Shown: positions 1 through 45,701 of the stretch, one piece after another | How the letters are laid out: every line of letters starts with the position of its first letter | Position numbering within the stretch: the first letter of the stretch is position 1 | Translations under genes and position numbers: made by a program | Assembly: GCA_016785955.1 (NCBI GenBank) | Contig: JAEUWH010000008.1 | Span: 1 to 45,701 of the forward strand | DNA length: 45,701 nt | Origin: Pseudobdellovibrionaceae bacterium | Lineage (GTDB): Bacteria; Bdellovibrionota; Bdellovibrionia; Bdellovibrionales; Bdellovibrionaceae | Direction of reading: 5' to 3' | Notes under the pieces: model-generated | The model's database searches: none | The model's input: the letters and a program-made list of their open reading frames with translations, nothing else | What the model was told of the DNA's origin: nothing

Positions 1-555
1 CTGATTAAACACATACTCTTTAGATCAGCCCGTCGGTTTAATATTAGGGTGTATCAGTATGCCGTAGCAGGCAATCATGTGCATTTGCTGGTAAAGGCTA
101 AATCCCGGCTCGGGATGCAGAACTTCTTTCGGGTGTTTGCTGGACATCTGGCGCAGGAGATCCTGCGTCGGTGTCCTGTGGTCAAGCCACCCTCACGCCC
201 GCTACGGGTGGGCCAGAGATCTTCTTCGTTCGTAGCGGGCGGTGCCTCTACCTCAAGGGGCTGCCGGCCGGCGTGTTTAAAGAATCAGCGGCGGTTTTGG
301 GGGTATTTGGTTTACTCGCGGGTGTTAACCTGGGGGAGGGAGTATCGTCTGGTGAAGCTCTACATTATTCAGAACATGTTAGAGGCTCTGGGGGTGGTGG
401 CGTATGTTCCGCGATCGACTCGCGCTTCTCAAAAACAAACTCGCACCACTCAGGGACGTGCGGGCGGTGCCCTGAGTGGTGGGTGTATTCGCCAGGCTCA
501 GACTGCTAGATCCTCATCGAAGGCTCGTGCGGGTCCTAGTGGAATGCGCGTGTAG
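1..555 (+). CDS. REP-associated (Y1/IS200-like) transposase, 5'-truncated by window edge
   Basis: The reading frame is open from base 1, so the start lies outside the window. The protein carries the Y1 transposase/RAYT signature: a GNHVHLLV segment containing the HUH-type HxH metal-binding motif, then a helix ending in AQEILRR. Further on come RFWGYLVYSR, WGREY and an IQNMLEALG helix, which match the conserved C-terminal half of RAYT proteins. Family members nick single-stranded DNA and are thought to mobilise REP hairpins. The linker between the two conserved blocks is long (about 40 residues), low in conservation, and encoded by DNA containing an inverted repeat (196-241). The tail after VAYVPR is Arg/Ser/Gly-rich and also contains an inverted repeat. 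Whether the gene is intact cannot be judged without its 5' end; the linker may be an in-frame insertion. Confidence 0.7.
   Translation: MIKHILFRSARRFNIRVYQYAVAGNHVHLLVKAKSRLGMQNFFRVFAGHLAQEILRRCPVVKPPSRPLRVGQRSSSFVAGGASTSRGCRPACLKNQRRFWGYLVYSRVLTWGREYRLVKLYIIQNMLEALGVVAYVPRSTRASQKQTRTTQGRAGGALSGGCIRQAQTARSSSKARAGPSGMRV
196..241. repeat. REP-like inverted repeat inside the RAYT frame
   Basis: CGCCCGCTACG (196-206) is the exact reverse complement of CGTAGCGGGCG (231-241), an 11-bp arm with a 24-nt spacer. The right arm runs into GCGGGCGGTGCC (235-246). That 12-mer recurs at 460-471, inside a second hairpin. GC-rich hairpins beside a RAYT gene fit REP elements, the usual RAYT substrate. Confidence 0.6.
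445..480. repeat. second REP-like hairpin at the RAYT 3' end
   Basis: ACCACTCAGGG (445-455) and CCCTGAGTGGT (470-480) are perfect 11-bp inverted arms around a 14-nt loop. The loop and right arm contain GCGGGCGGTGCC (460-471), identical to bases 235-246. The arms differ from the first hairpin, so these are two different stems sharing one 12-bp GC-rich core. Confidence 0.6.
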
Positions 556-1057
556 GCTTGCGCTAAAACCTCGGGGGTGGACGGTACGAAAGAAAACATC
601 GGTGAAAAACTTTGGTTTGGATTTCGAATTTTGCGATTTTGCGATTTTTTTGGTCTGGATTGCGTGTTTTCTTTTATTTGTTTATTTGTTTATAAAACTC
701 GCGATGTTGAACTATCAGTTGCTTGAATGCAGAGGCTTTTTTATGATTTCTGTGTTTGCTATTTTTTTCGAGTTTATTCACTTTTCTCGCGCCTCTGTCT
801 GTCTGTCCGCCTATGTGTATGTAGGTAGGCCTGCTTGTCTGTCTGTGTTGCTTATGGGTTTTGAATTTTAGGATATCTGCATAATCTATATCGATTTAAA
901 CGCAAGATTTGCACGTGATCTATGCACGATCTCGATCAGGCCTGCGGATCTGTGTAATATCAGAGCAAGATCTCTGCAAAGTCGATTGATGCTGTCTTGA
1001 GAGTGGCTCAAAATGATCGTCTTTTGGGCAAATTTGGAGTGTTTTTTTATTTCTAGA
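556..1057. other. non-coding, repeat-rich gap between RAYT and hemA
   Basis: No convincing gene was found; the short open frames here have no recognisable protein features. The stretch is T-rich on the plus strand. It holds short tandem repeats: TTTTGCGA about twice near 629-648, TTTATTTG about two and a half times near 674-692, and TCTG tetranucleotide runs at 794-807 and 836-847. Simple repeats like these can slip in length. Confidence 0.6.
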
Positions 1058-1073
1058 TGACAGTTAAATGACA
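1058..1073 (+). promoter_or_regulatory. candidate hem box (TGACA-N6-TGACA) upstream of hemA
   Basis: TGACA at 1058-1062 and TGACA at 1069-1073 are separated by GTTAAA, so the half-sites start 11 bp apart, about one helical turn. That is the geometry used by OmpR/PhoB-family response regulators. An extended -10-like element TGCTAGATT (1091-1099) lies downstream, so the second half-site sits near the -35 position. This is where an activator would contact RNA polymerase. As recalled, the Leptospira HemR recognition motif has this same form. A cognate OmpR-type regulator is encoded at 5860-6543. Confidence 0.6.
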
Positions 1074-1107
1074 ATTAGGTTGGTTTTTTTTGCTAGATTT
1101 ATCAAAC

Positions 1108-1998
1108 ATGGAACTACATCTGATTCATATTCCTAAAGCGGGCACAGCAAATATGTCACTTACCACCCATATTGGGGGAGTGGCTTTTGAAACGTGTTTG
1201 CGCAAAATAATATTTTTTAATTCGCCGGTGGATAAAGAAAATAGTGATTTTAAAAAATTAAAACACGCGGTTGATTTGGTTGAGACATTTCATTTTGAGC
1301 AAGCCTATCGATTTACGTTAGAAGTTATATGTGGCCTTCACTCGTTGATTAAAGGGGAGACCGAGATTTTTGGCCAATTCAAAGAGTTTGTTGTGAGAAA
1401 TAAAAGTCAAATTGAAGCGCAGGGGTTAATGTCTATTTTTCAGCAAATATTGACGGATTGTAAGGCCTTGAGAAATTCTCGGATTCAGAATTGGGGGCAT
1501 AACACCTATGGATCAGTCACTCGTAAATTGCTTAGGGTAAATGACGGTGTGGTGCTTGTAGGATCTGGGCAGTTGGCGCAGGAGATCGCGCCTTGGTTAA
1601 AGCATGTGTCGAATAAAAAAGTGATTTTGCGTCGACCTCGTGATTTGGAGCCTTCATTCTCGCAGTTTCAAGTTGAGATGGTACATGATCTGACTTTTGC
1701 ATTGGATGCCACGGTTTTAGTAGTCGCCGCCAATATTACGAACGTTGAGTTGGAGAAGCATCTGCGATGTTGGCCTAATATACGTATGGTCATCGATTGG
1801 CGTGGTGATGAACGGTGGATTCAGAAGAAATGCGAAGATGTTTTTCATCTTCATGATTTAAAACGTAATGACGAAAAATCAAAAATAGAGCAAGATCAGC
1901 GCGTTCGAGACGTCAGTGCAGATATTCAAATCAAGGCTCTGGAGTTTATTAAAAAAGCGAAACATAATCCTTGGGGATGGGAAGATTTCTGTGCCTAG
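1108..1998 (+). CDS. hemA: glutamyl-tRNA reductase, short form
   Basis: Predicted to reduce glutamyl-tRNA(Glu) to glutamate-1-semialdehyde, the first step of C5-pathway tetrapyrrole synthesis. Visible motifs are a FETCLRKI segment matching the STCNR catalytic-cysteine region (Cys about residue 30), the conserved block GLHSLIKGETEIFGQFK, and a nucleotide-binding VLVGSGQLAQE loop. The ATG at 1108 is preferred over an in-frame TTG at 1090, though neither has a strong ribosome-binding site. The protein is about 296 residues against roughly 420 for the family. It lacks the C-terminal dimerisation domain, and the usual N-terminal INHKTA-type motif is not recognisable. hemA stands alone about 240 bp upstream of hemC, with a TGACA-N6-TGACA repeat in its promoter. 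The downstream hemL partner supports the assignment. Confidence 0.85.
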   Translation: MELHLIHIPKAGTANMSLTTHIGGVAFETCLRKIIFFNSPVDKENSDFKKLKHAVDLVETFHFEQAYRFTLEVICGLHSLIKGETEIFGQFKEFVVRNKSQIEAQGLMSIFQQILTDCKALRNSRIQNWGHNTYGSVTRKLLRVNDGVVLVGSGQLAQEIAPWLKHVSNKKVILRRPRDLEPSFSQFQVEMVHDLTFALDATVLVVAANITNVELEKHLRCWPNIRMVIDWRGDERWIQKKCEDVFHLHDLKRNDEKSKIEQDQRVRDVSADIQIKALEFIKKAKHNPWGWEDFCA

Positions 1999-2038
1999 TT
2001 TTAAATTTCTAATGAAATCGGTCTGAATGATTTGGTAA

Positions 2039-2213
2039 TGACAGGCTACGGGTTGAGTGAGTGGTCGCAGTGACGGTCATGACTGACATAACAGCCTGAA
2101 TGGGTTGATGATGACAGTTTAGACTTATTTGTAAGTTTATAGGTTTATTAGACGTGTTAGACTTATTGGCGTGTTAGACGGCTTAGACAGCTTAGGTTTA
2201 ATAAAAACTTATT
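2039..2213. promoter_or_regulatory. hemA-hemC intergenic region with clustered TGAC half-sites and TTAGAC repeats
   Basis: TGACA occurs at 2039-2043, 2084-2088 and 2112-2116, with TGACG at 2071 and TGACT at 2080. None forms the exact TGACA-N6-TGACA pair seen upstream of hemA. From about 2120 to 2195 the motif TTAGAC recurs several times, including two copies of GTGTTAGAC. This probably contains a promoter for the hemC-hemH operon, but no clear -35/-10 pair was chosen. Confidence 0.35.
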
Positions 2214-2242
2214 AAGCCGTGCAAAAAGATCAGGGGAAGTTC

Positions 2243-3751
2243 ATGAAATCAACGATACGAATTTCATCGCGAAAAAGTGATTTGGCCCGATTGCAATCGT
2301 ATCTTGTGGGTGAGGCGATTCAAAAACATGTCAAGGGTGTGAAAATAGAGTATCAGTTTCGCGAATCGTTGGGGGATCGAAATCTTGAAAATCCGTTGTG
2401 GAAAATGCCAGAAAAAGGTGTTTTCACGCAGGATTTCAAAGAGGATCTGGTGACCGGAAAGACAGACTTAGTGGTTCATTCTTGGAAGGATTTGCCGATC
2501 GAGGAATCTGGTGTTACATGCGTTGTGGCGTCTCTGCCGCGGGCCGATGAGCGCGATTTGTTTTTATTCAAGAAACAGAGCCGGCCCAGCAAAGGGCAGT
2601 CATTAGCGCTCAAAGTGTTTTCATCGTCCCCTCGGCGTGCGTTCAATTTGGTGCCTTTTTTTCAATGGAGTCTGCCATTTGAAACGACGAGTGTTGAGTT
2701 TTTGCCGGTGCGTGGAAACATTCAAACACGAATCCAAAAGGCAATGGCGACGGATGATGTCCATGGCATTATCATCGCCAAAGCGGCGCTGGATCGTTTG
2801 TTGACGGCTCGTTCAAGCGAGTTTGTGGACACACAAAAATTTTTAAAGAAGGCCTTGGCGCAATTTGAAATTCAGATCATACCCCTTAGTCAAAGTCCTA
2901 CATCGGCGGCTCAAGGCGCATTGGCCATTGAAATTGCCAGTAAAAACAGACGTATAAAAAATATCCTTAAGGCAATAAATGCGACCGAGGATTTTCGGCT
3001 GGTGACCGAAGAGCGTCAGCATTTCAAAAGCTGGGGTGGTGGGTGTCATCAAAAAATGGGTGTGACATTGAAAATGCAATCTGAGCATGTCATGCGGTTT
3101 GAGCGCGGCTTGGATCAAGGTGATAATTTTGTATGGAATCAGGATATTTTACGTGGTCCATTTAAACAATTGCAGAGACCGATCGCGATTGATTCCGTTG
3201 TCGAGACGCACGCTCATTTAGAAAAGCAGATTTTAAATCTGAAACCGTACCGTGCAAAAAAAAACGAAGCTCTGATTATCACCAAGGGTAACCTTTTGCA
3301 TAAAAACAGTGGTCAGCCGACGTGTCTTTGGACGAGCGGTATCGAGACATGGAAGCAGCTGGCGGCGATGGGTTTTTGGGTGACCGGAAGTTATGATTCC
3401 TTGGGCGAGACTCAAAGGCCCGAAATCGATGCTTTGTATGCTCGGAATCTGAAATGGAAAAAACTGACGCATCAGCAGGGGCGAGTCAAGCGCTGGGCTG
3501 CCCTGCAGAAGCTTTACAAAATTCAATATCGAGGATGGGACCAGGTTTATAAATTTAAAAACAAAAAATATTTCTTTTGGAGCCATGGTGAATTGTTTCT
3601 TTCCTGTTGGAAACGGTTTCCCTGGTTGAAGACGAAAACGCATATCTGCGGTTTAGGTAACACGTTAGACATTGTTTCTAAGTATGTGGAACCTAAAAAT
3701 TTAATCACCGTCTATAATTACAAAGATTGGAAAAAAAAATGGACGCAATAA
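2243..3751 (+). CDS. hemC: porphobilinogen deaminase with C-terminal HemD-like extension
   Basis: Residues 1-310 are hydroxymethylbilane synthase, which joins four porphobilinogens. Seen are VVHSWKDLP with the catalytic Asp (about residue 83), [15 protein letters not shown], and GGGCHQKMG with the dipyrromethane-anchoring Cys (about 268). The protein runs to 502 residues against about 310 for the family. The extra 165-190 residues include a WTSGIETW segment, [11 protein letters not shown], and [18 protein letters not shown], which resembles the GpxTaeal signature of uroporphyrinogen-III synthase. No separate hemD is present in the cluster, so a HemC-HemD fusion is inferred. The ATG at 2243 follows AGGGGAAG; a GTG at 2219 in frame is less likely. 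The 3' end overlaps hemL by 13 nt, so the two are translationally coupled. Confidence 0.88.
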
Positions 3752-5031
3752 AATCATCAGCAAAATCATCAGTCGAACTCTTTGAGCGTGCTAAAAAAGT
3801 AGCCCCGGGAGGAGTGCATTCCCCCGTGCGATCGTTTAAAGGTCTTGGTCGCTCACCGGTGTTTTTTTTACGATCCGAAGGTCCCTATTTATGGAGCGTT
3901 GAAGGCGATCGGTATATTGATTTTTGTCAAAGTTTTGGCCCGCTTATTTTAGGGCATCGAGATCCCGAGGTGACAGAGAGAGTCAGGTCTCAGATTGATT
4001 TGGCGTGGACGTTTGGCGCGTGCGAGCCTTATTCTTTAGAGTTGGCCGAGTGGATTACCTCACGCATACCGAGCGTAGAAAAATTACGATTTGTTTCCAG
4101 TGGCACCGAGGCCGTAATGTCGGCGCTGCGATTGGCGCGCGCGTACACGCAGCGAAATAAAATTTTAAAATTCGAAGGGTGTTATCATGGGCATGTGGAT
4201 GGCTTGCTCGTCAAGGCCGGCAGTGGTTTAGCCGGCGAGTCTGCGGCCTCTAGTGCCGGGATCAGCGAGGGGATGGCGCGGGAAACTTTGGTGGTGGATC
4301 TGAATAGTGAAGCGCAGCTGGAAGCGGTATTTAAAACGCATCGGGCGGAAATCGCCGTGGTGGTGATTGAACCATTGCCGGCCAATTATGGTCTTTTAGT
4401 GCAGCGGAAAGAGTTTGTTTTAAAAATTCAGGAGCTAGCCAAACGTCACGGTGCTTTGTTTATGGTGGACGAGGTTATTAGTGGTTTTCGCGTGGGCATT
4501 CAGGGGATGATTCAGGATTTAGGATTAAATCCTGATCTTGTTTGTTATGGAAAAATCTTAGGTGGTGGTTTTCCGGTGGGATGCTATGGTGGGCGCAAAG
4601 AAATTATGGATTTTGTGGCGCCGTTGGGTCCGGTTTATCAAGCGGGAACATTGTCGGCCAATCCAGTCGGTATGGTGGCGGGCCTTGCGACTCTGCAAAA
4701 GATGGAGAGCACACAGGGGTGGGCGGTGCTGAACGCGCGATCGTCCGAATTTTGTGGTCGTCTGAAGGCGTTGTTGAATCAACACTCTGATTTAGATGTC
4801 ACCACATACGCCTCGCTGTTTTGGATTCATACCAAAGCCAGTGAGCCTATTCGGAGTTTGAATCTGATCCCCAAAGGTCAAGGCGAAATATTTAAGTCGA
4901 TGTTTTTAAAACTTTTGGATAAAGGCGTGTATTTGGCGCCGAACGCTTACGAGGTGGGGTTTTTATCTTTGGCCCACACCGATGCAGTGCTAGAGGAAAC
5001 ACTCGGTAAAATCAAAGGTGTGTTGATTTAA
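3739..5031 (+). CDS. hemL: glutamate-1-semialdehyde 2,1-aminomutase
   Basis: PLP enzyme that converts glutamate-1-semialdehyde, the HemA product, to 5-aminolevulinate. The 430-residue length matches the family. Visible are the N-terminal [24 protein letters not shown], the YHGHVDG loop, the [10 protein letters not shown] block that holds the PLP-ring Asp, and [13 protein letters not shown] with the Schiff-base lysine at residue 272. The ATG at 3739 lies inside the end of hemC, a 13-nt overlap. The following kinase gene starts one base after the hemL stop. Having both HemA and HemL shows use of the C5 route rather than ALA synthase. Confidence 0.96.
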
Positions 5032-5032
5032 G

Positions 5033-5863
5033 ATGAAGTGGAAAACGGTTTTTATTCTGGTCTGGGTTTTGTTCACGACGTCGATGATCGGCTGGTGGTG
5101 GTTCTATGGTTTGGATCAGTTGGCCACGCCGTTGGGGCCTGACGAGTATCAACGTCATCGCCGTATGTTGTTCTGGGAAGGATCGTTTTTTTTACTGGCC
5201 CAGGTAACCGGTGGGTTTTTGATGTATTATTTTATGAAGCGCGAGGATGTGAAAAACAAGTCGATCCGTAATTTTTTTGCAGGATTTTCTCATGAGCTCA
5301 AGACTTCAATTTCCCGGTTGCGCTTGCAAGGGGACGTTTTAGCGGAAGACGAGCGATTTAAGAATAACAAGCAAATTGCCCGCTTAGTGAAAAACATTAA
5401 TCAATTGGATTTGCAGTTGGAAAATTCTTTGTGGATGTCGCAGTTGGAAAGCATACAAACCATCAAAGAGAATTTTCTTATTTCCAAAATTATCACCGGC
5501 ATTAAGAACGAGTTCCAAGAAATGACGATTGAACTGAATAAAGATGTTAGCATTGAGACAGATTTTCGGGCATTGCACTTTGTGTTTCGCAACTTGGTTC
5601 AAAATGCGTTGATTCACGGTGGGTCCAGTCGTATCAAAATTCAAATTCAGAGTGCAGGATCGCAGACATTGATAACCGTGGTGGACGATGGTGTGGGCGC
5701 GGTTGAAAAGCTAAAGATTGATGACGTGATACACTTTCGGTTTAACGAAAAAAAGACCTCGGGAATTGGGCTGTATCTGTGTTCTGAAATCATCAAAAAA
5801 CTAAACGGGCGACTCGAATTTTTCAGTCCTGCTCAAGGGTTTGGAGTGAAAATCTACCTATGA
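5033..5863 (+). CDS. membrane sensor histidine kinase embedded in the heme operon (HemK/R-type sensor candidate)
   Basis: A 276-residue sensor kinase. Two membrane segments (about residues 5-25 and 46-67) enclose a periplasmic loop of only about 20 residues, too small for a typical sensing domain. The DHp helix carries FFAGFSHELKTS with phospho-accepting His 87; the proline usual two positions after the Lys/Arg (HELRTP) is Ser-Ile here. The ATPase domain has an N box (FRNLVQNALIHGG), DDGVGA and a G box (TSGIGLYLC). The gene starts one base after hemL and overlaps the regulator by the ATGA tetranucleotide. The fixed position inside the heme operon suggests it senses heme, redox or pathway state, perhaps within the membrane. 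In Leptospira a kinase/regulator pair occupies an equivalent position in the heme cluster (recalled). Confidence 0.88.
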   Translation: MKWKTVFILVWVLFTTSMIGWWWFYGLDQLATPLGPDEYQRHRRMLFWEGSFFLLAQVTGGFLMYYFMKREDVKNKSIRNFFAGFSHELKTSISRLRLQGDVLAEDERFKNNKQIARLVKNINQLDLQLENSLWMSQLESIQTIKENFLISKIITGIKNEFQEMTIELNKDVSIETDFRALHFVFRNLVQNALIHGGSSRIKIQIQSAGSQTLITVVDDGVGAVEKLKIDDVIHFRFNEKKTSGIGLYLCSEIIKKLNGRLEFFSPAQGFGVKIYL

Positions 5864-6543
5864 AAAAGATTTTGATTGTCGAAGATGACCTGACCTTGGG
5901 TGAAACTTTGAAAGAACGTTTAGAGGTTGATTTTGAAGTCAGCTGGGCGGCGACGCAGCATCAGGCGATTAAAAGAATCAAAGAATCTGATTTTGATTTG
6001 ATTATCCTGGATATTGGTTTGCCCGATGGGGATGGTTTTCAGGTAGCGAAAACGGTCAATAAATCCAAAAGTCATATTTTGTTTTTAACGGCGCAAAGTG
6101 ATGCCGAAAGCCGCTTGCAGGGGTACGAGTTAGGGGCGGAAGAGTTCATACCGAAACCTTTTCATCTTAAGGAATTAATGATTCGCATTCGTCATGTTTT
6201 AACGGATCACTCAGTAAAGCCTTACCGATTGAACGTGGATGGGATCGATGTGGATTTTAACCAAATGTCGGTGCGCAAGCGGGACGGGACTTTGGAGTAT
6301 CCGGCACAGTCTGATTTGAAAATTGTCGAGTTCCTGATAAAAAAATCTCCGCAGCCAGTGACACGCGACGAGTTGATGGACTTCGTGTGGGGGCAAGATA
6401 AAAACGTCAATATTCGCAGTATCGATAATGCGATTGTGAGAATTAAGAAATTTTTAGATTTAAACAACGATGATGTCATTAGAAATGTACGAGGTATTGG
6501 TTATCAATGGACCTCCACAGATAGGATTAAAAATGAATATTAA
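5860..6543 (+). CDS. OmpR/PhoB-family response regulator of the heme operon
   Basis: The receiver domain (about 1-118) shows EDD (8-10), phospho-acceptor Asp 51 in LDIGLPDGDG, Thr 77 and Lys 99 in FIPKPF. The C-terminal winged-helix domain (about 128-222) has the OmpR-type ending RSIDNAIVRIKKFL and VIRNVRGIGYQW. It is the partner of the kinase immediately upstream (4-nt ATGA overlap). It ends 11 nt inside hemE, which suggests translational coupling to that gene. PhoB-type regulators bind direct repeats about 11 bp apart, which matches the TGACA repeat at 1058-1073. It is therefore the natural candidate to control hemA and possibly its own operon. Confidence 0.92.
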   Translation: MKKILIVEDDLTLGETLKERLEVDFEVSWAATQHQAIKRIKESDFDLIILDIGLPDGDGFQVAKTVNKSKSHILFLTAQSDAESRLQGYELGAEEFIPKPFHLKELMIRIRHVLTDHSVKPYRLNVDGIDVDFNQMSVRKRDGTLEYPAQSDLKIVEFLIKKSPQPVTRDELMDFVWGQDKNVNIRSIDNAIVRIKKFLDLNNDDVIRNVRGIGYQWTSTDRIKNEY

Positions 6544-7573
6544 TTTTTCGAACGCAATCAATGGAATTGCGCAGCCGGTGCCTCCGATATGGTTTATGCG
6601 ACAAGCGGGGCGGTACCATTCTCATTATCAGAATTTGCGTAAGAAAAACTCGTTTATGGATCTGTGTCGATTGCCAGACTTGGCGGCCGAAGTGGCCATG
6701 GGTCCCATCACGGATTTTGATTTCGACGTAGCCATTATGTTTTCAGATTTATTGTTTCCGCTGCAAGCGTTGGGGTTTGGTTTACAGTACAGCGATGATG
6801 GCCCTAAGTTAGATATTCATTTAACTCCCGAGGTGTTGTCGCGCATGACGCCCTTTGAGGACGCGTGGCCACAGTTGTTGTTTCAAAAACGAGTATTAGA
6901 ACTCACTCGTCGTAAGCTTCCTGAGCATAAATCATTGATTGGATTTGTTGGCGGGCCGTGGACCCTTTTCGTGTATGCGGTCGAAGGATCACACAAGGGA
7001 AGTTTGACGGCGTCTAAGAAATATCTTCCGATATACAATGATTTCTGTAAAGCATTGATCCCACTTTTGAAGAAAAACATAGACCTTCAGCTAGAGGGCG
7101 GTGCGGAAGTGGTTATGATTTTTGATACGGCGGCGGGCGAGATTGATCCGTTGTTGTATTCACAAGTGGTGTTGCCGCAATTATTGGATTTGGCTCATAC
7201 TTATCCCAAGAAGCTAGGGTATTACTCGAAGGGGACGATGGGCGGGTATTTTCCCAAAGATTTCTTTACGGCACCGTGGGCGGGATTAGGTTTTGATCAC
7301 CGCTGGAATTTGCCGTCGTTGTTAAAAAATTTAAATGCTTACAAACATCCATTTTTTGTTCAGGGTAATTTTGATCAGGCGTTGTTGCATCAAGATCCGC
7401 ACGAATTTGAAAAAACCTTAAAGTTTTACATGCAGTCATTCAAAGACATGCCGCCCGAAGAACGCGCGCGGTGGGTGTGTGGCTTAGGCCATGGCGTTTT
7501 ACCGCACACGCCTGAAAAAAATGTGCATACATTTATTGAAATGATCCGCAAGGAGTTTGCAAGTGGTGGCTAG
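6533..7573 (+). CDS. hemE: uroporphyrinogen III decarboxylase
   Basis: Decarboxylates the four acetate side chains of uroporphyrinogen III to give coproporphyrinogen III in the cytoplasm. Diagnostic motifs are PPIWFMRQAGRY near the N-terminus, MFSDLLFPLQALG, GFVGGPWTLFVYAVEG and the C-terminal GLGHGVLPHTP. The length of 346 residues is typical. The frame is open to 6470, but the ATG at 6533 is chosen: it is preceded by AGGA, starts just before the conserved region and overlaps the response-regulator stop by 11 nt. The 3' end overlaps hemN. Confidence 0.95.
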   Translation: MNINFSNAINGIAQPVPPIWFMRQAGRYHSHYQNLRKKNSFMDLCRLPDLAAEVAMGPITDFDFDVAIMFSDLLFPLQALGFGLQYSDDGPKLDIHLTPEVLSRMTPFEDAWPQLLFQKRVLELTRRKLPEHKSLIGFVGGPWTLFVYAVEGSHKGSLTASKKYLPIYNDFCKALIPLLKKNIDLQLEGGAEVVMIFDTAAGEIDPLLYSQVVLPQLLDLAHTYPKKLGYYSKGTMGGYFPKDFFTAPWAGLGFDHRWNLPSLLKNLNAYKHPFFVQGNFDQALLHQDPHEFEKTLKFYMQSFKDMPPEERARWVCGLGHGVLPHTPEKNVHTFIEMIRKEFASGG

Positions 7574-8918
7574 TTTTAAAGAGCTTTACAGGAAATACGA
7601 TATTCCCGCGCCTCGGTACACCAGTTATCCGACGGTGCCCTTTTGGAGCGAGACGCCCACTCCGGCAGACTGGATCCAACATTTGCGTCGTGCTTTAAAG
7701 GGCGACCAGACTAGTTGGGCGCTGTACGTTCATCTGCCGTATTGTGAAACATTGTGTACATTCTGTGGTTGCAATACCTCGATCACGAAAGATCATGCGA
7801 AGGAAAGACCGTATGTGGATCTGGTGATCCGCGAACTTGATTTGTATTTACAAAATGTTCCTGAGCTTAAAACAAAACCGTTGCGGCAAATTCATTTTGG
7901 TGGAGGGTCGCCCACTTTTTTTTCGGCAGAGGCCTTGGGTGTACTTGTGGACGCTATTGACCAGCGGGTGAGGCGTGATTCGCATCACTTTGAGGGGGCG
8001 ATCGAGGTGGATCCGCGACGAACAAAGCATGAACAATTGCAGGCCTTAAAAAGGCGCGGGTTTAACCGTATCAGTTTGGGGGTTCAAGATTTTGATCCCG
8101 AGGTTCAACGTCTGGTGAATCGTATTCAGCCGTTTGAGCAAACGCAGCAAGTGACTCAATGGGCTCGTGATATGGGGTATGAGTCCGTCAATTTTGATTT
8201 AATTTATGGTTTGGCTAAACAAACGCCTGATTCGATCACGCGATCGGCTCAGTTAACGGTGGCTTTAAAACCTGATCGCATTGCTTTATACAGTTTAGCG
8301 ATCGTGCCGTGGATCAAGCCGCAGCAGCGATTATTCAAAGACGAGGATCTTCCCAAGGGGGAAGATAAACGAAAACTGTACGAGATTGCTCGGGCGATAC
8401 TGACGCAAAATGGATACGTGGAAATTGGTATGGATCATTTTGCTTTAAGCACGGATGCCCTGTATGAAAAGACGAAATCAAAACAATTACATCGGAATTT
8501 TATGGGTTATACCGATCAGAAGACGGATGTGTTGCTGGGCTTGGGTGTCAGCAGTATTTCAGAGACCCCAGAGTCATTTCATCAAAATGAAAAGGTGTTA
8601 AACCTGTACGAACAAAAGATATCTAAAAATGAAATTCCCACCCTGCGTGGGCATGTGCTGACTGATGAAGATAAAACGCAAAGATGGAAAATCCTTAAAT
8701 TTATGACTCAATTCGAAGTGCTCTTGTCGGCGGAAGAAAAAACAGCCGCAGAGATTTTTTTAAAAGAAATGATTTTGGATGGGTTGGTAGAGATTCAAGG
8801 TTCCACGCTGAAATTGACTGATCTGGGTCGGCCTTTTTTAAGGAATGCCGCGGTGTTTTTTGATTCTCGGCTTCAAAAATCGCAGCCGCAAACACGGATT
8901 TTTTCGCAGTCGATATGA
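7563..8918 (+). CDS. hemN: oxygen-independent coproporphyrinogen III oxidase (radical SAM)
   Basis: Radical-SAM enzyme that decarboxylates coproporphyrinogen III to protoporphyrinogen IX without oxygen. The HemN type is shown by PAPRYTSYPTVPFW at the N-terminus and the cluster motif CETLCTFCGC (Cys 61, 65, 68 and 70, i.e. CX3CX2CXC). HFGGGSPTFF, the SLGVQDFDPEVQ block and NFDLIYGLAKQT also support it. About 451 residues, the usual size. The chosen GTG at 7563 sits 7 bases after AAGGAG and overlaps hemE; an adjacent GTG at 7566 and a TTG at 7557 are alternatives. The stop overlaps the next start as ATGA. Confidence 0.95.
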   Translation: MVASFKELYRKYDIPAPRYTSYPTVPFWSETPTPADWIQHLRRALKGDQTSWALYVHLPYCETLCTFCGCNTSITKDHAKERPYVDLVIRELDLYLQNVPELKTKPLRQIHFGGGSPTFFSAEALGVLVDAIDQRVRRDSHHFEGAIEVDPRRTKHEQLQALKRRGFNRISLGVQDFDPEVQRLVNRIQPFEQTQQVTQWARDMGYESVNFDLIYGLAKQTPDSITRSAQLTVALKPDRIALYSLAIVPWIKPQQRLFKDEDLPKGEDKRKLYEIARAILTQNGYVEIGMDHFALSTDALYEKTKSKQLHRNFMGYTDQKTDVLLGLGVSSISETPESFHQNEKVLNLYEQKISKNEIPTLRGHVLTDEDKTQRWKILKFMTQFEVLLSAEEKTAAEIFLKEMILDGLVEIQGSTLKLTDLGRPFLRNAAVFFDSRLQKSQPQTRIFSQSI

Positions 8919-10159
8919 TTCGTATTATTGGAGCGGGATTTTCAGGTTTATCGCTGGCGTATCATTTTGTGAAACGAGGCTATGCCGTCACGTTGATTGA
9001 AAAATCGAATCGAGTGGGCGGCGTGATTCAATCTTCGCGGCAGAATCAAATGTTGGTCGAATCGGCGGCCAATGGATTTTTAGCGTCCGAGAAAATAGAA
9101 GAATTATTTGCAGACATCGGGGTGAAACCTCTGGAAACTCGCACGGAATCAAGAAAAAAGTATATATTTCGAGGGCGTCTTCGGCGCTGGCCTTTAAGTT
9201 TTTCCGAAACGATCATTTTAATCGGACGATTGGCGTGGGCGGTGGTGACGGGACGTCGAAAACCCCAGGCATACGAGACGCTGCACGCGTGGGCACAGCG
9301 AGTTCTTGGTAATGCGGGAGATGTATACCTTATTCAGCCGATGGTGAATGGTATCTTTGCCGAAAAAACAAATCTATTGAATGCTCAGCTTGTGCTGGGA
9401 GCCTTGTTTTATAAGAAGAAGAAAAAATCCAAGCGAGGGTTACTCAGCGCGGCCGGTGGTATGGATGAAGTCATGCAAAAAATAAAAGACTACCTTGTAA
9501 GCCATAACGTACGCATCGAGTTTGAAAAAGATCCCTTTTTAGACGAGTCGATTTTGCAACATAATACTTTTTTAGCAACAAACTTTCAAACCGCTTATTC
9601 TGTTCTCTGTCATTCCAGTTTATTAAATACAGTCTCTAAAACAGATGGATTGAGATCGTTATCTTTGGTGCGGGTGACATTAAACTTTAAAAAAGTGACG
9701 GACGAGATTGACGGGTTTGGAGTTTTATTTCCCAATGTAGAAAATTTTAATGCGATTGGGGTGCTGGCCAACACCAAGATTTTCGAGCATCGAGGCGAGT
9801 ACAACGAAAGCTGGATTTTTTCAAATTCAACCCAGCCTCATTTGTTGAGCTGGTCAGATGAGCAAATCAAAGACAAGATCAGTCTCGATCGACAACGATT
9901 GTTTAAATCTGTCTTTGAGATCAAGGATATGACTGTTCATCGCTGGCCCGACGTTATCCCCAGTTACAATCATGATTTGAAGCAGTTTCTGGATGAACAC
10001 TCGTCGTTAACTCAAAACATTACGGGAAATTTTTTGGGGGTTTTGGGATTGACGGGTATTCACGAGCGCAATGCGGCGTTGGTGGAAAAATACATGAGGA
10101 CCGAAAAAGCATCCGGGCTTCAAAGCGCCCATCCAGAAAAAAATCGAGAAAAAATATGA
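8915..10159 (+). CDS. hemG: FAD-dependent protoporphyrinogen oxidase (HemG/HemY class)
   Basis: Oxidises protoporphyrinogen IX to protoporphyrin IX. The N-terminus has the dinucleotide-binding fold IIGAGFSGLSLAYHF followed by the acidic end LIEKSNRVGGVI, as in the PPOX/monoamine-oxidase superfamily. Further PPOX-like blocks are FRGRLRRWPLS, PMVNGIFAEKTNLLNAQ and GGMDEVMQKI. The length of 414 residues is slightly short for the family (about 450-470), with a charged tail. It overlaps hemN and hemH by ATGA at each end, so its place between HemN and HemH in the pathway is mirrored in the operon. The flavin enzyme is usually called HemY or HemG depending on the naming school. The usual FAD-type PPOX uses oxygen, while HemN upstream does not. 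Confidence 0.88.
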   Translation: MIRIIGAGFSGLSLAYHFVKRGYAVTLIEKSNRVGGVIQSSRQNQMLVESAANGFLASEKIEELFADIGVKPLETRTESRKKYIFRGRLRRWPLSFSETIILIGRLAWAVVTGRRKPQAYETLHAWAQRVLGNAGDVYLIQPMVNGIFAEKTNLLNAQLVLGALFYKKKKKSKRGLLSAAGGMDEVMQKIKDYLVSHNVRIEFEKDPFLDESILQHNTFLATNFQTAYSVLCHSSLLNTVSKTDGLRSLSLVRVTLNFKKVTDEIDGFGVLFPNVENFNAIGVLANTKIFEHRGEYNESWIFSNSTQPHLLSWSDEQIKDKISLDRQRLFKSVFEIKDMTVHRWPDVIPSYNHDLKQFLDEHSSLTQNITGNFLGVLGLTGIHERNAALVEKYMRTEKASGLQSAHPEKNREKI

Positions 10160-11178
10160 AAAAGGCAGTGATTCTGAATAACATCGGGTCTCCCGATGGT
10201 CCAGACACTCGATCGGTGCGGGTTTATCTTCGAGAGTTTCTTATGGACCCTGGGGTGATCGAACTTCCTTATGTGTTCCGGTTTATATTAGTTTATTTGA
10301 TCATCACGCCTTTTCGGGCAGCGAAATCTGCAGAAAAATATAAAAAAATATGGCAGCCGCAGGGATCGCCATTGGTTTCCATGACTCGGTCTATAGCTCA
10401 AAAAATGCGGGCGGCCTGTGATACGATTGCGGTGGAGACGGGGATGATTTTTCAAAATCCGTCAATTAAAACTGCCATTCAAAAACTGTTGGACGAAAAC
10501 CCAGATCTGGAAAAATTATATTTTATTCCCATGTATCCGCAGTTTTCTGCGGCCACGACCGAAGCCAGTCTTAAAAAATTTCGTGAAATTTGGAACAGAT
10601 ACTTTCATCATTATAAATCCATTCAGTTGTACGCGATGAGGCCGTTTTATGACTGTGATTTTTTTATCAATCCCTATGTTGAAAAAATTAAAAAACAAGA
10701 TTTAACCCGCTACGATGCCATTTTGTTTTCTTATCATGGGTTGCCGCAAAAGGCGATTCTCAAGAATCCGCACTGCCAATTGAATAACCATTGCTGCGAT
10801 CAGGGGCTGAAGAATAATTGTTATCGCAGCCAATGTATGGCTACGACTCGCGCCATTTTAAAGGCTCTAGACACAGGCCTTGCGGCGCACACAACCTTTC
10901 AATCTCGCTTGGGTCGGGGCGAGTGGATTCGGCCTTACACCGATGAGAAAATCATTGAATTGGTACACGCCGGAGTAAAACGAATTTTGGTGTTAAGCCC
11001 GGCATTCACCGTGGATTGTCTAGAGACTTTAGAGGAAATTCAGATCGAACTCCGGGGGCTTTTTTTGACCCACGGGGGAGAGGTGTTTGATTATGTACCA
11101 TGTTTGAACGATGACAGTTCCTGGTGTCGGGATTTATCTTTATTGGTAGAGTCGGAAAAACATTTCGATCGACTATAG
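10156..11178 (+). CDS. hemH: ferrochelatase with internal cysteine cluster
   Basis: Inserts Fe2+ into protoporphyrin IX, the last step of the cluster. Seen are the N-terminal LNNIGSPDGPDTRSVRVYLREFLMD, active-site His 194 in SYHGLPQ, and Glu 290 in VDCLETLEEI. Between residues 207 and 227 there are five cysteines (207, 213, 214, 222, 227) in NPHC...NHCC...NNCYRSQC. Some bacterial ferrochelatases hold a [2Fe-2S] cluster through cysteines in this internal region, so a cluster is plausible. The 340-residue length is normal. It is the last gene of the overlapping hem operon; the next gene begins 95 bp later. Confidence 0.95.
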   Translation: MKKAVILNNIGSPDGPDTRSVRVYLREFLMDPGVIELPYVFRFILVYLIITPFRAAKSAEKYKKIWQPQGSPLVSMTRSIAQKMRAACDTIAVETGMIFQNPSIKTAIQKLLDENPDLEKLYFIPMYPQFSAATTEASLKKFREIWNRYFHHYKSIQLYAMRPFYDCDFFINPYVEKIKKQDLTRYDAILFSYHGLPQKAILKNPHCQLNNHCCDQGLKNNCYRSQCMATTRAILKALDTGLAAHTTFQSRLGRGEWIRPYTDEKIIELVHAGVKRILVLSPAFTVDCLETLEEIQIELRGLFLTHGGEVFDYVPCLNDDSSWCRDLSLLVESEKHFDRL

Positions 11179-11273
11179 TCCAGTTCCCAAGATCGAGTTT
11201 AAAGTTTTCTCATATTAATCCGAAACAGATTATGTAAAAATAATATTGTAACTAGTTTTAATACGAGGATGCT

Positions 11274-13334
11274 ATGCCAAAATATGTTTTAAAATCTTTC
11301 CTTGCTGGATTTTTTTCCGTGACATTCACCGTGTCGCCGTTCGCGATGGCAGCGAATCAGACGGAAATAGATAATGTGAAAAAACTAGTTAAAGCCACGC
11401 CCATGACGGGAAGTAAAAGCTATATTGATTTTTACACTGATCTTTCTAAGAAATATCCCAAAGCGGACAAATTTGTACTCAAACAACTGGCGCGCATGTT
11501 TGGCAATGAAAAGCTTCCTAAAACACAAGTTCAGGAGTTTAAATACAAAGGCCAGTCCGCACTAAAAATGATGGTGACTAGAAATAATCAAACCATCGTG
11601 TTTGAAATACTTAATAACGGCAATGAGGTCATGAAGATTGATGGCGTGTTATTTACCAAAGAGGACACAAAAAATCGCCAAGCATATGATAAGCGCCTAA
11701 AAACTGTTCCCGCCTTTGCTAAAATATACTCTGAATTGAAAAAAAATGTATTCAGCAAAAGTCATGTGCCCACCAGCGAACAATGGGCTCGTTTGGGAAT
11801 AGGGCAACGAGCTGAATACTATCTGCGTTTCCGCGAATTACTTGAAGCCGCATACAAAGTTCATAATACACCCGCATTTCAAGTGACATCGACGGACACA
11901 TATAAGTCCTTTGAAGACTTCATTCAAAAAGCCTTCATCGGTCAAGAGGCCTATGCGGATATGACCGTTATTGGCGGCAGCGGTGGATCTGCCCCAAAAC
12001 CAGCAGCCCCGACCGCGTCACCCCAGACTGTTAGTGGTAAAGAGGCTGCTGTGGCTCAAGAAAAAGCCAAAACTCTTGCCGAGGAGATTGGGTATAATGC
12101 TGCTGACGATTTTCGAGGGGCCGACGAGGAGTACGGACCAAGTTGCATCGTTGGCGGGTATTCGATGGAATGGAAAAAAAGTAGCAATGGAACGTACTCC
12201 TGCCCTTGGAATGGCGGCAAGGGAAATCGTGAGTTTTTTCAACGATCTAAGTTTTCCAAAGAGTGTAATAACCCCAATCTCATCGCATGTAACCCGGTGG
12301 TGTATGGATTTACTCAAGAGGGTAAACCACATTGTATCGACACTTCAGATAAAAACACATTCAACAGGGCTACTCATGGAGATGGCCCATGTGAGAAGAA
12401 GTCCCCTTTAAAAACTGCGGACGACAAAAAAGCGTTCTTGATGGGAATAATGAAACGTGCAAAAATTGGAAAAGAGGATTTACTTGAAGTTAAAGACGGG
12501 GTTCTTTATTCTAAAGATGCAAATTTTCATGCAAAAATCATGAAGGAACTTCGAGAGCCACTTTTAAAGTACATTAAGTCCGCCGAAAAAATCTGCTCGA
12601 TTGCTGAAACAGATAGTAACAATAAGCCAACAAAATATAAATACAGTGATGATGCTCGTAGAAAAAAAGGCATTAAAATCGGCACGGATCCCGCTTTACA
12701 GGACGGCGCCTGTGACGGTTTGATGAAGCGAGCTTGGGCTGTTGAAGACCTATTAACGATCGCACCCTCTGTGTCAATCGCCAAGGCCTGTGACGGATGG
12801 GGGCCAGAAGGTAGTTTTGAGGAAGTCCCCGGCGCTAACGGAGCTTCCGCAACTTGCAAATGTAAAGATGGACAAGCCGCTACAGATAAATGTTGTCCTC
12901 CCAGCAAACCAGCCACCGGTGTACCAGCGGCGGCACCATCTTCTTTGCCACAAGAGGAGGTGGCGGCGACTGTCGCCGGAGCAACAACTGCCGACAGTGC
13001 AGATTGTGGGGATTGGCAGAATCGGGTTACCTTTGCGGGCTCGTGTTCGTGGGGAATGTCGGACGTGCTTACGGGACTGGGGCTTCTTTTAGGTGGTTCC
13101 TGCATCATTGACCTTGTGGGAGACACTCATATTCTTGGAAATGCCTGCAATAGCCATAATAAGAAAAGATCAAATCCCGCCTATGTGGATCCTGCGCCGA
13201 CTCCGGTAAATCCAGAGCCTACGCAGCCAACTGATCCAACACCGGCACCGCCCCTGACCAGCGAAACAACCAATCAAACGGCTCCGGCACCAGTCATTGA
13301 CTCTGCTCAGCCCATCCCGGCAGCACCGAGGTAA
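11274..13334 (+). CDS. large exported cysteine-rich protein of unknown function
   Basis: No family recognised. A signal peptide (residues 1-27, ending AMAA) directs export; the start ATG follows an ACGAGGA ribosome-binding site. The first 220 residues are lysine-rich and mainly helical in appearance. After a Gly/Pro/Ala linker (about 232-262) the remainder holds about 17 cysteines, some in tight groups such as CKC and KCC, suggesting disulfides in the periplasm or outside the cell. Near residues 600-620 there is a hydrophobic Gly/Leu stretch (VLTGLGLLLGG). The last 55 residues are Pro/Thr-rich repeats of the PxPTxP type, like a wall- or surface-spanning tail. The RDD membrane protein starts 2 bases after its stop, so the two are probably co-expressed. 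Confidence 0.75.
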   Translation: MPKYVLKSFLAGFFSVTFTVSPFAMAANQTEIDNVKKLVKATPMTGSKSYIDFYTDLSKKYPKADKFVLKQLARMFGNEKLPKTQVQEFKYKGQSALKMMVTRNNQTIVFEILNNGNEVMKIDGVLFTKEDTKNRQAYDKRLKTVPAFAKIYSELKKNVFSKSHVPTSEQWARLGIGQRAEYYLRFRELLEAAYKVHNTPAFQVTSTDTYKSFEDFIQKAFIGQEAYADMTVIGGSGGSAPKPAAPTASPQTVSGKEAAVAQEKAKTLAEEIGYNAADDFRGADEEYGPSCIVGGYSMEWKKSSNGTYSCPWNGGKGNREFFQRSKFSKECNNPNLIACNPVVYGFTQEGKPHCIDTSDKNTFNRATHGDGPCEKKSPLKTADDKKAFLMGIMKRAKIGKEDLLEVKDGVLYSKDANFHAKIMKELREPLLKYIKSAEKICSIAETDSNNKPTKYKYSDDARRKKGIKIGTDPALQDGACDGLMKRAWAVEDLLTIAPSVSIAKACDGWGPEGSFEEVPGANGASATCKCKDGQAATDKCCPPSKPATGVPAAAPSSLPQEEVAATVAGATTADSADCGDWQNRVTFAGSCSWGMSDVLTGLGLLLGGSCIIDLVGDTHILGNACNSHNKKRSNPAYVDPAPTPVNPEPTQPTDPTPAPPLTSETTNQTAPAPVIDSAQPIPAAPR

Positions 13335-13336
13335 GT

Positions 13337-13864
13337 TTGGATATCGTCCGCGAGCCGGTTACTAAAGAAAGCCGCACAATAGAAGATAGATCTGTGAATC
13401 AACGGATCTATCAAGAGTTAGGCTTTATGAGTGGCTCGCATAAACGCAAAGGGCGCCGCCTGATTGAATTTCAAATTTTAAGCGCGTTGGTGGATTCGTT
13501 GCTGATTTTGGCGATCAGTTTATTCGTGTGTTTTTTATACCTAATTTCTCTTAAAACTGATTTAGCTCAGTTCTTGCCGCATAAAATTTATTTCGTTGAG
13601 CTTTTTGGAGTTATCTTTTTATGGATTCAATTCTGCTACTTGGTTGTCTTAAGAACATTCAGTGGGGCAACCTTTGGCGAGAAAGTTTTCGATGTACGTT
13701 TGGGCATTTTTCAGGAGCGATATTTATTGTCGTATCCTTTTCGAGTGATCTACAGAACATTCATTATTTATCTTTTTGGCATCGTCACGTTGCCGATATT
13801 GTCTTGGTTTTTCAAACGAGATCTTGCCGGTGAAATTTCTGGTTTAAAAATTACGTCTAATTGA
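13337..13864 (+). CDS. RDD-family integral membrane protein
   Basis: The RDD family has three helices with conserved Arg and Asp residues. Here RRLIEFQILSALVDSLLI is the first helix with Arg and Asp. FSGATFGEKVFDVRLG corresponds to the family GxTlGkrllgirV block. KRDLAGEISGLKI corresponds to the C-terminal Asp/Gly motif. Three hydrophobic segments lie at about 50-72, 87-108 and 130-152. The TTG start at 13337 is supported by GAGG five bases upstream and by the 2-nt gap after the preceding gene; a Met at residue 31 is the alternative. Function unknown; its job may be tied to the cysteine-rich protein. Confidence 0.75.
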   Translation: MDIVREPVTKESRTIEDRSVNQRIYQELGFMSGSHKRKGRRLIEFQILSALVDSLLILAISLFVCFLYLISLKTDLAQFLPHKIYFVELFGVIFLWIQFCYLVVLRTFSGATFGEKVFDVRLGIFQERYLLSYPFRVIYRTFIIYLFGIVTLPILSWFFKRDLAGEISGLKITSN

Positions 13865-13925
13865 TCATCTTAAATTGATCATCTCAATCAGTCTTGATTC
13901 ATTTCATTTCTTGATTCATGTGCGG

Positions 13926-15026
13926 CTACGTGGCTTTTTTAAAAAAACTGACAATTTCAAAATGTGCGGAATGAGGAAATTGATCGAACAAAGTCGCCTG
14001 GACCAGTTGAAATCCCTGCGTATCCAATTTTTCAGCATCACGGATAAAACTATCTAAGTGGCAAGATATATAAATCACATCGGTGGCCATGACGTCCCGA
14101 TCAAACAGCGAACCCACACCACTGCGGGCCGGATTCACAAAGTATAATCGCGTGGCGGCCTCGTGGATTTCCTGACTCAAAAACAGCTGTACAGTTTCGA
14201 TTATTTTTACATGGTGGCTCAAGCTTAAGTCCGCCAGGTTTTGTCGAAGAGGCAATAGATTGCGCCGATCGTTTTCAATGGCCAACACCTCCCGGGACAA
14301 CTCGGTTAAAAACAACGTAAAGTTACCCGTGCCACTGCCAAATTCAATGATCTGATCAAAGCGTAAAGGATGCAGATACTTTTTAACCAACTGAATCATG
14401 TGTACATTTAATATTGGGTTAGTTTGCGTGAACGAGCTGATCAAGGTCTTCAGGGGAACTGATTTGTTTTCGTACTCTGTGGCAAACCAAGGATATGGGA
14501 TGGGGTCGACAAACTTTATTTGATCTTCTTGAATGACTTGCTTTCCCTTTTGTCCCATCTCGATAACAATTCCTTGGTCGATTAAGGATGGCAATAGGGT
14601 GGGGGCGGAAAGAATGGTCTTGATGTCCACATTGGCCAGATCTAGCCAAAGTCCGCGTTTACCATCAGGAGCCACCCGAAAGCGCATGGAGCCCTTTTGA
14701 ATGGGCCAATCTAATTTACCCACCATTTGCGCAAATTCATTCAGTTCACGAGTCTGTAACGTGCATTCTTCGATCGCTAAAAACTGGCGCTCAGCCGTGT
14801 ACCAACCCAGCTGGCCGTTTTGGAAAATAAAATCACTGCGGGTGCGATAGTGATCAAATACTGGGAAAACAAATTCATACTGGGTGTTTTTTCGGGCCGC
14901 AGGGGAAAGATGATTTTCCAACCGATCTAAAAACATTTTCTTTTTATGATTTTTCTGCTGTTCGTATTCCATCCCACCCAGCGGGCATCCACGACAGACT
15001 TCAAGATATTTACAATTGAGGCTCAT
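13926..15026 (-). CDS. RNA (uracil-5-)-methyltransferase-like protein (TrmA/RlmCD family)
   Basis: The N-terminus has CKYLEVCRGC (Cys 5, 11, 14) with a fourth Cys in IEECTL, the CX5CX2C...C pattern that holds a [4Fe-4S] cluster in RlmD-type enzymes. The methyltransferase half shows SFTQTNP, the SAM loop IEFGSGTGNFTL, FVNPARSGVG (family DPPRxG) and the catalytic cysteine (Cys 322) in YISCHLDSF. FPHSAHFE carries the general base Glu. Two departures are visible: SCN(P) has become SCHL, and DPPR has become NPAR. It probably forms m5U in rRNA or tRNA; the target is unknown. The start overlaps the upstream kinase gene by 17 nt. Bases 14035-14055 of this gene recur exactly at 20533-20553. Confidence 0.82.
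   Translation of the reverse strand: MSLNCKYLEVCRGCPLGGMEYEQQKNHKKKMFLDRLENHLSPAARKNTQYEFVFPVFDHYRTRSDFIFQNGQLGWYTAERQFLAIEECTLQTRELNEFAQMVGKLDWPIQKGSMRFRVAPDGKRGLWLDLANVDIKTILSAPTLLPSLIDQGIVIEMGQKGKQVIQEDQIKFVDPIPYPWFATEYENKSVPLKTLISSFTQTNPILNVHMIQLVKKYLHPLRFDQIIEFGSGTGNFTLFLTELSREVLAIENDRRNLLPLRQNLADLSLSHHVKIIETVQLFLSQEIHEAATRLYFVNPARSGVGSLFDRDVMATDVIYISCHLDSFIRDAEKLDTQGFQLVQATLFDQFPHSAHFEIVSFFKKAT
14035..14055 (+). repeat. 21-bp exact repeat, copy 1 (inside the methyltransferase gene)
   Basis: Begins GCATCACGGATAAAACTA on the plus strand; antisense to codons for DSFIRDA beside the catalytic cysteine. The identical 21 bases occur at 20533-20553 in non-coding DNA. Flanks on either side do not match. 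Confidence 0.8.
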
Positions 15027-16260
15027 TGTTTAACAATCGCATATAGGGCAGCTCGATGACAAACTCTGTGTTCTTAGCATCGGCATTGTAAAACAACCGA
15101 CCCTCATGATTTTCCACAATTGATTTTGACAGACTCAGCCCCAAACCTGTTCCTTTGCCACGTTCTTTAGTCGTGTAAAAGGGGTTCATGATCTTGGCTG
15201 CAACGTCAGCCGCCAAGCCGGATCCAGAATCACGCACAATAATATTTAAATGATCATTTTGAATTTTATATTCGATCTCGATCCATTTATCAGAAAGATC
15301 CTTAATGGCATCCAGCGAGTTGATGATCAAGTTCAACAGGACTTGAATCATCTGCGTATCGTAAACCGAAATTTCCACATCAAAGACAGATTTCACAACC
15401 TTGAGGGCTATATCGTTTTTCTTGAGTCGCTCTTGGCAAAGTTCTAACGAGTCCGAAATCACCTTGGACAGTGTCGTCGATGTCTTTCGGTGATCGCCAC
15501 TGTATGCAAAATGTCGCAAGCCATTTATAATTTTGACAATTCTTTCAATAGTTTGGTTGATTTTAACAATAGATTCCGCGATGTCTGGATTTAACAAATT
15601 TTTTTTAGCTAAATTCTTTTCCAAACTCCCCACTCGAGACACCACGATAGTCAGGGGATTATTAATTTCATGAGCAATGCCAACAGCGACCTCGCCCAAA
15701 GTGGCCATTTTACCGGCTTGCATATGTGCTCGTTTTTCTTGCTCTAAAGATAGGCTTTTCTCCTGAACTTTATCCTCAAGATTTTGGTTTAACTCCATCA
15801 AAGTATCGATCGCATTATTTCTAATATTGAACTCTAAAACTTTTAAAAGTCTTTTAGCAACGATATAAAAATAGGGCATGCGCCGCTGCCAAAAGACGTG
15901 GTCGCAGGTTTTAGGGGCGGCAATGGATAGGCAACCACTGAATGTATTGTCTACAAATAAGGGAATGAGTACACGTTTTTGAGCCGCTGTTTCAAAAACA
16001 TAGTAAGGTCTTGACCGAGAGCGCAGCAAAGACTCAAATTTAAATTGTGAAAGAGCATGATCAAACACGACAAGTTGCTTGCCTTTTTTTCGATATATTT
16101 TAATTTCATTTTTTCGAACATTCACCGACCAAAAGGCAATTTTAAATTCCGGAAAGAAAAAACGACATTCTAAAAGTGTCGTCAGGATAGGCTCAGAAAA
16201 CTCATGGACATTTTCGCGAGTGTCAAACAGACGAGTTAGAAAATTATGCCATTTATTCAT
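15010..16260 (-). CDS. soluble histidine kinase with N-terminal GAF-like region
   Basis: A 416-residue kinase without membrane segments. Residues about 20-140 look like a GAF-type sensor (FWSVNVRKNEIKIYRKKGK, RVLIPLFVDNTFSGCLSIA). A coiled coil at about 150-185 leads into the DHp helix MATLGEVAVGIAHEINNPLTIV with His 197. The ATPase domain has NLIINSLDAI, VRDSGSGLA, the F box NPFYTTKERGKGTGLGLSLSKSIVE, and ends in a family-typical strand. This is the NtrB/HK4-like subgroup that keeps the HEINNPL signature. No response regulator is adjacent, so the partner is elsewhere. It overlaps the methyltransferase gene by 17 nt. Confidence 0.9.
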   Translation of the reverse strand: MNKWHNFLTRLFDTRENVHEFSEPILTTLLECRFFFPEFKIAFWSVNVRKNEIKIYRKKGKQLVVFDHALSQFKFESLLRSRSRPYYVFETAAQKRVLIPLFVDNTFSGCLSIAAPKTCDHVFWQRRMPYFYIVAKRLLKVLEFNIRNNAIDTLMELNQNLEDKVQEKSLSLEQEKRAHMQAGKMATLGEVAVGIAHEINNPLTIVVSRVGSLEKNLAKKNLLNPDIAESIVKINQTIERIVKIINGLRHFAYSGDHRKTSTTLSKVISDSLELCQERLKKNDIALKVVKSVFDVEISVYDTQMIQVLLNLIINSLDAIKDLSDKWIEIEYKIQNDHLNIIVRDSGSGLAADVAAKIMNPFYTTKERGKGTGLGLSLSKSIVENHEGRLFYNADAKNTEFVIELPYMRLLNNEPQL

Positions 16261-16298
16261 TCCGATTCAGTGTAACCTTTTTTTTATTAAATACTAGC

Positions 16299-17009
16299 TC
16301 AGTCTAAAGCCGACTGGGCTTTTATCTGCATTTGACTAAAGCAAGTTGCTTTATTTTTAAAAACACCATCTTCTGCATGTAAATCTCGCTCGGTAAACCC
16401 AACCGTAATGTGAGGGTTGTAGTCATCGGGTTTAACCTCGACAGGTGATTTCCCTTGTGTTTTCGATAAAGTCACTATTTTTTGTCGAAGGTCTCTGAGC
16501 GCCGGGGCATCGACTACAATAAAGAAAGTCGATACTACTTTCCCATTTTCATGTTTCTCGCCTTTTCCTAGGCAAATTATCTGAAATGGCGTTTCTTGAA
16601 TTCGGTTTAACAACGCCACTTCGTTAATCAGCTTTGCCGATAATCCAGATTTTAATTGATCGAATTCCGGTGGAGCAATGACGGTAATATGGGCCTCGCC
16701 GCGATGTTTAAGTACGATATTTTCCGAATGTTCAATAGACCTTCTGATTTCCGCAAGTGGTTCAAACGCGACATTCATGGCTAAATAGGGTGCTGCAGAT
16801 AAAGATCGGTCTATAAAAGGAACCTTTTTATAAATGTCTGCACTTATAGGAAGCATAGAGGTCGAGGAGAACTTTGAACGATTGTTTTCCGATTTTGGAG
16901 TCACTTTTTTTTGCGAACATCCTAAGCCAATCAAAATAAACAATAAAGATACAGTTGTGACCTTATCCAGCCCGGGCATACGCCCTTTTCCGCGTTGATC
17001 GTTAAGCAT
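16299..17009 (-). CDS. lipoprotein with 2H-phosphoesterase (LigT-like) motifs
   Basis: An N-terminal signal with lipobox LIGLGC (Cys 31) indicates a lipid-anchored envelope protein. The body has the two H-x-T/S-x motifs that define the 2H phosphoesterase superfamily: EAHITV (His 107, Thr 109) and NPHITVGF (His 200, Thr 202), about 93 residues apart, as in 2'-5' RNA ligase/cyclic phosphodiesterase proteins. Those proteins are normally cytoplasmic and act on 2',3'-cyclic phosphates or 2'-5' linkages. A lipoprotein version would act on nucleic-acid fragments in the periplasm, for example from degraded prey RNA; that role is inference. The start may be 17009 (GGA 8 bases upstream) or 16979. Confidence 0.72.
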   Translation of the reverse strand: MLNDQRGKGRMPGLDKVTTVSLLFILIGLGCSQKKVTPKSENNRSKFSSTSMLPISADIYKKVPFIDRSLSAAPYLAMNVAFEPLAEIRRSIEHSENIVLKHRGEAHITVIAPPEFDQLKSGLSAKLINEVALLNRIQETPFQIICLGKGEKHENGKVVSTFFIVVDAPALRDLRQKIVTLSKTQGKSPVEVKPDDYNPHITVGFTERDLHAEDGVFKNKATCFSQMQIKAQSALD

Positions 17010-17086
17010 AAACGAATTCCATTCTTGAGATCATTTATTGTCAAACTAAAATTGACCTTTCCGCCGGGTTTTGATTAAGTTATTTC

Positions 17087-20029
17087 ATGAAAACAAATAT
17101 GAATAAATCACTTTATTGTTTAGCGCTATTTTCTTTGCTTTCGGTCGTATTTTTCCCTGAATCTTCGCTCGTGGCACCAAATCCTAACGCTTCTAAAGAT
17201 CAGATTCGCGAGTTAGGCGTCGAGTTATATTCCGGACAGCGCCAAATCACTTTTGATGGTCCAAAATCAGGAGAGGGTTATTTCAGCGCTGACGGGACGA
17301 AAATGATTCTTCAGTCAGAACGACATGGCAACAACCCGTTTTATCAAATGTATATTATGGACTTAAAGTCGGGGCAAATTACGCGCGTATCCCCAGGCAA
17401 TGGCAAGACGACGTGTGGTTGGATTCATCCAAACATGAAGAAAGCTATGTGGTCTTCGACTCATTTGGACCCCGAATGGGAAAAGAAGCAAAAGGAAGAG
17501 ATTGAGTCTCGAAAAAATCCAGTAAAAGGCCGCTATTCATGGTCGTACGACGAGCAGTACGATATTTTCGAATCGAGTTTGGATGGGAAGAATGCTAAAC
17601 GCCTGACTAAAGAACTGGGTTATGATGCCGAGGGTTCCTACTCGCCTGATGGTCAATGGATTGCGTTTGCCAGCAACCGGACAGGATACAGCTCGCCTTT
17701 AAACGAAGAAGAAAAAAAGTTGTTTCAAAAAGATCCATCCAGTCAAATGGAAATATACATCATGAAGTCCGATGGAACACAGGTCCGTCGATTAACCAAT
17801 AGTCTTGGTTATGACGGAGGGCCTTTTTTCAGCGCGGATGGACGCAAAATCACGTGGCGTCGATTTGACAAAACTGGGGCCACTGCTGAAATCTACACAA
17901 TGAATGTGGATGGTTCTGATCAAAAACAAATCACTCATTTGAATTCAATGTCGTGGGCGCCTTACTTTCATCCTTCGGGGAAGTACATTGTATTCGCATC
18001 CAGTGTTTTGGGTTATTCTAATTTTGAACTTTTTTTGGTCGATGCGGAAGGCAAACAAAAGCCAATTCGTGTGACAAATGATGATGGCTTTGATGGGTTG
18101 GCGGCATTTTCGCCGGATGGTAAGAAAATGACCTGGACGCATCGAAATGAAAAAGGGGAGAGTCAGATTTATTTAGCTGACTGGAATCACGAGTTAGCTT
18201 TAAGCGCGTTGCAATTAAGTGAAACAGAGCCAGATGCCCGCTTCAAGTTGGCCACGCACACATTTTCGAAAGATATTGAAATCAATGATCTTAAAAGTAC
18301 TCTGGCCTACCTAGCGTCCAAGAAAATGGCGGGCCGGTTGCCTGGCAGTGGCGAGGAAACAGAGCTGACTCATGACATAGCAGCCACCTTTAAAAAATGG
18401 AGACTGGTTTCGCCGACAGGAATCAGGCGATTGTCAGGATTTACTCATAGCTTTGACATTGTGACTGGAATCACGCTGAAGTCGAAGAATGACCTAGTGG
18501 TGAATCAAAAAAATATCGAACTGAACCGCGAGTATAGGCCAATATCATTAAGTAAAAGCGGAGTGTTTGAAGCTCGACCATTTACTTTTGTTGGCTATGG
18601 CCTTAAGACACCAGCGACGGAAACTTTGCCAGCAATTAATAATTACGCAGATTTGGACGTGAAAGATAAATGGGTTGTTTTCTTCAAAGACTATCCCACT
18701 CAGGTTTCTAAAGAATTACGCAATCACCTAGTTCCGTTCTCCAGTTTAGCTCATAAAATGACGCTAGCTAAAAATCTAGGTGCTTATGGTGTACTGGTCG
18801 TAGATGGCCCCAATTTGATCAACAGGGATAAAATCACAAAAATGCGGTTTGATGGTGCCCCAACGCAACTGCCGGCCGTAGAGATTTCTTTAAATGTCTT
18901 CCTACAGCTTATGAATTTAACAGATGAACAGTATGCGCAATTAAGAATTTCTATGGAGAAAAACGAGCTGACGGAAAAAATAGAAAACAAAAATACAAAA
19001 ATTTCCGCGACTATTGATTTTGAGCTACAGAAAAAAGAAGCGAAACAAATAATTGGTTTTATTCCCGGTCCCCAGAACTCGTCATCTATTATTGTGGGCG
19101 CCCACATGGATCACCTAGGTCGAGGTGATGTTGGCAACTCGTTGGCCACCAGTGACGATTTCAACCCTATTCACTTTGGCGCCGACGACAATGCTTCGGG
19201 AGTGGCGTCCGTACTAGAGTTAGCTCATTATTACTCGCAACCACAAAATCAAAAAAAACTAAAACATGGAATTTATTTTGGCTTATGGAGTGCCGAGGAA
19301 ATGGGAGTCTTAGGAAGCAAGGCTTTTGTTGACGACTGGGAATCCAGTAGTAAGAAAAAGATTAAAGATTCGTTCATTGCTTCAATAAACTTAGATATGG
19401 TGGGTCGACTAAAAGAGAAATTAATTATTCAAGGTGTTGGATCGGCCAAAGAATGGAATCGTATGGCTGAGCTTGTCAGCCTGCGAAGTCAGGTCCCTGT
19501 ATCGCTACAAAATGATCCCTATTTACCAACGGATGCCATTTCGTTTTATTTGGCCGAAATACCCTCCATTAGTTTCTTTACCGGTGCGCACATAGATTAT
19601 CATACGCCACGTGATACCGCTGAGAAAATTAATTACCCAGGACTATTAAAAATTACACAAGTGGTTCAGCAATTTATTCAAGAAATTTCAACCAATCCCA
19701 CGATTGCCCTGAGTTATGAAAAAGTGGAGGGCGGGGTACGAGCGCAAGGGACCGAGCGATCCTTTCGAATATATATTGGGACAATCCCAGACTATAGCCA
19801 AGAGGGGGTTCAGGGAGTGCGTATTTCAGGAGTATCTAAAAATTCACCTGCAGAAAAAGGTGGTTTGCTGGCAAAAGATATTATTATTGAATTCAATGGC
19901 AAAGCGATTGATTCTATCCATGACTACGTTTTTAGTTTGCAAGCGGCAGAACCCAATCGAGAAGTGCCTTTAAAGATACGCAGATCTAATGAAGTGATTA
20001 CTTTAAAAGTCACACCGACCTTAAAGTAG
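17087..20029 (+). CDS. exported TolB-propeller / PA / M28 zinc peptidase / PDZ protein
   Basis: A 980-residue protein with an N-terminal signal sequence. Residues about 45-390 hold WD40-like (TolB/PD40) blades, e.g. SYSPDGQWIAFASNR, FFSADGRKITW and AFSPDGKKMTW. A PA-like insert follows (VGYGLKTP, VKDKWVVFF, LGAYGVLVV). The M28 aminopeptidase domain (about 650-870) has a full metal set: His 673 (AHMDHLG), Asp 700 (GADDNASG), Glu 737 (SAEEMG), Asp 770 (LDMVG) and His 839 (HTPRDT). A PDZ domain (about 890-980) ends the protein (NSPAEKGGLLAKDIIIEFNG). It probably removes N-terminal residues from peptides outside the cytoplasm; the propeller and PDZ may bind or sort substrates. It reads as a single transcription unit with its own leader. 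Confidence 0.9.
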   Translation: MKTNMNKSLYCLALFSLLSVVFFPESSLVAPNPNASKDQIRELGVELYSGQRQITFDGPKSGEGYFSADGTKMILQSERHGNNPFYQMYIMDLKSGQITRVSPGNGKTTCGWIHPNMKKAMWSSTHLDPEWEKKQKEEIESRKNPVKGRYSWSYDEQYDIFESSLDGKNAKRLTKELGYDAEGSYSPDGQWIAFASNRTGYSSPLNEEEKKLFQKDPSSQMEIYIMKSDGTQVRRLTNSLGYDGGPFFSADGRKITWRRFDKTGATAEIYTMNVDGSDQKQITHLNSMSWAPYFHPSGKYIVFASSVLGYSNFELFLVDAEGKQKPIRVTNDDGFDGLAAFSPDGKKMTWTHRNEKGESQIYLADWNHELALSALQLSETEPDARFKLATHTFSKDIEINDLKSTLAYLASKKMAGRLPGSGEETELTHDIAATFKKWRLVSPTGIRRLSGFTHSFDIVTGITLKSKNDLVVNQKNIELNREYRPISLSKSGVFEARPFTFVGYGLKTPATETLPAINNYADLDVKDKWVVFFKDYPTQVSKELRNHLVPFSSLAHKMTLAKNLGAYGVLVVDGPNLINRDKITKMRFDGAPTQLPAVEISLNVFLQLMNLTDEQYAQLRISMEKNELTEKIENKNTKISATIDFELQKKEAKQIIGFIPGPQNSSSIIVGAHMDHLGRGDVGNSLATSDDFNPIHFGADDNASGVASVLELAHYYSQPQNQKKLKHGIYFGLWSAEEMGVLGSKAFVDDWESSSKKKIKDSFIASINLDMVGRLKEKLIIQGVGSAKEWNRMAELVSLRSQVPVSLQNDPYLPTDAISFYLAEIPSISFFTGAHIDYHTPRDTAEKINYPGLLKITQVVQQFIQEISTNPTIALSYEKVEGGVRAQGTERSFRIYIGTIPDYSQEGVQGVRISGVSKNSPAEKGGLLAKDIIIEFNGKAIDSIHDYVFSLQAAEPNREVPLKIRRSNEVITLKVTPTLK

Positions 20030-20127
20030 GTTAACGAAAATAAAAAAATATTTTTCTTTATTTTTTTAGGTCGCATACTTTACACTGATTTCAGGCCCTT
20101 GTTTTAAAAATCAGGAGGATTTTTAAA

Positions 20128-20529
20128 ATGTCTGTTAAGTTAAACACGTATAAAAGTAATTATAAAAAGCAAAAATTAAAAACCGATATTTTATCGGGAT
20201 TGATTTTTTTTTGCAGTATCTCGGCACCGATCAGCTTTAGTTTTTTAGTGCAGCAAAAAACAAATGCCATCGCGGCGTTTTCGGTCGGTTTATCGTTTGT
20301 TTTTGCACTGTTTATTTTAGCTTATTTTCGGTCTGCAGCACTAAAAAGCTTAGAGCAATCTTATAATCAAGTCCGCACCGGAATGCGTGTGAAGAAAAAA
20401 CAATCAGCGTCTCTTTACGAGGTTGTTCAAGAAAGTCATAATTATTTTTACTTAAAAGACACTCTCGATAATAAAAAGATGATGATTTCCAAAGAAAAAC
20501 TACGTTCTGATTTTGATCTTGAAATATAA
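20128..20529 (+). CDS. small two-helix membrane protein, unknown function
   Basis: A 133-residue protein with a strong ribosome-binding site (AGGAGG, 10-15 bases before the ATG). A lysine-rich N-terminus precedes two membrane helices (about 22-42 and 48-68). A cytoplasmic tail follows, rich in Lys, Ser and Tyr, ending in the acidic LRSDFDLEI. No family recognised. It follows the M28 protein by about 100 bp, with an AT-only stretch between that could form a weak hairpin. Expression of its own is likely. Confidence 0.65.
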   Translation: MSVKLNTYKSNYKKQKLKTDILSGLIFFCSISAPISFSFLVQQKTNAIAAFSVGLSFVFALFILAYFRSAALKSLEQSYNQVRTGMRVKKKQSASLYEVVQESHNYFYLKDTLDNKKMMISKEKLRSDFDLEI

Positions 20530-20532
20530 CCG

Positions 20533-20553
20533 GCATCACGGATAAAACTATCT
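20533..20553 (+). repeat. 21-bp exact repeat, copy 2 (intergenic)
   Basis: Identical to 14035-14055. It starts 3 bases after the stop of the preceding small membrane protein gene. The surrounding 180 bp is AT-rich with no gene. Confidence 0.8.
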
Positions 20554-20712
20554 GATAAGTTACATTATGTTACAGCTCGCTATCTATTTGGAACTGAGTC
20601 ACTTGTGTGCGCCTTTCGTTAAAAAATAGCTACTAATTTTAAATAGTTAGCTTAAACTTTGTCACAATTGTTACAAAATCAACCATAACCTATTAAAATA
20701 ACTCAATAATAT

Positions 20713-20862
20713 CTATAAAAAAACACACTCAAGTTCGGCAGTTCCTAATCGTTTTACGCCCTTACCAAAGTCGACATCTGCGTATACAAAAGGCTCTAAA
20801 ATCTGCGCCTGATGTATTAATCTTTGCTGTTCTTTTTTATCAAACCCATGAAGATATTCCAT
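20713..20862 (-). pseudogene. N-terminal remnant of a SAM-dependent methyltransferase
   Basis: The ATG at 20862 follows AGGGGAGAAG. The 49-residue product begins MEYLHGFDKKEQQRLIHQA and continues ILEPFVYADVDFGKGVKRL. This is the characteristic N-terminus of a class I methyltransferase family, in which KRLLEVGCG (the SAM loop) should follow directly. Instead the frame reads GTAELECVFL and stops. No SAM loop or catalytic fold follows on either strand, so it is a truncated remnant rather than a working gene. It sits just downstream of the redoxin operon, at an apparent recombination edge. Confidence 0.6.
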
Positions 20863-20916
20863 AATCTTCTCCCCTGCTGACGCCGCCAGCCGGCACCTGT
20901 AGCGTATCAATTAAAA

Positions 20917-21516
20917 CTAGTATTTTGTAGAGCAGCCGTATGGTTTTGTGGATGTTTTTTCTACTTTCTTACCTGCCATAGCCGCGTCCAAAGCCATCGC
21001 TACATAGTTTTTAGATTGAAGGATGATAGCAGGATCGGAAGAGTCATTGTCATCAATAGCGCCGGCATAGACAACCACACCATGAGGGTCGATCACAAAC
21101 ATATGAGGTGTTGTTTTAGATCCAAATGCTTTGCCCATGATTCCTTTTTCATCCAAAAGTACGGCCGTTGCATTCGATTTTGCGTCCTTTGCAACTCTTA
21201 AAGCCGCCGCCGCATCAGTGTAACCTTCCTTCCCTTTGGCCGATGAGTTCACCGATAACCAAACCACACCTTTATCGGTGTATGTCTTTTGAAGCGCTTG
21301 CATGTTGTTTGATCCATAATGTTTTTTTACATAAGGACAATCCTTATTGTACCACTCCAGAACGACCCATTTATCTTTATAGTCAGCCAGTTTATGAACT
21401 TTCCCTGTTGCATCTTTAGTCTCAAACGCCGGCGCAGGTTTGCCTGGAACCGCTTCGCTGGATGCAAAAGATACAGTGCCCATCATTAAAAACGACAAAA
21501 ACAAAAATACTTTCAT
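20917..21516 (-). CDS. exported redoxin / peroxiredoxin-like thioredoxin-fold protein
   Basis: A 199-residue protein with a clear signal peptide (to about residue 19). It has a thioredoxin fold of the AhpC/TSA-redoxin type: VPGKPAPAFETKDATGKVHKL, then WVVLEWYNKDCPYVKKHY with Cys 60. KTTPHMFVIDPHGVVVYAGAIDD includes the cis-Pro region. Another cysteine (Cys 195) is near the C-terminus, so a two-Cys cycle is possible. The start at 21516 follows AAGGAG, inside the 3' end region of the ScsB-like gene and 4 bases from its stop. ScsB-type reductases are known to reduce envelope peroxiredoxins in some bacteria, so the neighbour is the probable electron donor. Confidence 0.85.
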   Translation of the reverse strand: MKVFLFLSFLMMGTVSFASSEAVPGKPAPAFETKDATGKVHKLADYKDKWVVLEWYNKDCPYVKKHYGSNNMQALQKTYTDKGVVWLSVNSSAKGKEGYTDAAAALRVAKDAKSNATAVLLDEKGIMGKAFGSKTTPHMFVIDPHGVVVYAGAIDDNDSSDPAIILQSKNYVAMALDAAMAGKKVEKTSTKPYGCSTKY

Positions 21517-21520
21517 TTGC

Positions 21521-23611
21521 TTACTCCTTTTTTTTAAACAAACTTTCAATCACATTGAATGTTAAAATTTGCGGTAAAACAATCGCGGCAGCCCCTTTTT
21601 CATAAAAAAGGTAAACAGGAACAGAATTTCTGTCAAACTCGGCCAAGGCTTGCGTGATAAGAGGATCTTGATTAGTCCAATCGGCTCGCATAATCAGAAC
21701 ATTATTTTCTTTAAAAATATTTTGTATGTGTTCGGTATCTAAAACCGTTTTCTTATTAACCTGACACGTGATACACCATGCTGCCGTGAAATCTACAAAT
21801 ACAGAACGTCCAGCAGAACGTGCCTGATCAATCAAATTTCGATCATATGCTGTCCAAGCCGACGCCGCATCCGCCGTAGACCCTGCCATAGAAGCGGCCA
21901 CCGACGCGGTCTTGTTGTTTGGCACAAGCTGTGCGGCTTGAATCTTTTTAATAGATATGAAACTGAACGCAATCACAACAATGGATGCAATGTACGCAAC
22001 CGCAACCCAAACTTTGGAAAATGTTTTTCCCAACCAAATGGCTAATACTAAAAGTAACATCAAAGTGGTTGCAATTAGCCATCCATCAGTGCCTAACTGG
22101 ACGCCCAAAACCCACATGAGCCAAACAACGGTGCCCAACAATGGAAACGCCAGAAATTGTTTTAATTTATCCATCCAAACACCCGGCCTAGGCAACATTT
22201 TGTAAACAGAAGGGACAAAAGAGACGAGAGCGAACGGAAACCCCAGACCTAAACCCAAACTCAAAAAGATACCTAATGCTGCGGGTGCCGGTAGGACGGC
22301 GGCAGCCCCTAACGCCGTCCCCATAAAAGGTCCCGTACAAGGGGCGGCTACAAATACAGCTAAAACTCCCGTTGAAAAAGCGCCGGCGCTTTGAAATCGC
22401 CCTGTCATATTTGTAACCGATTCGCCAAACTCAAAAAAACCTAAAAAATTTAACGACATCAACCAAAATAAAATAATCAAAATCAACACAATCACCGGTG
22501 ATTGCAGTTGAAAACCCCAACCAATCGCAGCACCGGCAGAACGTAAAATCAAAAGCACACAACCCAGACTTAAAAAGGTAACAAGCACACCGGCCATATA
22601 CAAAACAGCTTCGCGCCGGCGAGTTTGGATAGAGGTTCTAATGATTGAAAGAAACTTAATCGACAACACAGGTAAAACACAGGGCATAAGATTTAAAATC
22701 ACACCGCCGATGAATGCGAAAAACAAAAGACCCAGCAGGCTCGCTCCGTCCGGCGATTTATCAGATGATTTATCATCAACCGCCGCACTAAGCCCAGCCC
22801 TCCCTAGACCAACAATGGGCTGCTCCCAGGATTGATTTTCTGAAACTAAAAGGACATTTACTGACTCATCGTTCAGGCGCCCGGCGGGCATCGAAAATGT
22901 GTATCGAAAACTCGAGTTGATTGTCGTAACTTGGGGCGGTTGTGGATGAATCAACTCGCCCTCGACAGGAAAAATATCTGGCATGCTCAACGTCGATGTT
23001 CCTGAAAGTGGCACAACGTCGACAATCAACTGGTCTTCTTTTTTTTCTACCAGACTCACTTTAAATGGTGAGGCGGCAGCATTGGCTGGTATTTTTTGCT
23101 GAAAATAAAACAGTTTGTCTTTATCTTGCCGAGCCCATTCGCTTGGCTGTCCACGGATAGGTCGAGTCAGTGTTAAATCCGCAAAGCCAGGAATACATTC
23201 TACTTTGCAGACTAACCATTCTAACTTCACAGATAACTTTAATTCCTTTTCCGACTCAGGCCCTGTGGGCGTCACAGGAAATAAAAACGCAACTTCCTTT
23301 TCGTAACCTAGATTTACTAGGTGAGCCGCAGAAATCCTCTTAGGAATGGGCCATTGAATAGGGCCGACATGATAATGCCCCTCATGAAAGTTAAACTTAG
23401 GAGGCGCCCCCGAGTCACCAGAGTTTTTCCAATACACATGCCACTCAGGATCAATCTGAAAGTATAGACCGATCACTTCGGCTTCATTTTGATGGAAAAA
23501 TTTCGGTGCTAGCCAGGAAATACGTACAGGCTTAGCAAACACAGACTCGACAGCAGAAACCTGGAAACTTGTTAAAAAAAATATTATGAAAAGAAAAAAA
23601 CTTCGAACCAT
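21521..23611 (-). CDS. ScsB/DsbD-like transmembrane thiol-disulfide reductase
   Basis: A 696-residue three-part protein. After a signal sequence, the N-terminal periplasmic domain has WHVYWKNSGDSGAPP and LEWLVCKVECIPG, the signature of ScsB rather than E. coli DsbD. The centre holds about eight membrane helices, with LMPCVLPVLSIK and AAPCTGPFMGTALGAA carrying the paired cysteines of the electron-transfer channel. The C-terminal thioredoxin domain has FTAAWCITCQ (CxxC). It should carry electrons from cytoplasmic thioredoxin to periplasmic targets. The start at 23611 (MVRSFF, after AAGGTG) gives a normal signal peptide; an upstream in-frame ATG at 23665 is less likely. The redoxin gene follows at once. 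Confidence 0.92.
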   Translation of the reverse strand: MVRSFFLFIIFFLTSFQVSAVESVFAKPVRISWLAPKFFHQNEAEVIGLYFQIDPEWHVYWKNSGDSGAPPKFNFHEGHYHVGPIQWPIPKRISAAHLVNLGYEKEVAFLFPVTPTGPESEKELKLSVKLEWLVCKVECIPGFADLTLTRPIRGQPSEWARQDKDKLFYFQQKIPANAAASPFKVSLVEKKEDQLIVDVVPLSGTSTLSMPDIFPVEGELIHPQPPQVTTINSSFRYTFSMPAGRLNDESVNVLLVSENQSWEQPIVGLGRAGLSAAVDDKSSDKSPDGASLLGLLFFAFIGGVILNLMPCVLPVLSIKFLSIIRTSIQTRRREAVLYMAGVLVTFLSLGCVLLILRSAGAAIGWGFQLQSPVIVLILIILFWLMSLNFLGFFEFGESVTNMTGRFQSAGAFSTGVLAVFVAAPCTGPFMGTALGAAAVLPAPAALGIFLSLGLGLGFPFALVSFVPSVYKMLPRPGVWMDKLKQFLAFPLLGTVVWLMWVLGVQLGTDGWLIATTLMLLLVLAIWLGKTFSKVWVAVAYIASIVVIAFSFISIKKIQAAQLVPNNKTASVAASMAGSTADAASAWTAYDRNLIDQARSAGRSVFVDFTAAWCITCQVNKKTVLDTEHIQNIFKENNVLIMRADWTNQDPLITQALAEFDRNSVPVYLFYEKGAAAIVLPQILTFNVIESLFKKKE

Positions 23612-23634
23612 CACCTTATCCCACGGTAACCAAG

Positions 23635-24132
23635 CTAAGGCACCAGCTCTTCTTGGCGTTCCCAAGTTTGTGTTCTGCCAAGCAAAGAGAATCCCAAAAA
23701 CCCACGCACACGCAATTTCTTACCGTCATCGATAACTTCCATTTTGCATGAATAAATTTTTCCTTTTTTGGGATCCATAATTTCTCCGCCAGACCATTTA
23801 GCATCCGAGTCTTTTTTTAGACCCCACAAAATATCTAGACCCAAAATTGGCTTATCTTTTTTATCACCTTCACATTTTTCACATCTTGGGTCTTGATCTT
23901 CGTCTGGCTTCCGAAACAATTTTACAATTTTTCCTTTAAGTTCCCCGCTCGATTCGGTAATCTCAACTAAAGACTTCACATGCCCTGTTTCATCATCGAC
24001 TGTTTTCCAGATACCAACGGGCGACGCCGCAGACCAAGCTATAGACACCCATAAACCTAAAATTAAACTTATTTTTACAATTATATCGAATAAATTCAAT
24101 TTTTGTTCGAACATTTTTCTCTGATTGATCAT
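23635..24132 (-). CDS. exported DUF2147 protein
   Basis: A signal/anchor helix (about residues 16-36) precedes a DUF2147 domain. Characteristic segments are PVGIWKTVDDETGHVKSLVEI, ELKGKIVKLF, a CEKCEGDKKDKPILGL motif, IMDPKKGKIYSCKMEV and RGFLGFSLLGRTQTWER. DUF2147 proteins are periplasmic beta-barrel-like (lipocalin-type) proteins of unknown role. The ATG at 24132 has AAGGA at the right distance. It lies 11 bases after the preceding lipoprotein gene and 23 before the ScsB-like gene, so it belongs to the same operon. The CxxC pair is a feature of the family; whether it is a target of the thiol system next door is an inference. Confidence 0.88.
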   Translation of the reverse strand: MINQRKMFEQKLNLFDIIVKISLILGLWVSIAWSAASPVGIWKTVDDETGHVKSLVEITESSGELKGKIVKLFRKPDEDQDPRCEKCEGDKKDKPILGLDILWGLKKDSDAKWSGGEIMDPKKGKIYSCKMEVIDDGKKLRVRGFLGFSLLGRTQTWERQEELVP

Positions 24133-24143
24133 TCTGATTCCTT

Positions 24144-24542
24144 CTACCGAATCCACTCTGTAAAACCAAATGATAGAGCCGATTCTAAGCTTGTTTTGTC
24201 AATTTCATAAACGTTCACATTACCCGTGGGCACACCACACATTTGAATTCGAATTTTACCATCGTTTTCAACACTGGATTTGTAGATGTGTATATCTTTT
24301 AAGTCCTTTGACATCGTGGCCACATCGATACTTTTCCCCTGACCACATTGCAGCGATCCATTTGGTTTAAATACGCGGACGCGATCGGCTGCACTTGGGT
24401 CCTGAAGAAGTTTGTTCTCTTTAGGCGTCACAGGCCCACCGGCCTGCTCGGACTTAATTTTCTGAGAGCGACAATTGCCTGTAGAGCAACCAATAAATAC
24501 TAATGTTAATCCGCAAAAGAAAATAAATTTTTTGGTTTCCAT
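24144..24542 (-). CDS. small lipoprotein, unknown function
   Basis: A 132-residue protein with a classic lipoprotein signal: METKKFIFFCGLTLVF then lipobox FIGC with Cys 19. The mature part is charged and contains a few cysteines (GNCRSQ, LQCGQG, QMCGVP). No family recognised. The gene starts 37 nt inside the 3' end of bamB, in another frame, and ends 11 bases before the DUF2147 gene; coupling to both is likely. It could be a Bam-associated accessory lipoprotein, but only its position suggests that. Confidence 0.72.
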   Translation of the reverse strand: METKKFIFFCGLTLVFIGCSTGNCRSQKIKSEQAGGPVTPKENKLLQDPSAADRVRVFKPNGSLQCGQGKSIDVATMSKDLKDIHIYKSSVENDGKIRIQMCGVPTGNVNVYEIDKTSLESALSFGFTEWIR

Positions 24543-25669
24543 GTTATCCCCATGCTGTACAAATTGGCTTCACCAGAAACAAAATAAAGTTCCGATCGCT
24601 GACTGTTGACGACAATAGGACTTTGAATTCCACGGCCTGGGTCAAACTGATGAGCGACTCGTCCCGTGTTTTGCTCTAATATGGTTAAATTACCCTGAGA
24701 CTCTCCAAAGAGAACATACTGATCATAAACTGCGATTTCTGATGGCAAACCACCCTTAACTTCATACTCCCAAACGGCTTTCAGAGATTCTTTATTTAAA
24801 GCGTACACTTTTCCATTCGAGGAGGCATAATAAATATTTGAGCCACTCAGGGTGACAGGAACGTACCCGCCAGCATCAAACTTACTTAAGATATCTCCAT
24901 TATTTGCAGATAAAACATAAAGACGATCGTCATAACCTGAAACATATATTTTTTCGCCGTCTATGACAGCACTCGAATCGATATCTTTAAATCTTTTATT
25001 TCTATTTAGCTGAATTTCCCAGTTAATAGTCCCATTTGATTTATTAAAGGCAACAAAAGAACCCTCACTAAAGCCAATATAAAGCAAATTTTTGTGAATA
25101 AGCGGTGTGGTGCCACCACGAATTGAAAAGCTCGACGGATCTTGCCGCGTATACGACCAAACTTGACGACCACTCTCGGCCTCCAGCGCCAGCACAGAGT
25201 TTGCTGTGGTCATAAAATAAATCCGACCCTCTTGCGTATCAAATGCCGGCGTCGCTACAATCTCAGATTTAACATGAGTTTTCCAGACCTCAACGCCCGT
25301 GTCTGCGCTAATACTGTAAAAATAGCCGTCATTTCCACCAAAATACAAACGAGCATTAAATAAAATGGGCTCTTTTTCAACACCATTAGGAACTACATAG
25401 GTCCACTTTTTATAACCCGACTCAATATCATAGGCCACTAAGCCTTCATGAGCATTAGACGCAATCAGCAACTTGTCGGTAAACAACACTCGCGCCCGAT
25501 TAATCTTGCGGAAGCGTGTAATTTCAGCGCCCACTGTGGATCGAATAAATTCAATCTTTGTTCGAACATTTTTCTCTGCAGGCCCGCCTGTTTTAAAGCT
25601 CGTACACGAAATAAACAGAACACAGGCGCTAGCCAGTCCTAAGCGCAACGACATTTCAGTCACGCTCAC
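24506..25669 (-). CDS. bamB: BamB-like outer-membrane assembly lipoprotein (PQQ beta-propeller)
   Basis: A 387-residue lipoprotein with lipobox LFISC (Cys about residue 22). It is followed by repeated PQQ-type propeller blades: GLVAYDIESGYKKWTY, GYFYSISADTGVEVWKT, NSVLALEAESGRQVWSY, GSFVAFNKSNGTINWEI, DRLYVLSANNGDIL, GKVYALNKESLKAVWEY and GNLTILEQNTGRV. BamB binds BamA and helps insert beta-barrel proteins into the outer membrane. The upstream neighbour is a YfgM-like TPR protein, the same pair as yfgM-bamB in E. coli, which supports the call. The start is uncertain among GTG 25669, GTG 25663 and ATG 25654; the first overlaps the previous stop. Confidence 0.85.
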   Translation of the reverse strand: MSVTEMSLRLGLASACVLFISCTSFKTGGPAEKNVRTKIEFIRSTVGAEITRFRKINRARVLFTDKLLIASNAHEGLVAYDIESGYKKWTYVVPNGVEKEPILFNARLYFGGNDGYFYSISADTGVEVWKTHVKSEIVATPAFDTQEGRIYFMTTANSVLALEAESGRQVWSYTRQDPSSFSIRGGTTPLIHKNLLYIGFSEGSFVAFNKSNGTINWEIQLNRNKRFKDIDSSAVIDGEKIYVSGYDDRLYVLSANNGDILSKFDAGGYVPVTLSGSNIYYASSNGKVYALNKESLKAVWEYEVKGGLPSEIAVYDQYVLFGESQGNLTILEQNTGRVAHQFDPGRGIQSPIVVNSQRSELYFVSGEANLYSMGITWKPKNLFSFAD

Positions 25670-26637
25670 TATGTCCCCACTTGATCGCTATTTTTTTTCA
25701 AACGTAACAACAGAAGATATTTCTGAGCCAACTCGGCGGCGGATTGATCAGCACCAAAATGATTTTTCAAACGTTCATTTTCTTCACCATTAGGCATAGC
25801 TGCCGGCACCGATTCACCTTTTGCTATAACATCTTTGTACTGAGTTTCTGCCATCTCCCATTGCTTCAGCCCCTCATAAGCCAGACCATTTTGCAATTTA
25901 AAATAAGAAGTTAAAAATGGATAGCGCGTTGACTGAGCCACCGACTGATTTTTCTTAATCACATCGTCAAATTTCCCCAGAGACAATTGAGTCGCCGACC
26001 ATTTCTTTAACACCAAATGATCCACCAAGTCTTTAGGCGTAGACTCAAGTGATTTTTCCAATGTCTGCGCAGCTAACTCAAACTTTTTATGTTCCCAGTA
26101 TAAGTCAGCCAAGACCAAACTGGTGATTTTGCCGGGAACACTTTTTGGATTGGCCTTTTGTAATTCCGTAAACCGAGCAACAATAGTCCCATAATCTTTA
26201 TCTAAATCACCTGTGGCAGGAGTTTTAATTTCTGGTTTAGGCTCGACAGCGGCTTTGGCGTCTTTTTTAGTTTTTCCGGCCTCTTTCGCCGCATTTTCTT
26301 TAGCTTGACGATCAGCCTCTTCAAAATCACCTTTAATTTTTAGATAGTCTTTCTCAATCACATAGTACTGATCTTGAATTTTCAACTGTGTATCAATTTT
26401 TACCTGATTATATATAACATAACCCACGCTTGAGAAAGCCACGACACCCAAGAATAAAATAATCAATACTTTATTTGCGACCATCCAATCGAAAGTGAGC
26501 GTAAGATATCTTTGAAAATTGTCTTGCTTGGCAAGCTCACGATTCGAAATTCCAAACCCAGTTGTACCATGCGTGGCTGATTTCTGAGTAGTCCCGTTTA
26601 CATCATTGCCGTTAGGGGTAACATTATCCAATTGCAT
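25669..26637 (-). CDS. YfgM-like single-pass TPR protein
   Basis: A 322-residue protein. A 50-residue cytoplasmic-looking N-terminus rich in Asn/Thr is followed by one membrane helix (about 56-76). A Lys/Ala/Glu-rich linker (about 100-140) leads to TPR-like helices (LADLYWEHKKFELAAQTLEKSL, YFKLQNGLAYEGLKQWEMAETQYKDVI). YfgM proteins are inner-membrane anchored with periplasmic TPRs and associate with SecYEG and chaperones during outer-membrane protein export. The gene directly precedes bamB as in E. coli and touches it at the stop/start. It heads the six-gene minus-strand operon running to 20917. Confidence 0.78.
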   Translation of the reverse strand: MQLDNVTPNGNDVNGTTQKSATHGTTGFGISNRELAKQDNFQRYLTLTFDWMVANKVLIILFLGVVAFSSVGYVIYNQVKIDTQLKIQDQYYVIEKDYLKIKGDFEEADRQAKENAAKEAGKTKKDAKAAVEPKPEIKTPATGDLDKDYGTIVARFTELQKANPKSVPGKITSLVLADLYWEHKKFELAAQTLEKSLESTPKDLVDHLVLKKWSATQLSLGKFDDVIKKNQSVAQSTRYPFLTSYFKLQNGLAYEGLKQWEMAETQYKDVIAKGESVPAAMPNGEENERLKNHFGADQSAAELAQKYLLLLRLKKNSDQVGT

Positions 26638-26689
26638 CTCCTTGATAATTTGACCCTACAATGATCAACAGGACTTGCGTCTTGAGTCA

Positions 26690-26741
26690 ACCACTTAATT
26701 ACTGATTAATTACTGAATAAAGAAAAGAGCAATTAAGTGGT
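26690..26741. terminator. inverted repeat downstream of leucine dehydrogenase gene
   Basis: ACCACTTAATT (26690-26700) pairs perfectly with AATTAAGTGGT (26731-26741) around a 30-nt AT-rich loop. It lies between the end of the dehydrogenase gene (26752) and the start of the TPR gene (26637), both on the minus strand. There is no T-tract after the stem, so it may equally be an operator or mRNA stabiliser. Confidence 0.35.
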
Positions 26742-26751
26742 GATTGATAAA

Positions 26752-27870
26752 CTAGCGATTATTAATTTCCCTCAATGTAGTAAAAGAACGATTCGACTTT
26801 CCAGGATGTTTTTGTTTCAATTTTGCCACCGTTTTGATGCGTTCTTCGGCCAAGCGGTCCGCAGCTAAATAGGTTGGGATCTTGTCTCGTTTGGCAATCT
26901 TGAAAACCTGTTTTAGATTATCATATACGCGTTTTGTTTTATCAAATGCACGACTTTGAGAATACCCTTCCAACTCAACAAACACGTTCATCAAGCCGCC
27001 GGCATTTACGATATAGTCAGGTGCATATAAAATACCCATCTCTTCCAAAGCGTTTCCATGACGAAGCTCAAGAAGCTGATTATTTGCGCCGCCGCAAATA
27101 ATTGGTGTCTTGAAAGATCCTAGGGTTTTTTCATTCACAATGGCCCCCATAGCACAAGGAGCCAGAACATCACACTCAACCGACAAAATTTCCGTAGGAG
27201 CCACCGTTTGCGTATTTGGAAACATATCTTTAATTTTCTTTATTTTTTCCGCATCAATATCCGAAACAATAACCTTGGCACCTTCTTGATCTAAATATTT
27301 TACTAAATTAAAGCCAACATTACCTAGCCCCTGAACGGCAACGCGAAGACCTTTTAAACTGTCGCTTCCGTGTTTTTCGTTAACGGATGCTTTGATTCCC
27401 ATCAGGACACCATGTGCCGTGTAGGGAGAGGGGTCGCCGGACCCACCAAAATCTTTCGAGATTCCCGTGACCCAAGGTGTTTCCATATAGATGTATTCCA
27501 TATCTTGTTCACAGGTTCCCACATCTTCAGCTGTAATATATTTACCATTTAAAGAGTTAACAAATTGACCGAAGGCACGAAAAAGACCTTCTGTTTTCTG
27601 AGTTTTCGAGTCGCCGATTATAACGGCCTTACCGCCACCAAGATTCAAACCTGCGGCCGCCGCTTTATAAGTCATACCTTTAGATAACCGCAACACATCC
27701 ACCAAGGCCTCGTCCTCGTTGGCATAATTCCACATCCTTGTGCCGCCTAAGGCTGGACCAAGTGTTGTGTTATGAATAGCAATAATTGCCTTCAAGCCCA
27801 CATCGGGATCGTGACAAAATACGACTTGTTCGTGATTTCCTGTTTTCGCAATAACTTCAAATGTGGCCAT
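26752..27870 (-). CDS. ldh: leucine (branched-chain amino acid) dehydrogenase
   Basis: Member of the Glu/Leu/Phe/Val dehydrogenase family; oxidatively deaminates leucine and related amino acids with NAD+. Seen are GPALGGTRMW, the RLSKGMTYKAAAAGLNLGGGKAV region with the two active-site lysines (69 and 81) and the TAEDVGT motif. The Rossmann loop VQGLGNVGFNLVKYL with acidic SDID (NAD-preferring) and the CGGANNQL block follow. The 372-residue length matches leucine dehydrogenase (about 365). A catabolic enzyme of this type fits an organism that grows on amino acids. It appears monocistronic. Confidence 0.92.
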   Translation of the reverse strand: MATFEVIAKTGNHEQVVFCHDPDVGLKAIIAIHNTTLGPALGGTRMWNYANEDEALVDVLRLSKGMTYKAAAAGLNLGGGKAVIIGDSKTQKTEGLFRAFGQFVNSLNGKYITAEDVGTCEQDMEYIYMETPWVTGISKDFGGSGDPSPYTAHGVLMGIKASVNEKHGSDSLKGLRVAVQGLGNVGFNLVKYLDQEGAKVIVSDIDAEKIKKIKDMFPNTQTVAPTEILSVECDVLAPCAMGAIVNEKTLGSFKTPIICGGANNQLLELRHGNALEEMGILYAPDYIVNAGGLMNVFVELEGYSQSRAFDKTKRVYDNLKQVFKIAKRDKIPTYLAADRLAEERIKTVAKLKQKHPGKSNRSFTTLREINNR

Positions 27871-27925
27871 AGACCCCCCTTGTGAATTTTGATTATTAAA
27901 TTAATTTCACAGGACTATGTCGCAG

Positions 27926-28480
27926 TTAGAGTAAAAATACGAGAAATAATGCGAGGCAGACGAAAAAAATAACCAAATACAAACGCTTCATATGTCGAGA
28001 GAGCGCTCCGTGAGCATCCTCGGCCTGCTTGAGTTTCTCTTTTAAATCTAAAATTTCGCCTTCAAAACGATCATTTTCAGAAGCAGAATGAAAAACCAGC
28101 TCATCCATTCGTTTAGTCAATGCGCTTTCAACTTCCTGCTTCAACACACGAATATCTTTTTGCAAAAAATACGACGCGTTCAAACCCGGCACTTTCTCCT
28201 GAAGAATCATATACCACTGCAGCGCCCGGTAAATATGAGGGGGAACGTCGTGACCTTTTTGAGTCCACCTTGACCAAGAGGATGGGTCAACCAGTAACAA
28301 TTGAGCCATTTTTCGCTGTGAAAGCGATAAGGTATTTCTAATATGTTCTAAATCACCGATCTGATCCTGAATAACCTTAACCTGGGCCTCATAATTTAAA
28401 CGAATTGATGTTTTTACCCTTAAATTTGAGTCAAAAACCCTACTTTTTTCTTCATTATTTACATCTACATCCATGTTCAT
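27926..28480 (-). CDS. tail-anchored helix-turn-helix protein
   Basis: A 184-residue protein with a DNA-binding-like N-terminal half and a membrane tail. Residues about 45-95 form an XRE-like HTH: IRNTLSLSQRKMAQLLLVDPSSWSRWTQKG, followed by a helix PPHIYRALQWYMILQ. Residues about 105-160 are strongly charged and helical, likely a coiled coil. The last 20 residues are a hydrophobic helix (LYLVIFFVCLALFLVFLL) ending at the C-terminus, as in tail-anchored proteins. A membrane-tethered regulator of this layout is unusual. The 570-bp AT-rich region upstream carries two operator-like inverted repeats just before its start, suggesting autoregulation. Confidence 0.75.
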   Translation of the reverse strand: MNMDVDVNNEEKSRVFDSNLRVKTSIRLNYEAQVKVIQDQIGDLEHIRNTLSLSQRKMAQLLLVDPSSWSRWTQKGHDVPPHIYRALQWYMILQEKVPGLNASYFLQKDIRVLKQEVESALTKRMDELVFHSASENDRFEGEILDLKEKLKQAEDAHGALSRHMKRLYLVIFFVCLALFLVFLL

Positions 28481-28528
28481 AAATTTATGATTTCACCATC
28501 CAAGCATTTCGTCAACACATCTAGACTG

Positions 28529-28583
28529 TTGCATTTTGCAATATAAAATAGTTATTTCACATTATTAACAGATGTATTTTACA
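28529..28583. promoter_or_regulatory. paired operator-like inverted repeats upstream of the HTH gene
   Basis: TTGCA-TTT-TGCAA (28529-28541) and TGTA-TTT-TACA (28573-28583) share the core TG(C/T)ATTTT(G/A)CA. Their centres are about 43 bp apart, roughly four helical turns. The second sits within a longer AGATGT...ACATCT stem (28570-28589). Both lie within 110 bp of the HTH gene start, consistent with dimer binding sites for that regulator. Confidence 0.45.
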
Positions 28584-28637
28584 ACATCTAATTTTTGTAA
28601 TCATCTGAAGACAAAGACTTGGCGCAGGTTTGATGTT

Positions 28638-28664
28638 AAAAGGTATGTTTATATGCCTTTTTTT
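28638..28664 (+). terminator. terminator-like hairpin with no upstream gene
   Basis: AAAAGGTAT (28638-28646) pairs with ATGCCTTTT (28653-28661) with one G-U pair and a 6-nt loop, and the run continues to 28664 as Ts. No plus-strand gene precedes it within 600 bp, so it might end a short RNA. Confidence 0.4.
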
Positions 28665-28670
28665 GAATTC

Positions 28671-28700
28671 GACTAAAGCTTATAGTTATAAGCTTTAGTC
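28671..28700. repeat. 30-nt near-perfect palindrome
   Basis: GACTAAAGCTTATA (28671-28684) and TATAAGCTTTAGTC (28687-28700) are exact inverted 14-bp arms separated only by GT. No T-run follows. The near-zero spacer suits a dimeric protein site or a recombination core better than a terminator. Confidence 0.75.
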
Positions 28701-29050
28701 TTATATTATTGATTTTATTGAATATTTTTATTTGGTGATTTGGTGTTTAACTCTTTTGAATTTAGATTTTTCCAACAAAACAGAAAAACTTAACATAAAA
28801 ATAATATCAAAAGTCATTAAGCTGTTTTTTTTTAAAATAATATTCTGTTTCATTATCTCAAGCACAACCATCTGTTTAAAAATAATATTATGTCACTATT
28901 GAGTTTTAACTTTTCAACAACTCATTTTACGAGATATTTGAATTTAAAATAACCTACCTATCCATTCATTTTTTTCAGTATTCACTGGTTTACTTTCGTC
29001 ATTTTTTAAATGATTCTTTAGATTTAGAGTTCAATATTTGGACTCAATAT

Positions 29051-29605
29051 TTGAGTACGATTTTTAGTCATTTTGGGGTGGATTTGCGCTATCAATTAAA
29101 CAAAAATAAGTATCTTTTAGATCCCGAGATCGATCGTCTTATGTCAATCATCAGTACATATATTGATCGAGACACTCGTAACTGTTTAATTTTACAATTG
29201 GGTTTAAAAACCGGAGCCCGAGCGCAAGAAATTTTAAATATTCAAAAAAGTGATTTAAATACGTATGATATGTCGGTTTTTATTCGCGGACTAAAAGGCA
29301 GTAATGATCGAGAAATTCCATTACCCAATTTGTTATTCACACGTCTTCAGCGTTACACTGAAACAGTCGACGGGACGAAAGTTTTTAACATCACCTATGA
29401 TCGTCTTTATCAGATTTGGGATACTTACCGACCGGTTCCTAAAAAGTTTCACTCACTTCGTCATACATTTGCAATTCAGCTCTACAGAAAAACTCGTGAT
29501 TTACGACTGGTCCAGGTTGCGCTCGGACATCGAAATATTACCAACACAATGGTCTATGCCGATTATGTCTACACCCAAGACGAACTGAGAAAGTTGATTC
29601 TATAA
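29051..29605 (+). CDS. minimal tyrosine recombinase (catalytic domain only)
   Basis: A 184-residue tyrosine recombinase with the complete catalytic set: Arg in KTGARAQEIL, Lys in LKGSNDREIPL, His-x-x-Arg in FHSLRHTFA, His in LGHRNITNTM, and the nucleophile Tyr in VYADY. The usual N-terminal core-binding (SAM-like) domain of XerC/D and phage integrases (about 100 residues) is missing. The overall size resembles FimB/FimE inversion recombinases (about 200 residues). The start is uncertain: TTG at 29051 or GTG at 29078; no strong ribosome-binding site is seen. No cargo genes or att repeats were identified. It may be a domesticated recombinase acting on nearby inverted sites. Confidence 0.82.
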   Translation: MSTIFSHFGVDLRYQLNKNKYLLDPEIDRLMSIISTYIDRDTRNCLILQLGLKTGARAQEILNIQKSDLNTYDMSVFIRGLKGSNDREIPLPNLLFTRLQRYTETVDGTKVFNITYDRLYQIWDTYRPVPKKFHSLRHTFAIQLYRKTRDLRLVQVALGHRNITNTMVYADYVYTQDELRKLIL

Positions 29606-29661
29606 TCCAGACACAGCCATCTATGGGTGTTGTAACAGCCCTAAGAACCAGGATTAAAATA

Positions 29662-30240
29662 TTAACGCCGCATTTGCGTACGAACACGGAAGTAATTATC
29701 CAAAGCCTTATACTCTGGATGAAAACCATAACTCAACATCTCTCTGTACGCGTCCTGAGGCTTCCAACCCTGCATCAATACACGATAGAGCCCGACAATC
29801 ATCCCTGTGCGATCTTTTCCATAATGACAGTGAACAAACACAGGATACATCTTGGGGTCAGACAACGCCTTTAAAATCGAATTCACTTGCGCCTCGTTTG
29901 GAGTTATTAAATGTGACATTGGCGCCGAATACATATTTATTCCAATTTTCTTGGTAAATGCCAATTCTTTAGCGACAGCCGGCTCGTTATTCTCTAGATT
30001 AATAATTGTCTTAAATCCGGCTTTTTTTAAATACAACAACCCTTGCTCTGAAGGCCGCCCTCCACGATAAATTGCATCTGTGGTTTTTTGAAAATTAGGA
30101 ATACCATTTGTAACTGGACCTTGCGGGCCAACATCATTGACAGCATCCCCATAAGATTGAACGTAAACACTTTGCGCGGTCACCGAAAACGAAACAACAA
30201 AACACAGCAGTAGCTGAAATAAAATAGATTTAAATGCCAT
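29662..30240 (-). CDS. exported protein tyrosine/dual-specificity phosphatase-like protein
   Basis: The signal peptide at residues 1-22 (FKSILFQLLLCFVVSFSVTAQS) sends it to the periplasm or beyond. The domain follows the eukaryotic-like DSP/PTP pattern: IYRGGRPSEQGLLYLKKAGFKTIINL, an Asp/Glu-rich loop, and the P-loop VHCHYGKDRTGMIVGLYR with catalytic Cys 138 and Arg 144 (HCX5R). The start at 30240 has GGAGGGG a few bases upstream; a longer frame to 30309 is not needed. Secreted phosphatases of this kind act on phosphotyrosine, phosphoinositides or inositol phosphates; the substrate cannot be told from sequence. Confidence 0.85.
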   Translation of the reverse strand: MAFKSILFQLLLCFVVSFSVTAQSVYVQSYGDAVNDVGPQGPVTNGIPNFQKTTDAIYRGGRPSEQGLLYLKKAGFKTIINLENNEPAVAKELAFTKKIGINMYSAPMSHLITPNEAQVNSILKALSDPKMYPVFVHCHYGKDRTGMIVGLYRVLMQGWKPQDAYREMLSYGFHPEYKALDNYFRVRTQMRR

Positions 30241-30394
30241 AACCCCTCCAGATATTTCTGGCGATATAAGCACTTTTAAAGAATGAACGCAACCAAAGGC
30301 TACCGACAAGTCATCAACATGTCATTGTGTCATTGCCAACCTATCAACACCAAAAATAATGCGTTAACAGCATTCGAATCAGTTTTTTAAGACA

Positions 30395-30583
30395 CTACGA
30401 ACTTCTTTGCCGATCAAAGCCTATCAGTCTATAACCTTCAACGCTAAATGTAACGAGAATGGGACGACAGCAAACCTCGCAGTCCTCGATGTAGGTTTGC
30501 GTACCGTTTTCAGACAGATCTAAAATCATAGAAATTTTCTCTAGACAATACGGGCACTTAAACTTTTTTTCGATTTCTTCCAT
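30395..30583 (-). CDS. CPXCG-type cysteine-rich small protein
   Basis: A 62-residue protein with two zinc-ribbon-like pairs: KCPYCLEKIS and DCEVCCRPILV. The spacing and the sequence EDCEVCCRPI match the CPXCG-motif family found widely in proteobacteria. No function is established. It stands alone between the phosphatase gene and a small exported-protein gene. Confidence 0.78.
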   Translation of the reverse strand: MEEIEKKFKCPYCLEKISMILDLSENGTQTYIEDCEVCCRPILVTFSVEGYRLIGFDRQRSS

Positions 30584-30700
30584 GAATATACGCTAGCATT
30601 AGGGGATTTTTTTTTACACAAGAACCTTTTAAAAAACCTCGAGCACCATGTATTAGATTTAATAGTTATTTTTTAATAAGTGACACACGCACGCGAATCA

Positions 30701-31048
30701 TTACAGACCTAGCTCTTTTAGCTCTTTAGCGACTCGATGTTGATTTTTTCGTGCATTCGTACGTTTTTGCTTCACTTCTTTTTTAAAGCGGAAAAATTTA
30801 TCACTTGAGGGCGCTGCAAATTCCGTCTGAGTTTCATCATAAAGAACAACAGTTTCACGATTTTCATTATTCTTAGTACGCGCTATGTTTTTGCGCGCTT
30901 CCAATTCATTTTTTGAATAGACCTGAGTTTTCAATTTACTATGAAGCTCTTTCTGCGCCTGAGTATCTTCACTGATCAGCGCATTGAAGTCTTCAACCTT
31001 TGCAAAAACACTTACGCTAAGAATTAGGACTAAAAATAAAGCTTTCAT
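30701..31048 (-). CDS. small exported lysine-rich protein
   Basis: A 115-residue protein with a short signal peptide (MKALFLVLILSVSVFA). The start at 31048 follows AGGAGA, while a longer frame to 31132 lacks support. The mature part is highly charged and helical, with an R/K-rich end (KKEVKQKRTNARKNQHRVAKEL). No family recognised. Confidence 0.6.
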   Translation of the reverse strand: MKALFLVLILSVSVFAKVEDFNALISEDTQAQKELHSKLKTQVYSKNELEARKNIARTKNNENRETVVLYDETQTEFAAPSSDKFFRFKKEVKQKRTNARKNQHRVAKELKELGL

Positions 31049-31438
31049 ACTGATCTCTCCTGCAAACTGTTCAATAGACACAGTTGCAACCTTGGCGCCC
31101 TTCATCTGAAATCTATGCGTTCTAATAGCCAAAATAGACTCAGGTGATGAATATTGTCAGTGGATGTCTAGAAGTCTACACAGAAAATGCAATCACACCT
31201 AAGCAGCTAAAATCATGTTTCATTTTGAGAAAAATACGCAGTCCTCGGCGCCGAGGACTGCCCACGCTTCCTCTGTCATTTGCGCTTAAACACCTACCCC
31301 CTTCTTATCGACCCTACCCAGATGTTCTACTATCTGTCCTCGTCAACCCATCCGTCCTTATCAGTGTCACTATTGTCACTCCCAACCTATCTAGGTCGAC
31401 ACGACGACGAGACAATTTAAAAAACATTTGATAAAGAA
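31049..31438. other. 390-bp gap between divergent genes
   Basis: No credible gene. It should hold the promoters of the exported protein (minus) and the oxygenase-ABC operon (plus). Its main landmark is the GC-rich perfect palindrome at 31238-31261. Bases 31260-31400 are pyrimidine-rich on the plus strand with irregular (TGTC)-like words. Confidence 0.5.
31238..31261. repeat. 24-nt perfect palindrome
   Basis: GCAGTCCTCGGC (31238-31249) followed directly by its reverse complement GCCGAGGACTGC (31250-31261), with no spacer. It is GC-rich within an AT-rich gap and lies about 180 bp before the oxygenase gene. No T-run follows. Confidence 0.85.
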
Positions 31439-32077
31439 ATGTATCTCATTGATGCTATCTGCATGATCCAAAATCTATTCCCAACCCAAATTCTGAATTC
31501 TACTATCGCCCCTCGCAATCACCCTTTACTAAAAAGTTTAAAATCTGATATCGTAAAACTGTCCGAAATTGATACAGATGGACAGCGATGGTCCTCGGAA
31601 AACTATCTTTACGGCTACACTTCGTACGGGTCTTTAGACCAGCTGCACCTGTTCTCGACGTCATTTCAAGATTTGAAAAAGAAAATTGATAAACAGGTCA
31701 ACGTATTCGTCCAACAACTAGAATGGAATATCTCTATCGACGATTTACATTTATCAAAAATGTGGGTCAATGTGATGCCCAAAGGAACTATCCATACAGG
31801 ACATATACACCCACTCAGTGTTGTGTCAGGAACCTTTTACGTCAGCCTACCTAAAAAGGATGTCCCGTCACTAAAGTTTGAAGACCCTCGGTTTACGCAA
31901 ATGATGGCGGTGCCGCCTAAAAAAAAGAAGCTCCAGCTTAAAAACGTAAATTTTTATAATTTTATCCCCAAGGTGGGCGAGGTTGTATTATTTGAAAGTT
32001 GGCTTCGCCACGAAGTCGTTCAAAACAGCACAAACGAACTGCGCATAAGCGTCAGTTTTAATTATGATTGGCGATAG
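31439..32077 (+). CDS. putative 2OG-Fe(II) oxygenase (TIGR02466-like)
   Basis: A 212-residue protein. The centre has the double-stranded beta-helix signature: KMWVNVMPKGTIHTGHIHPLSVVSGTFYVSLP with metal-ligand candidates His 122 and His 124. Later GEVVLFESWLRHEVVQN provides the distal His, and NELRISVSFNYDW has the oxoglutarate-binding Arg. This matches the putative 2OG-Fe(II) oxygenase family. The ABC ATPase gene begins at the base after its stop. That link suggests the enzyme acts on what the transporter imports, by analogy with TauD and TauABC, though this is not TauD. The start is the ATG at 31439; ATG 31463 is possible. Confidence 0.75.
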   Translation: MYLIDAICMIQNLFPTQILNSTIAPRNHPLLKSLKSDIVKLSEIDTDGQRWSSENYLYGYTSYGSLDQLHLFSTSFQDLKKKIDKQVNVFVQQLEWNISIDDLHLSKMWVNVMPKGTIHTGHIHPLSVVSGTFYVSLPKKDVPSLKFEDPRFTQMMAVPPKKKKLQLKNVNFYNFIPKVGEVVLFESWLRHEVVQNSTNELRISVSFNYDWR

Positions 32078-32794
32078 ATGTTCGAGTTAAAAAACGCCGG
32101 CAAAGAATTTCAGCAACGATGGTTATTTAAAAACTTGAATCTTACGGCCCATGCTGGGGATTTCATTTCGATTCTTGGACCTTCTGGCTGCGGCAAATCA
32201 ACCTTGCTTAGAATCTTATCTGGTCTAGACACTGTTTCTGAGGGCTCTTTTTCCACCTCCTCGCAAGATCCCTCTGGTTTTGTGTTTCAAGAGTCTTGCC
32301 TTCTGCCGTGGCTGAATGTTTTTGAAAACGTAGCCTTGGGCGCTACACAGCGCCAAGGACGTGATTCGCACGCCGCAATAACCAAAATTCTAGAAGTCGT
32401 GAAACTAACGGACGCCGCTCAGTTGTTCCCTCGTCAACTGTCTGGCGGGATGAAGATGCGCGTCTCTATCGCTCGGGCTTTAGTAAATAATAAAAAGATT
32501 CTTTTTATGGACGAGCCATTTGCGGCGCTGGACGATTTCACTCGGTTTGAACTCCAAGACGAATTGCTCGAATACTGGAGACAATATAATATGACCATTT
32601 TTTTTGTCACGCACTCCCTGAGCGAAAGTGTCTTTTTGTCGCAAAAGCTGTGGCTGTTTCCGCAAGGACAACAAAAAACCTTTCAAGAGTGGGTTTTGGA
32701 AAAACCGTCAACAGCTGCGAATTCTTACAGAAACTCGGCAGAGTACTTTCAAACAGTCACGACCGTTACCGAACACTTGCGAGTAAAAAAATGA
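32078..32794 (+). CDS. ABC importer ATP-binding protein (nitrate/sulfonate/pyrimidine type)
   Basis: A 238-residue ATPase with Walker A GPSGCGKST, Q-loop FVFQESCLLPW, signature LSGGMKMRVSIARAL, Walker B ILFMDEPFAALD and switch VTHS. The LLPW motif after the Q-loop is typical of the SsuB/TauB/ThiZ group, which imports small organic molecules. It starts right after the oxygenase gene and overlaps the permease gene by 4 nt (ATGA). Confidence 0.92.
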   Translation: MFELKNAGKEFQQRWLFKNLNLTAHAGDFISILGPSGCGKSTLLRILSGLDTVSEGSFSTSSQDPSGFVFQESCLLPWLNVFENVALGATQRQGRDSHAAITKILEVVKLTDAAQLFPRQLSGGMKMRVSIARALVNNKKILFMDEPFAALDDFTRFELQDELLEYWRQYNMTIFFVTHSLSESVFLSQKLWLFPQGQQKTFQEWVLEKPSTAANSYRNSAEYFQTVTTVTEHLRVKK

Positions 32795-33534
32795 AACACC
32801 TTACTCCAACCATCATTCTTGTCTGCCTAGTGACAGCAATAGTAGAAATTCTATATCGCCTCTCTTATTGGGATGCTCAATCTATTCCGCCAGCGTCCGT
32901 CATTTTGCAAACCATTACAGAAAATCAAGACGCATTCGTGGATGCATTTACCAGCACACTCAAGCTAAGCATGCAAAGTTTAGCACTGAGCTTTATTCTG
33001 GGGTTTACGTTGGCAGTGATATTTTCTTTAAATGATTGGATTAAGCGAGCGGTGTTCCCACTAGCCATTTTTTTTCAAACAGTCCCTATTATTGCCATTG
33101 CCCCTCTGCTGGTTATTTATTTCGGCTATGGCCCTCAAACGATTTTAGCGGCCGCCGTGTTTGTTAGCCTGTTTCCAATTTTAGCCAATACACTCGTTGG
33201 TTTAGACACGATAGATAAAAATCTTCTCGAATTATTTCAAGTCTATCGTCAAAACGCATGGCACACTCTATTTTATCTAAAAATCCCGGGATCCTACTAT
33301 TTTATTTTTTCTGGACTCAGAATCTCTTCCGGATTGGCCGTGATCGGGGTCGTTGCGGGCGAATTTGTAGCTGGGGGAGGGCTGGGCGCATTGATAGATA
33401 CATCTCGCACTCAACAGCGAATTGATCTGGTTTTCGCCAGCCTCATCGGCCTTGCCGTGATCGGCTTACTTCAAATTATGTTACTAAATGGCATAAACTT
33501 ATTGATCACCCGATGGAGACCTTTTAAGCTTTAA
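32791..33534 (+). CDS. ABC importer permease
   Basis: A 247-residue inner-membrane permease with about six helices. The EAA-type loop can be seen around LLELFQVYRQNAWHTLFYLKIPGSYYFIFSGLRISSG, and the helix VIGVVAGEFVAGGGLGALI is typical of the SsuC/TauC/ThiX family. The ATG at 32791 overlaps the ATPase stop. It forms a complete transporter with the ATPase before it and the binding protein after it. Confidence 0.92.
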   Translation: MKHLTPTIILVCLVTAIVEILYRLSYWDAQSIPPASVILQTITENQDAFVDAFTSTLKLSMQSLALSFILGFTLAVIFSLNDWIKRAVFPLAIFFQTVPIIAIAPLLVIYFGYGPQTILAAAVFVSLFPILANTLVGLDTIDKNLLELFQVYRQNAWHTLFYLKIPGSYYFIFSGLRISSGLAVIGVVAGEFVAGGGLGALIDTSRTQQRIDLVFASLIGLAVIGLLQIMLLNGINLLITRWRPFKL

Positions 33535-33563
33535 TCACTTTTTACAAAGCTTCGGAGGCACAC

Positions 33564-34514
33564 ATGAAAATCACACTCGCGACACTCATTGCACTCATTG
33601 GATTCAGCACTCATGCGCAAACACCCACCGAACCCAGCGTCGGGCGAGTTTACAAATTAGCTTTAAACTGGGTTCCAGAGCCTCAATTTGGCGGTTTTTA
33701 CCAGGCGTTGATTGACGATGAATTTAAAAAACAAGGTCTTAATGTTGAAATCATCCCTGGTGGGTCTGGAACACCCACTGTGCAAATGCTCACCAAAGGC
33801 GTCGTCGATTTCGCCATCGTATCCGCGGAAGAAATTCTAATTTCAAATGATAAAAATTTGAAAAACCCCGCCGTCGGAGTCTTCGCAACGTTTCAAAAAA
33901 ATCCTCAAATCATTATGACTCATGAAGAGCGAAAATTCAAAAGCATTGGCGACGTTCTTACAAACGAAGGTTATTTAGCATGGCAAAAAGGTTTATCATA
34001 TTCCCTTTTTCTTCAAAAAAAATACCCTCACTCGAAAGTTAAAATGGTCCCGTACTTAGGCGGATTAGCTCAGTTCCAAAAAGACAAACTGTTATCTCAA
34101 CAAGGTTTCATCACCAGCGAGCCTATCGCCGCCAGCGATTTGAATATTGCGGTGTCTACATTTCTAGTCGCCGATGAAGGTTTTAACCCCTACACGACCG
34201 TTCTTTCCGTTCGTAAAGATTTTCAAAAAGCGAATAGCGATGTTATTAAAAAAATTCACCACGCCGTCACCAACGGCTGGGCCAGTTATTTGAAAAATCC
34301 CGAAAAAGCGAATGCCTACATGAGCAAATTAAATCTGGGAATGAAACCAGAAACGTTTAAAAAAAGTGCGGACGCCCAAATTCCTTTGATCCAAACCGCG
34401 GAAGGCCTAGGGAAAATGTCAGAGTCCCGCTGGAGTACGCTCATTCAACAAATGAAAGACCTGGGGCTAGTTAAAAACAAATTGAAAGCAGAGAATCAAT
34501 TTATCAGCTTATAA
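33564..34514 (+). CDS. periplasmic NMT1/THI5-type substrate-binding protein
   Basis: A 316-residue protein with a signal peptide (to THA|Q). LALNWVPEPQFGGFYQALIDDEF is the hallmark of the NMT1/THI5-like binding proteins that deliver thiamine pyrimidine precursors, riboflavin or related ligands. Also seen are GGSGTPTVQMLTKGVVDFAIVSAEE and FITSEPIAA. The start is near GGAGG (about 9 bases upstream). The substrate cannot be read from the sequence. No thiamine gene is adjacent; only the oxygenase and the two transporter genes are linked. Confidence 0.88.
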   Translation: MKITLATLIALIGFSTHAQTPTEPSVGRVYKLALNWVPEPQFGGFYQALIDDEFKKQGLNVEIIPGGSGTPTVQMLTKGVVDFAIVSAEEILISNDKNLKNPAVGVFATFQKNPQIIMTHEERKFKSIGDVLTNEGYLAWQKGLSYSLFLQKKYPHSKVKMVPYLGGLAQFQKDKLLSQQGFITSEPIAASDLNIAVSTFLVADEGFNPYTTVLSVRKDFQKANSDVIKKIHHAVTNGWASYLKNPEKANAYMSKLNLGMKPETFKKSADAQIPLIQTAEGLGKMSESRWSTLIQQMKDLGLVKNKLKAENQFISL

Positions 34515-34519
34515 AATAT

Positions 34520-34570
34520 TGTTATAGCGCTTGGTCAGATCTTTCAAATCTGACCAAGCGCTATAACAAG
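34520..34570. terminator. perfect 22-bp inverted repeat after the ABC operon
   Basis: The left arm (34520-34541, starting TTGTTATAGCGC) and right arm (34549-34570, ending GCGCTATAACAA) are exact reverse complements with a 7-nt loop CTTTCAA. It begins 5 bases after the binding-protein stop. It has no direct T-run on the plus strand, though TTTTTT follows about 20 bases later. It could be a transcript-end stabiliser, a bidirectional stop or a small mobile hairpin. Confidence 0.6.
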
Positions 34571-34668
34571 AACATGACCCCGCTTAAAGGGCTTTTTTCT
34601 GTGTAAATTAGTGAAATCAGGTAAAATTCATTGACCCGTAACTTTTGAAAATTTAGGACTAAACTATT

Positions 34669-35229
34669 ATGATTATTAATCTTGCTGAAATTCCAGAAGA
34701 AGGCCGTAACTATGAATACTCTACTGAATCTGGAGAAGTGACCGAAACACTCGCAGACCTTATTGGCGACAATCATTATGTAACTCAGTTTTTTATTCGG
34801 CCTTTAAATTCACGGGATTTTTCACTCACTGGTTCAATTAAAACTAAATCTAAAGAAATTTGCTCCTATTGTGGCCAAGGAATTAAATTTCCTGTAAATG
34901 TTAAATTTAACGAGATACTTATTCCGCCACAAGAAATGACCCGCGATGGTCACTATGCAAAGCCTAATCATTTTGACGAGAATGAAGCCGAAGGTCCTCA
35001 AAGTTTCGAGTACTCGCCCGGCATGAAATTGGCTATTGGCGAGTATCTCCACGAAACCATCGCTTTAAATGTTCCGTTCAATCCCGCACCAGAAATTACC
35101 GAAAAAGGCGACTGTGGCGATTGCGGGCTGAATGTTCAAACCGTAATTAAATCCTACGAAGAGGCACCCGAAACGGACGAGGCAACAAATCCATTTGCTG
35201 TTTTAAAATCCTTAAAGGTGACTCAGTAA
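34669..35229 (+). CDS. yceD: YceD/DUF177 family protein
   Basis: A 186-residue protein of the DUF177 (YceD) family. The conserved part has CSYCGQGIKFPVNVKFNEILIPP, LAIGEYLHETIALNVPFNP and a CGDCGLN motif. YceD homologues sit directly upstream of rpmF in most bacteria and are linked to 23S rRNA/ribosomal protein balance, though the mechanism is unclear. Here rpmF follows by about 115 bp, matching that arrangement. Confidence 0.85.
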   Translation: MIINLAEIPEEGRNYEYSTESGEVTETLADLIGDNHYVTQFFIRPLNSRDFSLTGSIKTKSKEICSYCGQGIKFPVNVKFNEILIPPQEMTRDGHYAKPNHFDENEAEGPQSFEYSPGMKLAIGEYLHETIALNVPFNPAPEITEKGDCGDCGLNVQTVIKSYEEAPETDEATNPFAVLKSLKVTQ

Positions 35230-35344
35230 CTTTTACGCACCAGGACTATCTGCTGATTTCAAAGATTGATTTTTTAATGAAATTAAGGAATTAATTCGTC
35301 TTTAATAATATTTAATATAATTACTCGTTTTTTAAGGAGCTAGT

Positions 35345-35566
35345 ATGCCAACACCCAAAAAGAAAACCTCACGATCTCGCCGCGACATGAGACGCTCTCA
35401 CGATGCTTTAGAAACTCCGGCTATTGGGTTTGACAAGAAAATGGGAGAATTCCATGCTCCTCACCGCGCTTTTAAATCATCTGATGGCGCTTTCTACTAT
35501 CGTGGCAAAGAAATCATCCCTGCTAAAGTTAAAAAGTCCGCTGAAGATACAGAAACTGCTGAGTAA
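35345..35566 (+). CDS. rpmF: 50S ribosomal protein L32 (zinc-free type)
   Basis: A 73-residue basic protein. MPTPKKKTSRSRRDMRRSHDAL is the L32 N-terminus, and AFYYRGKEIIPAK the C-terminal conserved part. The CxxC pairs found in zinc-binding L32 are absent here, as in E. coli L32. A good ribosome-binding site (AAGGAG) precedes the ATG. fabH starts 11 bases downstream; the plsX gene that often sits between them is not here. Confidence 0.95.
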   Translation: MPTPKKKTSRSRRDMRRSHDALETPAIGFDKKMGEFHAPHRAFKSSDGAFYYRGKEIIPAKVKKSAEDTETAE

Positions 35567-35577
35567 AGCGGGTACCC

Positions 35578-36585
35578 ATGGGACATGATGGTGCCGGCGA
35601 ATTCAGATCTAAAATTTCGGGAATTGGATCCTACCTTCCCGAAAAAATCCTTACGAATTTCGATTTAGAAAAAATGGTCGATACGAACAATGACTGGATC
35701 ATTGAGCGTACCGGCATCAAACATCGCCACATTGCCAAAGACGGCGAAGGCGTGAGCGACCTGGGCTATCACGCCGCTCAAAAAGCACTTAAAATGGCGA
35801 ATTTGACTGCGCAAGATATCGACATGATTATTGTCTGTACAGTGAGTGGTGATCAGGTCATGCCTTCAACAGCGTGTGTTCTGCAAAGCAAATTAGGCTG
35901 TCGCAATATATTCTCTTTTGACTTGTCTGCCGCCTGCTCTGGTTTTGTCTATGGCTTATCTGTGGCTGATCAGTTTATTCGCACAGGTATGTATAAGCAC
36001 GTTCTTGTTGTTGGCGGTGAGGTTTTACATCCTTTTGTTAATTATGAAGATCGCGAAACATGTATTTTGTTTGGTGATGCGGCCGGCGCATGGATCGTCT
36101 CTCGTGCCGAAAAAGAATACCCAAATGTCATAATGAGTTCTCATCTCCATGCCGATGGAAACCTGGGTGATTTGTTTGTTCTGCCTGCTGGTGGTTCAAA
36201 AATACCGTTCAGCGCCGAAGTTTTAGCCAATAAAACTCAGTATGTGAAAATGAAGGGTCGAGAAATTTTTAAAAATGCTGTTCGGACAATGACGGACTGC
36301 TGCCATGAAGCTTTAAATGCAAATGGAGTCAAGCCTCACGAAGTTGATTGGCTCGTCCCTCATCAAGCAAACCTACGAATTTTAGAAAGCGTCGCCAGTC
36401 ACTTCGAATTTCCAACTGAAAAAGTCGTTGTAAGTTTGCACGAAACTGGAAACACATCTGCGGCCAGCATTCCCGTTGCGTTTGACATGGCTTTCCAAGA
36501 AGGAAAGATCAAACGTGGCCAATTAATTTTACTTGCCGCTTTTGGCGCAGGACTGACCTCAGGAAGCTTACTACTCAGATTTTAA
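35578..36585 (+). CDS. fabH: beta-ketoacyl-ACP synthase III
   Basis: Condenses acetyl-CoA with malonyl-ACP to start fatty acid synthesis. Seen are the N-terminal ISGIGSYLPEKILTN, DTNNDWIIERTGI, Cys 120 in DLSAACSGF, His in LVPHQAN and Asn in HETGNTSAASIP, the full Cys-His-Asn triad. Length 335 residues, slightly extended at the N-terminus relative to E. coli. First enzyme of the fab gene set. Confidence 0.95.
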   Translation: MGHDGAGEFRSKISGIGSYLPEKILTNFDLEKMVDTNNDWIIERTGIKHRHIAKDGEGVSDLGYHAAQKALKMANLTAQDIDMIIVCTVSGDQVMPSTACVLQSKLGCRNIFSFDLSAACSGFVYGLSVADQFIRTGMYKHVLVVGGEVLHPFVNYEDRETCILFGDAAGAWIVSRAEKEYPNVIMSSHLHADGNLGDLFVLPAGGSKIPFSAEVLANKTQYVKMKGREIFKNAVRTMTDCCHEALNANGVKPHEVDWLVPHQANLRILESVASHFEFPTEKVVVSLHETGNTSAASIPVAFDMAFQEGKIKRGQLILLAAFGAGLTSGSLLLRF

Positions 36586-36624
36586 ATTTAGGTAAATTCA
36601 TAGAAATAGAAAAGGATATCCACT

Positions 36625-37578
36625 GTGGTTTTATTATTTCCTGGCCAAGGAAGCCAAGCCCCAAAAATGGGTTCATACCTTCTTGAAAATTTCGCAACTT
36701 TTAAGAATACAATTTTGGAAGCATCTGAGGCGATTAACCTTGATCTTAAAAAATTGATATACGATGGCACTGAAGCGGACCTTGCGCTGACGGCAAACAC
36801 CCAGCCGGCGCTTCTAAGCGTTTCCATAGCCACCTATCGAACCCTCAAAGAATTAATACCTTTAAAAATAGAAGCGACAGCGGGGCATTCCATTGGCGAG
36901 TACGCTTCCCTGGTCTCGGCAGGTGCGATGGATTTTTCTACCGCCATGAAAGCCGTTCGTTTACGTGGGGAAGCTATGCAGTCCGCAGTTCCTGTTGGCG
37001 AGGGTGGCATGTTAGCCGTGTTGGGTCTAGAAACGGACCAGGTCACGTGGTTGTGTGAATGGACTGAAAAAGAATCTGGAGCGACTCCTCTTTCACCGGC
37101 AAATTTTAATAGCCCTGGACAGGTCGTTATCAGCGGCTCAATGAAATGTATTGAGTGGCTCAAAGCAAATTTTAAATCAGAGTTGATCCCCGGCTCTCCG
37201 AAACGAGCAAAGTTAATTCCATTGAATGTTTCCGCGCCATTTCACTGCGCAATGATGAAACCGGCTCAAGAAAAAATGGACTCTTTTTTATCTTCTGTGA
37301 AATTCAATAAACCGCAATTTCCCGTTATCCAAAATTTTAATGCCCAGTTAATTGACGCCCCTGAAGAATTAAAACAAAACCTCATTCAGCAGGTTTCGGC
37401 GCCCGTGCGATGGACTCAAACAATGAAATTAATGGAATCAAAATCCTGGTTCACCGGTATTGAATGTGGACATGGGTCCGTACTTAAGGGTCTATTCAAG
37501 AAAATGGAAAACCCTAATTTCAAAATCTTAAGTACTCAGACAAAAGAAGATCTAGAATTAATTAAAACTCAAAGCTAA
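36625..37578 (+). CDS. fabD: malonyl-CoA:ACP transacylase
   Basis: Transfers malonyl from CoA to ACP. FPGQGSQAPKMG at the start, the nucleophile Ser 89 in AGHSIGEYASL, and His 207 in APFHCAMM are family motifs. The GTG start at 36625 gives the standard N-terminus; AAAGGA lies about 9 bases upstream. 317 residues is normal. The next gene starts 8 bases downstream. Confidence 0.94.
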   Translation: MVLLFPGQGSQAPKMGSYLLENFATFKNTILEASEAINLDLKKLIYDGTEADLALTANTQPALLSVSIATYRTLKELIPLKIEATAGHSIGEYASLVSAGAMDFSTAMKAVRLRGEAMQSAVPVGEGGMLAVLGLETDQVTWLCEWTEKESGATPLSPANFNSPGQVVISGSMKCIEWLKANFKSELIPGSPKRAKLIPLNVSAPFHCAMMKPAQEKMDSFLSSVKFNKPQFPVIQNFNAQLIDAPEELKQNLIQQVSAPVRWTQTMKLMESKSWFTGIECGHGSVLKGLFKKMENPNFKILSTQTKEDLELIKTQS

Positions 37579-37586
37579 GGATTTAC

Positions 37587-38324
37587 ATGCTTACTGGTAA
37601 AAAAATTCTCGTCACGGGTGGTAGCAGAGGCATTGGCGCCGAAATCGTCAAATCATTGGCAGAAGCGGGCGCGCAGGTTGCGTTTACCTACAGCTCAAAT
37701 CAAGCATCGGCTCAAAAAATACTAGAATCCCTGCCCGGTGATGGCCACCGCATTTTAGCAATGAATGTCGCCGACGAAAATTCTGTCAACACGGCCCTGG
37801 AAACCCTGATCGCTGATTGGAAAGAATTTGACGGTCTCGTTAACAATGCCGGCATAACAAAAGATGGCCTATTAATGCGCATGAAAAGCGAAGATTTTGA
37901 TAGTGTGATTAACACAAATCTAAAGGGTACCTTCTACTTAACTAAGGCCATAACAAAAATCATGATGAAAAGCCGCAAAGGCTCGGTTGTCCAAATTACC
38001 AGCGTTATTGGACAGACAGGCAATGCTGGCCAAGCTAACTATGCCGCCTCCAAAGCGGCGGTTGTGGCGTTTTCAAAATCCATCGCTTTGGAACTTGGGT
38101 CGCGCGGTGTTCGCGTTAATTGTGTGGCGCCTGGATTTATTGAGACAGATATGACCGAGGTGCTTTCTGACGATGTAAAACAAAAGATCATGGATAAAAT
38201 ACCTTTACAACGTATGGGGGCTTCAAAGGATGTTGCTGAAGCTGTAAAATTTCTACTGAGTGATCAAAGTTCCTACATCACAGGTCACACTTTAAGCGTT
38301 AATGGCGGATTATTTATGGAGTAA
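37587..38324 (+). CDS. fabG: 3-oxoacyl-ACP reductase
   Basis: NADPH-dependent short-chain reductase of the elongation cycle. Seen are the cofactor loop TGGSRGIG, NNAG, and the catalytic Ser 139, Tyr 152 and Lys 156 (NYAASK). CVAPGFIETDMT and ITGHTLSVNGG complete the FabG pattern. 245 residues is normal. A UUCG-loop terminator follows immediately. Confidence 0.95.
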   Translation: MLTGKKILVTGGSRGIGAEIVKSLAEAGAQVAFTYSSNQASAQKILESLPGDGHRILAMNVADENSVNTALETLIADWKEFDGLVNNAGITKDGLLMRMKSEDFDSVINTNLKGTFYLTKAITKIMMKSRKGSVVQITSVIGQTGNAGQANYAASKAAVVAFSKSIALELGSRGVRVNCVAPGFIETDMTEVLSDDVKQKIMDKIPLQRMGASKDVAEAVKFLLSDQSSYITGHTLSVNGGLFME

Positions 38325-38343
38325 ACACTTCGGTGTTTTTTTT
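38323..38343 (+). terminator. rho-independent terminator after fabG
   Basis: AAACAC (38323-38328) pairs with GTGTTT (38333-38338) around the stable tetraloop TTCG, followed by a run of Ts to 38343. It overlaps the fabG stop and separates fabD-fabG from acpP, so acpP is probably also transcribed from its own promoter in the 110 bp that follows. Confidence 0.75.
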
Positions 38344-38454
38344 GTTGATATCAGGCCTAAATCGTTTATTTTGATTACGTTTATAAAATAGAGTTAGATT
38401 AACCATTAAATTAATTAAGAGAGGTTTATTATGGATTTACAAAAGGAGTCTACT

Positions 38455-38691
38455 ATGTCACTAAGTCCGAAAATTAAAGATATCATCGTTGAACAATTAA
38501 GCGTTGATCCTGAGAAAGTAAAACCAGAAGCTTCATTCATCGACGACTTAGGCGCAGACAGCTTGGACATCGTTGAACTTGTAATGGCTATGGAAGAAGA
38601 ATTCGACATTGAAATTCCTGACGAAGACGCTGAAAAACTTAAAACGGTACAAGACGTTACCAAGTACCTAGAGACTAAAGGCAAAATCTAG
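38455..38691 (+). CDS. acpP: acyl carrier protein
   Basis: A 78-residue acidic protein. [26 protein letters not shown] contains the phosphopantetheine attachment Ser 36. The chosen ATG at 38455 follows AAGGAG seven bases upstream and gives the standard [10 protein letters not shown] start. Another in-frame ATG at 38431 has its own GAGAGG and would add eight residues (MDLQKEST). fabF starts 4 bases after the stop. Confidence 0.96.
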
Positions 38692-38695
38692 TTTT

Positions 38696-39961
38696 ATGTC
38701 TACCAATTTCGAGAGACCATCACAGCCACAACGTCGAGTTGTGGTGACTGGGATAGGACTTGTAAGTCCGCTAGGGAACACCCTAGAAGAGTCATGGAAA
38801 GCGTTATTGAAGGGGCAAAGTGGAATCACTCAAATTACAAAATTTGATACAGCTGCTTTCTCAACCAAAATAGCGGGCGAAGTTAAGGGTTTCAACCCTG
38901 ATCTTTACATCGAAAAGAAAGAACAAAAGAAAATGGATACATTTATCCATTATTCTATGGCTTGCTCCAAGATGGCTCTTGAAATGGCTGATATCAAACT
39001 GACCGAAGATCAGCTCCTAAAAACAGGCGCTTTTATCGGAGTCGGCATCGGAGGCCTTCCGATGATCGAAGAGCAACTTGAAAAACTCATGGCCCGTGGG
39101 CCAAATCGAATTTCTCCTTTTTTCATCCCCGGCGTAATTACGAATTTAGCTGCCGGACAAGTATCTATAGAACATGGTCTCAAAGGACCAAATTTTGCCA
39201 TTACCAGCGCGTGTGCCACAGGGGTTCATTCAATTGGCGAAGCTTACAATTACATTCGTTATGGTCGGGCCGACTACATGCTTGCAGGCGGCGTTGAGGC
39301 GACCGTATGCCCTTCTGCTATTGGTGGATTTTCATCGATGAGAGCACTTTCAGAACGTAACGACTCTCCAGAAAAAGCATCGCGCCCATTTGATAAAGCT
39401 CGCGATGGATTCGTTCTTGGCGAAGGCGGCGCTGTTTTATTTATTGAATCTTTAGAGAGCGCCACCAATCGTGGGGCCAATATACTTTGCGAAATCACAG
39501 GCTACGGAGCTTCCTCCGACGCGTATCACTTCACAAGTCCCGCTCCTGAAGGAGATGGTGGCCGTCGCGCAATGGCCGCTGCAATTTTGGATGCTGGCAT
39601 TGCGCCAGAGCATATTCAGCATATCAATGCCCACGCGACCTCAACCCCGATGGGTGATGGCCTTGAGACGCAAGCTATGAAAAACCTATTTAAGGATCAT
39701 GCAAAAAAATTATGGGTATCTGGCACAAAATCTATGACGGGTCATCTTTTAGGTGCCGCCGGCGCGATTGAAAGCGCCTGGTCTATTTTGGCCATTCGCG
39801 ATCAGGTCGTCCCTCCTACTATTAACTTAGAAAACCCAAGCGAAGACTGTGATTTAGATTATGTTCCTAATCAAGCACGTGATGGCAAAATCACTCATGT
39901 ACTCAATAATAGTTTTGGTTTTGGCGGCACAAACGGCTCACTTATTTTTTCCAAATTATAG
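38696..39961 (+). CDS. fabF: beta-ketoacyl-ACP synthase II
   Basis: Elongates acyl-ACP with malonyl-ACP. RRVVVTGIGLVSPLGN, the nucleophile Cys 173 in TSACATG, His in NAHATSTPMGD and His in MTGHLLGAAG form the Cys-His-His set of KAS I/II. FGFGGTN closes the domain. 421 residues is typical. It starts 4 bases after acpP, the conserved acpP-fabF pair. Confidence 0.96.
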   Translation: MSTNFERPSQPQRRVVVTGIGLVSPLGNTLEESWKALLKGQSGITQITKFDTAAFSTKIAGEVKGFNPDLYIEKKEQKKMDTFIHYSMACSKMALEMADIKLTEDQLLKTGAFIGVGIGGLPMIEEQLEKLMARGPNRISPFFIPGVITNLAAGQVSIEHGLKGPNFAITSACATGVHSIGEAYNYIRYGRADYMLAGGVEATVCPSAIGGFSSMRALSERNDSPEKASRPFDKARDGFVLGEGGAVLFIESLESATNRGANILCEITGYGASSDAYHFTSPAPEGDGGRRAMAAAILDAGIAPEHIQHINAHATSTPMGDGLETQAMKNLFKDHAKKLWVSGTKSMTGHLLGAAGAIESAWSILAIRDQVVPPTINLENPSEDCDLDYVPNQARDGKITHVLNNSFGFGGTNGSLIFSKL

Positions 39962-39967
39962 GTCAAC

Positions 39968-40450
39968 ATGAAAGTATATATCGGCTCAGATCACGGTGGC
40001 TTCGAACTTAAACAAGAGCTACTCAAGCTGTGGCCGAGCATGCTGAATATCCCGACGCAGACCAATCTGTCTGATGTGGGGTGCTTTACAAACAGCTCTA
40101 CTGACTATCCTGACTTAGCAGAGAACGTTTGCACACGTATTATTAACGACTACATGTCTCAACCAAAAATTATAGCCAGTGAGGATGCATTTGCCTATAA
40201 CTCGCTGGGGATTTTGGTCTGCGGTTCTGGACAGGGAATGGCCATGAAAGCAAACAAGTATGCACAAATTCGTGCAGCTCTATGTTGGAGTCCTGAAATA
40301 ACAGCTCTCGCTCGGGAGCATAATAATGCAAACATTTTATGTTTGCCTGGCCGTTTCCTTAATTCCTCTGTCGCTATAGAAATGGTAAGAGTATTTTTGA
40401 CGACACCTTTCGCAAAAGGTCGACACGCTCTACGTGTAGAAAAAATTTAA
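39968..40450 (+). CDS. rpiB: ribose-5-phosphate isomerase B
   Basis: Interconverts ribose-5-phosphate and ribulose-5-phosphate. [32 protein letters not shown], and [17 protein letters not shown] with the catalytic Cys are RpiB motifs; [16 protein letters not shown] and the C-terminal arginine region also fit. 160 residues, about ten longer than usual because of a loop near residues 58-75. It starts 6 bases after fabF. Confidence 0.92.
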
Positions 40451-40473
40451 AATATAAATATTTAGGAGGCCTT

Positions 40474-41718
40474 ATGCAAAAAACTTCACTGAAACAAACA
40501 GATGAAGCAATTTACAGTTTAATTGGAAAGGAATCTATTCGCCAACAAGAAGGCCTAGAAATGATCGCCTCAGAGAATTATACATCCAGCGCGGTGATGG
40601 AAGCTCAAGGATCTATTTTAACCAATAAATATGCCGAAGGCTACCCAAACAAACGCTATTATGGCGGCTGTCACTATATCGATGAGATCGAAACACTTGC
40701 TATCGAGCGTGCAAAAAAACTATTTAACTGCGCCTACGCCAACGTTCAGCCCCACGCAGGATCTCAGGCAAATATGGCTGTATATTTGGCGGCGCTTAAA
40801 GCCGGAGATACAATTTTAGGAATGGATCTCTCTCATGGTGGGCATTTGACTCACGGAAGTCCAGTGAATTTTTCCGGCCTGCTCTTCAACGCCACTTCCT
40901 ACAAACTAGACCCTAATACTGGCGTACTCAATTATTCTGAAATCGCCCAGGCCGCACAAGAACACAAACCAAAATTAATTATTGCCGGATATAGTGCCTA
41001 TCCCCGATTTCTTGATTTTACAAAATTTAAAGAAATTGCAGACTCGGTTGGCGCTTTATTGTTGGTCGACATGGCCCACTTTGCTGGACTCGTAGCCTCG
41101 GGACATCACCCATCCCCCATTCCTTACGCGGACTACGTAACCACCACAACCCACAAAACATTACGTGGGCCTCGCGGCGGCATGATTTTAACTCAAAGCG
41201 AAGACCGAGCAAAAACAATGAACTCACGAATTTTCCCAGGAATTCAAGGCGGCCCACTTGAACACGTCATTGCTGGCAAAGCAGTCTGCTTTGGCGAAGC
41301 TCTTAAACCAGAGTTTAAAGTTTATATTGAAAACGTCTTACTCAATGCTAAAACACTAGCAGAAGAATTAACTCGTAATGGTTTTAAACTGGTCACAGGT
41401 GGTACCGATAACCATCTATTGCTGCTAGACCTAAGCGAATCGTCCGTTACCGGCAAAGCGGCAGAAATCGCATTGGATGAAGCTGGAATCACGGTAAATA
41501 AAAACACTGTCCCAAATGAAAAACGCTCGCCTTTTGTAACCTCAGGAATCCGTATTGGTACCCCCGCGCTTACAACACGCGGCATGAAAACCAGTGAGAT
41601 GAAAAAAATTGCGGGTTGGATAACTCAGGTTCTTAACAATGTCGAAGATGCTCACATAAAAGCGAACGTCCATCAAGAAGTTAAAGAACTCTGCAAACAG
41701 TTCCCACTGCCTTATTAA
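40474..41718 (+). CDS. glyA: serine hydroxymethyltransferase
   Basis: PLP enzyme that converts serine and tetrahydrofolate to glycine and methylene-THF. [39 protein letters not shown] and [13 protein letters not shown] (PLP Lys 228) are family motifs. The length of 414 residues is standard. The start follows AGGAGG. It comes 23 bases after rpiB; the rpiB-glyA pairing occurs in other bacteria. Confidence 0.97.
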
Positions 41719-41936
41719 ATCAGGCACTGCCTATCTTGCGCGGGTGAAAAATTGAGAAACAGCTAGACTCTATGATGACGATTTGATTTTTTAAGAAATA
41801 TTATGTTTCTATTTAGAGACCTTTCGCACCAAAAACTTATCTACATGGAAACATCAAAGAACATCTAAAATACGAATTCTATCAAAAAAAACAAGGCTAT
41901 TGTCCTATCAAATTAAGGATTTAGGTGATTTTATTA

Positions 41937-41964
41937 TTTACCGATTACGTAAATTGGATATAAT
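41937..41964 (+). promoter_or_regulatory. sigma-70-like promoter close to the M23 lipoprotein gene
   Basis: TATAAT (41959-41964) is preceded 16 bp upstream by TTTACC (41937-41942). A start about 7 bases after the -10 box would put transcription only 4-6 bases before the ATG at 41976, giving a leaderless or near-leaderless mRNA. No ribosome-binding site is visible. Confidence 0.45.
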
Positions 41965-41975
41965 GGGATTTGCAC

Positions 41976-42611
41976 ATGAAAAATCAAAATGGTCTTCTTG
42001 TCATATTACTAGCTGTATTTTCATTTGTGGGTATAACCTCTTCATGCTCTACATCACCAACGGCGATCAGTCGTGAAATTGGAGTTACCCCAACACCCCC
42101 TCTAGAATCTAGAAACTCAAAGATTTCTAGTGAGTTATCAAGAACACCACAATCAATGATTCAACGAAAGTACTTTGATTGGCCTATCGACGAAGCGCGC
42201 TTAACTCGTGGCTACAGCGCCGATCCCGTTCCACACCCCAAGCGAAAACGAAAAAAGCGTTCACACTGGGGGATTGATTTAGCTGCTAATAAAGGAACCC
42301 CGATATATTCGAGTCATCAAGGTGTCGTTGTGTACTCTGGTCGAGACTTCAAGGGTTACGGTAAAATGCTTCTAGTGGAAGGCGAAAATGGCTGGGCAAC
42401 AATTTACGCACATTTTGATAAAATTTTAGTTAAAGAAGGACATAAAGTTCGCCAGGGTGATCTGATTGGCTTGATGGGCAAAACAGGCCGCGTTACCGGA
42501 GTTCACCTTCACTTTGAAATTCGACAAAATAAAGAAGCCTACGATCCACTTTTATTTCTACCAAGTGGCGAAAAAGTCGCATCTCGCTTGGCTGCCAAAA
42601 ATCAACGCTAG
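41976..42611 (+). CDS. M23 (LytM) peptidase-domain lipoprotein
   Basis: A 211-residue lipoprotein with a lipobox ending TSSC (Cys about residue 24). A 60-residue Ser/Thr/Pro linker follows, then an M23 domain: HWGIDLAANKGTPIYSSHQGVVVYSG with His and Asp zinc ligands. LLVEGENGWATIYAHFDKILV and VHLHFEI with the HxH complete the active set. Such enzymes cut peptidoglycan crosslinks or, if degenerate, activate amidases; here the metal residues are intact. The start is the ATG at 41976, with a likely near-leaderless promoter just upstream. The 3' end meets the opposite-strand barrel gene, overlapping 4 bases. Confidence 0.88.
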   Translation: MKNQNGLLVILLAVFSFVGITSSCSTSPTAISREIGVTPTPPLESRNSKISSELSRTPQSMIQRKYFDWPIDEARLTRGYSADPVPHPKRKRKKRSHWGIDLAANKGTPIYSSHQGVVVYSGRDFKGYGKMLLVEGENGWATIYAHFDKILVKEGHKVRQGDLIGLMGKTGRVTGVHLHFEIRQNKEAYDPLLFLPSGEKVASRLAAKNQR

Positions 42612-43534
42612 AAAAAATTGATATTTGCAATCAAAGAAACATTCGTCTTTTGCCAATTGATATCCCGCCAAACCCACTGAAGATTTGGATACAAATACAC
42701 GTCTCGCGTTAATGTTATACCCACTCCCAACGACTGAGTAGCTTCATCCCAAAAATATTTATTATAATTCTCACGATTCGAGTAAAAACTGGCGCCACGA
42801 TACACTGTACGAAACGAGTAAACGGAATTAAATTCATATTCAGCAAAAGGATACAACCCAACGGTATTATGAGTCTCTTCGCTGTTCTCGGAGCGATAGT
42901 CACTATAGATCTCGTTCGCAAACAAAAATACAACCCCGGTCTGCCAACCTAATTCTTTAAGGTCCAAAAGATACGTGTAGAAAAAGCTAACTTCATAAGC
43001 CAGCGCCATCTCATCCACTAACTCTTTTGCAGAATACCTGACGATGGATGTTGAAAATACATGCTGAGCCGACCCAATCCCAAATAAATTTGAAAACGAA
43101 AAATATGGATTTTCCAATTGCCATTGCTGCCCCGAAAATCCCGGCGTAACCACCCCTAACCCAGTCCCCACATTTATATGATTATTCTCATTTAACCTGT
43201 ACTTAGCAGAAACATTTCCAGTGATTTTTGTATTCCGCTCAAACACCGGACCTGGAGAAAGTTTTGGTCGCGTCGGACCAAAAGGTTTATACACCGACCC
43301 ACCACTAAAACTAAAATCTGTTTGAACAGAAAGAGGAGATTTTGATCCCGTCGAAGCTCGCAATCGAGAATTGGTTATCTCGGAATCAATATCTTTTGAC
43401 TCGACAGATGAAGCTGCTGTTTTATGAACGTATTCACCTAATTCCGCGTTCGATTCGCTTTCGGCCTTGGCCAAAGCAAAACATGAAACAACAAGGACGA
43501 CACTGATGCCTAACAATCGCAACATGGTGAACAA
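42608..43534 (-). CDS. putative outer-membrane beta-barrel protein
   Basis: A 308-residue protein with a signal peptide (to about residue 24, ALAKA). The mature N-terminus is Ser/Glu-rich. From about residue 90 it shows alternating polar/hydrophobic strands with aromatic ends (e.g. KYRLNENNHINVGTGLGVV, LGVGITLTRDVYLYPNLQWVWRD). The protein ends ANINFF, a terminal phenylalanine typical of BAM substrates. No named family. It resembles small barrels of unknown function. Confidence 0.7.
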   Translation of the reverse strand: MFTMLRLLGISVVLVVSCFALAKAESESNAELGEYVHKTAASSVESKDIDSEITNSRLRASTGSKSPLSVQTDFSFSGGSVYKPFGPTRPKLSPGPVFERNTKITGNVSAKYRLNENNHINVGTGLGVVTPGFSGQQWQLENPYFSFSNLFGIGSAQHVFSTSIVRYSAKELVDEMALAYEVSFFYTYLLDLKELGWQTGVVFLFANEIYSDYRSENSEETHNTVGLYPFAEYEFNSVYSFRTVYRGASFYSNRENYNKYFWDEATQSLGVGITLTRDVYLYPNLQWVWRDINWQKTNVSLIANINFF

Positions 43535-43757
43535 ACATAACAGGTCTTTTATGACTGGACTATTAATTAGAAAACATTCTCCTTAATTCATAGAATTGTG
43601 TAAAATTCATAAAGTAATTTTTATCATTTTTTACACTCAAAGTTCAAACACAGGGATTCAGCCACTCACTTGCACCGAAATTTAAAAACAAGAGAAAGGT
43701 CCGGACTTCTATTTATTCTATTTTTAACAATACTATTTTAAGAGTATTCTTTAACCT

Positions 43758-44909
43758 ATGAGCCAAATTGCACTGATTTTATCTGGAGGCGGCGCTCGTG
43801 GCGCGTACCAAGCCGGAGTTGTTCAAGGTATTTACGAGGTACTTAAGTCAGCCTCCATTCCCATGAGAATCGATCACTTCTCTGGAGTCAGCGCGGGTGC
43901 CATTAACGCCTCTTATTTAGCCAGCCTCTGGGAAGATAAAGAAATTGCCCTTAAAAATTTGGTGGATCTTTGGTCGCAATTAAAAAGCTCCGACATCTAT
44001 TACACCGACGCCATCAGCTTGGGGAAAATCGGATTAAAGTGGGTGAGCGATCTATCTTTGGGTGGCGCCACGGGCACCAGCAAAGAGGGTCGGGCACTTT
44101 TAGATACAGAGCCCCTAAAGCACCTCTTGCACTCTCGTCTGGATATGCACAAGATCGGCGTAAATTTAGATAAAAATCTGTTTCGATCACTCATCATCAC
44201 GGCCGTCGACTACTACGACTCGACGGCCGTATCATTCATCCAAACCAACAAAGAATTTAAGCCTTGGCGAAAACAACGTCGCGTTTCTGAAGAAGCAAAA
44301 ATAATAGTAGATCATGTGCTAGGCTCAAGCGCGATACCTCTGCTTTTCCCGCCTCGTCCGATAGAGAATCGCTTTTTTGGAGACGGTTGCGTACGAAACT
44401 CACACCCCTGCGCCCCCAGCATATACCTTGGCGCACAGAAACTATTGGTCATTGGGGTCAAGAGTCGCGCCAACAAGGGGTATTCAAAAGATACAAACTC
44501 GATGGGTCACCCTCCCTCTGTCGCCCGCGTTGTGAATCTACTGATGAACGCGGTTCTTTTAGATAACGTAGAACACGACATAGAAAGACTCATTCGCATG
44601 AATCAAATCGTCACCCAAGTCGACAACAGCCAGAATCTGTCCTATAAAAAATTGGATTTTGTTTTTATTTCACCCTCACGTGATATTGGCGCATTAGCAT
44701 CCAAACATATCTCCAAAGTTCCTAGAATTATTCGTTATCTAATTAAAGGATTAGGCAGTCTGGAAGACGCCAATGAGCTTGTCAGTTATTTATTATTCGA
44801 ATCGCCATTTTGCTCGGAACTTATAGAAATGGGCTTTCAAGATGCACTTGATGCAAAAGAAAAGATTATTGCACTTTTTCGAGACGATAAAAATCAGATT
44901 TCAACCTGA
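43758..44909 (+). CDS. patatin-like phospholipase
   Basis: A 383-residue patatin-family lipase: SGGGARGAYQAGVV is the oxyanion loop, and GVSAGAINA carries the nucleophile Ser 45. Asp 209 in FGDGC completes the Ser-Asp dyad (DG-A/G in most members; DGC here). No signal peptide. Such enzymes hydrolyse phospholipids or acyl-lipids; RssA/YchK-type and secreted types share this fold. The 3' end overlaps the kup-like gene by 16 nt tail-to-tail. Confidence 0.9.
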   Translation: MSQIALILSGGGARGAYQAGVVQGIYEVLKSASIPMRIDHFSGVSAGAINASYLASLWEDKEIALKNLVDLWSQLKSSDIYYTDAISLGKIGLKWVSDLSLGGATGTSKEGRALLDTEPLKHLLHSRLDMHKIGVNLDKNLFRSLIITAVDYYDSTAVSFIQTNKEFKPWRKQRRVSEEAKIIVDHVLGSSAIPLLFPPRPIENRFFGDGCVRNSHPCAPSIYLGAQKLLVIGVKSRANKGYSKDTNSMGHPPSVARVVNLLMNAVLLDNVEHDIERLIRMNQIVTQVDNSQNLSYKKLDFVFISPSRDIGALASKHISKVPRIIRYLIKGLGSLEDANELVSYLLFESPFCSELIEMGFQDALDAKEKIIALFRDDKNQIST

Positions 44910-45701
44910 ATACCCACTTCTATGACTTGATTTGGGGGAATTTTAAAGAAGGCCGTTGGTCTTTGCGCATTGCGAGTCATAAAGGCAAATAGGCGCTCAC
45001 GCCATAAAGACATATTAGGCTCATTGGATGGCAAAATTGTCTCGCGACCTAATACAAATGTTGTTTCTTTGATATTAAAATGAATATTGTTTTGCCTCAA
45101 GGCCTCAAGAATATGTTTCATTTTAGGGATTTCTAAAAATCCGTAATAAACCATGATGCGATAAAAATTTGGTATTATTTCATGAATCTCTACACGCGAC
45201 CTCTTAGAAACGACCGGCACTTCTTTTGTCATGATCGTCAAGATAGCCACACGCTCGTGTAAAACTTTATTATGCTTTAAATTATGAAGAAGTGGCACCG
45301 GAACCCCCCAAGGATCTCCAGCCATATATATCGCCGTACCTGAAATTCGAATCGGCGGCGTCTGCAGCAGCCGCTGGCAAAAATCCTCAATAGACACACT
45401 TCGCTCTTTAAGCTTTCGATAAAGAATACGTCGACCTTTTTGCCACGTGGTCATGAGAGTGTATATCACTATTCCCATAGCAATCGACACCCAGCCTCCA
45501 TGAGCGATCTTTGTTAAATTCGCACTAAAAAATACCAAATCAATAAACAAGAACGTACCAAAAATAGAAATTCCCTTAGCCACGCCCCAACCCCACCGCT
45601 GACGAGCCACCTCGAATGCCAAGATAGCTGTCGCAACCATGGTGCCCGCAACCGCAATTCCATATGCAGATGCAAGCTGGTTTGAACTCTTAAACGTAAT
45701 C
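44894..45701 (-). CDS. kup: Kup-type potassium uptake protein, C-terminal part
   Basis: The gene continues past the right edge; the frame reads on to the last base. The part seen includes the helix segment SNQLASAYGIAVAGTMVATA, typical of Kup, then membrane helices (IFGTFLFIDLVFFSANLTKIAHGGWV, IAMGIVIYTLM). The cytoplasmic C-terminal domain follows (RISGTAIYMAGDPWGVPVPLLHNLKHNKVLHERVAILTI, TFVLGRETILPS). Kup is a proton-coupled K+ importer of the KUP/HAK family. The homology covers the last two fifths of the protein. Confidence 0.92.
   Translation of the reverse strand, partial: ITFKSSNQLASAYGIAVAGTMVATAILAFEVARQRWGWGVAKGISIFGTFLFIDLVFFSANLTKIAHGGWVSIAMGIVIYTLMTTWQKGRRILYRKLKERSVSIEDFCQRLLQTPPIRISGTAIYMAGDPWGVPVPLLHNLKHNKVLHERVAILTIMTKEVPVVSKRSRVEIHEIIPNFYRIMVYYGFLEIPKMKHILEALRQNNIHFNIKETTFVLGRETILPSNEPNMSLWRERLFAFMTRNAQRPTAFFKIPPNQVIEVGIQVEI

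Follow-up and report, generated by a model that had tools for sequence, protein, structure and literature searches.

A histidine kinase and a response regulator encoded inside the heme biosynthesis operon of a Pseudobdellovibrionaceae bacterium are, as judged from their sequences, orthologs of the Leptospira HemK/HemR two-component system, and a predicted HemR operator with a -10 element lies directly before hemA. We propose that HemKR in the Bdellovibrionota is an autogenous thermostat for heme synthesis that acts via the hemA promoter, and we put the probability of this reading at about 0.85.

The window (the whole 45,701-nucleotide stretch analyzed here) is contig C94 of a 4.34-Mb draft genome. 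Open reading frames and Pfam/NCBIfam matches outline a heme cluster that runs in one direction from approximately 1108 to 11178 and contains hemA, hemCD, hemL, kinase, regulator, hemE, hemN, protoporphyrinogen oxidase, and hemH genes. The features discussed below are as follows.

1058..1073, + strand: hem-box TGACAGTTAAATGACA, where the phosphorylated regulator is predicted to bind, identified with the published Leptospira HemR motif
1094..1099, + strand: predicted -10 element TAGATT, 20 bases after the box
1108..1998, + strand: hemA, short glutamyl-tRNA reductase (Pfam GlutR_N; probable start ATG 1108, first ORF start TTG 1090)
2219..3751, + strand: hemC fused to a hemD-like part (HemCD; Pfam Porphobil_deam and alignment with Leptospira HemC/HemD)
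3727..5031, + strand: hemL, glutamate-1-semialdehyde aminomutase (NCBIfam PRK00062, 520.9 bits; 61% to L. interrogans)
5033..5863, + strand: HemK-type histidine kinase (Pfam HisKA and HATPase_c; reciprocal best hit)
5860..6543, + strand: HemR-type OmpR/PhoB response regulator (Pfam Response_reg and Trans_reg_C; PDB match; tree)
6533..7573, + strand: hemE, uroporphyrinogen decarboxylase (Pfam URO-D; 52% to L. interrogans)
7557..8918, + strand: hemN, oxygen-independent coproporphyrinogen III oxidase (TIGR00538 above cut-off)
8915..10159, + strand: hemG/hemY-type protoporphyrinogen oxidase (TIGR00562 above cut-off)
10156..11178, + strand: hemH, ferrochelatase (TIGR00109 above cut-off)

An earlier, sequence-only reading of this DNA had placed the two regulatory genes between hemL and hemE, and the ORF coordinates agree with it: a 1-nt gap separates hemL from the kinase gene, kinase and regulator genes overlap by 4 nt (ATGA), and regulator and hemE overlap by 11 nt. 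Judged from the overlaps, translational coupling of kinase and regulator to the enzymes is plausible. The gene order given in that reading stood when the hem genes were checked with Pfam and NCBIfam, with the refinement that its "hemC" encodes a HemCD-like protein of 510 amino acids, residues 9 to 504 of which align with the bifunctional HemC/HemD of Leptospira (36%). hemB lies outside the cluster, on another contig (G000:C28). The hemA product is unusually short and divergent (approximately 297 amino acids, GlutR_N only, far under the cut-off of the NCBIfam hemA model). It has 32% identity over 192 amino acids to the 289-amino-acid protein found at the same place in L. interrogans, a counterpart that is annotated as a "hypothetical protein."

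The kinase is 29.5% identical to the L. interrogans HK (E value of 5e-37), and the regulator, with D51 as the phospho-acceptor, is 46% identical to the L. interrogans RR. When the L. interrogans proteins were searched back against the window genome, the kinase was recovered with an E value of 5.9e-33 (next own kinase, 3.2e-10) and the regulator with an E value of 1.2e-57 (next own regulator, 7.0e-29), so that the window proteins and Leptospira HemK/HemR are reciprocal best hits, well separated from the next candidates. The top PDB match of the regulator is 4q7e (E value of 6e-34, the next being 7e-26), which we take to be the Leptospira HemR receiver. The regulator's two top hits in a plasmid collection come from L. 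interrogans, where they lie beside hemE (46%), while the others listed are at approximately 34% or less; hemE in the same collection is at 52% to L. interrogans versus approximately 30% to the hemE of other groups. A tree of 80 regulator sequences separates 60 hem-linked or HemR-like proteins, Leptospira HemR included, from 20 paralogs of the window genome and its relatives with 98% SH-aLRT support, and the regulator does not cluster with unrelated local families. Residue N190 of the recognition helix is found in 100% of the hem-linked regulators and in 0% of the 20 paralogs, which makes it a possible reason for the common operator.

The parallel with the Leptospira heme cluster drawn in the earlier reading is seen directly in the L. 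interrogans locus, which reads hemA, hemCD, hemB, hemL, kinase, regulator, hemE, hemN, DUF5683, and hemG, with hemH inverted. There too the pair sits between hemL and hemE, and the kinase/regulator and regulator/hemE overlaps are 4 nt (ATGA) and 11 nt, as in the window. The Leptospira proteins (Hklep/Rrlep, LB014-LB015; PMC2266917, PMC11426443) and the window proteins form a common orthologous pair with an H+4 threonine and a short periplasmic loop, and the operator TGACA-N6-TGACA precedes hemA in both. In contrast to Leptospira, the window operon has no hemB between hemCD and hemL, keeps hemH within the operon, encodes a loop of approximately 20 rather than 32 residues, and apparently has one target site instead of several. 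It also has no hmuO repression arm, because no match to the heme oxygenase family (PF01126) was found in the window genome; two of 30 relatives have one. Repression of hmuO (heme oxygenase) is a part of the Leptospira regulon and does not define HemKR. Placement of kinase and regulator inside the operon is the arrangement of pathogenic Leptospira and of the window and is absent in L. biflexa. Bdellovibrio bacteriovorus shows the same family and linkage, and the kdesi contig (L122) has the pair between hemL and hemE; the window organism differs from B. bacteriovorus in being of another genus, apparently in the same family, and in that hemB is not beside hemA. Reciprocal best hits, the regulator tree, gene order with its overlaps, and the HemR operator before hemA all favor the HemKR identity that had been suggested for the pair.

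TGACA-N6-TGACA is the site bound by Leptospira HemR (PMC11426443), and the window contains a single exact copy of it, at 1058-1073, right before hemA. In hemA upstream regions of Bdellovibrionota, Leptospiraceae, and Acidobacteriota, the box is exact in 57/67 and has one mismatch in 7/67, counting loci with a recognizable hemA and boxes on the coding strand near the start; because some contigs are represented twice among the 67 loci, there are somewhat fewer independent cases (50 distinct regions). No box was seen at three loci (L086, L109, and L121), and at least L086 is truncated at its end. Thirty sets of shuffled hemA upstream regions contained 0 boxes. Alignment of the 50 distinct upstream regions on the box places TANNNT at +37 to +42 from the box start (T 0.84, A 0.92, T 0.78), and the start codon follows 5 to 11 nt past this -10 element in 54 of 64 loci (8 nt in the window). 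With such spacing, the hemA mRNA probably has little or no leader, and the conservation of the spacing points to ATG 1108 as the hemA start in the window. Translation most likely begins there and not at TTG 1090, which would fall within the promoter.

Box and -10 element (TANNNT) together occur once in the 4.3-Mb genome (0 in the reversed control). The bare ten-base motif has 13 exact copies genome-wide, approximately the number expected by chance. A wider regulon in the window's own genome was rejected because these 13 bare boxes are indistinguishable from chance, and no obvious heme gene lies beside them, judging from the starts of translations. hemB was likewise discarded as a second target in the window genus, with no box at up to one mismatch in six genomes. 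A stricter, extended box matches in 17 of 40 relatives, mostly once and at hemA, and has no match in the hemE-less members of this set. A consensus promoter scan did not hit the hemA promoter and gave counts near those of shuffles. The single genomic copy of the combined box and -10 element, together with the lack of any match to the heme oxygenase family, makes hemA probably the only promoter that the circuit targets in the window genome.

PhoB-type regulators and their Pho boxes resemble the window system in OmpR/PhoB architecture and in having direct repeats that are spaced at 11-bp intervals and overlap the -35 region; they differ from it in repeat sequence, target genes, and kinase type. 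Because the hem-box stands at the -35 position, the phosphorylated regulator could mainly repress hemA. We consider this improbable: the 20 bp between the box and the -10 element leave no good -35 hexamer at normal spacing, as would be expected if the promoter were activated in a PhoB-like manner, and HemR activates hemA in Leptospira (PMC11426443).

The regulator match adjoins hemE in 46 of 49 hemE-bearing relatives, an arrangement far beyond chance. A signature taken from the regulators alone (E[FY]IPKPFH[LF][KR]E, searched as a DNA pattern in a collection of 84,980 species) matched 72 stretches, nearly all from Bdellovibrionota or Leptospiraceae and five from Acidobacteriota metagenome assemblies. 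Nearly all matches, including four of the five in Acidobacteriota, have hem genes within a few kilobases. No hem genes are visible at L098, L102, L103, L117, and L139, partly due to locus ends, and the HemK/R-like pairs of L102 and L103 have no hem gene within the 8 kb examined. Other families of the same order, with hemE approximately 30% identical, have the same gene order, and the box is present in all six loci with a visible hemA (four exact, two with one mismatch). A kinase profile matched 148 of 192 Bdellovibrionota genomes (77 of 114 genera), and the sampled profile loci contain the operon in 19/19 cases and the box at hemA in 14/19, 11 of them exact, with one more upstream region cut off. 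Conservation of gene order across the Bdellovibrionota, which the sequence-only reading had put forward as a check, is borne out by these counts.

Losses were found as well. Four loci of the Bdellovibrionota family f17 (L229, L230, L237, and L242) retain kinase and regulator in the operon and have no box upstream of hemA; their operator may have changed, perhaps together with the regulator. In G042 (L191, L244), the pair is lost, hemA has no box upstream, and the operon is split, with hemA-hemCD apart from hemB-hemL-hemE-hemN. Judged from this gene content, G042 is a natural control for the association of pair and box. All 11 relatives that lack hemE also lack the kinase (G008, G009, G014, G015, G016, G019, G020, G022, G027, G031, and G036). 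Several of these genomes are nearly complete, and the organisms may rely on external heme, e.g., from prey. At L046 (G004:C46), hemE is in two pieces, because of either misassembly of this draft genome or disruption of the gene.

Two-component genes often adjoin unrelated genes, and the window genome has 47 regulator matches, so an unrelated system might have come to sit in the operon by chance and been carried along. Such hitchhiking is hard to reconcile with a pair that is retained with the operon across the phylum, forms a single clade, and has a known operator before hemA. On the strength of the regulator tree and the conserved operator we rejected it, as far as sequence goes, and regard it as barely credible.

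The description of the two proteins as a membrane histidine kinase and an OmpR-type regulator is backed by Pfam domains, hydropathy, and a two-helix hairpin. In the kinase, HATPase_c accompanies a HisKA match slightly below the Pfam cut-off (E value of 3e-5). Pfam, hydropathy, and an AF2 model describe two membrane helices with a short loop, HisKA and HATPase domains, and no cytoplasmic sensory domain, i.e., a membrane hairpin, a DHp domain with H87/T91, and an ATPase domain, with no HAMP domain seen. The model, whose mean pLDDT of 79.7 makes details tentative, has a helix at 2-29, a short turn, and a continuous helix at 36-105 that runs into the phospho-acceptor region without a HAMP domain. 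H87 and T91 (the H+4 threonine) and regulator residue D51 correspond to H98, T102, and D53 of L. biflexa.

Alignment of 53 kinases identified W21, M45, E49, F81, H87, T91, and Q128 as invariant, along with D177, N187, N191, H195, G220, G244, and G246. W21, M45, and E49 are the invariants within the membrane hairpin, and W22, G50, G60, and G61 are nearly invariant. This suggests a hairpin motif in which helix 1 has WW close to its outer end and helix 2 has M-x3-E-G at its start. Neither the length nor the sequence of the periplasmic loop is constant among the kinases; in the window, the loop has approximately 20 residues. A conserved hairpin with a variable loop agrees with results for the L. 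biflexa kinase, in which the loop is replaceable and the membrane part is required (PMC2266917). We infer that signal sensing takes place in the membrane hairpin; an intramembrane or cytoplasmic signal had been suspected from the short loop, and conservation of the hairpin residues supports the intramembrane option.

In the thermostat that we propose, low heme or porphyrin supply would lead the kinase to phosphorylate the regulator on D51. A dimer of the phosphorylated regulator would bind the two 11-bp direct repeats overlapping the -35 region and recruit RNA polymerase in a PhoB-like manner, turning on hemA and the whole operon, the kinase and regulator genes included. As heme precursors accumulate, the hairpin (W21, W22, M45, E49, G50) would change state, and the kinase would then act as a phosphatase (T91) and switch the operon off, like the effect of ALA in L. 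biflexa. Kinase and regulator mutants of L. biflexa require heme or ALA, with hemAEL down 2- to 10-fold (PMC2266917), and ALA turns HemK into a phosphatase (Imelio 2024; PMC11426443). Activation of hemA by the regulator may be conditional, because an L. biflexa double mutant still makes heme with hemA little changed (PMC11426443). Other points weigh against the thermostat, namely, the boxless hemA loci of f17, kinase identity of only approximately 30%, the chance-level frequency of the bare motif, and the HemK/R-like pairs of L102 and L103 without a nearby hem gene.

The HemKR orthologs might instead sense the oxygen, redox, or quinone state of the membrane and match heme to respiration, with precursors not the direct cue. 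The membrane hairpin that serves as their sensor stands alone, has conserved W, M, E, and G residues, and lacks a known ligand-binding domain. For the direct ligand of HemK in Leptospira, too, there are two candidates, ALA and a downstream porphyrin (PMC11426443). We nevertheless find this alternative rather unlikely, since operator, target, and motif are common with Leptospira, where ALA works through HemK (PMC11426443).

In both the regulator tree and a four-protein tree, the Leptospira and Acidobacteriota operons nest among those of the Bdellovibrionota. This suggests transfer of the whole operon as a unit between phyla, in one direction or the other, but a single Bdellovibrionota clade was not rejected in an AU test (P = 0.258). 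In its widest form, our proposal would make HemKR a multi-phylum, single-promoter thermostat with a signal read by the hairpin motif, possibly through direct contact with heme or porphyrin, and with operon, regulator, and operator moved between phyla as one unit; we advance this form tentatively, as possible but short of probable.

To our knowledge, dedicated two-component control of heme synthesis in Gram-negative bacteria has been described essentially from Leptospira. HssRS-like heme-responsive systems of Gram-positive bacteria likewise represent two-component control related to heme. Unlike the window pair, with which they are compared here by role and not by sequence, they respond to heme toxicity and drive efflux. 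The claim that a spirochete system extends to another phylum proved true, and its novelty was partly anticipated by Louvel et al. 2008 (PMC2266917), who described the Leptospira pair and where it sits in the L. interrogans operon. The same paper also mentions, in one clause and with data not shown, linkage of the pair to heme genes in B. bacteriovorus. HemKR itself is therefore not new, and the present case is an extension of a known system. The conserved operator, the breadth, and the membrane motif outside Leptospira appear to be new: we found no report of them beyond Leptospira in the open literature, most subscription papers being outside its scope.

From these results, a Leptospira-type circuit and operator appear to be in use in most of the Bdellovibrionota, a phylum with many predatory bacteria, and the heme control circuit of one spirochete group appears to be common to distant bacterial phyla. 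The common operator, fixed promoter layout, and natural losses permit simple target prediction, and a handful of invariant membrane residues makes the question of the HemK signal approachable.

Two minor observations concern neighboring sequence and database labels. An ORF at 49-555 of the window, without a Pfam match and perhaps a remnant, contains NHVHLLVKAKSRLGMQNFFRVFAGHLAQEI, a stretch that presumably recalls REP-associated/IS200-type transposases. The contig CALQIT020000035.1 (L115) is labeled Streptomyces griseus, but its content is that of G024:C35, from the family of the window organism, and the label is probably wrong.
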